Part shown: positions 1 through 64,000 of the stretch, in pieces
Numbering within the stretch: position 1 is the stretch's first letter
Layout of the letters: each line of letters begins with the position of its first letter
Source: Bacteroides sp.
GTDB lineage: Bacteria > Bacteroidota > Bacteroidia > Bacteroidales > Muribaculaceae
NCBI GenBank assembly: GCA_014802435.1
Contig: JAAVCG010000006.1
Coordinates: 121,195 to 185,194, forward strand
Length of the DNA stretch: 64,000 nt
Direction of reading: 5' to 3'
Program-made: the position numbers and the translations under genes
The notes under the pieces: generated by a model
Database searches by the model: none
Seen by the model: the letters and a program-made list of their open reading frames with translations, nothing else
Told to the model about the DNA's origin: nothing

Positions 1-224
1 ATGAAGCCGATAGTGGGCAGGGGCTTGTCGGTGTTGGCCGGGAGAGTGGCCATGAGGTAGCCGTTTTCGTCGAGGGTAATATCCTGCAGGCCCATCTCGC
101 GGAGTTTGCCCTGAAGATATTCGGCAAACTTATATTGACCGGGAGTTGAGGGCCAGAGATTAGTCAGTTCGTCACTTTGAGTGTCGAACTTGACGTAGTC
201 CAAGAATCGGTCAAGAACGTTCAT
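1..224 (-). CDS. pepT: Tripeptide aminopeptidase / peptidase T, N-terminal part (truncated by window edge)
   Basis: Minus-strand reading gives [64 protein letters not shown]..., typical of the PepT N-terminus; ATG overlaps the upstream stop by 1 nt. Confidence 0.8.
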
Positions 225-715
225 CAGATGCCGAGTTTGGCCTTGACGGCGTCAGTGATGTCAATGACGTCAGTGCCCGTGTAGAGCGACATTCCGTTGG
301 GGAACACCATGGTGTATTGACCTTCGGCGCCAACTGACTTGATAGCGTTGAGAAGTTTTTCCTGAATGGGCTGCAGGAGCTGCATGTGCTGACGTTCCAG
401 ATCCTGCTGGGCCTGCTGCTGGAAGCGCTGAACCTTTTCAGCGAGTTCCTGGATTTCCTGCTGGCGGCGTTCCTTGATGCTGTTGGGGGTGTCTTCGGGC
501 AGGGCCTGATATTCAGCGTATTTCTTGTTGATTTCTTCGTTGAGCTTATCAAACTCGTCCTGATAGGTCTTGGATGACTGCTGGATTTTTTCTTCGGCAG
601 CCTTGGTTTCAGGCATGGCGGTCATGATGGTTTCAGTGTCGACAACGGCGAACTTCTGAGCAAACGCCATTGAGGGGAGAGCGATGGCAAGAGCCACGAG
701 GATTTTCTTAATCAT
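224..715 (-). CDS. OmpH/Skp family periplasmic chaperone
   Basis: Signal peptide, [14 protein letters not shown] start and long helical region typical of Skp. Confidence 0.88.
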
Positions 716-768
716 AGCTTTTTCTTCGTTTTTTTTGTGTTTTATTTGGTTATTTTATTTGATTTTTC

Positions 769-1290
769 TTATTTGGAGTAACCGAGTTTATCAAGCACAT
801 CATTTGAAATGTCGATTCGGGGAGAGGCATAGACGATGTTGGCCGACGATGCGCGGTCAAAGATGCATTGATAGCCTTTTTCGTCAGAAATCTTCTTGAT
901 AGCGTTATAGATTTCGTCCTGAATGGGTTGCATCAGGGTTTGACGCTTTTGGTAGAGTTCGCCTTCGGGGCCGAAGTATTTGTATTTGAGCTCCGTGGCC
1001 GCTTTTTCGGAGGCCATGATTTCCTTTTCCTTAGCTTTCTTTTGGTCATCGGTCAGGAAAACCATGTCGCTCTGATAGTTCTTATAGAGATTCTCAGCTT
1101 CAGCGGCTTTGGCTTCCACTTCGCGCTGCCAGCGCTGGGAGAGCTGATTGAGCTGTTCGTTTGCCATTTCATACTGAGGATAGTTTTTCAGGATATATTC
1201 CATATCCACCAGAGCAAACTTCTGGGCAGAGGCGCCGGCGGCACATGCTACCGCCAAGAGCACGAATGTCAGTATTTTTTTCATATTCAT
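769..1290 (-). CDS. OmpH/Skp family periplasmic chaperone (second copy)
   Basis: Signal peptide, KFALVDMEYILKNYPQYEMANEQL..., adjacent to bamA. Confidence 0.88.
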   Translation of the reverse strand: MNMKKILTFVLLAVACAAGASAQKFALVDMEYILKNYPQYEMANEQLNQLSQRWQREVEAKAAEAENLYKNYQSDMVFLTDDQKKAKEKEIMASEKAATELKYKYFGPEGELYQKRQTLMQPIQDEIYNAIKKISDEKGYQCIFDRASSANIVYASPRIDISNDVLDKLGYSK

Positions 1291-1334
1291 TAGTATTTAG
1301 GTTTAATGTATAGACAAATAAACGGGCAAAAGGT

Positions 1335-3980
1335 TTAGAATTCCTGACCGAGGACAAAGTGGAAGTGGCTTCCGCCAATCTTGTTGTTGGCGATATCGCG
1401 GTCAAATCCGTAGCCCCAGTCAATGCCGAGCATGCCGACCATTGGCAGATAGACGCGCAGGCCGACGCCGGCAGAGCGCTTAACCTGGAAGGGGTTGAAA
1501 TTCTTCACTGTGGTCCAGGCATTGCCGGCTTCGGCAAAGGCCAGGCCATAGATAGTGGTGGTAGGCTGCAGGAGGAAGGGGAAGTGGAGCTCGACGCCAA
1601 AGCGGGTGTAGGCATATGAGGCCTCATATCTGGGGGTCAGGGCGCCGTTTTCATAGCCGCGCAGGGCAATGGTTTCCGTCGCATAGGTATAAGAGCCTGA
1701 CATGCCGTCGCCGCCGACATAGAACGTTTCAAACGGGGTTCTCAGATATTTGTTCCATGAGCCGATAAGGCCGAAGTCGGCGCGGGTCATCAGCACGAGC
1801 GTATATTTTCCGTCGGGATTGGTCAGCGGGGTGTAAGTGCGGGAGTTGAAGCGGAGTTTCCAGTATTCAATCCATTTATAGAGTTGCTTCTTGGAGGCCT
1901 CGTCATCTTTCTCGGCGAGCTTCGCCCAGTTTGTTTTGGGCATGAAGAGTGATGCCGGGGGAGTCATTTGCAGGGAGAGCTGGAAAGTGGAGCCGCGGCG
2001 GGTGTAGAGCGGGTTGTCAATGCTGTTACGCGCCAGGCTCAGGCCGAGCACTACGGAGTGAGACGAGCCGTTCTGCATATAATAGAGGTAGGGCCAGTTT
2101 TTCAGTCCGTAATAGTTATAAGTCAGGTCAGCATTGAAGGTGAAATAGTCGTCGGGCCAGTTCAGACGCTTACCGAAGCCGACGGTGACACCGGCCATCT
2201 GGAGCCATTTGTTGGGGTCATAGGCATCCTGATAGAGCGAGTTGCTGTCGCCATAACCGTAGCCGTAGCTTCCATAACCGTAGTTGTAGCCGTAGCCATA
2301 GTTATTGATTGCGTTCATGTAGTTTTTGCCATAGAAGCGCTCGGAGATGCCGGTGGTGCGGCTATAGAAGGCCGTTACGGAGAACGCATTGGGGCGTTTG
2401 CCGCCAAACCAGGGATCGAGGAAGCTGATCTGATAGGCCTGATAGTAACGGGCGTTGGTTTGCACGCTCAGCGAGAATGTCTGGCCGTCGCCCTGAGGAA
2501 TCAGTCCCTTATAAGTTGAGGGATGGAAGAGATTGCGGATTGAGAAGTTGGTGAATTTCAGGCCTACCTTACCAATGAGGCCGGTCTGGCCCCAGCCCAG
2601 CGAGAGTTCAATCTGGTCATTGGCCTTGGAGACGAGGTTCCAGTTGATATCGACCGTTCCGTCGTCCTGATTGGGTTGAACGTCGGGGTTGACGCTTTCG
2701 GGGTCAAAATGGCCCATCTGCATGATTTCACGGGCGGAGCGCATCAGGTCATCGCGGCTGAAGAGCTGGCCGGGCTTGGTGCGGAGTTCGCGGCGCACTA
2801 CTTTTTCATACAGTCGGTCATTACCGTTGATATTCACGGCGTTGATTCGGGCCTGCGGACCTTCAATCACACGCATTTCCAGGTCAATGGAGTCGCCATC
2901 AATGGTGCGTTCAACCTCGTCGATGTGTGAGAAGATGTAGCCCTGATTATAGTAGGCGTTGCTGACGGCGTCTTCATCCTCGCGCAGGCGCTTGTTGAGC
3001 AGCTTCTGGTTATAGACGTCGCCGGGCTTCATGTCCAGGGCCTGCTGCAGGCGGTCACTGGGATAGACCGTGTTGCCGACCCAGGTTATGTCGCGGATAT
3101 AGTATTTTTTGCCTTCATCGAGGCTGATGTATATGTCAACCTTGCCGTTTTCGTTGGGCACTACGGAGTCAGCCGTAATCGTTGCGTCGCGATAGCCGTG
3201 TTCGTTATATTTTTCAAGGATTCGGTCAAGGTCAGCTTCATAGTCGGCCTCGGTAAACTTCTTTTGGCTGAAGAGCTTGATGAGGTCGCTGCTCAGGTTG
3301 GTCTTCTTCATTGCGTTGCGGAGCTGGCGGTCAGTGAAGACTTCATTGCCGGTGAAAGTGATTGAGTTGACTTTGACCTTGTTAGACTTATCAACGGTGA
3401 TGTTGACAATCTGTTCGTTAGGCGCATTGAGCGCGTCAACGAGCTGGACGTCGATTTTGGCGTTATTGTAACCTTTTCCGCGATAATACTCGCTGATTTT
3501 GTTCTTGATAAGGTTGACAATATCAGGTGTAATCTGGTTTCCCTTGGTCAGATGGAGTTTTTCAATGATGTCGTCGCGCTCATTCTTTTTCATGCCGTAA
3601 TAGTTCACTTCATGAATTCGGGGCTGCTGGCGCAGGGCGTATTCAAGCCATACTTCATTGCCTACGGTCTTGGTAATCTTGACTTTGACCGTTGAGAAGA
3701 GCTTCTGGTCCATCAGGCGCTTGGCGGCATTGGTCAGTTCCGTTCCGGGCACTTCAATGCGGTCACCGACTTTCAGTCCGGCATAGTTCTTGACTATTTC
3801 GGGCAGATAATTGTCGGCGCCGGTAACTTCAATGCCGGCAATGGTGTAGACCTTGGGCATTGCAGTGTAGATCACTTGCGGATTGAGAATCGTGTCATTC
3901 TGAGCGGCGGCTCCGAGAGCGGCTGTCAGGGCTACGGTCAATATTAAGGATAAGCGTTTGAGCATATGCGGAATGTTCAT
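1335..3980 (-). CDS. bamA: Outer membrane protein assembly factor BamA
   Basis: 881 aa, repeated POTRA domains plus C-terminal beta-barrel; upstream of two skp genes. Confidence 0.93.
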   Translation of the reverse strand: MNIPHMLKRLSLILTVALTAALGAAAQNDTILNPQVIYTAMPKVYTIAGIEVTGADNYLPEIVKNYAGLKVGDRIEVPGTELTNAAKRLMDQKLFSTVKVKITKTVGNEVWLEYALRQQPRIHEVNYYGMKKNERDDIIEKLHLTKGNQITPDIVNLIKNKISEYYRGKGYNNAKIDVQLVDALNAPNEQIVNITVDKSNKVKVNSITFTGNEVFTDRQLRNAMKKTNLSSDLIKLFSQKKFTEADYEADLDRILEKYNEHGYRDATITADSVVPNENGKVDIYISLDEGKKYYIRDITWVGNTVYPSDRLQQALDMKPGDVYNQKLLNKRLREDEDAVSNAYYNQGYIFSHIDEVERTIDGDSIDLEMRVIEGPQARINAVNINGNDRLYEKVVRRELRTKPGQLFSRDDLMRSAREIMQMGHFDPESVNPDVQPNQDDGTVDINWNLVSKANDQIELSLGWGQTGLIGKVGLKFTNFSIRNLFHPSTYKGLIPQGDGQTFSLSVQTNARYYQAYQISFLDPWFGGKRPNAFSVTAFYSRTTGISERFYGKNYMNAINNYGYGYNYGYGSYGYGYGDSNSLYQDAYDPNKWLQMAGVTVGFGKRLNWPDDYFTFNADLTYNYYGLKNWPYLYYMQNGSSHSVVLGLSLARNSIDNPLYTRRGSTFQLSLQMTPPASLFMPKTNWAKLAEKDDEASKKQLYKWIEYWKLRFNSRTYTPLTNPDGKYTLVLMTRADFGLIGSWNKYLRTPFETFYVGGDGMSGSYTYATETIALRGYENGALTPRYEASYAYTRFGVELHFPFLLQPTTTIYGLAFAEAGNAWTTVKNFNPFQVKRSAGVGLRVYLPMVGMLGIDWGYGFDRDIANNKIGGSHFHFVLGQEF

Positions 3981-4738
3981 TTCGTGTTCAAGGTTACTTG
4001 GTCGCCGGTCAGGCCGAAGCGGCGCTGGCGAAGCTGATACGTTAGTATTGCGTCAAGAAATTCTTCTTTGCCGAAGTCGGGCCAGTAGAGCGGCGAGAAG
4101 TAGAGCTCCGAGTAGGCCAGTTGCCAGAGCAGATAGTTTGAGATTCGGCAGTCGCCACCGGTGCGGATAAGCAGGTCAGGGTCAGGCATTTCCGGGGCGG
4201 CCATTGCGGCGCTGACGGTTTGGGGGGTAATGTCGTCGGGGTTGAGCAGTCCGGCGGCGGCTTCCCGAGCCAGTTTGCGCACGGCCTCGGTTATTTCCCA
4301 GCGGCTGGAGTAGCTGATGGCAAGGTTCAGTTGAAGCCCGGTGCAATGGGAGGTTGCTTCAATGCAGCCGTCAAGCATGGCGCGGGTTTCAGAGGGGAGG
4401 CGGTCAAGGTCGCCCATCATCGTCAGGCGGACGTTGTTTTTAATCAGGTCAGGCGTTTCGCGCGCAATGGCGATGCCAACCAGGGCCATCAGCGCGTCAA
4501 CTTCAGCCCGGGGGCGATTCCAGTTTTCAGTGCTGAAGGTGTAGAGCGTCAGGTGTGTAACCCCGATTTTAGAGGCGATTTCAGTGATGCTGCGAACGGT
4601 GTCGACGCCGCGAACATGACCCTCGCTGCGGTCAAGTCCGCGCGACTTGGCCCAGCGGCCGTTGCCGTCCATGATGATTGCTACATGGGCGGGGATTCTG
4701 GTGGGGTCTATCTGATTTCTCTTTTCTTCGAGACTCAT
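3977..4738 (-). CDS. uppS: Isoprenyl (undecaprenyl diphosphate) synthase
   Basis: HVAIIMDGNGRWAKSRGLDRSEGH and DLLIRTGGDCRISNYLLWQLAYSELYF motifs. Confidence 0.95.
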   Translation of the reverse strand: MSLEEKRNQIDPTRIPAHVAIIMDGNGRWAKSRGLDRSEGHVRGVDTVRSITEIASKIGVTHLTLYTFSTENWNRPRAEVDALMALVGIAIARETPDLIKNNVRLTMMGDLDRLPSETRAMLDGCIEATSHCTGLQLNLAISYSSRWEITEAVRKLAREAAAGLLNPDDITPQTVSAAMAAPEMPDPDLLIRTGGDCRISNYLLWQLAYSELYFSPLYWPDFGKEEFLDAILTYQLRQRRFGLTGDQVTLNTK

Positions 4739-4767
4739 TTTCTGTGGGTTATAATGATTTGGTGGGG

Positions 4768-5508
4768 TTAATCAACGTAATGACAGGTTGAACAGCGGCG
4801 ACCAAACTCATAGCTGAGGCTCAGGAGGAGGCCGGAGTGCCAGTCTGTGTTTTTGAGGAAACTGCTTTTTATTCCTTGAAGGTCAGATAATTGGCCGTCA
4901 AGATGATCACCAAGGGTCTTGCTGACGCAGAATTCAAGCATCAGGTTGAGCCGCTTGCGGGGTTTATATTTGACTCCGACGGCCAGAGGCACTGATGCCG
5001 TCACATAGGTCCCGTCGGCCGACGCCAGGCAGACTCCGACGCCTACTCCGACATAGGGGGTCCAGCGCTTGAGTTTCTTGAATGTTTCGCCTATTCCGTA
5101 GGGGAAGAAGTTGAATTCTACTCGGCCTCCGAGGTCATAAATCGTTGAGGAGAAGGAGTAAGGAGTCTCTCCCGGGAGCCAGTTTTTGAAGTCGCCGGAA
5201 TTTCCTTTGAGTTGGGATGTCGTGAAGACTCCGCGGAAGGCCCAGCGGGCATCTTCAAGCATATAGCGGAAGCTCAGTTGGCCCGTGAATCCCGGGCGCC
5301 GGAACATATTGCTCTCATTGACGTCGCCCAGATAGCCGCTCATGCCCAGTCCCAGACCGATGTCGAACTTGTAAGAGTCCGCATCGTCTGAATCCTGAGC
5401 CCGCGCGCCCGTGAAGACGCTCAGAATCAGCAGGGTCAGCAATATGTAGAGCTTCCGTTGGTTCACTGCAAGGGCTTGAAGGTTAAGCGGTTGATGACTC
5501 CGGTCCAC
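4768..5508 (-). CDS. Outer-membrane beta-barrel protein (DUF6089-like)
   Basis: Signal peptide, GLGLGMSGYLGDVNESNMFRRPG..., alternating barrel-like strands; exact start uncertain. Confidence 0.65.
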   Translation of the reverse strand: MDRSHQPLNLQALAVNQRKLYILLTLLILSVFTGARAQDSDDADSYKFDIGLGLGMSGYLGDVNESNMFRRPGFTGQLSFRYMLEDARWAFRGVFTTSQLKGNSGDFKNWLPGETPYSFSSTIYDLGGRVEFNFFPYGIGETFKKLKRWTPYVGVGVGVCLASADGTYVTASVPLAVGVKYKPRKRLNLMLEFCVSKTLGDHLDGQLSDLQGIKSSFLKNTDWHSGLLLSLSYEFGRRCSTCHYVD

Positions 5509-6917
5509 TGCTCGTTATAGAGCACACCTCTTGCAGTATAGCCGCCGGAGAGAATAATGTAAGGGGCATCCCATTCCGTAATCGGGGCTATGGCGCGGCT
5601 GCCGGAAGTGAAAGTCTTGTCAGTGAGGATTACTGAGGTGCCATAGCGGGGGCTGATTTCTGAGGGGAGCTGAAGAGCCGTTGACGCTTCGCGCCAGGTC
5701 ACTCCGTTGTCGAGGCTCGTATAGACTTTGGTGTTGACAGTCCCGTTTGCCATCTTGCCTCCGAGGGCAATCCAGCAGCTGTGTTTAGTGATTATGTAGA
5801 ACTTATTGTTGCCGGAGCGGAAAGTGAAGTAGGGGAACAGAGTGATACCCTCGGCGGCGGGCAGAGAGCCGCGTGATGAGAGGCGTCCCCATCCGGTGCC
5901 GTCAAAACCCCAGGCGTCGCCGCTATATGAGCCATCGGCAGTGATGCCCCCGGCAAAAATGGCCTGCGGGTCAATGAACCATTCATCGGTGTAGCTCCAG
6001 AGCACTGAGGTTGCCTTGACGGGCATTGCCGCGGGGATTACACCGGAGGTGCCTGAGGGATAGAGCACCCAGTTTGAGCCTTGGGCACCGAGAATTTCGT
6101 CGCCATAGGCGCCGTAAATCCAGGTCCAGCCGGAGGTGTCGGTGTCGGTCCAGTTGAGTCCGTCGGTTGACTTATAGAGCTTGTCGCCGCCAATGATGAA
6201 GAGCGCGTCGGCTGTAGCGCTGAGTGATTCAATCATTGCGTCGGCGGGAAGTTGGGTGGCGTTGATGTCCCATTGATTGGTCAGGGGAGAAGCGCTGACG
6301 GCCATCTGAGCCTGCCCGGCGGAGTTTCTTGTCAGGCAATAGAACTTATCGCCGAACTTCACTGACTTTTCCGCATTGGCTCGGGGCGAGAGAGTGGAGG
6401 GCAATGCGCGGCTCGAGGTTTGCCACTGCAGGGAGTCGGCCTTGATTTTGTGGACGTTCACGTTGACGCTATAGACCCGTTCATGTTCGCCATTTGACGA
6501 GTTGATGCGCAGCATCACTCCTCCCTGGCTGAAATTGATTGAGTCAGAGGGATTTTTCAGGTAGTTGATAACCGTGTCGCGACCATCATAGAGGCTCGGC
6601 ATGATGATTTCAACCGCCGAGGCCGACGAAGGGGCGCCGATGTTTACCTGGAGCTTGCGCACGTCAGTGCCCACGGGCAGGGAGTCAGCATTAAAAATGC
6701 GGCCGTTGACCTGGTCAATGCTGAAAAATACAGAATCGAGGCCTACGAGCAGTTTTATGTTATATTTGAGCGAGAAAGAGCTGACAATGGTTGACGAAGC
6801 GCCGACATCGGCAAGCACCTGTTCGCTTTCCGAATCGTCGGAATCTTTGTTGCACGCGCAGAGTAATCCGCTGGCAATCAGCCCTGTTATGATGAATCTG
6901 ATAGGTTTGAAGTTCAT
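5463..6917 (-). CDS. Lipoprotein with beta-propeller-like body (DUF6242-like)
   Basis: ATG at 6917 gives MNFKPIRFIITGLIASGLLCACNK lipobox; ORF track start at 6947 is probably too far upstream. Confidence 0.65.
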   Translation of the reverse strand: MNFKPIRFIITGLIASGLLCACNKDSDDSESEQVLADVGASSTIVSSFSLKYNIKLLVGLDSVFFSIDQVNGRIFNADSLPVGTDVRKLQVNIGAPSSASAVEIIMPSLYDGRDTVINYLKNPSDSINFSQGGVMLRINSSNGEHERVYSVNVNVHKIKADSLQWQTSSRALPSTLSPRANAEKSVKFGDKFYCLTRNSAGQAQMAVSASPLTNQWDINATQLPADAMIESLSATADALFIIGGDKLYKSTDGLNWTDTDTSGWTWIYGAYGDEILGAQGSNWVLYPSGTSGVIPAAMPVKATSVLWSYTDEWFIDPQAIFAGGITADGSYSGDAWGFDGTGWGRLSSRGSLPAAEGITLFPYFTFRSGNNKFYIITKHSCWIALGGKMANGTVNTKVYTSLDNGVTWREASTALQLPSEISPRYGTSVILTDKTFTSGSRAIAPITEWDAPYIILSGGYTARGVLYNEQWTGVINRLTFKPLQ

Positions 6918-7060
6918 TGTTTTTTGGAAATGGATATAACTTATCAACGTGCAAAATTACAACAATTTCCGCAAATTTCCCACCCCAAACGTAATTTTAT
7001 GAGTTTTTAACCAAAAAATCGCAAAAAATCCGCGCCAATTCGCGAGTAGATGACAGGGGA

Positions 7061-7160
7061 TCGTGGCGCCCTCGCCACGATGGAGCGTAAGCTCCACAAT
7101 TTTCGCCTTAAGGTATGGTGGTTATGGCGCTGGCGCGCCACCGTGGCGAGGGCGCCACGG
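7061..7160. repeat. Palindromic intergenic repeat, module B copy 1
   Basis: TCGTGGCGCCCTCGCCACGA (7061-7080) inverted against CCGTGGCGAGGGCGCCACGG (7141-7160); homologous to 33044-33141. Confidence 0.85.
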
Positions 7161-7251
7161 AGCCCAGTGGCTTTCGCTAAGTCATGAGTTCCTTCACACC
7201 CTCCTGGCAATAACCCCGCCTTTCCGAGGCTCTATACGATCGGCGAAAGCC

Positions 7252-7280
7252 TATGGAAAGGCGGATTCCGATCCGCCGCC
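7252..7280 (-). repeat. 29 bp repeat, module A copy 1
   Basis: tatggaaaggcggattccgatccgccgcc; same sequence (other strand) at 7468, 33002, 55579 and near-identical at 55415. Confidence 0.9.
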
Positions 7281-7467
7281 ACGTCATGATTCATCGAGGG
7301 ACGGGTATTTGCAGGGGCGGCGGAGTGCAAGCCCTCAGGGCTATCTTTGTCCGCAGCTTTTTTTTGCGGAGTCTTGGGCGAGTAGATGACCGGGCATCGT
7401 GGCGCCCGGTCATGTGCGCTCTATAGCCTCGCCCGGTTTGAGGGTCTCAATCTGGCGCAAGCCTTTG

Positions 7468-7496
7468 GGCGGCGGATCGGAATCCGCCTTTCCATA
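7468..7496 (+). repeat. 29 bp repeat, module A copy 2 (inverted relative to copy 1)
   Basis: ggcggcggatcggaatccgcctttccata. Confidence 0.9.
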
Positions 7497-7559
7497 AAAA
7501 AAAATGAGTCTTTGGCGGTTTTTTACGCCAAAGACTATCATAATGAGTTCACGGAGGGG

Positions 7560-7982
7560 TTAGTCCCAGGTGAGGGTGCGGGAGCCGTCGGGGTTGACGG
7601 TGAGGGCGGCTTCGACGACGTCGGTCGGGAGGATGGGGTCGATGACGTCGGGCCATTCAATCAGGCAGAGGGCGCCGCAGTCAAGATAGTCCTCGATGCC
7701 CATGTCCATGGCTTCGTCGAGGTCTTCAAGGCGGTAGAGGTCAAAGTGATAGATGAGCTCGGCGGTGGTGTCAGAGCGGTATTCATTGACCAGGGCGAAT
7801 GTGGGCGAGGAGGTGGCGTCGGTTTCAACGCCTAACTGGCGGCAGAGTTCGTTGATAAACGTTGTTTTGCCGGCGCCCATTTCGCCCTTGAAGGTTACTA
7901 CGGTGCGGTCGCCGAGGCTGTTAATAAACTCGCGCGCTGCCTGAGGCAGCGCGTCGAGTGATGGGATTGTCAGAGTTTTCAA
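7560..7982 (-). CDS. tsaE: tRNA threonylcarbamoyladenosine biosynthesis ATPase TsaE
   Basis: GEMGAGKTTFINELCRQLG Walker A, SPTFALVNEY, HFDLYRLEDLDE motifs. Confidence 0.93.
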   Translation of the reverse strand: MKTLTIPSLDALPQAAREFINSLGDRTVVTFKGEMGAGKTTFINELCRQLGVETDATSSPTFALVNEYRSDTTAELIYHFDLYRLEDLDEAMDMGIEDYLDCGALCLIEWPDVIDPILPTDVVEAALTVNPDGSRTLTWD

Positions 7983-10195
7983 ATTCGAGTGGTTTTACCG
8001 TTTACAATCATAATGTTGCCGCGAACGGGCTCATTGACGCGTCGGCCCTGGAGGTCATAAATCTCTGTTTCGGAGTCAGAGTTGATTTCTTCGATGCCCA
8101 CTTCGGGGTCGTCAGGATTCTTAACGTCAAAATAGAAGTCTACGACGTGGCCGCCGTTTTCCCAGATTTTGTTGTTTTCCTGTTCGGTGCGAGCTCCCGG
8201 GTCAATGTTGTCCCAGTCGATTTTCAGGCGAGCGCGATATTTTCCGGATTGGAGTTCAGCAGGGATGGTAAAAACGGGGACTGCAGTAGGGGCATTGCCT
8301 TGTGCTACAGATTTGCCGAGCGAGTTTTTTTGTTGGTAGCAGCTAAAACTGACCAGTTCGCTATCTTCCGTCGGGATGCCGCTGACATCGAGAGCAGGGG
8401 CAAAGAAGCCGTTATTGTTATAGTCGATGTAGAGGTAAGCGTGCATTGAGCGGCCGGTATAGTCAATCACGGTTGAGACGGTTTTTCCGGTATAGACTTC
8501 AATGTCCTTGTCAAACTTTTCAACGTAGACCATGCAGGGGTTGGTGTTGTCGGCAAGGCTGATTTGCTGAGACTGGCCGCCATCAGGGGTGAAGGTGAAG
8601 CTGTTGAGGTGACGGTCAGTGCGTGAGATTTCGCGGTCCTTGCTGAAGTTTACGCTGTAATATTCGGGGCGTGTGCCAACCTGAGCCATGCGGCCTTGAA
8701 TCAGGATGTTGCCGAAGATGTAGCGTCCGGGAATAACCATGGTGTCGTCATCGCGGCTGAACTGCGACAGGGGGAAGTCGAGGAGGAACCAGTTGGGGTT
8801 GCCATACTTGTCATAGCGGTTAGCTTCGCCTTCGGTGTCGATTGTTCCGTAGCCCACCTTGAAGGTGAAGCCATTGTTTTCGAAGCCGTTTTCGGGCGAA
8901 ATCAAGACTTTGAAGTCCTCAAATGCGGGGATTTCATAGCTTGAGAGCTTGTCGCCGTTGGCGGCCAGGACTTCGCCGTTGAGCTGGAAGTCATTGACGG
9001 TGGCCGTTGCGTTATGACCCACGATATGAAGCATGACGTCGACGATTACGCCGCCATTGCCCATGATAGTGTTGCCGTCAGAGTTATTGCCGGCGGGGTC
9101 AACTTCGCTCCAGTCCATCTTGTAACGCATGCGGTAGAGTCCGGGAGTGACGTCTTCAGGAATCTTGAAGGTGGGCAGGTTGCGGTTATTTCCGTTGCCG
9201 ACAGACTGTCCGGCGGAGTTTTTGCCTTGATAGTTAGAGTAAGTAACGATTTCGCCGCCATAGGTTCCGTTGTCTTGTTCCTCAATGTCGAAGCGTCCGT
9301 TATTGTCAAAGTCGATGTAGCAGTAGGCGTTCATCCAGTTGCCGTTATAGTCAATCACCGGGGTTACGGTTTCGCCGACTTCAACTGTCAGAGGATAGAG
9401 AGTTGTCTTGTCATAATATCCCTTATGATCAGTGTCTTGGTTGACGGGGACAGCCTGCGCGCCAAACTTCGGTGAGGTCAGCTTGATGGCTCTGGTGTAG
9501 CGGTCAGAGCGGGTCATCTGGCCGTTGAGCTTGTCAAAGTTCGTCGTATAGTAGTCATACTTGAACTCGGGAGTAGATATATTATTCACTCGGATGTCAT
9601 CAATATAGAAGATGAAGTCAGATGACATGATGTGAGGCGATTCCAGGTCAGGCACGAGCACCAGTGAGCGCATGGTGATACCACCGGCGCCCTTGACGGC
9701 GAATACCATATCGGTCCATTTTCCGGGGGTGCAACTGTTCTGGCTTACTTCCCAGAATTGTTCGATGTATTGGTCCGGGTCAGTAGAATCATCGCGAGAG
9801 CCGAGGCCAACGAGCATTACACGTCCTTCAACGGGCTTGAGCAACTTGACATGGACATAGCGCACCGTTGGGGTGAGCTCGAATTGGTCTTCATCTGAGA
9901 GGTCAACTCTGACGCCAAAGCGGTTAGAGCCGAAGCGTGAACGCTGCGCGCCGACCACTTTCGGCGAATCATTAGGCGCGAACTGGAGGATTTCGTCAAC
10001 TTCAGTGTCAGGGTTATCGACGATGCGCGGAGTCAGGGTCAGTTTGCCGGTGCGGAAGGGGGATTCTTCCCAGCAGTCATACATTGAGAGATTCGTGTAG
10101 CCTTCATGGTCAACGAAGGTAATGTCCGAACCCCATTTGGCAGAAGCGGGCATCACAGCCGCAGCCATGCCGAGGATTAATGCTAATCTTTTCAT
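7979..10195 (-). CDS. Secreted protein with repeated GEVED-like domains and Bacteroidales C-terminal tail
   Basis: Signal peptide; two AYCYIDFDNNGRFD.../AYLYIDYNNNGFF... units; C-terminal IYDLQGRRVNEPVRGNIMIVNGKTTRI. Confidence 0.7.
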   Translation of the reverse strand: MKRLALILGMAAAVMPASAKWGSDITFVDHEGYTNLSMYDCWEESPFRTGKLTLTPRIVDNPDTEVDEILQFAPNDSPKVVGAQRSRFGSNRFGVRVDLSDEDQFELTPTVRYVHVKLLKPVEGRVMLVGLGSRDDSTDPDQYIEQFWEVSQNSCTPGKWTDMVFAVKGAGGITMRSLVLVPDLESPHIMSSDFIFYIDDIRVNNISTPEFKYDYYTTNFDKLNGQMTRSDRYTRAIKLTSPKFGAQAVPVNQDTDHKGYYDKTTLYPLTVEVGETVTPVIDYNGNWMNAYCYIDFDNNGRFDIEEQDNGTYGGEIVTYSNYQGKNSAGQSVGNGNNRNLPTFKIPEDVTPGLYRMRYKMDWSEVDPAGNNSDGNTIMGNGGVIVDVMLHIVGHNATATVNDFQLNGEVLAANGDKLSSYEIPAFEDFKVLISPENGFENNGFTFKVGYGTIDTEGEANRYDKYGNPNWFLLDFPLSQFSRDDDTMVIPGRYIFGNILIQGRMAQVGTRPEYYSVNFSKDREISRTDRHLNSFTFTPDGGQSQQISLADNTNPCMVYVEKFDKDIEVYTGKTVSTVIDYTGRSMHAYLYIDYNNNGFFAPALDVSGIPTEDSELVSFSCYQQKNSLGKSVAQGNAPTAVPVFTIPAELQSGKYRARLKIDWDNIDPGARTEQENNKIWENGGHVVDFYFDVKNPDDPEVGIEEINSDSETEIYDLQGRRVNEPVRGNIMIVNGKTTRI

Positions 10196-10216
10196 TGGTT
10201 CAGTCTGTGATGATGA

Positions 10217-11710
10217 TTAATAAATGCCGATGGTGTGGAGAGTGGGGCAGGCCTTGGCGTCCTTGATGTGGATTCGGATGGCTTTGAGGTCCTTGCCGTT
10301 GCCATATTTCGACGTTGAGCCGCTGAGGGCGAGAATGCGCTTATAGCCGATGGTGGTAGTGGCCATCCCGGTGAAGGGTTCCCAGGTGTTGCCGTCAGTT
10401 GAGGTTTCAACTTCAAATGACTTCACGCGCTGGCCGAGCTTCATATATTCCATCAGGGAGATGAGGTGAACGTTCTTGGGTTCGTCGAAGGTCAGGGTGA
10501 TAGTAGCGTCGATAACGTCGTCGGGGGCAGCCCAGTAGGTGTCTTTGTCGCCGTCAATGACGTTGGAGGCGTCATAAGTGCGGTTGGCACCGTTCTGGCG
10601 GGTTACGCTTGCTTCCACTTTGGCTTGCGGTGCAAGGTCAGTGCCCAGGCGCTCTTCAAGCATCTGGCCGAACTTCTTCAGGACATTGACATCAGCTGCG
10701 GGGAGCACACCGGCCTTGTTGGGCGGATAGTTGAGAATCAGAGTTGCGTTGCGGCCAACGGTTTCCATATAGAACTGCCAGACGCGGTCAGCCGTATGGG
10801 GCGTTTCACCGTCGTGATAGAACCAACCTTTGTTAGTTGCCTTGGCGTCAGATTCGCCGTGTTTCCAGTACCAGGCATTGATGTTACCGTCAGTGCCGCT
10901 GCCATAGCTCCAGTTGGTTTCGCCGGCCCATCCGGCTTCGTTACCAATCCAGCGGGCTTCGTCGCCGACTCCCCACATTACGCAGTCAGGCATACGCTTG
11001 TGGACCCAGTCACGCAGGTTGGGGATGTCATAATATGTCGAGGCGTCGACCGAGCGGTTTTCATTAGCGCCGCCATAGTAGCCGCCGCCGCCGTTGGCGC
11101 CGTCAAACCACATTTCAAATTGGTCGTCGCCATAGGCCGTGAGTTCTTCACACTGCTTCTTGAACACTAACTCAACATAGCGGTTAGTGCCGTCGCCATA
11201 AAATTCGGAGTTGCGGTCCCAGGGGCTGATGTAGAAGCCATATTTCATGTCAAGGTCCTTTGCGGCCTTGGCAAATTCTTCAGCGATGTTCGTTTCACGG
11301 GCGTTGGCGTTGCCTCCACGGGTAATGTTATGAGTGGTGGTCTCCGTTGGCCAGAGGCAGAAACCGTCATGATGCTTAACGACGGCGATGCCGCCCTTCA
11401 TTCCGGCAGCCTTCACGGATTCGAGCCATTGGCGGGGATTGGGCTTGGCAGTGGGGGCATAAGTGGCTTCGTCTTCGTCGCCGTTGCCCCATTCAAGGCC
11501 GGTGAACGTGTTCATGCCATAGTGAAAAAACGCGTAAAATTCCGTCTCCATCCATTTCAATTGGCGCGGATGGGGCACGGGGTGAACCGGAGCGGGCTCA
11601 TTGTCAGGATTAGCGAGCGTTTGCTCAACTAACTTGAATTCGCTCTCCGGGGCTGCGATAGCGGCACCTGCCGCCAAAGCTGCCAGACACATTGAGTAGA
11701 AAACTTTCAT
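10217..11710 (-). CDS. Alpha-L-fucosidase, GH29-like, with C-terminal F5/8 type C domain
   Basis: FYAFFHYGMNTFTGLEWGNG, KHHDGFCLWPTETT, FEMWFDGANG; C-terminal discoidin-like region. Confidence 0.85.
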   Translation of the reverse strand: MKVFYSMCLAALAAGAAIAAPESEFKLVEQTLANPDNEPAPVHPVPHPRQLKWMETEFYAFFHYGMNTFTGLEWGNGDEDEATYAPTAKPNPRQWLESVKAAGMKGGIAVVKHHDGFCLWPTETTTHNITRGGNANARETNIAEEFAKAAKDLDMKYGFYISPWDRNSEFYGDGTNRYVELVFKKQCEELTAYGDDQFEMWFDGANGGGGYYGGANENRSVDASTYYDIPNLRDWVHKRMPDCVMWGVGDEARWIGNEAGWAGETNWSYGSGTDGNINAWYWKHGESDAKATNKGWFYHDGETPHTADRVWQFYMETVGRNATLILNYPPNKAGVLPAADVNVLKKFGQMLEERLGTDLAPQAKVEASVTRQNGANRTYDASNVIDGDKDTYWAAPDDVIDATITLTFDEPKNVHLISLMEYMKLGQRVKSFEVETSTDGNTWEPFTGMATTTIGYKRILALSGSTSKYGNGKDLKAIRIHIKDAKACPTLHTIGIY

Positions 11711-11821
11711 TGATATAGATTGGGTTTATTATTTTTTGCCAAGAAGGAAAATTTTGTGCAAAAATATCAAAAAAACATGGAATTTCCAAACTTTTTCAGC
11801 GGAAATATCGGGAACGGGGTC

Positions 11822-13102
11822 TTAGGGGCGGGCTTTAGAGGCGAGGAGGCGATGGCCTATGCGGCAGTAGAGGCATTTGCGGACGTCGCAATAGCGAGTG
11901 TGGAGCTGCACCATAGCCTGGGAAATCAGAGCGTTCGGACAGGGGATTCCGGCGGCAACGAAGTGGCGCACAAAGCGATTGCCCTCGCCCGGAAGATGCT
12001 CGAGAATGTCGATGGCGCGGTCAGGGAGTGAGTCGTCGCCCGTGGTTTCGCCAAAGGCGGTCATCAGCGGCGCGACGACGTTGATAACGAGCATATCCGT
12101 TGTTTGCCGGCTCAGGGCCGTCGGCTTGATTGCGCCCATCGGGGCGTTGAAGTTGAAGTGGTCAACCCAGTAACCGGTCAGGGTGATTTCAAAGAGTTTG
12201 CGTGCCTCGGCCTCATTTTTGACTTCGAGCAGGCGCCTCAGGAGCGAAAATCCGCCATAGGCCATCATTGCTAACGCGGCCAGGCGCCGATGAGGGAACG
12301 ATGCGGGGCGCATGCGGCTCATTCGCCATCCGGGATTGTCCAAGGGCTTGAGCCCGAACTTATTGCGCAGAAAGGAGTATTCACTCTGAAGCTGTTCGAC
12401 GTAGCCATCCTGAGGGGTTCCTTCGAGCAGCCCGGCCTGACCAAAGAGGAATGCCTCAAGCGAGAGCAGGGAGTCACAATGCTTATGGAGCAGGCGCAGG
12501 GGGAGCGATGCGGCCACGCGCTCAAATGAGTCGCCATTGATTCCGGCGCCTAAGGCGCGCGCAAGGGTGATGAATGTGGCTTGTTCCCAGTCGCCGCCGC
12601 AGCGTTCGAGGCGCTCCTTTATGGCATCGGCCTTGGAGTGGATGCGCTCAAAGGCGAGGGAGTCTAACCAACTGTGAATCATTACCGGAGGGAGGTCTTT
12701 TACCTCTGCGGCACATGCCAGCTGGTTTGCGGGATTGTTGATGAATCGGCCGTAGCGGTCAGCAAAGTCGTGGGCCGTCGGCAGGACAATCTGGGGAATA
12801 ACTTGTCCGTCTGGGCGGGTGATCCGGCAATCGTTGGTCTCGACTACGTGGAGAATCACCGAATCGTAGGCGTGGTTTTCCTGATGTCCGTGGCGATACC
12901 AGTCGCTGGCCTTGAGGTGAATTTCAACGTTGCCGCACCAGAATTTATCGCCAATCCTAATCTTGGAGTTAAAGAAGTCAGGACCGGCGTCGCGGTTGAG
13001 CTGACCGACGTCAATCACCGTCAGAGGTTCGTTATCAACCGTGCGCAGTTCGCCGGCAAGCCAGAGCCGGTGATGCCAGACGTACTGCATCAGTTCTTCC
13101 AT
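11822..13102 (-). CDS. DUF2851 family protein
   Basis: MEELMQYVWHHRLW...NRDAGPDFFNSKIRIGDKFWCGNVEIHLKASDWYRHGH. Confidence 0.8.
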   Translation of the reverse strand: MEELMQYVWHHRLWLAGELRTVDNEPLTVIDVGQLNRDAGPDFFNSKIRIGDKFWCGNVEIHLKASDWYRHGHQENHAYDSVILHVVETNDCRITRPDGQVIPQIVLPTAHDFADRYGRFINNPANQLACAAEVKDLPPVMIHSWLDSLAFERIHSKADAIKERLERCGGDWEQATFITLARALGAGINGDSFERVAASLPLRLLHKHCDSLLSLEAFLFGQAGLLEGTPQDGYVEQLQSEYSFLRNKFGLKPLDNPGWRMSRMRPASFPHRRLAALAMMAYGGFSLLRRLLEVKNEAEARKLFEITLTGYWVDHFNFNAPMGAIKPTALSRQTTDMLVINVVAPLMTAFGETTGDDSLPDRAIDILEHLPGEGNRFVRHFVAAGIPCPNALISQAMVQLHTRYCDVRKCLYCRIGHRLLASKARP

Positions 13103-13932
13103 CAGCTGTCGGGGTTGACCCGCTTGACGACTACAACGTAGATGAGCAGGATGATGTTCATCATCAGGGCGTAGACAGTAGCGGGAATTGCGTATCCGGA
13201 GTTATTGAAGACGAATGGGGAGGCGGCCAGGGCCATTGCCTGAGCGGCGTTTTGCATGCCTACTTCAATCACGAGAGTGCGGACCTCACGATGGCTCAGC
13301 CGGGCAACGATGCCTAACGAGCCTCCGCAAAGCATTCCGAGCACGACGAGGAGGCTGGCTACTATGAAGAGCTGGCTGAAATATTCGCGGATAATGTCAA
13401 TGTTGACAATGAAGAAGACTGCGGCCAGGAACATCAGTGCCGGGAAGGCAAAGCGTGAAATCCAGTGATGGAGAGTGGCTGAAAACTCGGGTTTGAGTTT
13501 TCTCAGGGCCATGCCGATAATGATGGGCATCAGCACCAAGACGAGATTCTGGATAACCAGGTTGGATACCGGCATCTCCACGGATTGACCCATCAGCAGC
13601 GGCAGAGTAATCATAGTGATGAGCGAGCTGAAGGCTGTCAGGGAGACCGAGAGGGCTACGTCGCCCTTGGCAATGCCCGTAAAGATATTACTGGAGCTTC
13701 CGCCCGGGCAGCAGGCTATCAGCATCAGACCTACAAACAGTTCGTTTTTGAGTCCGAAGAATGTGGCCAGGATGAAGGCCAGGGCCGGCAGGAAGATTAT
13801 TTGGCCGAGCAGACCTGTCAACAGTGCCTTGGGGCGCTTGAAGATTAGACCGAAGTCAGAGGTTTTGAGGCCAAGACCCAGGTCAAACATCAAAATCGTC
13901 AGAATCGGGAGTACGATCAGTACGGAGCTCAT
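13102..13932 (-). CDS. Bile acid:sodium symporter family protein
   Basis: Polytopic; MIACCPGGSSSNIFTGIAKGDVALSVSLTAFSSL motif. Confidence 0.88.
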   Translation of the reverse strand: MSSVLIVLPILTILMFDLGLGLKTSDFGLIFKRPKALLTGLLGQIIFLPALAFILATFFGLKNELFVGLMLIACCPGGSSSNIFTGIAKGDVALSVSLTAFSSLITMITLPLLMGQSVEMPVSNLVIQNLVLVLMPIIIGMALRKLKPEFSATLHHWISRFAFPALMFLAAVFFIVNIDIIREYFSQLFIVASLLVVLGMLCGGSLGIVARLSHREVRTLVIEVGMQNAAQAMALAASPFVFNNSGYAIPATVYALMMNIILLIYVVVVKRVNPDS

Positions 13933-13965
13933 CTCTTATTGTAGTCTAATGTTTAGTTAAAAGAA

Positions 13966-14007
13966 ATCAGAAGGAGGGAGGCATTAATCTCCCGTCCTTC
14001 TGATGGG
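13966..14007. terminator. Rho-independent-like hairpin between fabF and the symporter gene
   Basis: atcagaaggagggag / ctcccgtccttctgat inverted repeat. Confidence 0.6.
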
Positions 14008-14038
14008 GTTTCCTTTTGGGTTCGGAAGGGTATTTTAA

Positions 14039-15304
14039 TTACTCTTCGTATTTCTTGACGATAATCGTCGCGTTGTGACCGCCAAAGCCGAATACATTGC
14101 TCAGGGCGGCGCGCACGGGGCGCTTTTGAGCCTGATTGAACGTGAGGTTCAGTTCGGCGGGAATTGCGGGGTCAACATCGTCAGCGGCATGGTTGATTGT
14201 CGGGGGAATGATATCGTCCTGACAAGCCTTGATGCTGAAGATTGCTTCCAGGGCTCCGGTGGCACCGAGGAGGTGTCCGGTCATTGACTTGGTAGAGCTG
14301 ATGTTGAGGTCCTTGACTGAGTCGCCGAATACTCCGCAGATGGCTTTGATTTCGCTGACGTCGCCAACCGGGGTAGAGGTGCCGTGGGCATTGATGTAGT
14401 CAATGTCTTCGGGCTTCATTCCGGCATCTTCAAGGGCATTGCGCATAGAGAGCATTGCACCGAGTCCTTCCGGATGGGTTGCGGTCAGATGGTGAGCATC
14501 GGCGCTCATTCCGCCGCCAACAACTTCGGCATAGATCTTTGCGCCGCGAGCCTTGGCGTGTTCGAGTTCTTCAAGCACTAAGACAGCAGAGCCTTCGCCC
14601 ATGACGAAACCGTCGCGGCTGGCGCTGAAGGGGCGGCTTGCGCCCTGAGGGTCGTCATTACGGGTTGAGAGTGCGTGCATTGAGTTGAAACCGCCGACAC
14701 CGGCCGGGAAGATTGCTGCTTCGGCGCCGCCGGTGATGATAGCGTCGGCCTTGCCGAGGCGAATCAGGTTGAAGGCGTCGATGATGGCGTTATTTGATGA
14801 AGCGCAAGCGCTGACCGTGCCATAGTTGGGGCCGTGGAAGCCATATTCCATAGAGATGTGGCCGGAAGCGATGTCGGCAATCATCTTGGGGATAAAGAAG
14901 GGGTTATATTTGGGACCCATCTCTTCGCCATGGAGGGCGAAGTATCCGGCTTCTTCTTCAAAGGTGTGGAGGCCGCCGATACCGGCAGCAACGATAACGC
15001 CAACGCGGTTTTTGTCAATATTCTCGTCGGTGAGAGTGGCATCGGCTACGGCCTGACGTGCAGCCACCAGGGCATATTGAGCATAGAGGTCAAGCTGACG
15101 CACTTTTTTGCGGTCAAAATGATCAGCGGCGTTGAAGTCCTTAACTTCGCAGGCAAACTGCGTTTTGAACTTCGAGGCGTCGAAATGTGTGATAGGAGCG
15201 GCACCGCTTTTGCCTTCAACGGCTGCGGTCCATGTAGATTCAACATCGTTGCCCAGGGGAGTGATTGCGCCAAGGCCGGTTACTACTACTCGTTTAAGTT
15301 CCAT
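14039..15304 (-). CDS. fabF: Beta-ketoacyl-ACP synthase II
   Basis: RRVVVTGLGAITPLGNDVESTW, TVSACASSNNAI, NAHGTSTPVGD. Confidence 0.96.
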   Translation of the reverse strand: MELKRVVVTGLGAITPLGNDVESTWTAAVEGKSGAAPITHFDASKFKTQFACEVKDFNAADHFDRKKVRQLDLYAQYALVAARQAVADATLTDENIDKNRVGVIVAAGIGGLHTFEEEAGYFALHGEEMGPKYNPFFIPKMIADIASGHISMEYGFHGPNYGTVSACASSNNAIIDAFNLIRLGKADAIITGGAEAAIFPAGVGGFNSMHALSTRNDDPQGASRPFSASRDGFVMGEGSAVLVLEELEHAKARGAKIYAEVVGGGMSADAHHLTATHPEGLGAMLSMRNALEDAGMKPEDIDYINAHGTSTPVGDVSEIKAICGVFGDSVKDLNISSTKSMTGHLLGATGALEAIFSIKACQDDIIPPTINHAADDVDPAIPAELNLTFNQAQKRPVRAALSNVFGFGGHNATIIVKKYEE

Positions 15305-15375
15305 CTAATAGTCTAAGTGGTTGAAAAAATGGGGTGAGGAGAAAGGATTTGTTCGGGGTGAAGCGTCAGCGGCTA

Positions 15376-15612
15376 TTAAGCCTTAACGTTTTCGATGTAA
15401 GCGATAGCGTCGCCTACGGTCTGAATCTTCTGAGCTTCGTCTTCGGGAATTGAGATTTCGAAGTCCTTTTCGAGCTCCATGATGAGCTCAACGGTGTCGA
15501 GGCTGTCAGCACCGAGGTCGGTGGTGAAAGATGCTTCGGGAGTTACTTCGTTTTCGTCAACGGCGAGTTTGTCAACGATGATCTCTTTTACGCGGTCTGC
15601 AATCTGAGACAT
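15376..15612 (-). CDS. acpP: Acyl carrier protein
   Basis: [15 protein letters not shown] phosphopantetheine site; 78 aa. Confidence 0.97.
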
Positions 15613-15751
15613 AGTGATTAATGAGTTTAGATGAGTAAATTAATGATTAGTCTTGTTATTATCGGTGCAAAGTAACAAAAAATCCGCGACATACGAAAAT
15701 TTTTTGTCAAAAAAGCGACATTTTTGCCGTTTTTTGGCTTAAAAATGATGG

Positions 15752-15799
15752 AATCAGAGCTGTCAGATTCCTTTTTCGGGGTTTCTGACAGCTCTGATT
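15752..15799. terminator. Strong hairpin terminator downstream of the 15838-20603 operon
   Basis: Perfect 16 bp stem AATCAGAGCTGTCAGA / TCTGACAGCTCTGATT. Confidence 0.75.
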
Positions 15800-15837
15800 T
15801 CGGGTGGAGATAATGATGATGAATGGAGCCGAGAGGC

Positions 15838-17580
15838 TTATTTGATGCGTACCACTTTCTTGGTGGCGGCATTGATGTAGAGTCCGGGTCGGGGAGTGCC
15901 GCTGACGATGCGACCCTGCAGGTCAAAGAGGTCAAGGCCGGAATCGGCGCTGATTTCTTCAATCGACGATTCGGGGTCGGCGCCCATGACGATTTCCAGC
16001 GGAGCGGTTTCGTCAGTGAGGATGAATGCCGTGCCGGGGTTTACGGTTCCGGCTTCCTTGACTTCAAATTTGAGTCCGGAGGGGGTGCTGACGATTTCCT
16101 GACGGGCACCGATTTCAGCTTTCACGTTAGAGCCTACCATGGCGGTTTGATACCAAACGGGGTCAGAGGCTGTGGGGAGCGAGATGACGGTGTTAGGCGC
16201 GGCCTTGATGATGAAGGGGATTTGAGCGCCTACTCCTTCAAAGATTTCCTCAACGTAGGCTTTGCCATCGCGCACGGAGCTTACAACCCATGCCTGAACG
16301 CCCTCAGGGAGAGTGACGTTGGCGGGGAGAATGAGTGAGAGATAGCCGTTGGCATCGGTCGTTACATCAATTTCGCTGACCTTTTCAAACCAGAATTGCA
16401 TTGAGGTTTCAATCTTGTTCCAGGCAACGAGCTCGTTATTGCCGCTGACGGTGATGTAGGCATCGTCGGCATTGGCAAACTTCAGGCGGAACTGGCGCTT
16501 GTAGTCATTGTTGGGGTCAAGGATGAAGACTGTGGCCTTCGAGGGTTCATTGTCGAGCCATGCCTTGGAGTTATTGGAAGATCCGCAGGTGGCGAACTTT
16601 CCGGAGGCATTGTCGTAGAGGCGCACGTTCCAGGGACCTCCGTCGGGAATCAGGGAGAAGAGTGAGAGATCTTCCTGATATCCGGCCGGGGCAATGCCGA
16701 AAGTGGGAGTCTTATGGGCGATGGAGACGAGCTGGCCGTCTTCCTTGACAACTACGCCGTTTGAGGTGTAGGAGCCGGGGCGGTTCTGGTTGTGGAGGCG
16801 ATAGTAGCCATATTGGGGCAGACGGCCTGCGACGGCGCGGTTATATGCTTCCTCAAACTGAGTGAGCGTATATTTGCCGGGGTTTTCCAGCATGTGTTTG
16901 ATTTCGCTCAGGGGGTATGCGCCGGCATATTTCTGGTCAGATTCCTTGGTGAGCATCGCTTCGGCCTTTTCGACGAACTCTTTGTAGCGGTCAATGGCGG
17001 CTTGGCGTCCGGACTTGATTTTTTGCTCGATGAGGTTTTGCTCCTCGTCGGTGAGCTCGCGGTTAGGAGTGTCAGCAATGGTGAAGCAGAAGCCGGTGTC
17101 CTTATAGTTAGTGCGGGTAACTTCGTCGGCGAAGATTACGGCGCCTTTGTCGGCTTTTTCAAGGCCGAGGACGTAGCCTCCGCAGTCAAGAATCCAGTAT
17201 CCGGCATTGTCGAGGAACACCGGGGTGAGCTTGATTGCCTCATCGGTGAATACGGCTTGGCTTTTGGAGTTGCCGGTGAGGAATTTTCCGGCGCCCATGT
17301 TATAGAGGAAGTATCCTTTTTCTGATTCAGAATAGTGGATGCTCCATTGAGCTTCGGGCGAATCGGCTGAGATACCGGAGCTTTTGGCCTGACAGATGTC
17401 TGAGCCCTCAAGATAATAGAGGGAGCCGAATATCGTCCCGGAATTGCCCTGACGCTTGATGACGTAGGCGGTCTTGTTATTGATGGCGCCGAGGTTTCTG
17501 ATGTTGGCGGCATTGGCAGCTGCGGGGAGAACCATTGCGCCAAGGGTCAGAAGTGAGGCTGCTAATATATTGTGTTTCAT
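15838..17580 (-). CDS. Secreted hypothetical protein with Bacteroidales C-terminal tail
   Basis: Signal peptide; C-terminal EEISADSGLDLFDLQGRIVSGTPRPGLYINAATKKVVRIK; next to M60 peptidase. Confidence 0.6.
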   Translation of the reverse strand: MKHNILAASLLTLGAMVLPAAANAANIRNLGAINNKTAYVIKRQGNSGTIFGSLYYLEGSDICQAKSSGISADSPEAQWSIHYSESEKGYFLYNMGAGKFLTGNSKSQAVFTDEAIKLTPVFLDNAGYWILDCGGYVLGLEKADKGAVIFADEVTRTNYKDTGFCFTIADTPNRELTDEEQNLIEQKIKSGRQAAIDRYKEFVEKAEAMLTKESDQKYAGAYPLSEIKHMLENPGKYTLTQFEEAYNRAVAGRLPQYGYYRLHNQNRPGSYTSNGVVVKEDGQLVSIAHKTPTFGIAPAGYQEDLSLFSLIPDGGPWNVRLYDNASGKFATCGSSNNSKAWLDNEPSKATVFILDPNNDYKRQFRLKFANADDAYITVSGNNELVAWNKIETSMQFWFEKVSEIDVTTDANGYLSLILPANVTLPEGVQAWVVSSVRDGKAYVEEIFEGVGAQIPFIIKAAPNTVISLPTASDPVWYQTAMVGSNVKAEIGARQEIVSTPSGLKFEVKEAGTVNPGTAFILTDETAPLEIVMGADPESSIEEISADSGLDLFDLQGRIVSGTPRPGLYINAATKKVVRIK

Positions 17581-17612
17581 TTTATTTGAAATCGTTATTT
17601 AAGCGGGAGAAA

Positions 17613-20603
17613 TTAGTTGTCGGTGGGGAGAATCGGGCGATCATTGGGGATATCGGCCTTGGGGCATGCCGGCGCATGGATAGTTGAAATCTTCTGGCGG
17701 AGTTCGTCAGAGAGGGGACGGATTGTGCCGTCGGCCTCGAGGGCTTCCATATCTGCCTTGAATTCGTCAAACATATCCTGGGTCATGATATAGTATTGCA
17801 GACCGTAGTCGCCTTGTTCGAGGGCGCAGACTGAGAGGCAGCCGAAGCGTTCGAAGTAGCTCCAGAGGTTATAACCGGTCAGGCGAGAAGCCTTGCGGAC
17901 GAAGTTCATCACATAAGGAGCCGAGTTTTGCAGCCAGTTGTGGCTTCCGTCGGTCAGGAAGTAGCCCTTTTGGGTCCATACGGAGTTAGGATACTGTTCA
18001 ATAAACTGCTCGGCCTTATTGATAGAGGCGTCAGTTGTTTTGTTGCCATTGAAGATAGAGGCGAGGAGCTCGTATTTGTCAACTCCGTCGTTCTTTTCAA
18101 TTGAAGAGCCTTCCGGATAGTCGTTCTGGCGGAGCGATTCAAAGAGGTCGGGCCAGAGGTCGGGACGCTTGTCAGCTTCAGGGCATTCGGCATTTTCATT
18201 GGCAAACCAGTACATCAGGTTGACGTACGGGCCAAGGTTCAGCTCGCCGTTATTGCTTGAGTAGGCTTCAATGGCGTTGAGCGCGCTGCAGGAGTTGACT
18301 ATGTTTTGAGATGCTTCAGCAAAGGGAGCTTCGCCATCTTTGGGGGCGAATCGGCGGGTGGGATACTTGGGCTGATTGATAGCGAAGTCTCTCAGTTCCT
18401 TACACCATCCGAATGCGTTGCCTGCTTTTGCGGCATTGGCGGCATCAGAGCGGCATGACATGACGATGTTGTCAACGCTATTGGAGGTTTTGGTTTCGCC
18501 GTTCTCGGGAGCGGTGATTTCGCGGTTATAGTTGTCGTTGAGGAAGATTTTCTGGATGTGGCCGGGTTGTTCAACTCCGTTTTGCATGTAGCTCTGCCAT
18601 TTGTAAGTGGGGTAGCGGCCGGGGTTGACGTCGATGGGATAACCCATATGGGCTACGTTATAGGCCGAGAAGATATTGTTAGTAACTTCGGCGCAGGCGC
18701 TCCAACGGAAGTAGGGCGCCATCTGGTGCTGGTGGCCCCATTCGTGGCTGAGGCCCCAAATGGCGTCATTGTCATTGTCCATGAGGTTCGTCGGGTTGCA
18801 GACACGATATTGGGTATTGTACATGAACGACGGACCCATAGCGCCCTGGAACATATAATAGGTATAGTTCACATAGGCCATGGTGCGGTTTTTAGGCACG
18901 CGGTTATATTTTTCAACGCCCAGCACGCGGTGTTCCCAGATGATGAGTTCGTCGAAAATATTGAGCAGGCGCACCCATTCGCCGTTGGCGTATTGCTTGA
19001 GGGCTTCGGTTTGCCAGGTTGACTGAGTGCGGGTTCCGAGGCAGTCCATCACGGGATAGACGGCATTGTCAAGCACAGCCTTGTTTTCAGCGTTGGTCTT
19101 GGTATTGGAGATGAAGCCGTTGACCAGACCGCCTACGATGTGGACGGTAACGTCTGTTCCGGTTCCGTTTTCAACTCCTTGGTCGTCGAAGTTATTGACG
19201 TAGGCCAGACACATATCGTCGCCGACGACGCGCTTGTTGGGACGGTTGGGCACGGGGATGTCGATAACGTTTACGCCGTTGTGGAGGACATAGTTGCGGG
19301 ATTCGCCGCCCCATTTAATGTCGCGGGTGCCGCCGTCGGAGTTGGCGTCGGCAACGGTGTAGAGTTCGTGTCCGTGCCAGTAATAGAGGGCGAGGTCAAT
19401 TGACTTTTTGTTGCCCGTCAGGCCGTCGACGATGACGGTATACTTGCCGGGAGTGAGCGCTACGCCCGTAACGCCGGCATACTGGGAATAGAGCTTGCCG
19501 GGGGCGTTCCATTCTTCGGCCAGGGTTGCGGGATGTTTGATGGCTTCATGGGTTGAAACGAGGCCTTCGGAGCTATATTTTCCGTCGAGCATCATCTGGG
19601 CCAGTTCCTTGAGCAGGGGGTTGCCGATGGCGTCAACCTGAGCCTGGGTGGTGCCGGGTTTGAGGGCGGAGTAGACTCCGTCAGTGAAGAGTTCGGCGCC
19701 GCTGATTTCCTGAGCGGGCTTCATGAACTGCATTTCGGCGCAAGAGGCAAAGGCCATAGAGGCGTTGGCATTATTATAGCCGCTATGCACGATGAAGCGG
19801 ATTGCGTGAATATCCTTTTGCAGGGATTCCGGAATGGCTACGGAGCTTGATGAGGAGCTGTATTTGAAGTCAAAGAGCTCGTCCTGGATTGAGGTCCATG
19901 AGAAGTTGCGGTCAGCGTCCATCTTGCCCACTTGGATGTCAACAAGTCCGAAGTTACCGTTGTTGCCGCCCTCGGAGCGGGGAATGTAAGTGATGGAGGC
20001 TACGTCGACGGTCTGGCTGACGGGAGCATCCTTGGCCGTGAAGTAGTATTCCATGACGGGCCATTCATCTTCCTTGGTGGGGTTGAAGGCGGAATAAGAT
20101 GTGTGATAGAGGGTGTTGAGGTTTTTATCGTAGGTCTTTTCGAGGCTTTCAGATGTGGAGTTAGCACGACCTACGTTTTTGGCGCAAGCGTCCTTGCACC
20201 AAACGGGTTGAACCATCGTTGCGTCAACCGTGGCCTGAGCCTCGGCGCTGAGGTCCCATCCGGGTTGGCGAATGGTGAGCACTCCGGAGCCTCCGGCTGC
20301 GGTGTGGACATTGAGCATTGCGCTGCGGCTTGAGCCGGCAGGGTTTTCGTCAACGAGGAGAGTCAGTTTGCCGTCGCTGATGCGGGGGGTAATCCAGCTA
20401 TCGCCGCTGACGGCATAAGTGTAGCGAGTGAAGGTGGGGACTTCAACTTCCACTCCCTCGGAGCTTTCGAGGTTGATGGAGTTGTTGCCGAACACAACCA
20501 CACCGCCTTGTGATGCCGGCAGGTTGGCCTGCGCATTGGCAACTGTTGCGGTTGCCAGCCCGAGGCCGACAACTAACAATGCAGAAATGGTATTAGTTTT
20601 CAT
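17613..20603 (-). CDS. BACON domain plus M60 family (enhancin-like) metallopeptidase
   Basis: N-terminal BACON-like region; HEWGHQHQ zinc motif followed by downstream E (HExxH...E gluzincin). Confidence 0.85.
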   Translation of the reverse strand: MKTNTISALLVVGLGLATATVANAQANLPASQGGVVVFGNNSINLESSEGVEVEVPTFTRYTYAVSGDSWITPRISDGKLTLLVDENPAGSSRSAMLNVHTAAGGSGVLTIRQPGWDLSAEAQATVDATMVQPVWCKDACAKNVGRANSTSESLEKTYDKNLNTLYHTSYSAFNPTKEDEWPVMEYYFTAKDAPVSQTVDVASITYIPRSEGGNNGNFGLVDIQVGKMDADRNFSWTSIQDELFDFKYSSSSSSVAIPESLQKDIHAIRFIVHSGYNNANASMAFASCAEMQFMKPAQEISGAELFTDGVYSALKPGTTQAQVDAIGNPLLKELAQMMLDGKYSSEGLVSTHEAIKHPATLAEEWNAPGKLYSQYAGVTGVALTPGKYTVIVDGLTGNKKSIDLALYYWHGHELYTVADANSDGGTRDIKWGGESRNYVLHNGVNVIDIPVPNRPNKRVVGDDMCLAYVNNFDDQGVENGTGTDVTVHIVGGLVNGFISNTKTNAENKAVLDNAVYPVMDCLGTRTQSTWQTEALKQYANGEWVRLLNIFDELIIWEHRVLGVEKYNRVPKNRTMAYVNYTYYMFQGAMGPSFMYNTQYRVCNPTNLMDNDNDAIWGLSHEWGHQHQMAPYFRWSACAEVTNNIFSAYNVAHMGYPIDVNPGRYPTYKWQSYMQNGVEQPGHIQKIFLNDNYNREITAPENGETKTSNSVDNIVMSCRSDAANAAKAGNAFGWCKELRDFAINQPKYPTRRFAPKDGEAPFAEASQNIVNSCSALNAIEAYSSNNGELNLGPYVNLMYWFANENAECPEADKRPDLWPDLFESLRQNDYPEGSSIEKNDGVDKYELLASIFNGNKTTDASINKAEQFIEQYPNSVWTQKGYFLTDGSHNWLQNSAPYVMNFVRKASRLTGYNLWSYFERFGCLSVCALEQGDYGLQYYIMTQDMFDEFKADMEALEADGTIRPLSDELRQKISTIHAPACPKADIPNDRPILPTDN

Positions 20604-20742
20604 TAAAATTATAGATAATGTATTGATTATTTTATGATTGGTGTGTACTGATGGCTTAGGTGCACATTAGATACTATCGGCAAATTTACGGTTAAAATCA
20701 AAGATTTGCAAACTTTTTAGCAAAAAAAATCAAAAAAAGTCG

Positions 20743-20750
20743 TAAATTTG
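20743..20750 (+). promoter_or_regulatory. Bacteroides-type -7 element for the DEAD-box helicase gene
   Basis: TAAATTTG matches TAnnTTTG; predicted TSS is about the first base of the repeat array. Confidence 0.5.
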
Positions 20751-20760
20751 CAGAAGGAAA

Positions 20761-20917
20761 CAGTGGTTTAACAGTAGTTGAACAGTCGTTTAACGGTTGT
20801 TTAACAGTGGTTGAACAGTGGTTGAATGGTTGTTTAATCGTTCACTTCGTTCACTGTTAAATCTTTGTTCAACCACGTTCAACCACTGTTAAACCACCAT
20901 TCAACTACCGTTCAACC
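20761..20917 (+). repeat. Array of 11 bp repeats in direct, then inverted orientation (5'UTR)
   Basis: Seven units of (c)agtggttgaa-type followed, after a short centre, by six ttcaaccactg-type units; ends 12 bp before the helicase ATG. Confidence 0.9.
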
Positions 20918-20929
20918 TATAACCGCAAT

Positions 20930-22171
20930 ATGCTTTTTGAAGATCTTGATTTGACCGACGACGTCCTCGACGCCTTGTATGATATGCACTTTGATGAGTG
21001 TACCCCAATCCAGGAGCGGGCTATTCCCGCTGCCCTCCGCGGACGTGACCTCATCGCCGTAGCTCAGACCGGAACGGGGAAGACCGCAGCGTTCCTCCTG
21101 CCCGTAATCAATGAATTGGGCAAACGTGAGGCTTCTAACCATATTAAATGCGTCGTGATGACCCCCACTCGCGAACTCGCTCTTCAAATTGACCAGCAGT
21201 TGCAAGGATTCAGCTATTTTCTGCCTATTAGCTCATTGCCTATTTATGGAGGCACGGATGGCGCCGGATATGCCCGCCAACAGCATGGCCTGAAAACCGG
21301 AGCCGAAGTGGTTATTGCTACTCCCGGCCGCCTCTTGGCTCATATCTCAATGGGTTATGTCGACCTCTCGCAGGTTGAATTTTTCATTCTTGATGAGGCC
21401 GACCGGATGCTCGACATGGGATTTTATGACGACATCATGCAGATAGCCACGCGGCTGCCAAAGAAGCGCCAGACTCTGATGTTTTCAGCAACGATGCCGC
21501 CGAAGATTCAGAAGATGGCCAAGGCGCTGCTCGTTAATCCCGAGGAGATTAAAATTGCCGTCAGTAAGCCCGGCGAGAATATTCATCAACTGGCTTATGA
21601 TGTGCAGGAACCGCAAAAAGAGAGCCTTCTGCTTCATCTTTTTCAAACGATTAATTCGCGTCGCGTAATAGTTTTCTCGTCGTCGAAAATCAAGGTTAAG
21701 GAACTGGCCCGCACCCTGCGGCGCCTTAAAGTCAAGGCCGGGGAGATGCACTCTGACCTTGAGCAGCAGGCCCGCGAGGAGGTAATGCGCAATTTCCGTG
21801 CGGGAAATATTGATGTGCTTGTGGCTACGGATATTGTGGCGCGAGGAATTGATATTGATGATATTTCTATGGTGGTCAACTATGATGTGCCGCATGATGC
21901 CGAGGATTATGTCCATCGCATAGGTCGCACGGCCCGCGCCGGCGAAAGTGGAGTGGCCGTGACTCTCATCTCGCCTCGCGAACGCCGCAAATTCAAATTC
22001 ATTGAAGACTTCCTCGGCAAACCGGTCCCCAGAGGCAATCACTCCGACCAGTCAGACAGTTCAGACCAGTCAGACCAGTCAGACCAGTCCGACAGGTCCG
22101 ACAAGTCTGACAAAAAGCCGAGGAAAAAACGCAAATTCTATCATCGCCGTAAAAAAGATGATAAAAAATAA
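20930..22171 (+). CDS. DEAD-box ATP-dependent RNA helicase
   Basis: AQTGTGKTAAFLLP, PTRELA, DEAD, SAT, HRIGRTAR; low-complexity SDQ/SDK C-terminus. Confidence 0.95.
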   Translation: MLFEDLDLTDDVLDALYDMHFDECTPIQERAIPAALRGRDLIAVAQTGTGKTAAFLLPVINELGKREASNHIKCVVMTPTRELALQIDQQLQGFSYFLPISSLPIYGGTDGAGYARQQHGLKTGAEVVIATPGRLLAHISMGYVDLSQVEFFILDEADRMLDMGFYDDIMQIATRLPKKRQTLMFSATMPPKIQKMAKALLVNPEEIKIAVSKPGENIHQLAYDVQEPQKESLLLHLFQTINSRRVIVFSSSKIKVKELARTLRRLKVKAGEMHSDLEQQAREEVMRNFRAGNIDVLVATDIVARGIDIDDISMVVNYDVPHDAEDYVHRIGRTARAGESGVAVTLISPRERRKFKFIEDFLGKPVPRGNHSDQSDSSDQSDQSDQSDRSDKSDKKPRKKRKFYHRRKKDDKK

Positions 22172-22195
22172 TTTTGTAGTTTGACGATTTTTTTG

Positions 22196-22203
22196 TAACT
22201 TTG
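22196..22203 (+). promoter_or_regulatory. Bacteroides-type promoter -7 upstream of rpmE2
   Basis: TAACTTTG with TTTG at 22173-22176 (19 nt spacing). Confidence 0.6.
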
Positions 22204-22284
22204 CCGCGCCATTACGAATAACGGAGGGCTTACCATCCTCCTAAATTCATCCATATAATTTGATTAACTAACTGATTTTAAGAT

Positions 22285-22539
22285 ATGAAGAAAGACCTTC
22301 ACCCCGCAGATTATCGCGAAGTTGCCTTCAAGGACATGAGTAACGACGAGGTGTTTATCACCCGCAGCACCGTTGCCGCTAAGGAAACCATCACCATTGA
22401 CGGCGTTGAATACCCCCTGGTTAAGCTTGAAATCACCTCAAGCTCTCACCCCTTCTTCACCGGCAAGCAGAAGCTCGTCGATACCGCCGGTCGCGTCGAC
22501 AAGTTCATGAGCCGTTACGGCAACCGCGGCAAGAAGTAA
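22285..22539 (+). CDS. rpmE2: 50S ribosomal protein L31 type B
   Basis: [24 protein letters not shown]...[28 protein letters not shown]. Confidence 0.95.
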
Positions 22540-22619
22540 TTTCTGCCCTGAAACCCATTCAAGCGGCGAACCATACTCTCCCCGGAGGACGGCTCGCCGC
22601 TAAAAATTTTAACCTCCAA

Positions 22620-23297
22620 GTGGATAGGCAAGTATTCCGATTCAAGCGCTTCGCCGTTAGCCATTCAGCCTCAGCAATGAAAGTGGGCACTGACGGCGTG
22701 ACTCTTGGCGCCTGGGCTCGATGTTCGGGGCGGGTGCTTGACGTCGGGGCCGGATGTGGGCTGATTGGACTGATGGCTGCTCAGCGCGGGGCGGAAATGG
22801 TTGATATGGTGGAACTTGACCCGGCGGCGGCTAATGAAGCTGAGGGCAATGTTGCCCGTTCGCCGTGGGTTGACCGCATTAAAGTTTATTGTGCTGATTT
22901 CTTGGAATTTAATCCGGAATGTCAGTATGATAATATAATCTCGAACCCGCCTTTTTTTGCTACGGGTGAGCTGGCCCCGGACCCGGCGCGCGCCGCTGCC
23001 CGCCATCAGGGCGATCTGACCCCTCAGGCGTTTATGGCCAAGGCGGTAAAATTACTTGCCCCGGGCGGCGCGGTCAGTGTGATTATTCCCGCTGACTTGC
23101 GCTCTGACTGGCAATTTGCGGCCGAACTTGTCGGACTCAGGCTCTCGCGCTCCGTTGGACTCTTCACGCGTCTTCGCGCCCTCGCGCCCCGGCGCGTTTT
23201 GCTCGAATTTTCTTCATCGGCAGGCGCCGGCGGGGAGGAGCGCCTCTATATCCAATCCTCTGACTATCAATCTCTCGTTAACGACTTTTACTTATGA
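22620..23297 (+). CDS. tRNA1(Val) A37 N6-methyltransferase-like protein
   Basis: FRFKRFAVSHSASAMKVGTDGVTLGAWA, SAM-binding GAGCGLIGLMAAQR, NPPFF; GTG start. Confidence 0.88.
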   Translation: MDRQVFRFKRFAVSHSASAMKVGTDGVTLGAWARCSGRVLDVGAGCGLIGLMAAQRGAEMVDMVELDPAAANEAEGNVARSPWVDRIKVYCADFLEFNPECQYDNIISNPPFFATGELAPDPARAAARHQGDLTPQAFMAKAVKLLAPGGAVSVIIPADLRSDWQFAAELVGLRLSRSVGLFTRLRALAPRRVLLEFSSSAGAGGEERLYIQSSDYQSLVNDFYL

Positions 23298-24106
23298 ATC
23301 TTTCATTGACTTTCGGGCGCCGGCTCTGGCTCTTGGTTCTCCTTTTTGTTTTAGGCGGAGTGTTGGCTCTGCTGTTTCAGAAGCTGATTATGGCTTTGCC
23401 TGTTGATGCTCAGGCCTCGCTGAGAATCTCGATGGTTTTCCAGCAGCTGCTGATGTTTTTGCTGCCGGCTGTAGGGTGTGCGGTGATGGTTACGCGCCGT
23501 CCTGCTGAGTTGCTGCAAATCAAGTCTTTGCCCTCGGCGCAGATGTTTGGTTTGGCCCTGCTGACTTTCCTGGTCTCCATTCCGGCGATGAACTGCATAA
23601 TCGAGGCTTTTGAAAATCTGCCGTGGTCGGCTGAAATTGTTATGGCTGAGGATGTTGCCAAGTCAACCATTGAAGGACTGATGGGGCAGGGGGTGGTTTC
23701 TGCGATTCTCAGTTGCTGCATTCTTGCTGTCCTTCCGGGGCTTTGTGAGGAGCTGTTTTTTCGCGGCGCGTTACAGAATCTCCTGCGCTCCAGGCCAATG
23801 TCTGTTCATCTTGCAGTCTGGCTCGCGGCCATAATTTTCTCGCTGATTCATTTCCAGCCTATCGGGTTTGTCCCCAGAATGTTACTTGGCGCCGGATTTG
23901 GTTATTTCGCCGTGTGGACCGGCTCGCTCTGGACCGCTATTGCCTGCCATATGGTTAATAATTTCATCTCGGTTATGGCAATGCAAACGGGCGTGGACCC
24001 CGATATTGTCGGATTGTCCACACCCGTTGTGAGTATTGTCTCGGTCGTGTTGACCGTCGTTGGGCTCAGGATGATTTATTCCAGGTTCATGTCCAGAGGA
24101 ATGTAG
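23294..24106 (+). CDS. CPBP family intramembrane metalloprotease
   Basis: CEELFFRGALQNLLR and FSLIHFQPIGFVPRMLLGAGFGYF motifs. Confidence 0.9.
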   Translation: MNLSLTFGRRLWLLVLLFVLGGVLALLFQKLIMALPVDAQASLRISMVFQQLLMFLLPAVGCAVMVTRRPAELLQIKSLPSAQMFGLALLTFLVSIPAMNCIIEAFENLPWSAEIVMAEDVAKSTIEGLMGQGVVSAILSCCILAVLPGLCEELFFRGALQNLLRSRPMSVHLAVWLAAIIFSLIHFQPIGFVPRMLLGAGFGYFAVWTGSLWTAIACHMVNNFISVMAMQTGVDPDIVGLSTPVVSIVSVVLTVVGLRMIYSRFMSRGM

Positions 24107-24663
24107 TGCTGATAGGGGTGGTCGCAGGCCGGACACTTCGTGGGAGGCTCTGTGCCGAAGTAGATGTAGCCGCAAACCAGACATTGCCATTGAATCGGTT
24201 CGTCACGTTTCCAGACGGTGCCGTTCTTGACCTGGTCAATCAATTTGCGGAAGCGCTTTTCATGGCGCGCTTCGATTTCGGCAATTGCGCGGAAATGGGC
24301 GGCAATGTCGGGAAATCCTTCATCGTCGGCGGTCTTGGCGAAGGCTATGTAAAGGTCAACTCCCTCGCTCTGCTCTTCTGAGGCGGCGATGGTGAGGTTT
24401 TCAAGGGTTGTGCCGATTACTCCGGCGTCAACCGTCAGGTCAATGTTGACTTGGCCGCCCTCAAGGTCCTTGAAGTAGATTTTGCTGTGGTGAAGCTCGT
24501 TGGCGGCAGTGTCCTGAAAGACTTTTGCTACGGGGTAATATAATTCTTTTTCAGCCTGTTGCGCATAATATGTGTAACGGGTATAGGCCATTGATTCGGC
24601 GGCATATGCCGTGACGAGGTTTTTCTCTGTCTGTGTGCCTTTAATGCTTTTTTGTGTTGCCAT
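24076..24663 (-). CDS. Rubrerythrin
   Basis: MATQKSIKGTQTEKNL...; C-terminal rubredoxin-like CLVCGYIYFGTEPPTKCPACDHPY; ORF track start at 24789 is probably too far upstream. Confidence 0.93.
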   Translation of the reverse strand: MATQKSIKGTQTEKNLVTAYAAESMAYTRYTYYAQQAEKELYYPVAKVFQDTAANELHHSKIYFKDLEGGQVNIDLTVDAGVIGTTLENLTIAASEEQSEGVDLYIAFAKTADDEGFPDIAAHFRAIAEIEARHEKRFRKLIDQVKNGTVWKRDEPIQWQCLVCGYIYFGTEPPTKCPACDHPYQHYIPLDMNLE

Positions 24664-24819
24664 AGTAATTTTGGATTTAGAATAGTTTCTGCCTTTTAAA
24701 CGCCTGCTTTGTCGGTTTGGTTCAGTTGAAATTTCGGTTAGTTTGATGCTCAATATTGAAAAATTAACCATTTTTGTAACTTTTTTCATTATTCATTTTT
24801 AATTCTACATTTTTTTTCG

Positions 24820-24827
24820 TATCTTTG
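24820..24827 (+). promoter_or_regulatory. Bacteroides-type promoter -7 upstream of thrS
   Basis: TATCTTTG 26 bp before the thrS ATG. Confidence 0.5.
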
Positions 24828-24853
24828 CACCCGATTTTTGTACTATCATTAAG

Positions 24854-26791
24854 ATGATTAACATTACTTTTCCCGACGGGAGCGTCAAGCAATTCGAAGC
24901 AGGCGTAACCCCGCTGCAAATAGCTGAATCAATCAGTCCGCGTCTGGCACAGGATGTGCTGGCCGCTAAAGTCGGAGGCAAGGAGTGGGATCTTACCCGC
25001 CCCATTGAGGCCGACGCTGACCTGCATTTATATAAGTGGGAGGACCCCGAAGGCAAGCACGCTTTCTGGCATTCGTCCGCTCACCTTCTTGCTGAAGCTC
25101 TCCAGGAACTCTATCCCGGAGTGAAGTTCGGCATCGGACCCGCTATTGAAAACGGGTTCTACTATGATATTGACACCAATGGCCACACTCTGACGTCGGC
25201 CGATTTTGCCAATATCGAAAAGAAAATGCTCGAACTCGCACGCCGAAAGGAGCCGATTGTTCGCGCTGAAATCTCTAAGGCTGATGCTCTCAAGGCCTTT
25301 GGCGAGCGCGGCGAAGAATATAAGTGTGAACTCATTTCCGAGCTTGAAGACGGAACCATCACCACTTATACTCAAGGCGCATTTACTGACCTCTGCCGCG
25401 GTCCTCACCTGCCCTCTACGGCACCCATCAAGGCTGTGAAAATCATGAGCCTGGCCGGTGCTTACTGGCGCGGCGACGAAAAGCGCAACCAGCTTGTGCG
25501 CGTCTATGGTATCACGTTCCCCAAGCAGAAGATGCTTGACGAATACCTGGCTCTCCTTGAGGAAGCTAAAAAGCGTGACCATCGCAAACTCGGCAAGGAA
25601 ATGGGCCTCTTCGCTTTCAGTGCCAACGTTGGTCAGGGTCTGCCCCTTTGGCTTCCCAAAGGCGCCGCCCTGCGTGATCGCCTCGAGCAATTCCTCCGCA
25701 AGATTCAAAAACAGTATGGTTACCAGCAGGTAATCACTCCCCATATCGGCAATAAGAACCTCTACGTCACTTCCGGCCACTATGCCAAGTATGGCAAGGA
25801 CTCATTCCAGCCCATCCTGACCCCCGAAGAAGGCGAAGAATATCTGCTCAAGCCGATGAACTGCCCTCACCACTGTGAGATTTTCCGCGCAGCTCCCCGC
25901 TCATATCGCGAACTGCCTCTGCGCCTTGCCGAGTTCGGCACCGTCTATCGCTACGAGCAGAGCGGCGAACTCCATGGCCTGACCCGTGTGCGCGGTTTCA
26001 CTCAGGATGACGCTCACATCTATTGTGCCCCGGATCAGATTAAAGATGAATTCCTGAAGGTTATGGACATTATCCTCTATATCTTCAAGGCTCTGAAATT
26101 TGATAACTACGAGGCTCAAATCTCCCTGCGTGACCCCAACAATAAGGACAAATACATCGGTTCTGACGAAAACTGGCACAAAGCCGAACAGGCAATCATT
26201 GAAGCCTGTGCCGAAAAGGGCATCAACGCCCGCACCGAACTCGGCGAAGCCGCTTTCTATGGTCCGAAACTTGACTTTATGGTTAAGGACGCACTGGGCC
26301 GCCGCTGGCAGCTCGGCACAATTCAGGTGGACTATAACCTCCCCGAGCGTTTCCAGCTTGAATACACCGGCGCCGATAATCAGAAGCATCGCCCCGTAAT
26401 GATCCATCGCGCCCCCTTCGGCTCTATGGAACGCTTCGTCGCCGTGCTCCTCGAACACACTGCCGGTAAATTCCCCCTTTGGCTCGCTCCCGAACAGGCT
26501 ATTATTCTCCCCATCTCCGAGAAGTTTAATGACTATGCCTATGAGGTTAAGCGCCAGCTTGAACTCCTTGACATCCGCGTCAGCGTTGATGACCGTAACG
26601 AAAAAATCGGACGTAAGATTCGCGATAACGAACTCAATCGCGTCCCCTATATGCTCATCGTCGGCGAAAAAGAAGCCGAAAATGGCGAAGTTTCTGTCAG
26701 AAAACAGGGCGAAGGTGACAAGGGCTCAGTTAAAATTGCTACCTTTGCAGAAAATCTGACTCAGGAAGTCAACCAAATGATTAACCAATAA
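24854..26791 (+). CDS. thrS: Threonyl-tRNA synthetase
   Basis: TGS domain, [21 protein letters not shown], class II motifs. Confidence 0.97.
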
Positions 26792-26801
26792 CCCCAACTG
26801 A

Positions 26802-27395
26802 ATGGCAAAAAAACCGGTCTACCGACCCCGCCCCGCCGCGCCGCGCCCTGCCGCCGGCCCCCGTCAGCGTCCCTCAGGGCCGCAGAAACAGGAACTCCAC
26901 GCAATTAATGACCACATCCGCGCTCAGGAAGTGCGCCTCGTAGGCGATAACGTGGAGCAAGGCATCTATCCCATTCAGAAGGCGCTGGAGCTTGCCGACG
27001 AGCTCGAACTCGACCTCGTTGAAATCTCTCCTAATGCCGAGCCCCCGGTCTGCAAGATTCTTGACTACCAAAAGTTCCTCTATCAGCAGAAGAAGCACCA
27101 GAAGGAACAGAAGGCCAAGGCCGTTAAAGTAGTCGTCAAGGAAATCAGATTCGGACCGCAGACTGATGATCATGACTATAACTTCAAGCTCAAGCACGCC
27201 ATCGGATTCCTCCAGGAAGGCGCCAAAGTGAAGGCTTACGTTTTCTTCAAAGGCCGCTCTATCCTCTTTAAGGAACAGGGCGAGGTGCTCCTCCTCCGCT
27301 TTGCTAACGACCTTGAAGAATATGGCAAAGTTGAACAGATGCCCCTGCTTGAAGGCAAGCGCATGATTATCATGCTCACTCCCAAAAAGAAATAA
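26802..27395 (+). CDS. infC: Translation initiation factor IF-3
   Basis: [15 protein letters not shown]...[22 protein letters not shown]; thrS-infC-rpmI-rplT order. Confidence 0.96.
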
Positions 27396-27431
27396 AAAAC
27401 ACTCTATTTTTTAATTAATAACAACAAACAA

Positions 27432-27629
27432 ATGCCGAAGATTAAGACTAACGCCGGTACCAAAAAGAGGTTCGCCCTTACCGGCTCAGGAAAAATCAAG
27501 AGAAAGCACGCTTTCAAGAGCCACATTCTCACCAAGAAGACTAACAAGCAGAAGCGCAACCTGACCCACAGCGGCCTCGTTTCTTCCTGCGACGAAAAGA
27601 ACGTTAAGAAACTTCTCGGTCTGAAGTAA
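27432..27629 (+). CDS. rpmI: 50S ribosomal protein L35
   Basis: [36 protein letters not shown]. Confidence 0.97.
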
Positions 27630-27760
27630 GCCCCGGGCTTGACTCCACTCCTGATAACCTTAGAGTTAATCACAAAAACTAACCAATCTATTAACCGAAT
27701 GACCAGCCCGAAAGTGTCCTGATGCAGGACCGCTGACATTCACAAAACTAAGCATTTACT

Positions 27761-28111
27761 ATGCCAAGATCAGTTAACCACGTCGCTTCACGCGAACGTC
27801 GCAAGAAAATCCTCAAACTTACCCGCGGCTACTATGGCGCTCGTAAAAACGTTTGGACCGTTGCCAAAAACACCTGGGAAAAAGGTCTGACCTACGCTTA
27901 CCGTGACCGCAAGGACAAGAAGCATAACTTCCGCTCTCTCTGGATTCAGCGTATCAATGCTGCTGCCCGTCAGGAAGACCTCAGCTACTCTAAGCTCATG
28001 GGTCTCATCCACAAGGCCGGCATCGAAATCAACCGCAAGGTCCTCGCTGACCTCGCTCTTAACAATCCCGCTGCCTTCAAGGCCGTTTGCGATAAGGTTA
28101 AGAACGCATAA
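27761..28111 (+). CDS. rplT: 50S ribosomal protein L20
   Basis: [30 protein letters not shown]. Confidence 0.97.
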
Positions 28112-28148
28112 ACCTCGATTCCAATAGGTCTACATAAATCATAGACCC

Positions 28149-28179
28149 GCGGGGCGCAGCCATTAAGGCCGCGCCCCGC
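28149..28179 (+). terminator. GC-rich hairpin downstream of rplT
   Basis: GCGGGGCGC / GCGCCCCGC perfect stem followed by ttctta. Confidence 0.65.
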
Positions 28180-28187
28180 TTCTTATA

Positions 28188-28353
28188 AGACCCCGCGTTT
28201 CCCAATATTTGTTAAAGCTGAGGCGGCCAATCGTCACGCATCTGCGTCCGCTTGTTTCGGTCACGATGGGACCCCATCGCTCCCTCACTGCGCAAACATA
28301 GATGCATAACGCTTGACCGCCTCATCTTTAGAAAATATTGGGGAGCGGGGTCT
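28188..28353. repeat. 166 bp imperfect palindrome (single long hairpin)
   Basis: agaccccgc..ttcccaatattt.gttaaagctgaggcggccaatc matches the reverse complement of the right arm; centre cgatgggaccccatcg. Confidence 0.85.
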
Positions 28354-28363
28354 AAGGGTGCAT

Positions 28364-28458
28364 AAAAAAAGAAGTGGAGCTTATCACTAAGTTCCACTCC
28401 GAATGAATTTCCAATAGGTACAATATCTAAGGTAAAAAAGATTGTATGAGTTGTTTTT
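28364..28458 (-). ncRNA. Candidate small RNA with its own promoter and terminator
   Basis: Minus-strand TTTG-N20-TAACTTTG (28466-28497); hairpin terminator AGTGGA..TCCACT followed by T-run (28365-28394); no convincing ORF. Confidence 0.45.
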
Positions 28459-28524
28459 CGTATTGCAAAGTTAGCGACTTTCTGTCAAGAGGCCAAATTT
28501 TTTGATATGTTATAAAACACACAT

Positions 28525-29256
28525 TTAAATTTGGAGCGTTTCAAGGCGCAGTTCTTCACCATCAAAAACGGCATAACTCATGTTTAAAATCCAATCACCC
28601 AGGATGATAACCCGACCATAAGGTTCGCGGCGGTCCATCATTATATGGTAATGGCCAAAGAGAAAATAATCGGCCTGAGGTCTCTCAGGGCTATCTAACC
28701 AGCGTAGCAAGGGGGTAGGTTCAACGGCCCGGGGAGTGCGTTTGGTGCGGTTTGAGGCACTCCAGCCATAGGCCAGGCCGACTGTCCATCGCGGATGGAT
28801 TGACGCAAACATCCGCTGAAGAATCCGGTTGCGGAAAACTGACCTCATCACTCGCTCGCCAAAGGGCACAGGCCCGAGACCATCGCCATGAGCCATAAAA
28901 AAGCGCTTGCCGTCAATAGTCTCCTCAAGCGGGCCGTTAATGAGGCGGAAGCCTATTTCGCGGGGCAGATAATTGAAAATCCAGATGTCGTGGTTGCCCG
29001 TAATCCAGGTTATCTCCACTCCGCTGTCGGCCAACTCGGCCAGGGCGCCAAAGAAGCGCGTGAAGCCTTGCGGAACCACGTTATGATACTCAAACCAATA
29101 GTCCAGAATATCGCCTAAGAGATAGAGCCGCTTGCATCGGGGCGCAATTGAGCGCAGCCATTGGCAAACCCGCTGCTCATGCTGCCGAGGGTCTGAAAAA
29201 TAGCGCGCGCCAAGATGCAGGTCGCTGATAAAGTATGTCAGGTCCCGATTGCTCAA
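28525..29256 (-). CDS. lpxH: UDP-2,3-diacylglucosamine diphosphatase
   Basis: FISDLHLGARYF, LGDILDYWFEY, ITGNHDIW, MAHGDGLG metallophosphoesterase motifs. Confidence 0.88.
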   Translation of the reverse strand: MSNRDLTYFISDLHLGARYFSDPRQHEQRVCQWLRSIAPRCKRLYLLGDILDYWFEYHNVVPQGFTRFFGALAELADSGVEITWITGNHDIWIFNYLPREIGFRLINGPLEETIDGKRFFMAHGDGLGPVPFGERVMRSVFRNRILQRMFASIHPRWTVGLAYGWSASNRTKRTPRAVEPTPLLRWLDSPERPQADYFLFGHYHIMMDRREPYGRVIILGDWILNMSYAVFDGEELRLETLQI

Positions 29257-29573
29257 AGGAATCCCAATTCAAGTTTTGCTTCTTCGCTCATCATGTCCTG
29301 AGTCCATTCCGGCTCAAAGACAATGTTGATTTCCACGGATTTCACTCCCGGAATCGTTTCGAGTTTCAGCCGGGCATCCTCAACGAGGAATTCCGCAGCC
29401 GGACAGCTCGGCGCGGTTAGGGTCATGTCTACTTGCAGAACTTCTTCATCGGTCACTTCTATCCGATAAATCAGTCCCAAAGAATAAATATCTACGGGAA
29501 TCTCAGGGTCAAAAACCGTGCGCAAAAGCTCTACGGCTTTCTCCTGAATGGTATACTTTTCCTGTTCAGTCAT
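29253..29573 (-). CDS. Metal-sulfur cluster assembly factor (MIP18/DUF59 family)
   Basis: LRTVFDPEIPVDIYSLGLIYRIEV...MTLTAPSCPAAEFL. Confidence 0.9.
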   Translation of the reverse strand: MTEQEKYTIQEKAVELLRTVFDPEIPVDIYSLGLIYRIEVTDEEVLQVDMTLTAPSCPAAEFLVEDARLKLETIPGVKSVEINIVFEPEWTQDMMSEEAKLELGFL

Positions 29574-29665
29574 TACATTTTTGATTTAATACTACAAAGT
29601 TAGAAAATTTCTGCCGAATTGCCAAAAAAATCCCCGGTTTGTTTGCCGGAAAGGGAAATTATTAC

Positions 29666-29673
29666 TATCTTTG
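29666..29673 (+). promoter_or_regulatory. Bacteroides-type -7 element of the hipBA operon
   Basis: TATCTTTG immediately upstream of the palindrome. Confidence 0.55.
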
Positions 29674-29695
29674 TACTGATAAAATATTATCAGTA
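29674..29695. promoter_or_regulatory. Candidate HipB operator
   Basis: TACTGATAA-AATA-TTATCAGTA, perfect 9+4+9 palindrome between the -7 element and the start codon. Confidence 0.6.
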
Positions 29696-30045
29696 TGCCC
29701 ATAAAAGTACCGAATAGTAATCAAATATTATCACTACTTGAGAACTTCACTCTGACCCGCTGGGAAGATATTTCTGCTGACATTGCATCAGATTTTCGTC
29801 GCCGCAGGATTGAGAAGAATCTGACGCGCAAGCAGATTGCCGAGCAAGCCAATGTCGCGTTGCCAACGGTTGCCCGCTTTGAACAGAGAGGGCTGATTTC
29901 GCTTGAACATCTGATTCGGCTCGCAATGGCTCTGGGCTACACCTCAGAGATTCGCCATATCTTTTCCTCTCCCAAGTATCAGACTCTTGAAGAACTTGAC
30001 CTGATAAAAAAGAACCAAAACAAGAAAAAAGCAACCGGCAAATGA
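29695..30045 (+). CDS. HipB-like antitoxin, XRE family HTH
   Basis: HTH core LTRKQIAEQANVALPTVARFEQRG; 4 nt overlap with hipA-like gene. Confidence 0.82.
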   Translation: MPIKVPNSNQILSLLENFTLTRWEDISADIASDFRRRRIEKNLTRKQIAEQANVALPTVARFEQRGLISLEHLIRLAMALGYTSEIRHIFSSPKYQTLEELDLIKKNQNKKKATGK

Positions 30046-31145
30046 AAAATATTACTGCGCTTGAGGTCTCGTTTCATCAGACTCCGGTAGGGAGCCTGAC
30101 TCTTGACGTCACAGGCAAGTTGTGTCTGTTCAGGTATTCTGCTGAATGGCTTAGCTCCGGCTTTTCCATATCTCCGTTTGAATTACCGCTGAAACCGGAG
30201 GTTTTTATTGCCAATCCGGAGCCTTTTGCCGGTGATTTCGGAATCTTTGAGGATAGTTTGCCGGATGGTTATGGACGATATTTGCTTCATCGGGAGCTTA
30301 AGCGCCATGGACTTGATTCTACCCGTTTATCTTCTCTTGAGCGATTGAGTCTGGTGGGCGATTCCGGTATGGGTGCGCTCTGTTATGCTCCTGCTTCAGA
30401 CTTGAAGGTTAATGGGGGTTCGGCATGTGATGATTTTGATTCATTGCAGAGGATTGCTTTGAAGGTGCTCTCAGAGCGGAGCGATTCCGAGGCCGGTCTC
30501 TTACTTTACAATAGCGGAAACAGTGGCGGAGCAAGGCCTAAGGCTGTTTTTTCTGACAATTCAGGGCACTGGTTGGTTAAATTTCGCCATATCTTTGACC
30601 CGCAGGACATCGGCATTAGGGAATTTGAGTGTAATCAGTTGGCAAAGAAGTGTGGAATTAATGTCCCTGATTTTAAATTGACCAATGGCAGATACTTCAC
30701 TACTCGACGGTTTGACATTACTGACAGCGGAGAACGTTTACACGTTGCCACAGCCGGCGGCCTAATGGGGTTATCACTCTCTACTCCGACCCTTGATTAT
30801 TCAAACCTGCTGGCCCTGACCGGATTTTTGACTCAGAAAGTTGACGATGTGGAAGAGATGTTTCGTCGGATGGTTTTTAACTATCTGATTGGAAATAAGG
30901 ACGACCATTGTAAGAACTTTTCCTTTTATGTGGTTAGGGATAGCAGCGGACAATGGGGTTGGCGATTGGCTCCTGCATATGACTTGACCGTAAATTCCGA
31001 GGGCTATAATGGCCAGCATGCAACCAGTGTGAATGGGACGGCCTTCCCCAAGATAGACGATTTTATAGCGGTCGGCACCCGTATTCAGATTCCCGAATCA
31101 CGCAGTCGGGAGCTATATGAGAGCATCGCTGACCATGTGAATTGA
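30042..31145 (+). CDS. HipA family Ser/Thr kinase toxin
   Basis: EDSLPDGYGRYLLHRELKR, SLVGDSGMGALCY, NSGGARPKAVF, YLIGNKDDHCKNFSF, LAPAYDLT. Confidence 0.92.
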   Translation: MKNITALEVSFHQTPVGSLTLDVTGKLCLFRYSAEWLSSGFSISPFELPLKPEVFIANPEPFAGDFGIFEDSLPDGYGRYLLHRELKRHGLDSTRLSSLERLSLVGDSGMGALCYAPASDLKVNGGSACDDFDSLQRIALKVLSERSDSEAGLLLYNSGNSGGARPKAVFSDNSGHWLVKFRHIFDPQDIGIREFECNQLAKKCGINVPDFKLTNGRYFTTRRFDITDSGERLHVATAGGLMGLSLSTPTLDYSNLLALTGFLTQKVDDVEEMFRRMVFNYLIGNKDDHCKNFSFYVVRDSSGQWGWRLAPAYDLTVNSEGYNGQHATSVNGTAFPKIDDFIAVGTRIQIPESRSRELYESIADHVN

Positions 31146-31187
31146 AAAAAAGTTACCCCGGGGTGGGAGCCTCGGGGTAACTTTTTT
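31145..31187. terminator. Bidirectional terminator between hipA-like gene and galE
   Basis: aaaaaagttaccccggg .. cctcggggtaactttttt. Confidence 0.8.
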
Positions 31188-31206
31188 CATTTTTGGCGCG
31201 GGGGGA

Positions 31207-32244
31207 TTACATGATGCCGCGTTCGCGGAGCTTGCATTGCCAGGCCCAGGCAGAGCGCATGGTGTCGGCCAGGGGAGTGTCAGCTTTCCAGCCGAGCACT
31301 TCGTTGGCGTGGGTGGGGTTGCCCCAAACCTTTTCAATATCGCCGGCGCGGCGGCCTACGATTTTGTAGGGGACCTTGACTCCGGTGGCTGATTCAAAGG
31401 TGTTGATAAGTTCGAGGACGCTGACGCCGTTGCCGGTGCCGAGGTTGAAGATTTCAATCTTGGCAGCTTCGGGATTTTCAAGCATGCGGTCCATAGCCTT
31501 AACGTGGGCCTTGGCCAGGTCTACAACGTTGATGAAGTCACGGATGCATGAGCCGTCGGGGGTGGGGTAGTCGTTGCCAAAGACGCTCAGTTCCTTGCGG
31601 ATACCCATAGCGGTCTGGGTGATATAGGGAATCAGGTTCTGGGGAACGCCGTTGGGGAGTTCGCCGATTTCAGCGCTGGGGTGAGCACCGACGGGGTTGA
31701 AGTAGCGGAGAATTACGGATTTGAACGGAGCGCCGGCGTTAATGACGTCAGTGATGATTTCTTCGCTGATTTGCTTGGTGTTGCCGTAGGGTGAAGTGGC
31801 CTTTTTGATGGGGGCCTGTTCGGTCACGGGGTTTTCGTCCGGTTCGCCATAGACGGTGCAAGAGCTTGAGAAGACAATGCCTTTGACGTCAAATTCAGCC
31901 ATGCAGTCAAGCAGGTTCATCAGGGTGTTGAGGTTATTGCGATAGTAGAGCACGGGCTTTTCCATTGATTCGCCAACGGCCTTTGAGGCGGCAAAGTTAA
32001 TGATGCCCTTGATTCCGGGATGCTCCTTGAAGAGCTTGCGCAGGGCCTCGATATCGCAGCAGTCTGCTTCAACGAATGCCGGACGGATGCCGGAAATGCG
32101 TTCAATGCCGTCAAGCACTTCAATGTTGCTATTACTAAGATTGTCAATGATTACGACTCCATAGCCGGCAGCCTGGAGTTCTACGACGGTGTGTGAGCCG
32201 ATATAGCCCGTGCCGCCGGTGACGAGGATAGTTCCTTTGTCCAT
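31207..32244 (-). CDS. galE: UDP-glucose 4-epimerase
   Basis: ILVTGGTGYIGSHTVVEL, SSSCTVYGEP, YGNTKQISEE, RYFNPVGAHPS. Confidence 0.95.
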   Translation of the reverse strand: MDKGTILVTGGTGYIGSHTVVELQAAGYGVVIIDNLSNSNIEVLDGIERISGIRPAFVEADCCDIEALRKLFKEHPGIKGIINFAASKAVGESMEKPVLYYRNNLNTLMNLLDCMAEFDVKGIVFSSSCTVYGEPDENPVTEQAPIKKATSPYGNTKQISEEIITDVINAGAPFKSVILRYFNPVGAHPSAEIGELPNGVPQNLIPYITQTAMGIRKELSVFGNDYPTPDGSCIRDFINVVDLAKAHVKAMDRMLENPEAAKIEIFNLGTGNGVSVLELINTFESATGVKVPYKIVGRRAGDIEKVWGNPTHANEVLGWKADTPLADTMRSAWAWQCKLRERGIM

Positions 32245-32394
32245 GGTTTAATTTTAGAATGAATGGTTACGAATTTATAGGTGCAAATTTAATTAAAAAG
32301 TATGAAAAAATCAGATTAATTTTCAGTTTTTTCAAAAAAATGATTATATTTGCGCTGATATTCAAGTATTAACCCCTTAAAAATCCATGAAATT

Positions 32395-32802
32395 ATGTCT
32401 TACAAAGTAGAAGAAATTGAAGGCGTAGGCGAGGTTTACGCTCAGAAACTCGGCGAAGCCGGCATCAAAACCACCGACGACCTTCTCGACGCCGCCGCTA
32501 CTCCCAAACAGCGCAAGGAACTGGCCGAAAAAACCGGCATCTCTGAAAAGCTCATCCTGAAGTGGGCCAATCATTCTGACCTTTTCCGCATCAAGGGCAT
32601 CGCCGGACAGTTTGCCGAGTTGCTCGAAGCTGCCGGAGTTGACACCGTCAAGGAACTCCGCCACCGCGTTCCCGCTAACCTCCACGCTAAATGTGAAGAG
32701 GTGAACAACGTCAAGAACCTTTGTAACCGTGTTCCCGCAGTCACCGAAATTGAAAAGATGGTAGCTCAGGCCAAGGAACTCGAACCAAAACTCTCTTATT
32801 AA
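32395..32802 (+). CDS. DUF4332-like helix-hairpin-helix protein
   Basis: VEEIEGVGEVYAQKLGEAGIKTTDDLL and second HhH LFRIKGIAGQFAELLEAAGV. Confidence 0.8.
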   Translation: MSYKVEEIEGVGEVYAQKLGEAGIKTTDDLLDAAATPKQRKELAEKTGISEKLILKWANHSDLFRIKGIAGQFAELLEAAGVDTVKELRHRVPANLHAKCEEVNNVKNLCNRVPAVTEIEKMVAQAKELEPKLSY

Positions 32803-33001
32803 TACAAAATAAGAAAATACAAAGTACTAAGTACAAAATACAAAATACAGAGTACAAAGTACAATGGTCATATTATAAGTTAATTATAATTGACCAAACA
32901 ACCCCGGGGTTGGGTTGCGCTATCCTTTAAAGCTATGATAGTGCGACCAACTCCGGGGTCGTTATTGTAAACTCCGCGCTATCCTCAAGGATAGAACAGA
33001 T

Positions 33002-33030
33002 GGCGGCGGATCGGAATCCGCCTTTCCATA
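33002..33030 (+). repeat. 29 bp repeat, module A copy 3
   Basis: ggcggcggatcggaatccgcctttccata. Confidence 0.9.
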
Positions 33031-33043
33031 GTTTGACCGGGCT

Positions 33044-33141
33044 CCGTGGCGCCCCCGCCACGGTGGAGCGCAAGCTCCATGATTTTCGTGTCAAGAGTGC
33101 GTCTATGACGCTGACGCGCCACCGTGGCGAGGGCGCCACGG
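33044..33141. repeat. Palindromic intergenic repeat, module B copy 2
   Basis: CCGTGGCGCCCCCGCCACGG / CCGTGGCGAGGGCGCCACGG plus flanking GACCGGGCT / AGCCCGGTC; interior homologous to 7081-7140. Confidence 0.88.
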
Positions 33142-33217
33142 AGCCCGGTCAGGTACTCATCCAAAGTTCTGCAACAGCCAAAAAAATAGCAATTTGAGGG
33201 GTGATATCCTCAAATTG

Positions 33218-33253
33218 CTAATTACTAATTACTAATTACTAATTACTAATTAA
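33218..33253. repeat. Short tandem repeat (taattac)n
   Basis: ctaattactaattactaattactaattactaatta. Confidence 0.85.
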
Positions 33254-34336
33254 TCAAGGGTTTATGCCGAAGACGGGGCGGGCGCTGTTTTGGCGCCAGG
33301 TACCGTTATTGCGGTTGAAGGCGTCGAGGCGATATTCAAATCGGGTGGGGCGTGAGGTTGGTTTGGTGGGCTCCAGGCGCTTGCGGAGTTTGCCTTTCTT
33401 GTCAAAGATTCTTGACGCTGCGCCCCGGTTCTTGGCCATGAAAAATTCGCGGGCCATGCGCTCGGCCTCCGCCGGATTATCAGTCCATGCGGCTATGGGG
33501 TCATTCATTCTGTCGGTCTGCTCGTTAAGCCCGGCTAATGCTTCGGTCAGGAAGCTCCAAACCTCGGGGCTCAGACGCAGCTCCTCGGCCGTTGAGGTTT
33601 GCTGAAGCTGTCCCTCACTGTTGCGGACAACATGGCTGAAAAACCGATACTTAGCCGTCATGTCCTTGATGTACCAGTCCAGTTCCCTCTCGGCGGGCAT
33701 CAGCGGATTGTAAGCGTAACGCCATGGATTATAGCTGATTACTCCGAGGGTGTCTTCCAGAATGTTTTGCGGCCCTTTATCCTTGGGGAGTCCTTCCGTG
33801 AACGATAGCTTCACGTAGGCGCTCGGGTTCAGCGCTTCTTTTTCCCAGATATGATTGTCGCGACACATGATTCCGAAGTCGCGGAAAGCATGTTCCTCAT
33901 CCATAGCAGAGGCTGTCAGTTGGTCATTGACTCCATCAGACACGGCGCGATTAAGCATTGCAAGCATCTCCTTCATCTGCAGATATACGCGCGGCGTCAT
34001 CTTCAGGTCAGCGGGGCGGGGAGTGTCCATAGTGACCTGAAGCGGCTCCAATGATGATAGGCGTGAGTTCATAAACATGCGGCTGATGGCCACTCGCGCA
34101 AGCACATCATCTTCAATCGAGCGATACTGACCCAGGCCTTCGTCGGCCAGGAGCTTATCAGTAGCCGAATTATAGTCAACAAACCATTCGCGGTCATAAA
34201 GCTCCCTTGGAGCGTCATCAAACGTGGCCCTGACCGTATCTCCCTCATTGACGAACTCCAACATCGGGAATGTTGGCCCCTTGGCCCATGCGCCAAGTCC
34301 AATCAAGCAAGCCGCCAATAGAAAAATCTTCCTCAT
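33254..34336 (-). CDS. Secreted hypothetical protein
   Basis: ATG at 34336 gives signal peptide MRKIFLLAACLIGLGAWA; no recognised domain. Confidence 0.6.
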   Translation of the reverse strand: MRKIFLLAACLIGLGAWAKGPTFPMLEFVNEGDTVRATFDDAPRELYDREWFVDYNSATDKLLADEGLGQYRSIEDDVLARVAISRMFMNSRLSSLEPLQVTMDTPRPADLKMTPRVYLQMKEMLAMLNRAVSDGVNDQLTASAMDEEHAFRDFGIMCRDNHIWEKEALNPSAYVKLSFTEGLPKDKGPQNILEDTLGVISYNPWRYAYNPLMPAERELDWYIKDMTAKYRFFSHVVRNSEGQLQQTSTAEELRLSPEVWSFLTEALAGLNEQTDRMNDPIAAWTDNPAEAERMAREFFMAKNRGAASRIFDKKGKLRKRLEPTKPTSRPTRFEYRLDAFNRNNGTWRQNSARPVFGINP

Positions 34337-34401
34337 TTGTGTTCCGTTTCCAAAATATTTCATATGTCAAACGATTAGTTGTGAAGTTAGGAATTCTAAC
34401 G

Positions 34402-36174
34402 CTATTGAGTTATGTTAAATATTTGTTCAAAATCAAACTTGTTTGCAAAAAACTTAGCCCCAGCCGGCGAAAGATGGGCACAATCAAATGAGATAAATTG
34501 CCCATCAGGAGTAAAAAGTTGTATCTCTCCATTCTTATTAAGACTAGCATTAACAAAATCTATATAATTGTGCCCCCAACTGTTATGCCACTCTTTGTTA
34601 ATTGAGTTGAGTTTGTCTGATACTGGAGTTGTTAAAGCTAAGTAATTAGGGGAGTGGCGTTGATTATACACTTTGCCCACTGATTTACCAAATTTTTTTG
34701 TGCCAATTCCGAAAATTTTTGAGCTATCCTTGGCTTTTTGAAAAATATAGGAAGGTACTTGATATTTAGGTCCAAAGATAAAAATATAGTCAGCCAGGGA
34801 ATATCTTTCGTCATCTTCTTCCGGTTCAAAAATGTAGGAGATCTCAATTTTATTAGTTTTATCCCATTCTTGAATAACGCAAGCAAAATCTCTTGCAAAA
34901 CTATTCCCGATAACAAGAACTTTAATCTTATCTTCTTCAAACGGTTTATCAAGTTCATATATCTTGTCAATATAGGAAGTGTTTCTAACAACATAGGGAT
35001 TGTCAAGTGTGACCCCCATCTCAGGGACATCTCTCATTACCCCGGCTCTATTGTAAGCAAATAGAGAGAAAAAGAGTACTCCAGCCCAAAGAAGTCCCCA
35101 ACTGATTTTTTTAAAAATTGTGTTAATCCGAATATTTTCAAAAAAATAGTAAGAAAAAACTGATATTAATAATGTATTCAGCAAAAAAACAGACAACAAG
35201 CCTACTGTCATATTATCGTCAAAACAGTAGCGAGTAAATGCTAAAATAAGTTGATGCCATACATATAAACTTAGAGAAATCTTTCCAATATAAGATATCA
35301 CCAAGCTCCCTCTATAACGGTTTGGCCAAGAAAGAAGTAACATGCTTGACAGAAAAACCATTGTCATTAGGATTAATTCTTTTGATATAAATGCATCATC
35401 TTCAATAGGGACTCCAACAATAGTTTCATTATTGATCTCACTTATAAAGGTAAAATTCATGCAAAGAATAACAATCATTAAGCTCAAGATAGAGAAATAA
35501 CACAGATTGCTAATCTTAATTCCTTTTTTACAAAGATAAAAGGCTAAGCCTCCAATGCAAAATTCCCATATTCTAAACGGGAGATAATAGAACTTTATAC
35601 TATAATCAATTGGTAAGAGTAAAAAAATGCTAAAAGAAACAAGAGCTAAAATACCCAAAGTGTTAATAAGAACGTCCTCAATTCTTTTTTTGACTGGAGA
35701 TAGAAACTTTACCAATAATAATACTATTGGAAAAGAAACGAAGAATTGAACTACAATCCCAAGATACCAAAGTGCCATTAAAGGTCGATACTCATTTAAT
35801 GTGTTCCAGTAATCACATGTCGTTATAGACAGTAGTATGTTGTTGCAAAATAATTCAGAGGCGACAACGGAGGCTGCAAGATTTTCATAATCATCAGGCA
35901 TCATAGTAAAATAACCAATGATTAAAGCAACAATACAGACAATAATGACTAAAGGTACAAAACGATTAAGACGATGCCAAAGCCATGCAAAATAAGAGAA
36001 ATCATCTTTTACTATGTGTTCAATAACAGATGGAATGATTAGGAATCCGCTAATGACCATAAAAATATCTACACCTAAATAGCCATATGGTAGAATACCT
36101 ATATGATAGAATATGACAGCGATAATAGCAATGCCTTTAATAATATCCAAATCAATTCTACGTTCCATTTCCAA
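34402..36174 (-). CDS. OafA/YrhL-like acyltransferase with C-terminal SGNH-like domain
   Basis: RRIDLDIIKGIAIIAVIFYHIGILPYGYLGVDIFMVISGFLI; C-terminal KVLVIGNSFARDF...FDCAHLSPAGAKFFA. Confidence 0.88.
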   Translation of the reverse strand: MEMERRIDLDIIKGIAIIAVIFYHIGILPYGYLGVDIFMVISGFLIIPSVIEHIVKDDFSYFAWLWHRLNRFVPLVIIVCIVALIIGYFTMMPDDYENLAASVVASELFCNNILLSITTCDYWNTLNEYRPLMALWYLGIVVQFFVSFPIVLLLVKFLSPVKKRIEDVLINTLGILALVSFSIFLLLPIDYSIKFYYLPFRIWEFCIGGLAFYLCKKGIKISNLCYFSILSLMIVILCMNFTFISEINNETIVGVPIEDDAFISKELILMTMVFLSSMLLLSWPNRYRGSLVISYIGKISLSLYVWHQLILAFTRYCFDDNMTVGLLSVFLLNTLLISVFSYYFFENIRINTIFKKISWGLLWAGVLFFSLFAYNRAGVMRDVPEMGVTLDNPYVVRNTSYIDKIYELDKPFEEDKIKVLVIGNSFARDFACVIQEWDKTNKIEISYIFEPEEDDERYSLADYIFIFGPKYQVPSYIFQKAKDSSKIFGIGTKKFGKSVGKVYNQRHSPNYLALTTPVSDKLNSINKEWHNSWGHNYIDFVNASLNKNGEIQLFTPDGQFISFDCAHLSPAGAKFFANKFDFEQIFNITQ

Positions 36175-36521
36175 TCACTATATTTTACTAATAAATTTAA
36201 ATTAGTATTCTCAGCGTAACGTTTATTTAAAAGAGTTTTAGATCAGTATTTAATGTAATAATCTTGGTGCAAATATATGAATATTTATATTAAATTGCAA
36301 ATTATCTAAAAAAGAAAGGGAAGAATATAGCAGAATCAAGAGGTGCAATAGGTACAGGTGGAGTAAAAATTTTTCGCAGATTCAAGACCGAAGTGCAAAA
36401 TTTTCGGTTGAGAAGAACCCATCTCCACTCTCCTTCTGGAGGGGGATGCCCAAGCGGCGGGGGCGGCCTAAACCGCACCCAAGAGCGTACTTTTTTTCAA
36501 CAAGCAACTAAAAAAATAAAA

Positions 36522-36543
36522 GCGGGAGACCGAAATCTCCCGC
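36522..36543. terminator. Hairpin upstream of IS30 transposase
   Basis: GCGGGAGA-ccgaaa-TCTCCCGC. Confidence 0.5.
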
Positions 36544-36568
36544 GGAATAATTATTTTTGTAGTTGCAT

Positions 36569-37522
36569 ATGTATAAACAATTATCCCGGGAGCAAAGATA
36601 CGCAATTTATCTGGGACTGCAAGAAAAAAAGACACTTACTGCAATTGCTCTGCAGATTGGATGCTCAGTATCAACGGTTTGTCGCGAAGTAAAGCGCAAC
36701 ACGAACCGTCACGGCCATTATGTATTTCAACACGCCTGCGAGTTCGCTCAATTCCGCAAACAACGGAGCGCAATGAATCGCAGGACTCCTGCTAATGTCA
36801 TCAGGCAAGCGCGGAAGCTGTTGATTGAAGAAGACTGGTCGCCTCAGCAGATATCCGGATGGCTGCTCGTTAACAAACAGATACACATATCCCACGAACG
36901 GATATATCAGGAAATAAGGGCGGATAAATCCGGAATACTTAAGGAGCATACGCGCCACAAAATGAAATATCGCCATCACTGCTACCGTAAAAGACCGACA
37001 AAAGTCAGAAACATCCCCGATCGCATCAGCATACATGATAGACCGGTCGAAGCCGACGGAACCAGGTTCGGTGACTGGGAGCTGGACCTTATCGTCGGGA
37101 AAGGACAACGTAGCGCCCTGGTCACACTGACTGAGAGACTTACAAACTATACACTGATGGAATACATCCCCAACAAACGCCCGCAGACCGTTGCCGATAC
37201 AGTCTGGAAAATGCTCATGCCTTTTATCGGACATGCGCTCAAGACCATCACAACGGACAATGGCAGCGAGTTCATGCTCCACAAGCAATTTGCCCGAAAA
37301 CTCAAGACCAAAGTATACTTTGCCGACTCATACTGCTCATGGCAGAAAGGGGCCATCGAATACGCAAACAAACTAATCCGTCAATACTTCCCCAAAGGAA
37401 CTGATTTTAATCTCATTACAAAAGAAGAAATCATGGAAATACAAAAGAAAATTAACCGCCGACCGAGGAAAAAACTGAATTTTAAGTCCCCAACTATGGT
37501 TTTTTACAATCTTTGTCGCTAA
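36569..37522 (+). CDS. IS30 family transposase
   Basis: MYKQLSREQRYAIYLGLQEKKTLTAIALQIGCSVSTVCREVKRN; DWELDLIVGKG, TTDNGSEF, YCSWQKGAIEYANKLIRQYFPKGTDF. Confidence 0.95.
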   Translation: MYKQLSREQRYAIYLGLQEKKTLTAIALQIGCSVSTVCREVKRNTNRHGHYVFQHACEFAQFRKQRSAMNRRTPANVIRQARKLLIEEDWSPQQISGWLLVNKQIHISHERIYQEIRADKSGILKEHTRHKMKYRHHCYRKRPTKVRNIPDRISIHDRPVEADGTRFGDWELDLIVGKGQRSALVTLTERLTNYTLMEYIPNKRPQTVADTVWKMLMPFIGHALKTITTDNGSEFMLHKQFARKLKTKVYFADSYCSWQKGAIEYANKLIRQYFPKGTDFNLITKEEIMEIQKKINRRPRKKLNFKSPTMVFYNLCR

Positions 37523-37646
37523 TTTTGCACTTGCTTGTTGAAAGTACGGAGTAAAAATTTGGAACTTAAAAAAATAAGTATTATCTTTGTGGGGTCTTTA
37601 AAGACAAATTTATATGTTGGAAATGAAAAAAGTTGAATAATATTTA

Positions 37647-38717
37647 ATGAAAATGAAAATTACACGTAGAAAACTTAATAAGGCCCTTGGGATCATACGA
37701 AATACTCGTATAAACTATGATTTGGTTAGTTTTTGTGGGAACATGTGTAAACGTTACTTCACTAAGCGTGATGCAGATAAGACCTTGCCTTATCCGACTA
37801 CTCTTATGCTTGAACTGACCAACAAGTGTAATCTTAAGTGTACAATGTGTCCACGCGAACATATTTATGGTCAAGACATGAACATCGGCAACATGGACAC
37901 CGATCTTGCTTATAAAATAATAGACGAGTGTTATCCGTATCTACAATCAATTGGCCTGACCGGGCTTGGTGAAACTCTTTTTGCTCCAAATCTCCTTGAT
38001 GTTGCAAAGTATATCAAGTTAAAAAAGAAATCAATTGTTATTTTCATCTCGTCTAATGCAAATATGCCCGACTTTATTGAGAGAATTACCCCCGTAGTTC
38101 CTTACATTGATACTCTCCAAATTTCAATAGATGGGGTTGGGGAGATATATGATAAAATACGTATTGGAGGCTCTTTCCATCTTCTTGATGAAAATCTACA
38201 AAAGCTTAGTCCTATAATTGCTGACGGGAATGTGGATGTTATGTTCAATATGGTCGTTTCTATGAAAAATTTTGAATCGATGGTGGATGTCATCGACTTT
38301 GCTCATAAGCGCGGGGTACGATTTGTAAATTTTTCTAAGCTTAATCTTGCAAGTATCCCGGAAATTGATGTTGCTACTACATACGACTTTTTCAAGTCTA
38401 AAGAATACATAGAAGTTTGTCAAAGAACTCTTGAAAAAGCTCATGACTATCCGGAGTTGGAGATTACCGGACTTGACATTCAACCTGAAGGGACCTTTCA
38501 TGTATGCCCATTGGTATATAATAGCTTTCAAATTAACCAAGACGGGTTTGTGCCTCCATGTTGCGCTAAACCCTTCTCAAAGTTGATGTCTTTTGGTAAT
38601 GTAAAAGACTCTGATGTGCTTTCTGTCCTCAATAGTGCAGCGGCCAAGGATTTTCAACGTTGTTGGCAGATGAGTCGTGTGCCTGATTTTTGTAGGAATT
38701 GTAATGTATTCTTGTAA
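37647..38717 (+). CDS. Radical SAM / SPASM domain protein
   Basis: LELTNKCNLKCTMCPRE (CxxxCxxC); C-terminal CPLVYNSFQINQDGFVPPCCAKPF...C..C. Confidence 0.9.
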   Translation: MKMKITRRKLNKALGIIRNTRINYDLVSFCGNMCKRYFTKRDADKTLPYPTTLMLELTNKCNLKCTMCPREHIYGQDMNIGNMDTDLAYKIIDECYPYLQSIGLTGLGETLFAPNLLDVAKYIKLKKKSIVIFISSNANMPDFIERITPVVPYIDTLQISIDGVGEIYDKIRIGGSFHLLDENLQKLSPIIADGNVDVMFNMVVSMKNFESMVDVIDFAHKRGVRFVNFSKLNLASIPEIDVATTYDFFKSKEYIEVCQRTLEKAHDYPELEITGLDIQPEGTFHVCPLVYNSFQINQDGFVPPCCAKPFSKLMSFGNVKDSDVLSVLNSAAAKDFQRCWQMSRVPDFCRNCNVFL

Positions 38718-38880
38718 ATTTTAATTCAATTTTTGGGAAAAATGAACCTTTTTTGTTGCTGCGACGTTATAATTACGAAAAGCACACAGAAATGACTTTT
38801 TTCATTGTGAAAGAAATGTGATAATGATTGGTTTATTATTTGACGAGGAGTGACCGAGATGGCCACTCCCCGCTGATTTT

Positions 38881-39714
38881 TTATAGCATCCGGAGGGTTT
38901 CAATCGATTGGAGAGCCGGAGCGGGGTCATGGACGCGAATTATCTTTGCCCCGGCCTGAATGGCGAGTATATTGGCCGTGATGGTGGCTGGAAGCACTTC
39001 GGCGGGCGTTAGCCCAAGGGGTTTATAAAACATTGACTTGCGGCTGATTCCGACGAGCACCGGCTGAGGGAATGTCCGGCAAATCAGCTCGAGTTCACGC
39101 ATCAGTTGCCAGTTTTGCTCCAGAGTTTTTGCAAACCCGAATCCGGGGTCGAGAATCACTTGAGTGGCCCCTTTTGCGGTTAGTTCGGCAATGCGTTGAG
39201 CAAAAAAGGTCATGACGGCGGCGGTTACGCTCCCCTCGGCTGAATAATCGGTGAGTTGCTGCATCGTTTGCGGAGTTCCGCGCATGTGCATCATTACGTA
39301 AGGAGTGTTTTCGCGGGCAATGAGGGCGTCCATCTCCGGGTCAGCAAGTCCGCCGCTGATATCGTTGATGATGTCGGCGCCGGCTTCCAGGGCGGCCTGA
39401 GCAACTGAGGCGCGGAAGGTGTCGACGCTTATGGGAATCTCCCGGCTGACCCGGCGCACTGCTTTCACGGCGTCGACAAGGCGACGCATTTCAGCCTCGG
39501 TGCTGACTTCTTCGGCTCCGGGGCGTGAGGAATAGGCTCCGAGGTCAATGATGTCGGCCCCTTCAGAAATAACCTGCTCGGTGCGGCGGCTGATGGCATC
39601 GGCATCGGCGCAGCGCGAGGCGGAATAGAACGAATCATCCGTAGCATTGATGATGGCCATGATGGCCGGGCGCGGAAATTCTACCAGTCGCCCTTGAAGA
39701 TTTAAGCTAAACAT
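38881..39714 (-). CDS. folP: Dihydropteroate synthase
   Basis: AIINATDDSFYSASR, IIDLGAYSSRPGAEEVS, ISVDTFRASVAQAAL. Confidence 0.95.
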   Translation of the reverse strand: MFSLNLQGRLVEFPRPAIMAIINATDDSFYSASRCADADAISRRTEQVISEGADIIDLGAYSSRPGAEEVSTEAEMRRLVDAVKAVRRVSREIPISVDTFRASVAQAALEAGADIINDISGGLADPEMDALIARENTPYVMMHMRGTPQTMQQLTDYSAEGSVTAAVMTFFAQRIAELTAKGATQVILDPGFGFAKTLEQNWQLMRELELICRTFPQPVLVGISRKSMFYKPLGLTPAEVLPATITANILAIQAGAKIIRVHDPAPALQSIETLRML

Positions 39715-39739
39715 GGCGCAAAGTTACGGAAAAAATGCG

Positions 39740-39747
39740 TAACTTTG
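39740..39747 (+). promoter_or_regulatory. Bacteroides-type -7 upstream of dedA-like gene
   Basis: TAACTTTG, 8 bp before the ATG. Confidence 0.5.
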
Positions 39748-39754
39748 CACTCAT

Positions 39755-40435
39755 ATGGAATTATTAGCTATTTTTGACGCTCAGTCGCTCTTCTCAATGG
39801 TCTGGGACCATATGAGTTACTTCTATGTGTTCCTGTTCATGACCATCGAGAGCTCGTTTATCCCGTTCCCGAGCGAGATTGTCGTTCCGCCGGCGGCTTA
39901 TATCGCCTCGGTTGACGGGACGATGAATATTTATGGTGTAGGCATCGCCGCCACTTTAGGCGCCCTTGCCGGGTCAATCATCAATTATTTTCTTGCCGTT
40001 TGGATTGGGCGGCCTATAGTCTATGCGTTTGCACGCTCAAGGATGGGCGCCATCTGCATGATTTCGCCGGAAAAGGTCAAGAAGGCCGAGGATTATTTTG
40101 ATGCCCACGGCGCAGTGTCCACTTTTGTGGGGCGCCTGATTCCCGTTATCCGCCAGTTGATTTCCATTCCGGCGGGTCTGGCGCGGATGAACTTCGGTAA
40201 GTTCTGCCTGTTCACTACTTTAGGCGCGGCCATCTGGAACGCCGTGCTCTGCTGGTTAGGCTGGTTCCTGGCTCGGTTTGTCAGCAAGGATGACCTTTTT
40301 CAGAAGATTGAAGAGTATAATCAATATCTCAGTTGGGCCGGCTATGCGCTCGGCGCCATCTGCATCTTATTCGTTATTTATCAGCTCGTTAAACCCAAGA
40401 AACAAAATGACTCAGATAGCCCCCTCAATGCTTAG
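39755..40435 (+). CDS. DedA family membrane protein
   Basis: ESSFIPFPSEIVVPPAAYIA, FVGRLIPVIRQLISIPAGLARM. Confidence 0.93.
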   Translation: MELLAIFDAQSLFSMVWDHMSYFYVFLFMTIESSFIPFPSEIVVPPAAYIASVDGTMNIYGVGIAATLGALAGSIINYFLAVWIGRPIVYAFARSRMGAICMISPEKVKKAEDYFDAHGAVSTFVGRLIPVIRQLISIPAGLARMNFGKFCLFTTLGAAIWNAVLCWLGWFLARFVSKDDLFQKIEEYNQYLSWAGYALGAICILFVIYQLVKPKKQNDSDSPLNA

Positions 40436-41054
40436 TGCCAACTTCGGCTCATTGGATGCCGACGTTGAAATGGTTAATAACTCAGATGCCGCGATGATTC
40501 ATCTCGACGTCATGGACGGTCAGTTCGTGCCGAATATCTCCTTTGGATTTCCCGTAATCGAGGCCATTGCCCACAAGGCGCGCAAGCCCCTGGATGCTCA
40601 TCTGATGATTCTTGAGCCGGATAAATGGGTCGACACCCTGGCTCGCCTCGGAGTGGAGACGATGAACGTTCACTGGGAGGCGTGTACCCATCTTCATCGC
40701 ACTGTGCAGGCCATCCGTGCCGCCGGAATGAAGCCCGCCGTGACCCTCAATCCGGCCACTCCCGTTGAATTTCTCCGCGATATCATCACAGACGTTGACA
40801 TGGTTCTGCTGATGAGCGTCAACCCCGGATTCGGAGGGCAGAAGTTTATCCCGCAGATTCTTGATAAGACGCGCCGCCTTCGCCGGATGATCAGCGAAAG
40901 CGGCTCGCAAGCACTTATTCAGATTGATGGCGGAGTCAACATGGAGACGGGGCGTCACCTCGTTGAAGCCGGGGCGGATATCCTCGTTGCCGGCAGTTAT
41001 GTTTTCAATTCGCCGAACCCCGCCGAGACCATTGCCAATTTGGCGCGGTTATGA
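40407..41054 (+). CDS. rpe: Ribulose-phosphate 3-epimerase
   Basis: MTQIAPSMLSANFGSLDADVEM, HLDVMDGQFVPNISFG, VNPGFGGQKFI; start reassigned from ORF track. Confidence 0.95.
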   Translation: MTQIAPSMLSANFGSLDADVEMVNNSDAAMIHLDVMDGQFVPNISFGFPVIEAIAHKARKPLDAHLMILEPDKWVDTLARLGVETMNVHWEACTHLHRTVQAIRAAGMKPAVTLNPATPVEFLRDIITDVDMVLLMSVNPGFGGQKFIPQILDKTRRLRRMISESGSQALIQIDGGVNMETGRHLVEAGADILVAGSYVFNSPNPAETIANLARL

Positions 41055-43964
41055 TTTCTGTCGAGTCGGCAGAATGCCGCGGATATCGCGGAAGAGATTG
41101 ACATAGGCGTCGACTTCGGCGCTGAGCTCCGGAGAGTCAAGGATTGCAACATGGTCCACCTGGCCAACATAGAATCTCGCGAGGGTTTGAATGCCCCGAG
41201 GCGAGAGTTGGTCAGTATAGTACCATATGTTGGAGTCCTTGGCGTCTTTTTTGATTTTATCCTTGGTGCGGGGGAATTGTTCGACGAGGGCATTTTTGGC
41301 GTGCATGTCCAGGCGGAGGCTGACCTCCGTGCGCGAGTCGCCGAAGTGGAGCAATGAGTCGAGTTCGGTTTTATGGAAAAGATGTTCAAGAGTGCAGGGC
41401 TCATCGGTTACTTCAACATACTGTATGCGAGGCACTTTGAACACTCTGCGCTCGCGGCTGTCGCAGTCAATGCACCAGACCAGATCGTCGGCCTCCATGA
41501 CGTCGTAGACCTCCACTTTGCGGTCATTGATGGTTCCGGAATGAGATGAGGAATAGCCATGAAGGATGGCCCGACGGCGCGAAAAGCGGGCCTGCTTGAG
41601 CTGGTCAATGGCGCCGGCGGTATCGCGGTCCTTGCGGAATTTCTGCAGGGCCACCTGGGAGCGCACCGCACCGGTCATTTCCCTGGTCTCGCGGTCAGCG
41701 CGCACATAGGCCTTGCCGTCAAGCTCAATCACTCCGAAGGGGAACGGGTCGACGCGAATCATTGCCACACGGTCATTAAACGCCGGCTCGATATGAATAT
41801 AGGTCATGACGTCCTTGCCGAAGCGCTGAACGCATTTGTCAAAAATATTCAGGCGCACGTAAGTGTCGAAATTGGTGCAGTGGAGATACTTGAAGTCATC
41901 TTCCAGGCCGCTGACATAGCCCTGGTCATTGACGCCGACATAGACCGTGCCGCCAATCTGAGAGTTGAGGAAGCCGCAGATTGCGCGGAGCACGTTAGTT
42001 GTTTGCTGCGGCTGATTGGGATAGGCGTTTTTTTCAGGCGGATAGACCATAGAGGTTTTGAACTCAACGGTTTGAGACTCTATGCCAAGGTATTGGGCAC
42101 CATAGGTGTCGATTTCAACGTCTTCTTCCGTCTCGAGCGAGAGGTTTTTAACGATTTCGCGCTTGAGAGTGTTGAGAGTGGCCGGCGTCAGGGTCTCGCG
42201 GATGGAGTTTGCGGCCTGAACCAGTCGGGCCAGCTTGGAGAGGTTAGGGTTTGACTCGGCATAGCCGGCAATAGCCTGCTGGAGCTTTTCGGAGTATTCG
42301 CCGCGGCCATATTCCTTGAGGATGTCAATTACTTCCAGACGGGTCTTGACGGCATCGGTCTCCGCAAATTCCTCATAGTTTTTCAGGACAATGTCATGGA
42401 TATTATCGTTGGCGGCAAAGCTGACCAGCGCGCGCAGATATGAGGCCGAAAAGCGGAGGAAGTTGACGCTCGTCTCGTCGCCAATCAGGCGGGCAATCGC
42501 CATGGCGTTTGAAAGACAATAGAAGCGCGAAAGGGGCTTGGGGAGCGTGCGCTGATGGGTGTAAATCACTCGGAGCGCCAGGGGCAGCAGCCCCTCGTCA
42601 ATCTTCAGAGAACCCTCGGTTTCAGTCTGTTTGGTTGCAATCTCCGGGGTGCTTTCAACGAACAGGTCAATCGCCTCCTTGCGGAATTGCTGGTCATTAA
42701 ACGCTTCGCCGAACTCGTCAAAAAATTCCTCCTCGGTTATCTGCTCAATCGGCTCGGCATTGATTTTGCCGTAATTCTTGGCATATTCATAATTGATAAT
42801 CCTCAGGCGGGCAAGGTCATTAATCTCATAGTCCGGATTGGGGTAAGTGCTGAGTCCCACACCGTTTTCGGCCAGCCAGATGTTATATTTTATCGGACCG
42901 TGGGCCGTCACTTTCAGCTTGGCATAGATTTCCGAGCCGACGGGAAACTGGTCTCTCGTCGCCTCTACCAGACATTCCTTTAATTCATCCTCAAAGGAAA
43001 TCAGCCCGTGTTCCGGGTCAACAACCTTGGCCTTGATTCGGTCGCCCGGATAGAAGAGCTTCCAGAGGCTATCCGTCGTCAGGCCGCAGATGGTCTGATA
43101 GCGGAACACAGCCTTGGCTCTGAGCGGTTTAAAGGCCGGGTCAACGGATTCAACCCAGATGCCGTTCTCGCTCAGTGATGAAATCTCAAACACTGCCACA
43201 TCATCCTTGGCATAACTCGGCTGAACCTTCTTGGGCTGGGCAAACGGAATGTTTTGCGCCTCCAGAAAGGCCTCCGTGAAAGCTGAAATCTGAGGAATCG
43301 ACGTTGGGTTATCAAGCTGGTCAATCTTGGGAGTGGACATTCGGCAGCCTATTACCAGCTCCATGTTAGGCACCAATGACTGCAAGGTCTCCTTGTTTTT
43401 CCAAGCCCCCGGAGCGGTCAATGTAAAGCCCTTCTCCGTTTGCCAAAGGCGCCCTTTATTATCATAAGAAGCGGCTACGGTTGCCGGCTCGGCAAACTTT
43501 ACTCCCCCCTCGCTGCAGAGCTTATGGGCAAAAATCTCGCGCTGAAAAGTGGAAATGTCGTTATAAGTAAACCCTAAGCCTTCAATCTTGCGGTGAGTCA
43601 GGCACTTGGCCATTACGTTCATCAATCCTTCACCATGCTTGGGCGAGAGATCCCTCAATTCATGAATTAACGCCATCATGACCTTGATTCGGTCCGGCGC
43701 CTCAGGGAATGTCAACAAGTAAGTGGCCAACAGCCTGACGTTAAATTCCAGTTTCTTGATGTCTTCATCGTCGGCAAACAGAGGACGGGACGAGATTTCC
43801 CCGACAAGTCCCTCAGTGCGCTCGCTGACAAGGCGTTGGGTAATGGTCAAGAACGAGTCCTTCTTACCCATGCTGTTATGCAGATACCGCACTAAAGCGT
43901 CAAAGTTATCGTCGACATACTCTTTCTTTAAATCAAGCCAAATAGGGGTCTGGTCTTCACTCAT
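41049..43964 (-). CDS. Large AlbA_2 (Schlafen-like) domain protein with C-terminal WYL-like domain
   Basis: ESQTVEFKTSMVYPP...FLNSQIGGTVYVGVNDQGYVSGLEDD; C-terminal LVWCIDCDSRERRVFKVPRIQYVEV. Confidence 0.72.
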   Translation of the reverse strand: MSEDQTPIWLDLKKEYVDDNFDALVRYLHNSMGKKDSFLTITQRLVSERTEGLVGEISSRPLFADDEDIKKLEFNVRLLATYLLTFPEAPDRIKVMMALIHELRDLSPKHGEGLMNVMAKCLTHRKIEGLGFTYNDISTFQREIFAHKLCSEGGVKFAEPATVAASYDNKGRLWQTEKGFTLTAPGAWKNKETLQSLVPNMELVIGCRMSTPKIDQLDNPTSIPQISAFTEAFLEAQNIPFAQPKKVQPSYAKDDVAVFEISSLSENGIWVESVDPAFKPLRAKAVFRYQTICGLTTDSLWKLFYPGDRIKAKVVDPEHGLISFEDELKECLVEATRDQFPVGSEIYAKLKVTAHGPIKYNIWLAENGVGLSTYPNPDYEINDLARLRIINYEYAKNYGKINAEPIEQITEEEFFDEFGEAFNDQQFRKEAIDLFVESTPEIATKQTETEGSLKIDEGLLPLALRVIYTHQRTLPKPLSRFYCLSNAMAIARLIGDETSVNFLRFSASYLRALVSFAANDNIHDIVLKNYEEFAETDAVKTRLEVIDILKEYGRGEYSEKLQQAIAGYAESNPNLSKLARLVQAANSIRETLTPATLNTLKREIVKNLSLETEEDVEIDTYGAQYLGIESQTVEFKTSMVYPPEKNAYPNQPQQTTNVLRAICGFLNSQIGGTVYVGVNDQGYVSGLEDDFKYLHCTNFDTYVRLNIFDKCVQRFGKDVMTYIHIEPAFNDRVAMIRVDPFPFGVIELDGKAYVRADRETREMTGAVRSQVALQKFRKDRDTAGAIDQLKQARFSRRRAILHGYSSSHSGTINDRKVEVYDVMEADDLVWCIDCDSRERRVFKVPRIQYVEVTDEPCTLEHLFHKTELDSLLHFGDSRTEVSLRLDMHAKNALVEQFPRTKDKIKKDAKDSNIWYYTDQLSPRGIQTLARFYVGQVDHVAILDSPELSAEVDAYVNLFRDIRGILPTRQKS

Positions 43965-44281
43965 AAATAAAAATAATAATATAAATTAAAAAAATTACAC
44001 TAATAAGATACCACAAAGTTAAGCATTTTCCTCCGGAAATCCAATCCCCACCCCCAAAAAACAAACTGCGCTCACTCATTAAACCATTCCCTGCCAACAA
44101 AAGCAAAGAGACCGCCTAAACTTGTTAGCCAGTCCCTTGACCATAGATGAACAGTTATTCTGTTATTGTCTTAAAGTTGGATAGTTTCGTATCTTTCTAC
44201 ATATTCTCGGTTCGCCATACATTCTTCAGGATTAATGCAATCAAACACACATATTCTTACTGTATTGAGGATTTTCTCCTT

Positions 44282-44335
44282 TATTATGCAGATTGATCAT
44301 AGAATAAGTATTATGCAGGTTGATCATAGAATAAG
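44282..44335. repeat. Tandem duplication, 2 x 27 bp
   Basis: tattatgcag(a/g)ttgatcatagaataag twice with one mismatch. Confidence 0.9.
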
Positions 44336-44658
44336 TTTTTACTGTATTAGTATAACCAATGTCAATTTGGACATTGGGATTTGAATCAGTCGATGGTTAC
44401 ACCATATTGTCGTAAGAAATCATTGTTTACTCTAAAATCTTTCTTCCTGATTCCTCTTAATTTAGAGAAGTCGTACTTTTACAATAAGTTGATACAATCG
44501 GTAATTTTCGACTTTAGTATGTTAGAGAAAAGAGTCTTGTATATCCTGTATTAGTGAGTTTTGTCTTTAATATATCATTCTGTTAAATCACACAAACTCA
44601 ATGATAACACAAGTTCCGAGGAATCCTGGCTGAGATTGTGAGCGAAACATCTCCTAAA

Positions 44659-45075
44659 TTACTTTAGATCTTTCTGTGTTAAGGTTACTGAATATAATAA
44701 GTACCCGCCATTTTCAGTATAATAATTATATCGCATGGAAATCCCAGATTTCAAAAGGTCCATTTCTGCTGAAGAAGGTTGGGATTTTATTAGATGGATT
44801 ATTGCTTGCTTTGCCTCCATAATCGCCTCTTCAGAGGGGGAGTTTATCGGGTGTGTATAGTGATAATCATATACTAAAGTATAGGTCTTGGTATCGAAAC
44901 TGACACGATCCAAAATGAGTCCGTTACCCATATTTACCGGTACCTGATATTGTGCGCTTTCAACGACCTCCTTGGCTTTTTTTATGGCATCTGTTGAAGG
45001 AGTGGATGAAGTACATGAAAATGTACAGAGAAGGAGTAATGAACCAAAAGTTCGAAGTAAAAATTTAAATAACAT
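44659..45075 (-). CDS. Small hypothetical lipoprotein
   Basis: MLFKFLLRTFGSLLLLCTFSCTSS lipobox; start reassigned to 45075. Confidence 0.55.
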   Translation of the reverse strand: MLFKFLLRTFGSLLLLCTFSCTSSTPSTDAIKKAKEVVESAQYQVPVNMGNGLILDRVSFDTKTYTLVYDYHYTHPINSPSEEAIMEAKQAIIHLIKSQPSSAEMDLLKSGISMRYNYYTENGGYLLYSVTLTQKDLK

Positions 45076-45523
45076 AATTAATTGTTTTTTTGCCTCCTGA
45101 TTCCCTAATTCGGCGATTATGATTGGGTACAAGAAAAGAGGGGAATTCATCGTACCTCTATCATAGCAAGACAGGCTCGCCAAAGCCTACAGACTGAATG
45201 ATATATGAGGGTAGAATAAACTGCCCCTCTGGTTTTGTCTATGCTAAAGTACGGCTATCAGAGCCGCAAAATAGATGTGACAAAAACAGAAAGAGCGTCT
45301 AATCTCACTCTATCTCAGTCTGTTATTGAATTGGCGATTCGTCTTGCTGAGAAAGAAAGCTCGACACTTTTCTTTTCCAAATGGTATTTCTCTTCCATTG
45401 GATAGCGCAAAGTTACGAAAAATTTTTGAGATAGACGCTCTTTTATGCAATTTATTCTACAAATTTAAGAATAATGAATGATTGAAAGCCTTGTTTGCAG
45501 AGCCTGTGTGTGTAAAAAAAAGT

Positions 45524-45550
45524 GGAGGGGCTTATCCTACAAACCCCTCC
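45524..45550 (-). terminator. Terminator of the 41 aa ORF unit
   Basis: Minus strand GGAGGGG..CCCCTCC followed by an uninterrupted T-run (45514-45521 as A on plus). Confidence 0.75.
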
Positions 45551-45569
45551 GAGATATTGCTAAAGAGCG

Positions 45570-45695
45570 TTATGCCTTAACCCAGAAGCAGAATGCTTTA
45601 GCAGTCTTAGGGTAGACACGTTTACCATTGCGATATACGTACTTTGCAAAAACACGCTTACACAATACTCCATTGATAATTTTGAGGTCCTGCAC
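45570..45695 (-). CDS. 41 aa small basic protein
   Basis: GTG start with strong SD AAAGGAGGTGTTTATA-GTG; product (V/M)QDLKIINGVLCKRVFAKYVYRNGKRVYPKTAKAFCFWVKA. Confidence 0.6.
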   Translation of the reverse strand: MQDLKIINGVLCKRVFAKYVYRNGKRVYPKTAKAFCFWVKA

Positions 45696-45847
45696 TATAA
45701 ACACCTCCTTTCTTCGGCAGGCTGCCGAGGGGTTCTTGCTTCCTACGGCAAGAAAAATGCCCGGTGGTAGGAGCACCGGGCAAGCTCTTTAAAGAGGTTT
45801 GTGGAGATTGTTGTTGGAGGTGTAATCCGTGCAAAATCTCAAAATTA
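45696..45847 (-). promoter_or_regulatory. Structured 5' leader of the 41 aa ORF
   Basis: Hairpins 45714-45728, 45733-45754, 45759-45781 enclosed by 8 bp pairing 45701-45708 (SD) with 45816-45823 (anti-SD). Confidence 0.55.
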
Positions 45848-45853
45848 TCGTTG

Positions 45854-45861
45854 CAAAGTTA
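45854..45861 (-). promoter_or_regulatory. Bacteroides-type -7 for the 41 aa ORF unit
   Basis: Minus strand TAACTTTG, with GTTG about 20 nt upstream. Confidence 0.5.
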
Positions 45862-45970
45862 ATTCATTTAGTGCAAAAATGCAACTATTGATGCAATTAT
45901 TAACTTTTTTAACACTATAATGTAACATTTGCAAAAAGGAGCTGAACTTGCGTTCAACTCCTTTATGGGG

Positions 45971-46059
45971 CGGAGAGGACGAGATTCGAACTCGTGGAAA
46001 GGATTGCTCCCTTCGTCGGTTTAGCAAACCGGTGGTTTCAGCCACTCACCCACCTCTCC
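45971..46059 (-). tRNA. tRNA-Ser(GCT)
   Basis: GGAGAGG/CCTCTCC acceptor, long variable arm, anticodon loop TTGCTAA, GTTCGAATC. Confidence 0.95.
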
Positions 46060-46124
46060 AGTGCTGTTTGCGGGTGCAAAGTTACATTAAATTTTTGGTA
46101 ATTCCAAATTTTTTCAAACTTTTT

Positions 46125-46547
46125 TTAAAGATGGAGGATGTTTCGGAGTATAAACCAGGTCAGATAGAAGGTCAAATAGGTGTAAGCTCCATAGCGTCCG
46201 CACATGAAGCCGTAGAGTTTAGGCAACTTTTTGCGGAATAATATGGCGATAATAAGCAGGGAGAAGAACGGGATTCCGAAGAGGAGGAAGTAGTTAAAGT
46301 GAATGGCGTGGGCAAATTCGCCATTGAGTAGGGCATGGAATGCGCGTTGGCTTCCACATGATGGACAATAGTATCCGGTCAGGAGCCAGACGGGGCATTT
46401 CGGGAAGAATTTGCCGTTGGTAATGGGGTCGAAACTCAGGTAAACGGAAAAAGTAATTATCACTATTATCGCAAGGATAATAGTGATAACAATTTTATGA
46501 TTATGTTCTTTCGTCAAATTCAAATCAGAAATTTGAAGCGAGAGCAC
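46125..46547 (-). CDS. DUF2752 family membrane protein
   Basis: CPVWLLTGYYCPSCGSQRAFHALLNGEF. Confidence 0.85.
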   Translation of the reverse strand: MLSLQISDLNLTKEHNHKIVITIILAIIVIITFSVYLSFDPITNGKFFPKCPVWLLTGYYCPSCGSQRAFHALLNGEFAHAIHFNYFLLFGIPFFSLLIIAILFRKKLPKLYGFMCGRYGAYTYLTFYLTWFILRNILHL

Positions 46548-46899
46548 CCAAGATGATCAGAATGAAGTAAATGATGCTGATACCAAGTCCGGTACAAGCG
46601 GCAGCGATAGACCAGTTTTTGGATGATTTTGCGGCCTGACGAGCCGCGTCGTAGTTGCCTGACATCCAGAGACTATTAACGTTTGAGGCTTTGACGATTG
46701 CGACGATACCGAAGGGGAGGCAGCAGAAGAGTGTGGTCAGGATGGCCCAAACCATGCCGTTATCCGGCGGGAGTTGCTGTTGAGGATAACCTTGGTTGTA
46801 GGGTTGCTGATTATAGGGCGGCTGTTGATTGTAGCCTTGGTTGTAAGGCGGTTGATTGAACTGGGGATTGCCTTGCTGATTGTAGTTCTCAGGTACCAT
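46525..46899 (-). CDS. CD225/dispanin family protein with N/Q/P/Y-rich N-terminus
   Basis: NQGYNQQPPYNQQPYNQGYPQQQ; WAILTTLFCCLPFGIVAIVKASNVNSLW...GNYDAARQAAKSSKNW. Confidence 0.85.
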   Translation of the reverse strand: MVPENYNQQGNPQFNQPPYNQGYNQQPPYNQQPYNQGYPQQQLPPDNGMVWAILTTLFCCLPFGIVAIVKASNVNSLWMSGNYDAARQAAKSSKNWSIAAACTGLGISIIYFILIILGALASNF

Positions 46900-46991
46900 G
46901 ATTTTGTTGACGTATGAAAAATGTGAGTGATATCTTAAGGGTGTGCAAATATAAGAATAAATTCTGTGATCTCAAACTATTTTGCAACATG

Positions 46992-47504
46992 TCAGGAGAA
47001 TTCTTGGTGGAGGGAGTGGAAGCGGGCGAGGTTTTCGGGGCCGAATCGGGCCATGGATGCTTCGACGGAGGCGAGGGTTTTGCGCTGCATGGAGCCGGAT
47101 TTGGAGTAGAATTTATCGGCATAGCAGATGAGGCGTTCGAGTTCGGTCTCGGGGACCATCTCGCCGAGTCCGGTTCCGGTGTGTCGTTCGGCTACACGGG
47201 CGGCCCATTCCGGGGCTCCTTCGCGGCGGAGGAGGGCGGCGCCTAAGGGTCCGTGGGAGATGTAGGGTTGGGAGCCGTGGCAGTGGATTGCGGGGGCGTC
47301 GCAGAGGAAGATGCCGATGTCATGGAGCATGGCGGCGGCTTCAATTTGAGCGGGGTCGAGGGAGAGACCGTTGCGGGCGGCTATTTCCAGCGCCAGGTCG
47401 GCGACGGAGCGGGCATGGCGCATATAGATATCCCGAAGGGGAGAGCCTTCGGGATAGTATTTGTCGATAATCTGTTGGGGGTCAAAGGATGGTGTTCCAG
47501 CCAT
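46992..47504 (-). CDS. HD domain phosphohydrolase-like protein
   Basis: MRHARSVADLALEIA...AAMLHDIGIFLCDAPAIHCHG; start reassigned to the ATG at 47504. Confidence 0.85.
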   Translation of the reverse strand: MAGTPSFDPQQIIDKYYPEGSPLRDIYMRHARSVADLALEIAARNGLSLDPAQIEAAAMLHDIGIFLCDAPAIHCHGSQPYISHGPLGAALLRREGAPEWAARVAERHTGTGLGEMVPETELERLICYADKFYSKSGSMQRKTLASVEASMARFGPENLARFHSLHQEFS

Positions 47505-48504
47505 GGGGGTCGGGGGCTTCGCCGAGCTGAATTGCGCGCAGGCGGTTATAGAGTTCGGTGGTGATAGGGCCGGGTTGACCGTCGGGGGCGATGATATATT
47601 TTTTGCCGGTGTCGAGGTCGTCAATCTCAGAGATGGGCGAGGCGACGGCGGCAGTTCCGCAGGCGGCGGCTTCAGAGACTGTTTCGAGCTCTTCGATTGG
47701 GATGTGGCGTTCTTCAACTTCCAGGCCCATATCGCGGGCAATCTGCATGAAGGTCTTGTTAGTGATTGAGGGGAGGATTGACTCGGATGCGGGGGTGATG
47801 TATTTTCCGTCCTTGATGGCGAAGAAGTTGGCGGGGCCACATTCGTCGAGGTATTTTTTCTCTTTGGGGTCAAGGAAGAGTACGGCGCTATATCCGAGGG
47901 CGTGGGCTTCGGCTCCGGCCTTGATTGATGCGGCATAGTTACCGCCTACTTTGAAACGTCCGGTTCCCTTGGGAGCTACGCGGTCATATTTTCGGGTGAT
48001 GCAAATCTTTGTGGGGCGGAATCCTTCCTTGAAGTAGGGGCCGACGGGGGTTACGAACACCAGGAAGAGATAATCAGCCGAGGCTTTGACGCCAACTTGG
48101 GCCGAGGTGCCGATTTCAAGGGGGCGGATATAGAGTGATGCTCCGGTGCCATAGGGGGGAATGAAGCGTTCATTGGCAAGGACGGCGCGCTTACACATTT
48201 CGCAGAACAGTTCGACGGGGATGGGCTCCATGAGCAGTCCCTTGGCCGATTCAATGATGCGGCGGGCGTTTTCTTCGAGGCGGAAAATGCGGATTTTGCC
48301 GTCTTTGCCGCGGAATGCCTTGAGTCCTTCAAATGCTTCCTGACCATAATGGAGCGAGGTGGCCGCCATATGGAGGTTGATAAATTCTGAGTCAGTTTCC
48401 TCAATAGGGCCCCACTGTCCGTTGCTGAATCGGCAGCGTACGTTGATGTCCGTCTTGAGATAGCCAAAGGGGAGGCTTGACCAGTCAATTTGGGTTTCGT
48501 TCAT
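47482..48504 (-). CDS. ilvE: Branched-chain amino acid aminotransferase
   Basis: GQEAFEGLKAFRGKDGKIRIFR, YIRPLEIGTSAQVGV, GNYAASI, EKKYLDECGPANFFAI. Confidence 0.95.
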   Translation of the reverse strand: MNETQIDWSSLPFGYLKTDINVRCRFSNGQWGPIEETDSEFINLHMAATSLHYGQEAFEGLKAFRGKDGKIRIFRLEENARRIIESAKGLLMEPIPVELFCEMCKRAVLANERFIPPYGTGASLYIRPLEIGTSAQVGVKASADYLFLVFVTPVGPYFKEGFRPTKICITRKYDRVAPKGTGRFKVGGNYAASIKAGAEAHALGYSAVLFLDPKEKKYLDECGPANFFAIKDGKYITPASESILPSITNKTFMQIARDMGLEVEERHIPIEELETVSEAAACGTAAVASPISEIDDLDTGKKYIIAPDGQPGPITTELYNRLRAIQLGEAPDPHGWNTIL

Positions 48505-48633
48505 ATTTCTATTGAAAAGTTTTTACCTTAGCGGCTAACTGAATAGCACTTATTACGGGTGCAAAGTTACGCACTTTTTTTGACTTTTTTGCGAAATTAG
48601 GGATAATTTATGCTAAATTCAGTCATTTTTTCG

Positions 48634-48641
48634 TAACTTTG
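48634..48641 (+). promoter_or_regulatory. Bacteroides-type -7 upstream of M23-like gene
   Basis: TAACTTTG, 6 bp before the ATG. Confidence 0.5.
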
Positions 48642-48646
48642 TCGCT

Positions 48647-49438
48647 ATGAAACGTAAGCAGGGCTATAAACCGACCAAGAGATACCGTCTGACCTTCATC
48701 AGCGAGAACACGCTTAATACGCTATGGACCCTTCGGCTGAGCCGCCTGAGGGCATGGAGTCTCGGGGCCCTGTGTGTGGCCGCCATCGGGGCTCTGATTG
48801 CGTTGCTCTTCGGGTTGACCCCCTTAGGCTCGATTCTTCCGGGTTATATGAAGCCCTCCGAGCGGCGCAGCCAGATTGAAAATGCCCTGCGCCTTGACTC
48901 CCTGGCGGAGAGGCAGCAGGTGATGAACCAATGGATTGATAATCTGGAGGCTATTTTGACCGACAGTATAGCTCCGGCGGCGATTCCCGAGGCGATAGAA
49001 TCCGTCGGTGATACTCTTTTGGCGGCGTCGGAGGCCGAGCGGCGATTTGTCAACGACTGGACCGAGCGCGAGCGCTTTAATCTGACGCAGACTGCTCCGG
49101 CCGCCGCCTCCGGCATCAACTTCCGCTTGCCACTTGCCACGGAGCTGCGCCGCGACACCATTGCCGGACCCGCTCTGCAGATAGAGTCTACCCGAAATGC
49201 CACGGTGATGGCCATCCAGGGGGGCACGGTCATTGACTCTCACGTTGACCTCTCATCAGGGCGCCACGTAGTCCTGATTCAACACCCGATGGAGTTTGTC
49301 AGCCGCTATGAGGGCCTGGGCCGCAGCTTTGTCACCACCGGCCAACCCGTCCAGCCCGGCGCCGCCATCGGCCTCCTTGCCGACGAAGCCCTGCTGCGCC
49401 TCACCCTTTTCCGCGCCGGCCCCCCCCTGATTCCCTGA
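48647..49438 (+). CDS. Membrane-anchored M23/LytM-like protein, apparently degenerate
   Basis: TM helix, coiled region, then VVLIQHPMEFVSRYEGLGRSFVTTGQPVQPGAAIGLL resembling the M23 core. Confidence 0.6.
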   Translation: MKRKQGYKPTKRYRLTFISENTLNTLWTLRLSRLRAWSLGALCVAAIGALIALLFGLTPLGSILPGYMKPSERRSQIENALRLDSLAERQQVMNQWIDNLEAILTDSIAPAAIPEAIESVGDTLLAASEAERRFVNDWTERERFNLTQTAPAAASGINFRLPLATELRRDTIAGPALQIESTRNATVMAIQGGTVIDSHVDLSSGRHVVLIQHPMEFVSRYEGLGRSFVTTGQPVQPGAAIGLLADEALLRLTLFRAGPPLIP

Positions 49439-49442
49439 AAAA

Positions 49443-49485
49443 AAGCGGGGACGCGCACTCATGAAAAAAGGCGCGTCCCCGCTTA
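49443..49485. terminator. Hairpin terminator
   Basis: aagcggggacgcgc ... gcgcgtccccgctt. Confidence 0.75.
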
Positions 49486-49504
49486 CGTTATGATAGGTGT
49501 GTGT

Positions 49505-50353
49505 TTATTGTTCAGTCAGATAGATTGTGAGGATTATCGAGGCGTCAGTGATGTTGATTACTCCATCCTCGTTAATGTCATATTTCTTATTGTTGGGCTG
49601 CTCGGCAAGATAGTGGGCAATGATTATTGTCGCGTCAGTGACATTAACAATCTTGTCATCGTTGACGTCTCCCCGCATTGAGGGTTTGTTGTCCACGTTG
49701 TCTTGATTTCCGCTCTGAGGCTCGTCAGGGCTGTCGGGCATGAACGTAAATCGGGCGGTCAGGGTAGTGTTCTCGCCGGGCATCGTGAAGCTCATGTTCA
49801 GGTCGTCGGCAACTTTGTTGCCATCTGAGTCAAACCATCCGTCAAACACGAAGCTCTGACTCGGATAAGCGCGGAGATTAAACATTTCGCCGGCCTTGTA
49901 TCTCTCGCCGCTGTTGATGTTAAAAGAGCAGGCCTCCACGGGTTCGGAGGAAAGGAATAGCCGATATTGCTTATAAGCCATTTCCGGCTCTTCGGGGCTA
50001 ACGGGGTCAAATTTTACGAATTCATAGACTGCGGTGACGACATCGTCAATGGCGCGAGTGGTATAATAGAATGAGCGCGATGTGGAGATGGTCTCGCCGT
50101 TTCTTTCCCAGCGTTTGAAGGCATAGTCAGAGTCAGAAGAGGAAGTGTTTAGATATACCCGCTTCCCTTCCTCATAGCGTCCGGCGCCGGAGGCATAGCC
50201 AACTTCGGCGGGCGATGCTTTGACCGTCAGTTTATACTTGGCCTGCGGTTCGGGCGGATTTGCCGGATTGAAGTCTTGAGCGCTGACTGTGCTGCTCCCC
50301 CAAAGTAGGGGGAGCAGAAGAGCCGACATCAGGTTTTGAATTAGTTTTTTCAC
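49505..50353 (-). CDS. Secreted protein with InlB B-repeat-like units and C-terminal dockerin type I domain
   Basis: GDVNDDKIVNVTDATIIIAHYL and YDINEDGVINITDASIILTIYL duplicated Ca-binding segments. Confidence 0.85.
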   Translation of the reverse strand: MKKLIQNLMSALLLPLLWGSSTVSAQDFNPANPPEPQAKYKLTVKASPAEVGYASGAGRYEEGKRVYLNTSSSDSDYAFKRWERNGETISTSRSFYYTTRAIDDVVTAVYEFVKFDPVSPEEPEMAYKQYRLFLSSEPVEACSFNINSGERYKAGEMFNLRAYPSQSFVFDGWFDSDGNKVADDLNMSFTMPGENTTLTARFTFMPDSPDEPQSGNQDNVDNKPSMRGDVNDDKIVNVTDATIIIAHYLAEQPNNKKYDINEDGVINITDASIILTIYLTEQ

Positions 50354-50374
50354 AAATAATTCAATTTTTGGGGA

Positions 50375-53300
50375 TTAGCGTACAACTTTAACGGCTTCGC
50401 CATTCTTGACCTCAATCATCAGGCCGCGCTGTGAACCGTCGGTTTCCAGTCCGTTGATGCGATAGTAAGTGGCATCGGAGTCAGATTCCACGGCGTCAAT
50501 ACCGGTCACATCCGTGCCCTTGGCGTTGAGCACGAAGCGGGAATCATCATAGCCCTTCTTTGCGGTAAATTCATAGGTTGTGCCGGGGGTGAGGGTGATG
50601 ATTTTGCCTGACTGGCAGTCCTTGAGGGTCAGTTCGCAGTCTGTGCGGGTACATTCAATGGTGAAGGCGCCGTCGGCCGGGGCATAGAATCCGAGGTTAA
50701 CTACTCCGTCGCCGTCGGGGCGCTCGTTGATTGCATAGCGCACGTTGGAGGCGTCGAGCGAGTAGATTTGCGGAGCTTCGGTGCTGATGAACTTCGAGGC
50801 GTCGGTGCCTACTTCATAGGCTGCGTCGGCATTGCTGTTGAACACCACACGGGTGCGGTCGCTGTTGGTGCCGTCGGTCACCGTCAGGTTGATGAGCTTG
50901 CGATCAGAAAGGGCGTGAGAGCGGCGGGCGGCGCGGCGCTTGCGGGCATTTGCGCGATGGTTGGGGTCGTTTTTCTGATTGAATGTTTCACGGAATTGGC
51001 TGAAGAAGTTTACGCCCTCGGATCCTTCAGGTTTCTGAACGAAGAAGGCCATGAAGGGATACATTGAGAAATCGTCGTCTTCCGGACTCAGGGCTTCATA
51101 AGAGTTGGAGTTGGGATTCCACCAGGTGATGGGACCGTCGAAGCCAAGGTCAGCCAGTTCATAGAAGCTCTGGAAGGGGTTGCCGATGAAGTTCCAGTTG
51201 GCATCCTGAAGATTGGAGGCAACATATTGCTTGAGTTCCTGAATCCAGTCCTTAGCATCAAATGAGACTTTAGGTATGCTCAGAGTCAGAGTGCCGTTCT
51301 TGCTGCCCTGGAAAATGTATCCATGGCCACGCTCAAGTGCTTCACCTTTGAAGTCTTTCCAAGAGCCGGAACCATGCATCGCGCGCCATTCACCGTCATA
51401 GTATCTCCAGACCATCTGGCCGTTAAACTTTATGTTCTCGAAGGGTACATCGAAGGGGAAGGCGAAGAAGTACCAGCGATTAGCCATGATGGGGATATTT
51501 ACGTTGAGCATGTCAATGTTGATGTTGCCGCCTGATTCGGAAGTGTTGCTGTCGCCGCCTTTGATGGTGGTTCCGCTCCCCTCGCCGTCAGCTTCAACGT
51601 CAACGTTGCCGAGGTCCTGGCTGTCGTTGCCGTCAACGACGAGGCCGGAGTCCTTACCGAGGTTTGCATCGGGATTGACCTTCTCGCCGGTCTCTTCGTC
51701 GGTCTCGCCCTTGATTCGGGGAGTGTCCGGGTCTTCAATCAGGTCCTTGTCGTCAAGATAGAAGTAAGAATACGGCTCATTGAAGTTCACAATTGACTGG
51801 AACTGACTCCACTGAGTGTCCCAATAATAGAGCTTCTCGCTGGTGTCAGGCACATGAAGCGTCGCCTGCAAGTATGTGTCGCTTGCGAAAGTGTTTTCGC
51901 CAATAGAAGTCGGCTGTATCGTATAAGTATATACATCGCGCACCGTTTCGGGAATTGCGCGGACGCCAATTGAGTTTACACCGGCCGGGATGCGGAACTC
52001 AGTAAGAGATGAGCAACCGTCAAAAGCTTGTTGACCAATACTTTTTATGGTAGAAGGCATTGATATTGTGGTGAGACTGCTGCAACTACTGAAGCAATAG
52101 GAAGGTATGTCAGTAAGTGTCGGAGGTAAAATAACCTCTGTTAGAGAGTGACAGTCTGCGAAAGCGCCCCTATCATTAAATGGAGATGAAGAGTTCACAA
52201 TCTTTGAAATTCCGATAGGAAGCGTAATAGAGCCGAGGCTGCTGCAGTATGCAAACGCTCCGAATCCAATGGTTGCTGAATGAGAGGTTAATTCTTTAGG
52301 GAAAATGACTTCTCTTAATTTGCTACAACCATAGAATGCCGAATTACCTATAGAACATATTGATCTTGGAATGTCTATTTTTGTAAGACGATAGCATTTT
52401 TTTAATGCGTCAGATCCAATAGATTGAATAGAATCTGATAGAATAATGGTCTGAAGATTCCCACACTCATTAAAAGCATAGTTACCAATAGAAATGGCAT
52501 TTTTGGGTAAGATAATATCCGTAATATTTAGCTCGCGGAACATATTGTCACCTACGATATTATCCTCGGTGTGGCAGCCGGAATAGTATTCGTAAGAACT
52601 ACCGACAATAGTTGCATCGCTGAGGTCAAGTTTGCGCAGGTTGAGCATCTTGTTGCGGAATACGATAATGTCATAGCTATTGATTGTACCGGTTACTTTA
52701 AGATTAAGCACGTTGAGAGCCATGTCATGGTCGAAGCCTTCATTGACTTTGTTAAGCACGTCAGAGTCATTCTCACGCGCTGAAACGGTCACGTCAAAGT
52801 CTGTAGTTCCATGAGTGAGAATTTTAGTTGCAAGCATATCCGGGAGAGCTTTTGCATAAGCGCTTTCGCTGCCGGCCGGCACGCAAATAAGGGTTGAGAA
52901 CGAGGTCGTATCAAAAGTTGGCGGTGTAGTTCCCGCAAAATGTACCAATGCAGGGTTAGAAAATGCTTTGGTAGACACATTAGTAACGGATTCGGGGAGA
53001 TTAAACTCAGGGATGGCGCAACCGTAGAATGCATGATCGCCGATAGTCTTTAGTTTAGGCATATCGCCAATTGAGTGCAAAGAATCGCAACCCATGAAGG
53101 CTCTGCTGTTGATAGACGTTAAAGCGGGCATATCGCCTACCGATTGCAATGCATCGCAACTGTAGAAAGCTTCTTGGTCAATGAAGGTCAAAGCGGGCAT
53201 ATCGCCTACCGATTGCAAAGCAGCACAATCGTAGAAAGTTCTATCGCTGATGGAGGACAAAGCGGGCATATTACCTACAGACTTCAAAGCGGAGCAGCCC

Positions 53301-54052
53301 CCAAAAGCCTCGCTACCGATAGAATTCAAAGCGGGCATATCGCCTACCGATTGCAAAGCAGCGCAATCGTAGAAAGTTCTATCGCTGATGGAGGACAAAG
53401 CGGGCATATCTCCTACAGATATCAAAGCTGAGCAGCCCCGGAAAGCCTCGTTGCCGATAGAATTCAAAGCGGGCATATCACCTACAGATATCAAAGTTGA
53501 GCAACCCCGGAAAGCCTCGTTGCCGATAGAATTCAAAGCGGGCATATCACCTACAGATATCAAAGCTGAGCAATTCTCGAAAGTGGAACGACCGATAGAA
53601 TTCAAAGCGGGCATATCACCTACAGACATCAAAGCGGAGCAACTCAGGAATGCCAAATTACCGATAGAATTCAAAGCGGGCATATCTCCTACGGATTGGA
53701 GAGTCATGCACGCATGGAAAGCATAGTCGCAAATTTCGGTTAAGGTGTTGGGAAGCTGGATCTCAGTGATATTACTTTCGCAGAAAGCGTATCGGCCCAG
53801 AGATGTTACGGTGTAAGTAACACCGTTTACAGTAATTGAGGACGGTACAACTATTTTACCTACATAGTAGGTATCGTTGCCTGTAGCAGAGATGCTGCCA
53901 AAGCCATTGCTATATTGATAGTTTGTGACCTGTGCGGTATGGTTGGAGGTGTTAGTGATGTAATGGATGCCGTTGACCTCGACGTTTTCGGCGCGGAGGG
54001 AGGTGAATAGGGCCGCGCCGAGGAGGAGCGATAGGGTTAGTTTTTTTAGCAT
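50375..54052 (-). CDS. BspA-like leucine-rich repeat surface protein
   Basis: Repeated SVGDMPALNSIGNEAFRGCSALI; C-terminal Bacteroidales tail. Confidence 0.9.
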   Translation of the reverse strand: MLKKLTLSLLLGAALFTSLRAENVEVNGIHYITNTSNHTAQVTNYQYSNGFGSISATGNDTYYVGKIVVPSSITVNGVTYTVTSLGRYAFCESNITEIQLPNTLTEICDYAFHACMTLQSVGDMPALNSIGNLAFLSCSALMSVGDMPALNSIGRSTFENCSALISVGDMPALNSIGNEAFRGCSTLISVGDMPALNSIGNEAFRGCSALISVGDMPALSSISDRTFYDCAALQSVGDMPALNSIGSEAFGGCSALKSVGNMPALSSISDRTFYDCAALQSVGDMPALTFIDQEAFYSCDALQSVGDMPALTSINSRAFMGCDSLHSIGDMPKLKTIGDHAFYGCAIPEFNLPESVTNVSTKAFSNPALVHFAGTTPPTFDTTSFSTLICVPAGSESAYAKALPDMLATKILTHGTTDFDVTVSARENDSDVLNKVNEGFDHDMALNVLNLKVTGTINSYDIIVFRNKMLNLRKLDLSDATIVGSSYEYYSGCHTEDNIVGDNMFRELNITDIILPKNAISIGNYAFNECGNLQTIILSDSIQSIGSDALKKCYRLTKIDIPRSICSIGNSAFYGCSKLREVIFPKELTSHSATIGFGAFAYCSSLGSITLPIGISKIVNSSSPFNDRGAFADCHSLTEVILPPTLTDIPSYCFSSCSSLTTISMPSTIKSIGQQAFDGCSSLTEFRIPAGVNSIGVRAIPETVRDVYTYTIQPTSIGENTFASDTYLQATLHVPDTSEKLYYWDTQWSQFQSIVNFNEPYSYFYLDDKDLIEDPDTPRIKGETDEETGEKVNPDANLGKDSGLVVDGNDSQDLGNVDVEADGEGSGTTIKGGDSNTSESGGNINIDMLNVNIPIMANRWYFFAFPFDVPFENIKFNGQMVWRYYDGEWRAMHGSGSWKDFKGEALERGHGYIFQGSKNGTLTLSIPKVSFDAKDWIQELKQYVASNLQDANWNFIGNPFQSFYELADLGFDGPITWWNPNSNSYEALSPEDDDFSMYPFMAFFVQKPEGSEGVNFFSQFRETFNQKNDPNHRANARKRRAARRSHALSDRKLINLTVTDGTNSDRTRVVFNSNADAAYEVGTDASKFISTEAPQIYSLDASNVRYAINERPDGDGVVNLGFYAPADGAFTIECTRTDCELTLKDCQSGKIITLTPGTTYEFTAKKGYDDSRFVLNAKGTDVTGIDAVESDSDATYYRINGLETDGSQRGLMIEVKNGEAVKVVR
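53060..53720. repeat. Tandem ~69 bp repeats encoding the LRRs
   Basis: Period set by aaagcgggcatatc(g/a)cctac; several units nearly identical. Confidence 0.9.
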
Positions 54053-54075
54053 AACTTTATGGTTGGTTTATTATT

Positions 54076-55203
54076 TTATTTGCGGAAAATGTGACCTCGG
54101 GAAATGTAGATATTGCCGGGGATGGGTGTGAAGACCCTTTCGCCCAGGAGGTTGAAAATGGGAAAATCGGCAGCCTGGTCAGTGATCTCGGCAATGTCAA
54201 CGCTTGCCAGGATTTTGATGGGGAGGGATTCCGGTGTGCCGTTAGCGAACTCTTTATCAATTGCGGAGATGAAGATATGGCCCGGGTCGAGATGGGTTGA
54301 CTCGGGGACGATGGTAAAAGTGGGGTTTTCCGGATGAGGGGAGAAGAGATAACCGTCTTCGCGCTCGTGATGGTTGACGTTGGCCGTAAGGACACCGTGA
54401 TTCGCGATGGCATCTGTGGGAAAATCGTCGGCCGAGGCAATGCCTGAGAGGGTCTCGGTCCATCCCTGAGGGGCATAAATTATGTATGGTTTATATGGGT
54501 CAAGGGCGGATACTTCTTCGAGTTCCACTTCATGGGTGTCATTGATGGAGGTTGCGCGATAGGCAAATACTCCGTCGGGTAGCTCCGTGAGAGGGAAGGG
54601 GAGAATGAGAGTGGCCCAGCGCTCGGATTCGGGGATATTGATGTCAACGGTGCGTTCGGCGGGGATGGAGATTGAGGCCGTAGCGGAGTTTTGCATCGTG
54701 TTTCCAGGGGTCCATTGAATGGGGAATCCTATGGCGGGGTCTTTGGAGTTGAAGACGAATTCGCGGAATTCCACTTCGTTATCGCCGGCTTTGGCGAGGG
54801 GATGAACCGTCAGGTTTATGTCAGCAATTGAGCCGACGGGGGCGGAGAATTCCTCGTTCATGATGCTGAAGCAGATTACTTTAGCGCGTGAGCCATGATC
54901 TTTGACGGCTGATGAGACCATATGGCCGGGGTTGATTTGCCCCGGGCTGCCAATGGTGCCGGTTTCGGGGAAGGTTACTCCGGCGGGGAGGATAAGGTCA
55001 AAGTTATAGGCCATGTAGACGCGGTTTTCATCGCCGGCAATGCTGACGGTCACGTAGTCGCCCGCCGAGGCGGAATGGACGCCGCTGATTTCAAGGCCGT
55101 CGGTCGTGTCGAACCATTTAGGCTGCTCGTCGTCGGCCCGGAGTAAGGCCGGGGATAGAAGAATGGCTGAGATGGCGATAAAGGGCTTTAGTGAAAGACT
55201 CAT
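54076..55203 (-). CDS. Secreted protein with C-terminal tail
   Basis: Signal peptide; cohesin-like VTVSIAGDENRVYMAYNFDLILPAGVTF; C-terminal IFNLLGERVFTPIPGNIYISRGHIFRK. Confidence 0.6.
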   Translation of the reverse strand: MSLSLKPFIAISAILLSPALLRADDEQPKWFDTTDGLEISGVHSASAGDYVTVSIAGDENRVYMAYNFDLILPAGVTFPETGTIGSPGQINPGHMVSSAVKDHGSRAKVICFSIMNEEFSAPVGSIADINLTVHPLAKAGDNEVEFREFVFNSKDPAIGFPIQWTPGNTMQNSATASISIPAERTVDINIPESERWATLILPFPLTELPDGVFAYRATSINDTHEVELEEVSALDPYKPYIIYAPQGWTETLSGIASADDFPTDAIANHGVLTANVNHHEREDGYLFSPHPENPTFTIVPESTHLDPGHIFISAIDKEFANGTPESLPIKILASVDIAEITDQAADFPIFNLLGERVFTPIPGNIYISRGHIFRK

Positions 55204-55269
55204 TTAGGTGATTTATCGTGAAAAAGGTTATATTTTTTGCGCAAAGGTACGAAAAAAAGGAGCAATTTA

Positions 55270-55279
55270 CCCCCCCCCC
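55270..55279. repeat. C10 homopolymer
   Basis: ttta-cccccccccc-tcc in the promoter region of the 54076-55203 gene. Confidence 0.9.
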
Positions 55280-55414
55280 TCCAATGTTAAGACATGTTAA
55301 ATTTGAAAAAAGTAGATGAGACAATGTTCTTTACACTATTCATAGTCCGCTGAATGATAGGTGATTTACTGTTGTGAAGGCCCTCAGAGGTAACAGGCTC
55401 ATAGCAGCGCTGCC

Positions 55415-55443
55415 TATGGAGAGGCGGATTCCGATCCGCCGCC
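55415..55443 (-). repeat. 29 bp repeat, module A copy 4
   Basis: tatggagaggcggattccgatccgccgcc (one mismatch). Confidence 0.9.
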
Positions 55444-55578
55444 TCTGCTGCGGGGATAGTACAACACGTTCTCGGGTTGTGGTTTTGGGGCGTATATTTT
55501 TTAACCCCCAGTGGCTGCGCGACCGGGTTAACTGGAGTGGAATCCCTCCGGGCTATTTCTTGTGCGAATTTAGACGAT

Positions 55579-55607
55579 GGCGGCGGATCGGAATCCGCCT
55601 TTCCATA
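55579..55607 (+). repeat. 29 bp repeat, module A copy 5 (inverted relative to copy 4)
   Basis: ggcggcggatcggaatccgcctttccata. Confidence 0.9.
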
Positions 55608-55761
55608 GGCTACACACTTGTCTGGTAGTCCGGTGGTTTTCGTTAATCCATGAGTTCTGTAGCTGGCTCTTTTATTCTTGAATTCTTTGACGGGGGGGAA
55701 TGAGCAGCCCCCGGGAGCGCGGGGCTGCCGGGGGCTGAGGGGGTATTTGTTGTAATGGGGG

Positions 55762-57477
55762 TTAGGCTTTGTAGGTGTCGATTTCGGCGGGGGTGAATCC
55801 GGCGATGAATTCGCAGTGTTGGGCTACGAGGGCGTCGGTGAGGTTGCCGTAGACGATGCAGGATTTGGTGAAGGAGTCGTTGCGCTGGGCGTCGAGGAGG
55901 AGCAGGTAGCTCATGACGATGCTGCCGGCCATTTCTACGAGGCGACGGCCCATGAAGTCAACGAGGGTCTGGTCTTTCTTTTCAACGACAGAGGCAAGAG
56001 CGGCCTGATATTTCTCAACGATTGCTTCGAGGCGCACTTTGACGGCTTCGAGTTCGGGCTTGAGGGGCTCACCGGCAGCGAGCTGGGCGCGATAGCTATC
56101 GATGAGGGTGTTGATGGTGCCGGAAGTGACGTGGCGAATGGCGGCGACAACCTGGAGCTGGGTGGTACCTTCATAGATTGAGGTGATGCGGGTGTCGCGA
56201 TAGAGGCGTTCGCAGGCATAGTCCTTCATGAAGCCTGAGCCGCCGTGGATCTGGATGCAGTCATATGCGTTTTGGTTGGCATATTCAGAGCCGAGACCCT
56301 TGGCGAGGGGAGTGCAGGCGTCAGCCAGCTTGGAATAGTATTTGGCTTCTTTCTTTTCTTCGGGGGTGAGGGGGCGTTCCTTTGCGATGTCGTCGTAGAC
56401 CTTGTAGAGGTCAACGTAGCGGGCGGTTTCGTAAAGGAGTGAGCGAGAGGCGTCGAGCTTGGCCTTCATGGTGGCAAGCATTTCATAGACGGCGGGGAAC
56501 TCGATGATAGCCTTGCCGAACTGCATGCGTTCCTTGGCATACTGGAGGGCTTCACGATAAGCGAGTTCGGAGCATCCGACGCTCTGTGCGGCGATACCGA
56601 GGCGGGCGCCGTTCATCAGGGCCATCACATATTTGATGAGGCCGAGGCGGCGGCTGCCGCAGAGTTCAGCCTTGGCGTTTTTGTAGACGAGTTCGCAGGT
56701 GGGAGAGCCCTTGATGCCCATTTTGTTTTCAATGCGGCGCACGGTTACTCCGCCGTCGCGCTTATCATAGATGAACATTGAGAGTCCTCGGCCATCCTTG
56801 GTGCCTTCTTCAGAGCGGGCAAGGACGAGGTGGATGTCGGCGTCACCATTGGTGATGAAGCGCTTCACGCCGTTGAGGACCCAAGTGCCATCTTCAAGCT
56901 GAGAGGCCTTGAGCATAACGCTCTGGAGGTCAGAGCCGGCATCGGGCTCGGTGAGGTCCATCGACATGGTTTCACCGGCGCAGACGCGGGGAATGAATTT
57001 CTGCTTCTGTTCTTCGTCGGCAAACTCATAGATTGTTTCGGCGCAGTCCTGAAGGCCCCAGAGGTTTTCAAACCCGGTATCGGCACGGCTGACGATGTCG
57101 GCGGCCATGATGTAGGGGGTGATGGGGAAGTTGAGACCGCCGAGGCGACGGGGCATGGACATGCCCATGAGTCCGGCCTTGCGGCAGGCGTCGAGGTTCA
57201 CCTGAGTGCCGTCGGCATAGATTACGCGTCCGTTTTCAACTCGGGGACCCTGATGGTCAACGTCTTCGGCATTGGGGGCAATGATTTCGCCGCAGATATC
57301 GCCGACGATTTCCAGGACTTTGTCATAGTTGTCCATGGCGTCGTCGAAGTTGTAGGGAGCATAGTCAAACTTCTCGGCGTCAGAGTATTGGCGTTCCTTG
57401 AGCTCCACGATTTTCCGCATGAGCGGATGGGTCAGGTGGTGCTTGAGGTCGGGATTGTCAGTATAAAAGTTAGCCAT
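55762..57477 (-). CDS. Acyl-CoA dehydrogenase family protein
   Basis: MSMDLTEPDAGSDLQSVMLKA, GVKRFITNGD, QIHGGSGFMKDYACERLYRDTRITSIYEGTTQLQ. Confidence 0.93.
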   Translation of the reverse strand: MANFYTDNPDLKHHLTHPLMRKIVELKERQYSDAEKFDYAPYNFDDAMDNYDKVLEIVGDICGEIIAPNAEDVDHQGPRVENGRVIYADGTQVNLDACRKAGLMGMSMPRRLGGLNFPITPYIMAADIVSRADTGFENLWGLQDCAETIYEFADEEQKQKFIPRVCAGETMSMDLTEPDAGSDLQSVMLKASQLEDGTWVLNGVKRFITNGDADIHLVLARSEEGTKDGRGLSMFIYDKRDGGVTVRRIENKMGIKGSPTCELVYKNAKAELCGSRRLGLIKYVMALMNGARLGIAAQSVGCSELAYREALQYAKERMQFGKAIIEFPAVYEMLATMKAKLDASRSLLYETARYVDLYKVYDDIAKERPLTPEEKKEAKYYSKLADACTPLAKGLGSEYANQNAYDCIQIHGGSGFMKDYACERLYRDTRITSIYEGTTQLQVVAAIRHVTSGTINTLIDSYRAQLAAGEPLKPELEAVKVRLEAIVEKYQAALASVVEKKDQTLVDFMGRRLVEMAGSIVMSYLLLLDAQRNDSFTKSCIVYGNLTDALVAQHCEFIAGFTPAEIDTYKA

Positions 57478-57479
57478 GA

Positions 57480-58511
57480 TTACTTTGAGTTCTTTTTGTA
57501 ATACTTAATCAATTTGGGGACGATGTCCTCGACATTGCCGGTAATGACATAGTCAGCAATGGTATTGATCGGCGCATTGGGGTCATTGTTAATGGAGATG
57601 ATGATAGAGCTTTCCTGCATGCCGGCAATGTGTTGAATCTGGCCGGAGATGCCGCAAGCAATGTAGAGTTTAGGGCGCACGGTGGTGCCGGTCTGACCGA
57701 TTTGGCGGCCATGTTCAACCCATCCGGCATCAACGGCGGCGCGAGTGGCGCCCACTTCGCCGCCAAGCACCTTGGCGAGTTCAAAAATCTGGTCAAAGCC
57801 CTCCTTGGAGCCAACGCCATAGCCGCCGGCTACGATTATGGGGGAGTTCTTGATGTTGATTTTTGATTTTTCGATGTGGCGGTCAATGATTTCAACGACG
57901 TAGTCTTCAGGCTTTACAAAGTCGTCGGCCTTGAGGTTGATGACTTCGGCCTTATGGTTGGGGTCATAAACCTCTTTCTTCATCACGCCTTCACGGACGG
58001 TAGCCATCTGGGGGCGACATTCGGGGTTAACGATCGTAGCGACGATGTTGCCGCCGAATGCGGGGCGGATTTGATAGAGGAGGTTTTCGTAGTTCTTGCC
58101 GGTCTTGGGGTCAGTATGGTTACCGATTTCCAGGGCGGTGCAGTCAGCAGTGAGGCCGCTATGGAGGCATGAGCTTACGCGGGGCCCGAGGTCACGACCG
58201 ATGGTCGTTGCGCCCATCAGGCAGATCTGGGGCTGAATCTGGCGGAACAGATTGATCAGCAGCGCTGCATGGGGGTTAGTCGTGTAAGGAGCCAGGCGGG
58301 CATCGTCAACTTTGTAAACGACGTCGGCGCCATAGGGGGCGAGGACTTTTTCAACGTCGCCGAGGTTATGTCCGGCAACGATTGCTTCGAGCTTAACGCC
58401 GAGTTTATCGGCCAGTACGCGGCCCTTGGTCAGCAGTTCGAGGCTGACGTCGGCTACGTGGTCTTCATCCCATTCGCAATAAACGATGAGGTTGTTCTTA
58501 TCTTGTAACAT
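57480..58511 (-). CDS. etfA: Electron transfer flavoprotein alpha subunit
   Basis: VAGGYGVGSKEGFD, VGATRAAVDAGWVEHGRQIGQTGTTVRPKLYIACGISGQIQH. Confidence 0.94.
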   Translation of the reverse strand: MLQDKNNLIVYCEWDEDHVADVSLELLTKGRVLADKLGVKLEAIVAGHNLGDVEKVLAPYGADVVYKVDDARLAPYTTNPHAALLINLFRQIQPQICLMGATTIGRDLGPRVSSCLHSGLTADCTALEIGNHTDPKTGKNYENLLYQIRPAFGGNIVATIVNPECRPQMATVREGVMKKEVYDPNHKAEVINLKADDFVKPEDYVVEIIDRHIEKSKINIKNSPIIVAGGYGVGSKEGFDQIFELAKVLGGEVGATRAAVDAGWVEHGRQIGQTGTTVRPKLYIACGISGQIQHIAGMQESSIIISINNDPNAPINTIADYVITGNVEDIVPKLIKYYKKNSK

Positions 58512-58523
58512 ATATGGATATTC

Positions 58524-59396
58524 TTAGCCGATAGTGTGGTTAGCAATCAGTTCCTGGATGAGTTCTTCGAGTTGCTCATCATTATTTTCGAGGCGGCGGC
58601 TTTCCTTAGCGGTGAAGACGACGTTTTCAATGGCTTTCACTTTGGTGGGGGAGCCGGGGAAGCCTATTTGTTCGGGGTCAGCTTCAACGAATGCGGCGTT
58701 CCATTCCTGAATAATGTCGGGGCAGCGGGAGTCAGCGCGCTTGGCGGCTTCTTCGCTGAGGGCATTCTTTTCAGTGGGCGATGCGGCATACTTGAACTTG
58801 CAGACGCGCTGGGCGTTGCGGGGGCGACATTCGTCGGCCGAGCCGGTTACGGTCACTACGCAGGGCAGGGGGGCCTTGACGGTTTCCACGCCATGTTCGA
58901 GGCGACGCTTGACAATGACGTGTCCGTCCTTGCAGTCAAGAATCTCTTCGGCGTAAGTAACCTGCGGAATTCCAAGTTTTTCAGCAATCTGGGGGCCTAC
59001 CTGGGCGGTGTCGCCGTCAATGGCCTGGCGGCCACCGAGGATAATGTCGTAGCCCTCCATCTTCTTGACGGCCTGAGCCAGGGAGTAAGAAGTGGCGAGG
59101 GTGTCAGCGCCGCCGAGGCAGCGGTCAGTCAGAACGACTCCGCGGTCAGCGCCGCGATAGATTGCTTCACGAATGATTTCAGAGGCACGGGGAAGACCCA
59201 TAGTGAGCATCGTCACGGTTGAACCGGGATTTGCATCCTTCAGGCGCAGAGCCTGTTCAAGCGCATTGAGGTCTTCCGGATTGAAGATTGCCGGCAGCGC
59301 AGCGCGATTGATGGTGCCGTCCTCTTTCATTGCATCTTTGCCCACATTGCGGGTATCGGGAACCTGCTTGGCGAGCACGATGATATTTAAACTCAT
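58524..59396 (-). CDS. etfB: Electron transfer flavoprotein beta subunit
   Basis: LAKQVPDTRNVG...FNPEDLNALEQALRLKD, GGRQAIDGDTAQVGPQIAEKLGIPQVTY. Confidence 0.93.
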   Translation of the reverse strand: MSLNIIVLAKQVPDTRNVGKDAMKEDGTINRAALPAIFNPEDLNALEQALRLKDANPGSTVTMLTMGLPRASEIIREAIYRGADRGVVLTDRCLGGADTLATSYSLAQAVKKMEGYDIILGGRQAIDGDTAQVGPQIAEKLGIPQVTYAEEILDCKDGHVIVKRRLEHGVETVKAPLPCVVTVTGSADECRPRNAQRVCKFKYAASPTEKNALSEEAAKRADSRCPDIIQEWNAAFVEADPEQIGFPGSPTKVKAIENVVFTAKESRRLENNDEQLEELIQELIANHTIG

Positions 59397-59536
59397 GCTG
59401 TAATTATTTATGGTGATAATAATTGATTAAATGCTGATGAATTTTGACATAGTCAACGCGCAAAGTTACAACATTTTGCCCAACTTTGCAAATTTTAACG
59501 CCAATTATGCCAATTTTTGCGGTGATTTGACGCCTT

Positions 59537-60382
59537 TCAGACGGCCTTGAAGCTCATGTCGAGCCCTTTGACCGAATGAGTCAGCGCGCCGACGCTGATA
59601 AAGTCAACTCCCGTTTCGCCATAGGCGCGGAGAGTGGCGAGCGTGATGCCGCCGCTTGATTCGATTTCCGTTGCGCCATTGATTCGCTTGACGGCTTCGG
59701 CTGTGCGCTCGGGGGTGAAGTTATCAAGCATGATGCGGTCAACTCCGGCGGCCAGAGCCTGGTCAATCTCCTCATCGTTACGCACTTCAACTTCAATCTT
59801 GAGGTCCTTGCCCTTCTCCTTGCAGTAAGCCTTTGCGGCCGCTACGGAATTAGGTATGCCCCCGGCAAAGTCGTTATGGTTATCCTTGATGAGAATCATG
59901 TCAAAGAGGCCGATGCGGTGGTTGCCTCCGCCGCCGATGCGAACTGCTTCCTTATCGAGGATGCGCATTCCGGGCTGAGTCTTGCGAGTGTCGATAACCT
60001 TTGCTTTCAGGCCTTGGAGTTCCTGCTGGTAGCGATGGGTGGTCGTTGCGATGCCGCTCATGCGCTGCATGATGTTGAGCATAATGCGCTCCGTTTGCAG
60101 CAGACTCTGAACTCGTCCTTCCACTTCAAAGGCGATGTCGCCGGGCTTGACTTCCGTTCCGTCGGGGATGAAGACGGTCATCTTCAATTCCGGGTCAAAC
60201 TTTTCAAACACCTTGCGGGCAACTTCAACTCCGGCCAGTATTCCCGGCTCCTTGATAATAAGGTGCTGCTTGCCGCGGGCATCGGCCGGGATGGTGCTCA
60301 GAGTGGTGTGGTCACCGTCGCCTACGTCTTCGGCAAAAGCGAGCGTCAGGAGGTCATCAATCAGTTCGTCTTTAGATTTCAT
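59537..60382 (-). CDS. nadC: Nicotinate-nucleotide pyrophosphorylase
   Basis: DVGDGDHTTLSTIP, DTRKTQPGMRILDKEAVRIGGGGNHRIGLFDMILIKDNH. Confidence 0.96.
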   Translation of the reverse strand: MKSKDELIDDLLTLAFAEDVGDGDHTTLSTIPADARGKQHLIIKEPGILAGVEVARKVFEKFDPELKMTVFIPDGTEVKPGDIAFEVEGRVQSLLQTERIMLNIMQRMSGIATTTHRYQQELQGLKAKVIDTRKTQPGMRILDKEAVRIGGGGNHRIGLFDMILIKDNHNDFAGGIPNSVAAAKAYCKEKGKDLKIEVEVRNDEEIDQALAAGVDRIMLDNFTPERTAEAVKRINGATEIESSGGITLATLRAYGETGVDFISVGALTHSVKGLDMSFKAV

Positions 60383-60447
60383 AGAGATTTCTTGATTTTT
60401 TTTCGTAATTTTGCCGCAAATTTAACAAAAAATCAGCAGAAAATCAA

Positions 60448-60921
60448 ATGAAACTGTTATTAATGGCCGTCGGGAAGACCTCTCAGCCCCTGATGCGGCA
60501 GGCAATTGACCTCTATTTGGAGCGTTTGCGTCATTATCTCCCCGTTGAAATTGAAATTATTGCCGATGTGAAGAAGACCTCGTCGCTCTCTCCGGAGAAG
60601 CAAAAGGAGCTTGAGGGCGAGCAGATTTTGCGCCGCATCGAGCCGGGCGACAGGCTTATCCTTCTTGACGAAAACGGGCGCGAGATGACCTCCCGCGAGT
60701 TTGCCGGATTCATGGAAAAGCAGATGGCCGCCGGAGGCAAGAGGCTGGTCTACGTCGTCGGTGGCCCTTATGGGTTTTCGCAGGGGGTCTATAATCGTGC
60801 TGACTCGAAGCTTTCACTCAGCCGCATGACTTTTAATCATGAAATGGTTCGCCTCTTCTTCGTCGAGCAGCTTTATCGCTCGCAAACAATTCTTCGCGGC
60901 GAACCGTATCATCATGATTAA
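60448..60921 (+). CDS. rlmH: 23S rRNA pseudouridine1915 N3-methyltransferase
   Basis: VVGGPYGFSQGVYNRADSKLSLSRMTFNHEMVRLFFVEQLYRSQTILRGEPYHHD. Confidence 0.97.
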   Translation: MKLLLMAVGKTSQPLMRQAIDLYLERLRHYLPVEIEIIADVKKTSSLSPEKQKELEGEQILRRIEPGDRLILLDENGREMTSREFAGFMEKQMAAGGKRLVYVVGGPYGFSQGVYNRADSKLSLSRMTFNHEMVRLFFVEQLYRSQTILRGEPYHHD

Positions 60922-60941
60922 GGCCCCGTATCCTCTCTCTA

Positions 60942-62276
60942 TTAAAACGAGAAGGCACACATGACGTTGGCGCGCCAGGCATTGCGGGCCTCTTTTGAGA
61001 TGTTTTCGCGGCGCCCATAGTCAATCTCGGCGGCAACGCTCAGGCGCGGCAGAATGTTCCAGTAGGCATTGACGCAGGCAAATGTGCCGCAGCGGTATTC
61101 GCTCTCCGGCGAGCCCTTGCGCGAGTCAAGATAAGTCTGGCTCGCGGCTACGGACATGAAAAAGTTAGGCCGGAAGTTATATTGCAGTCCCAGTGACCAG
61201 CCCAATGAAAGGGGAGTGTAGAGCCTCTGAGGATTCTTCGGGTCAGTCAGCAGGTCATAATAGCCATACTGCAGGTCGCTGCCCAATCCGGCAATTCCGC
61301 GTCCGCCGCAAAGGTTGACGTAAGTGGTCAGCGCGCGAGCGGGGCGCGCCACAGAGCTGAGCTGAACGCCCCAGCCTGCAAGATTATGGTTGCTGTTGGC
61401 CGTCACATCGCGATAAGAGAGCGAGCGGGCTATGGCGCTGAGGCGAACGTGCTGGCCCGGTGCCCACTCATATTGTCCGAGGGCGGCAACGTCAGGAAGC
61501 CATTCTGATAGCGGCTTGACTGATTGCATTGTGCGGTCAACGGCCGTTGAGGGCGTTTCAAGCGAGACCCCGACATACCATCGCTGCTTAAAACAAGGCA
61601 TATAGCGCACCAGCACTGAAGTATGTGAGAACTTATTATTGTTTCCGGCAGCATCGATAACCACGGGCTGAGCGGCGGGGTCAGAGAATGTCGACGTCGC
61701 ATAGCCAACGGTGAAATCCTCAATGGTGGCATAGGCCTTTTTGAGCTTCAATCCGCGCGACTCATAGCCCGTAAAGTCGGTCTCGATACATAGCTGATAG
61801 GAGCCAATGGTGTGATGGTGGCCTATGATTCTGAAAAACAGGCCCGTGCCCGCCGGAGTTGATGAAAAGCGCCTCATTGACTGCGGATTGGCCGGAATCG
61901 GAATCGTAAAAGGCGCAAAAGCGCTCCCCGGAACCGCGCCGTTCCAGTCATAGAACGCACGCATCCTGACGCTTCCGCCTATGCCCATGGAAAGGCCCGC
62001 CTCCTTGCTCATAAAGAGAAAATAAGGCGCGTCAGGGTCCTGGAAATGCCGGAATTGGTCATAATAAAAAGTAGCAATTAGGCGATAGATGGAGTCCTTA
62101 TCCGCCCGGAGAGTGGCATTGTCGGTCGGGCGCCCGTCAATGTACATAATCTTGGTGGACTGCGCCTTCAGATTAATCAGCGAGTCAGGATGAGTAACGG
62201 CTGCGGAGGCTGAAAAAGCGCCGCATGACAAGACTGCCAAGGCTCCGGCAATCAGGGCTTTTAACGATTTGTGCAT
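60942..62276 (-). CDS. Putative outer-membrane porin-like beta-barrel protein
   Basis: Signal peptide, barrel-like alternation, terminal ...AWRANVMCAFSF. Confidence 0.55.
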   Translation of the reverse strand: MHKSLKALIAGALAVLSCGAFSASAAVTHPDSLINLKAQSTKIMYIDGRPTDNATLRADKDSIYRLIATFYYDQFRHFQDPDAPYFLFMSKEAGLSMGIGGSVRMRAFYDWNGAVPGSAFAPFTIPIPANPQSMRRFSSTPAGTGLFFRIIGHHHTIGSYQLCIETDFTGYESRGLKLKKAYATIEDFTVGYATSTFSDPAAQPVVIDAAGNNNKFSHTSVLVRYMPCFKQRWYVGVSLETPSTAVDRTMQSVKPLSEWLPDVAALGQYEWAPGQHVRLSAIARSLSYRDVTANSNHNLAGWGVQLSSVARPARALTTYVNLCGGRGIAGLGSDLQYGYYDLLTDPKNPQRLYTPLSLGWSLGLQYNFRPNFFMSVAASQTYLDSRKGSPESEYRCGTFACVNAYWNILPRLSVAAEIDYGRRENISKEARNAWRANVMCAFSF

Positions 62277-62286
62277 AATATGATTT

Positions 62287-62931
62287 TCAAATAAATGCCG
62301 TAATCAGGCTGACCAGGGCAAAAGCTACAAGGATGCCGCCAATGATACGATTGATAATATAAAGAGAGCGGACATTAAAATGAGCCCTCATCTTGTTGAC
62401 CAGGAAAGTTATTATCAGCCACCAGGCCATTGCGCCAATGGCAATGCTCAGATAACCAAGAATATAATGATAATAACGATATTCGGGCAAGAGGAAATTG
62501 AAACGCGCAAAAAGGCCGATGATGAAAAAGAGAATCAGAGGATTTGAAAACGTCAGCAAAAATCCGCTGACCATATCCGTCCAATAACTCTTTGGCACCG
62601 AGTCATCCTTGGGATTAACCCTCCGCGCCGGATTCTTCCGGAAGAGGTAAACGCCAAACACGGCCAATACCGCCGACCCTACCAACTGCAAGATAAACTG
62701 CTGAGAATTAATGAAATCAGTAATGAAAGCGATGCCCGCACCCGTCAGTATGCAATAAAACATATCTGAAACCGATGCGCCGATACCCGTGAAAAATGCC
62801 GGCCACCGACCCTTATTCAACGTGCGCTGAATCACGAGCATACCGATTGGACCCATAGGGGCCGAAATCAGCACGCCGATAGCTAAACCGCGCAGCAGCA
62901 CATAGAATATACTTTCCATAATCTTATGCAA
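62287..62931 (-). CDS. LysE family translocator
   Basis: SAPMGPIGMLVIQRTLNKGRWPAFFTGIGASVSDMFYC. Confidence 0.9.
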   Translation of the reverse strand: MHKIMESIFYVLLRGLAIGVLISAPMGPIGMLVIQRTLNKGRWPAFFTGIGASVSDMFYCILTGAGIAFITDFINSQQFILQLVGSAVLAVFGVYLFRKNPARRVNPKDDSVPKSYWTDMVSGFLLTFSNPLILFFIIGLFARFNFLLPEYRYYHYILGYLSIAIGAMAWWLIITFLVNKMRAHFNVRSLYIINRIIGGILVAFALVSLITAFI

Positions 62932-63019
62932 ATTTAGTTAGAATGACTGAAAGACGCAACACTTTTGCAAAAATTTTCAAAAATATCTAAAAAAATTTGC
63001 ACATCCCGAAATTTATTCC

Positions 63020-63027
63020 TAACTTTG
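63020..63027 (+). promoter_or_regulatory. Bacteroides-type -7 upstream of tRNA-Cys
   Basis: TAACTTTG. Confidence 0.5.
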
Positions 63028-63052
63028 CACCGCTAAAGCGCTCATGATTCAT

Positions 63053-63123
63053 GGTTCCATGGCCGAGTGGTTAGGCAACGGTCTGCAAAACCGTGTACAG
63101 CGGTTCGAATCCGCTTGGGACCT
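63053..63123 (+). tRNA. tRNA-Cys(GCA)
   Basis: GGTTCCA/TGGGACC acceptor, anticodon loop CTGCAAA, GGTTCGAATCC, U73. Confidence 0.95.
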
Positions 63124-63658
63124 CTCATGACTCCGCACTCCGCGGAGTCATTCGTGTTTAATATCCTGATATTCACTCAGTTAACTGCGCATTTTTTGAG
63201 TGAAATTTCTGCAACGCTCCGCAATAATTCGAAAAAACGCCATTTCTGACTATCAGTCAGTTACGTTTTTGCTCTCAGCAGTTGTTGTACGTTTTTTCAA
63301 TAATTCGATTTTGAATCATGCAAAAAATCCAACTCATGCGCAGGCCAAAAAATATATACATTTTCGACTCCACTGCTGAATTATTATATGGCTGAATCTT
63401 GGACGAAGGGATTCAGTATGTCACCACTTGTTGCCATAGCATTAATATTTCTTGATGAATATACTATAGGTTACAACATTCTCCATTTAACTATGCCCAT
63501 GATTCCATTTTGAATTTGAGGCGATTCTCTCCAACAAATAACAATCGGTCTAATACTCCTCTTTCATTTTTGTGGTTTGGTACTCATTGCCAGTTTGCCT
63601 GCTCAGCATATATTGTACAGAGCGTTTAGGTAAGTGGTTGTCCTTATTGCATTAGTAA

Positions 63659-64000
63659 TTATAACGGGGAAATGTCAGTTGCGTATTTTATATACTCGTT
63701 GAGGCCGGGGAAACCGGTCATTTTGTCATAGATGTTATGATTGGAGTCGTAGAATATGTAGGAGGGGAAGCCGGTGAATCCAAAGGCGTTACCGATTTCA
63801 AGGGAACTTTCTTGGCTTATACGTATGTTTATACCGGGGATTTTGTTTGCCATGTTTTGCCAGGCTTGATAGGAGGAGCTCGTGTCGCTAATATATATGT
63901 AGACAATTCCCTCAGGCAATTCTTTCTTAATGGATGCAACTCTTTGAATGGCATTGAGGCAGGGTCCGCACCATGTGTTCCATAAGTCTACTATTACGGG
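63659..64000 (-). CDS. Thioredoxin-like (TlpA family) protein, truncated at window end
   Basis: Minus-strand reading from 64000: PVIVDLWNTWCGPCLNAIQRVASIKKELPEGIVYIYI; WCGPC motif. Confidence 0.85.
   Translation of the reverse strand, partial: PVIVDLWNTWCGPCLNAIQRVASIKKELPEGIVYIYISDTSSSYQAWQNMANKIPGINIRISQESSLEIGNAFGFTGFPSYIFYDSNHNIYDKMTGFPGLNEYIKYATDISPL

Follow-up and report, generated by a model that had tools for sequence, protein, structure and literature searches.

A moron-like unit of Bacteroidetes prophages in which a conserved basic peptide is probably kept silent by its own transcript

A compact unit on the minus strand of this Bacteroides contig raises the question of what a structured leader, able to pair with its own Shine-Dalgarno (SD) sequence, does in front of a 41-codon open reading frame (ORF), and whether the RNA or the peptide is its product. 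The unit spans positions 45885-45514 of the window (the whole 64,000-nucleotide stretch of DNA that was analysed) and forms a stand-alone gene with a transcript of ~330 to 340 bases. The promoter, anti-SD, three hairpins, SD, GTG start, 41 codons and terminator were all located where the initial annotation had placed them. The promoter, read from the sequence (45854-45885, minus strand), is of the Bacteroidetes type, GTTG-N20-TAACTTTG, with GTTG at 45885-45882 and TAACTTTG at 45861-45854, and transcription of the window copy is predicted to start at ~45850-45847. The predicted fold of the 340-nt transcript has an energy of −130.5 kcal/mol, which is 9.5 standard deviations below that of dinucleotide shuffles, none of 100 being equally stable. 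We conclude, with a probability of roughly 0.6, that this is a moron-like unit of Bacteroidetes prophages in which a conserved basic peptide of ~41 residues is kept silent by its own transcript, controlled at two levels.

The ORF (45570-45695, minus strand; GTG at 45695-45693, stop codon at 45572-45570) encodes a basic peptide with 10 K/R against 1 D/E. The motif NGKxIYPKxAKxFxFxV is conserved in 27 to 29 homologues, and the conserved residues are encoded by several synonymous codons. Between the window copy and that of a Prevotella metagenome-assembled genome (MAG; L033), pN/pS over codons 12 to 41 is 0.19/0.80, and other pairs behave alike. Because purifying selection acts on the peptide, the peptide is an output of the unit. 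This settles one side of the choice between RNA and peptide that the initial annotation had left undecided; the leader RNA may be a second output. AlphaFold2 models the peptide as five short strands (pLDDT of 94), with no relative in the PDB by sequence or by fold; the top viral structure match is A0A8S5Q330, an uncharacterised 48-aa phage protein. Two phage protein families with no function recorded match some of the members, weakly for most: phrog_30400 (13 of 27, best E of 3e-6; window peptide at E of ~0.009) and phrog_4533 (7 of 27, best E of 1e-4). No Pfam, NCBIfam or PADLOC family matched the peptide, and no Pfam or NCBIfam match identified the product as bS21 or bS18.

The searches returned ~17 distinct homologues of the unit, mostly prophage-borne, and the unit is rare, being found in roughly 1 to 2% of the genomes searched. 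One of ten other genomes of the same genus has a copy, 69% identical (G007, L002), and its sequence is the same as that of the Prevotella MAG. Peptide searches added G086 and G088, and extending them to the order, class and phylum brought more members. A coding-free DNA pattern, made up only of loop 1, loop 2 and the SD, was scanned against 264 Gb of genomes and IMG/VR and gave 39 stretches (32 from genomes and 7 viral). Six of them are real (L024, L029, L030, L033, L039, and L040), and all six precede the same peptide; the others were read and discarded as chance matches. Two chance matches, from Thermosulfurimonas (L015 and L019), nevertheless combine a structured leader and a AAAGGAGGTG SD with a basic ORF of 44 aa, MAARRKGKCVLRPVRFVKWFRHWKTGEIIRAEKYGYKAFPLPLK, and a terminator-like hairpin behind it; they are possibly an analogous unit in another phylum. 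Patterns built on the peptide motif found L054, L057, L058, L059, L061, L062, L064, L066, L067, L068, L078, and L080 in IMG/VR, together with distant ones. After reading, L050, L052, L055, L056, L060, L070, L071, L073, L074, L076, L084, and L085 were discarded. Among annotated INPHARED phages, tblastn and blastn gave no convincing homologue, and plasmids gave one copy on a phage-like plasmid of P. distasonis and one distant Chryseobacterium copy. In a Parabacteroides distasonis sequence (L101, 1-360; NZ_OY725781.1), the leader is almost identical to that of L062, while other sequence takes the place of the final codons and the terminator; the annotation of its ORF, WP_234059989.1, begins at an upstream start. 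One viral contig (L077, 4385-4853) has two copies of the peptide gene in tandem, without the lock helix described below, and an in-frame stop codon interrupts the frame of another homologue (L086, in G586).

The neighbours of many copies include genes for integrase, CI-like repressor, endolysin, holin, portal and lysozyme, with L024 close to an integrase gene, and the unit is opposite in strand to its neighbours in L054, L058, L059, L062, and L067. The phage copies thus have the features of phage morons, namely, their own promoter and terminator, a position among phage genes and an often reversed orientation. The copy in the window is solitary in the chromosome, downstream of a tRNA-Ser gene, and L005 is also solitary, beside a gene for an Mrp-like ATPase; same-genus members with a readable tRNA-Ser flank have nothing similar after the tRNA. 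Just downstream of the unit lies a dispersed repeat of ~370 bp (45087-45463), with an 86% identical copy elsewhere in the genome and copies in three same-genus genomes (G008, G009, and G003). Upstream of the tRNA-Ser gene, a gene for a CD225-domain (PF04505) protein (46528-46899) adjoins a DUF2752 gene. The initial annotation had also suggested ribosomal autoregulation; in its literal sense this is unsupported, since no ribosomal protein matches the peptide and prophages harbour most of the copies.

The proposal that the SD is sequestered by an upstream anti-SD closing a multibranch of three hairpins is borne out by homologues with compensatory changes. In the minimum-energy fold of the window transcript, ACACCTCC pairs with GGAGGTGT. 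The fold and a swapped-partner test define the closing helix, here called P0. Its 5′ arm (45816-45849, minus strand) comprises GATAATTTTGAG..TTTTGCAC and the anti-SD ACACCTCC (45823-45816), and its 3′ arm (45675-45708, minus strand) comprises the SD, the start codon and the first codons. Beyond the anti-SD, the helix runs through the start codon and GATAATTTTGAG/CTCAAAATTATC (45849-45838 with 45686-45675), a stretch absent from the initial annotation, and pyrimidine-rich CCUC repeats extend past the 5′ arm to 45795. In most members, the 5′ end of the transcript pairs with the start codon and the first ~8 codons, at a predicted −25 to −56 kcal/mol; examples are CACGATTTTAAAGAAGCT with AGCTTCTTTAAAATCGTG (L024), GCATTTTCAAGGTT with AACCTTGAAAATGC (L080) and CGTTCGAAGAAACAT with ATGTTTCTTCGAACG (L066). 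Full-transcript folding of the window copy began at a downstream TAnnTTTG, and its P0 energy is an underestimate because that box was used as the promoter. In most lock-bearing members, a TAnnTTTG box lies directly upstream of the 5′ arm, 147 to 213 nt 5′ of the start codon. In the predicted full transcripts of most members, the SD is nearly fully paired, with an unpaired probability of ~0.

Covariation was judged by swapped-partner permutation tests in place of a covariance model for the leader, since variable hairpin lengths left MAFFT leader alignments mis-registered. For P0, the duplex energy between the leader and codons 1 to 12, excluding the SD, was summed over 29 members, including structure-less ones. 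The sum was −620 kcal/mol with own partners versus −448 ± 18 kcal/mol with swapped partners, and the lowest sum among 20,000 permutations was −534, although such counts are not exact probabilities because the members share ancestry. The first ~10 residues of the peptide vary in step with P0, while the remainder is conserved. P0 is absent in L061, and the RNA is partly or wholly missing in L046, L048, L078 and more distant peptide homologues. Lack of covariation and an unconserved frame had been named in advance as the outcome speaking against the unit; the opposite was found on both counts. As far as sequence comparison goes, the RNA is kept by covariation and the peptide by purifying selection.

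Between the anti-SD and the SD, hairpin 1 (45753-45781, minus strand; GCCCGGTG/CACCGGGC at 45781-45759) is followed by ATTTTT, and a generic scan scores it as a terminator. At least five T occur in the 9 nt after this hairpin in 16 of 18 members (mean of 6.5 overall), the exceptions being L005 and L061. As hairpin 1 is a predicted intrinsic terminator, a leader RNA of ~95 nt is expected beside the longer mRNA, so that the promoter would yield both. Hairpin 2 (TTCTTGC/GCAAGAA, 45733-45754) and hairpin 3 (TCGGCA/TGCCGA, 45714-45728), on the same strand, vary freely among members, and no conserved unpaired core was seen beyond the SD/anti-SD and the loop complementarity.

This complementarity, also missing from the initial annotation, links TCCTAC in loop 1 (45772-45767) with GTAGGA both in loop 2 (45746-45741) and in the loop (45540-45535) of the final intrinsic terminator, which was located by the terminator scan at 45514-45550 on the minus strand. 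The loop 1/final-terminator pair TCCTAC/GTAGGA is shared by the window copy, L033, L024, L029, L030, and L039, and other members carry CCCACA/TGTGGG (L047), CCTGCA/TGCAGG (L054), CCTGTA/TACAGG (L058), TTAGGAG/CTCCTAA (L064), CCCTAA/TTAGGG (L067), CTCCCA/TGGGAG (L080), and ATGTCCA/TGGACAT (L061). In L057 (TCCCAAG/CTTGGGA), the partner hairpin sits just 3′ of the stop codon, and in L059, the two sides are exchanged (GGTAGGAC/GTCCTACC). Altogether, there are ten distinct complementary pairs, one of them exchanged. The pairing requires a G-U pair in L062, and in L066, read by eye, hairpin 2 serves both contacts. Hairpin 2 or 3 also carries a partner of loop 1 in 11 of the 16 tabulated members, the partner being absent in L057, L061, L064, L067, and L080. 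With hairpins chosen automatically, none of 20,000 permutations reached the observed sum of loop 1/terminator complementarity, and a stricter form of the test gave none in 50,000. When each loop family was represented by a single member, the sum was attained by none or by one of 50,000 permutations, according to the way in which the loops were delimited. These contacts and P0 were evaluated separately, with folding programs that do not treat pseudoknots. A peptide homologue with an extended SD (L105, in G894) shows a 5′-3′ contact in another form, its leader CCAGTGAGGGA complementing TCCCTCACTGG just 3′ of the stop codon. We know of no other bacterial mRNA family with a 5′-3′ link between the loops of a leader terminator and a final terminator, and literature searches for mRNA families with such pairing returned no other case.

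The SD itself is unusual. The SD, called strong in the initial annotation, is AGAAAGGAGGTGT (45701-45713, minus strand), which perfectly complements, over 13 nt, the 16S rRNA 3′ tail (A/T)CACCTCCTTTCT in genomes of the family. Its pairing with 16S rRNA is predicted by ViennaRNA at −16 to −22 kcal/mol in the main group, past the −13 kcal/mol cut-off for rpsU, which comes from a different script, that of PMC9976891. In the 2.48-Mb genome, AAAGGAGGTGT occurs at this SD and at one other site, the latter unlike an SD. According to the predicted fold, the GGAGGTGT part pairs with the anti-SD and AGAAA is unpaired. Bacteroidia ribosomes use bS21, bS18, and bS6 to conceal the 16S tail, and those without bS21 favour extended SDs, a form that serves rpsU autoregulation in other Bacteroidota, while no rpsU of Bacteroidales qualifies as extended by the authors' criteria (PMC9976891). 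The unit resembles rpsU (bS21) in having an extended SD complementary to nearly the entire 16S tail; it differs in containing no ribosomal protein gene, in being phage-borne, in occurring in Bacteroidales, where rpsU lacks an extended SD, and in locking the SD with a leader anti-SD as well (PMC9976891).

Taken together, the sequences support the peptide as a product and, in the RNA, P0, a terminator in the leader and the complementarity between loops; they suggest control at two levels. At the first, RNA polymerase would stop at hairpin 1 and free the ~95-nt leader RNA, which would be expected to accumulate. At the second, the 5′ arm of the read-through transcript would fold over the SD, start codon and first codons, while the hairpin 1 loop would kiss the final-terminator loop (and in many members the loop of hairpin 2 or 3), thereby linking the two ends of the transcript. 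Support for the lock is good. In cells it would keep translation off, the 41-residue basic protein probably being made only once it is opened; both the opener and the function of the peptide are inferences. Tentatively, and with the odds against any single candidate, we prefer as opener a ribosome with a free 16S tail, such as one without bS21, which would land on the exposed AGAAA next to the SD and displace the anti-SD. This toehold would be hidden in L029 and L059, because their anti-SD additionally covers CTTTC. Processing at the 5′ or 3′ end, by analogy with type I toxin mRNAs, would be about equally likely. A fuller scheme is more doubtful: a phage switch that senses ribosomes with a free 16S tail. 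Its leader would mimic the 16S anti-SD and keep the SD paired until ribosomes free of bS21 took its place, and would also be released separately as a regulatory RNA through a terminator loop-matched to the final one.

Processing could also belong to a rather unlikely alternative, an orphan relative of type I toxins, in which a harmful peptide would be encoded by an inert primary transcript that a nuclease activates by trimming the 5′ arm or removing the kissing terminator at the 3′ end, with the attenuated leader RNA, made from the same promoter, standing in for the antisense antitoxin in trans. A short ORF, a primary-transcript fold covering the SD, a long-distance 5′-3′ contact and a mobile-element context are found in tisB. 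In hok and aapA, the primary transcript is untranslatable, with an anti-SD and a 5′-3′ contact (PMC6733600). The unit shares with all three the short ORF, the covered SD, the 5′-3′ contact and the mobile-element context; its leader RNA would hold the complement of the SD, start codon, loop 2 and terminator loop, and the prophage and solitary occurrence fits as well. On the other hand, the covering strand is the unit's own 5′ end and reaches codon ~8, the leader has a terminator, the 5′-3′ contact is made by covarying loop-loop pairing, and the peptide is basic, with a predicted beta fold and no membrane helix, unlike typical type I toxins and without a PADLOC match. Most lock-bearing members have no TAnnTTTG box on the opposite strand that could serve as a Bacteroidetes-type antisense promoter, though an antisense RNA from an unusual promoter or a distant locus is conceivable. 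Since no antisense RNA gene was found and toxicity is putative, we do not claim membership of this class. Antisense-controlled attenuators of the pT181 type combine a leader terminator with loop-loop recognition. The unit resembles them in both respects (cf. PMC3753616) and differs in that both complementary loops belong to a single RNA, where the final terminator carries one of the two, with no antisense gene found.

It is improbable that the basic peptide, compact in its predicted fold and coupled to the RNA in all six members found with the coding-free pattern, regulates itself by binding its folded mRNA and stabilising the closed form, as a ribosomal protein or a repressing phage coat protein would: P0 is already very stable without protein, no conserved loop sequence is seen as a binding site, because loop letters vary freely, and distant peptide homologues lack the RNA. 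Equally improbable is a phage small RNA as the main product, namely the leader RNA, whose CCUC anti-SD repeats would block SD-bearing mRNAs in trans, for instance those of a superinfecting relative, with the peptide as helper. The promoter, 5′ arm, pyrimidine-rich stretch and terminator do resemble those of a small RNA, but conservation of the peptide and the exceptional strength of the read-through SD show that the coding part is not incidental. The riboswitch- or thermosensor-like reading of the initial annotation, prompted by an SD sequestered in a multibranch leader, is very improbable, as no conserved ligand-binding core was seen, a check against Rfam matched only tRNAs at the gathering score, and P0, at −25 to −56 kcal/mol in most members, is too stable to melt near body temperature.

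The reading we retain, a peptide probably silenced at two levels by its own transcript, makes the unit a compact natural RNA device, and one that sequence searches easily miss, since pairing is kept while most bases vary. Through it, Bacteroidetes phages would gain a gene that depends on an SD in hosts where SDs are hardly used, which would make the purpose of the hidden 16S tail directly testable.
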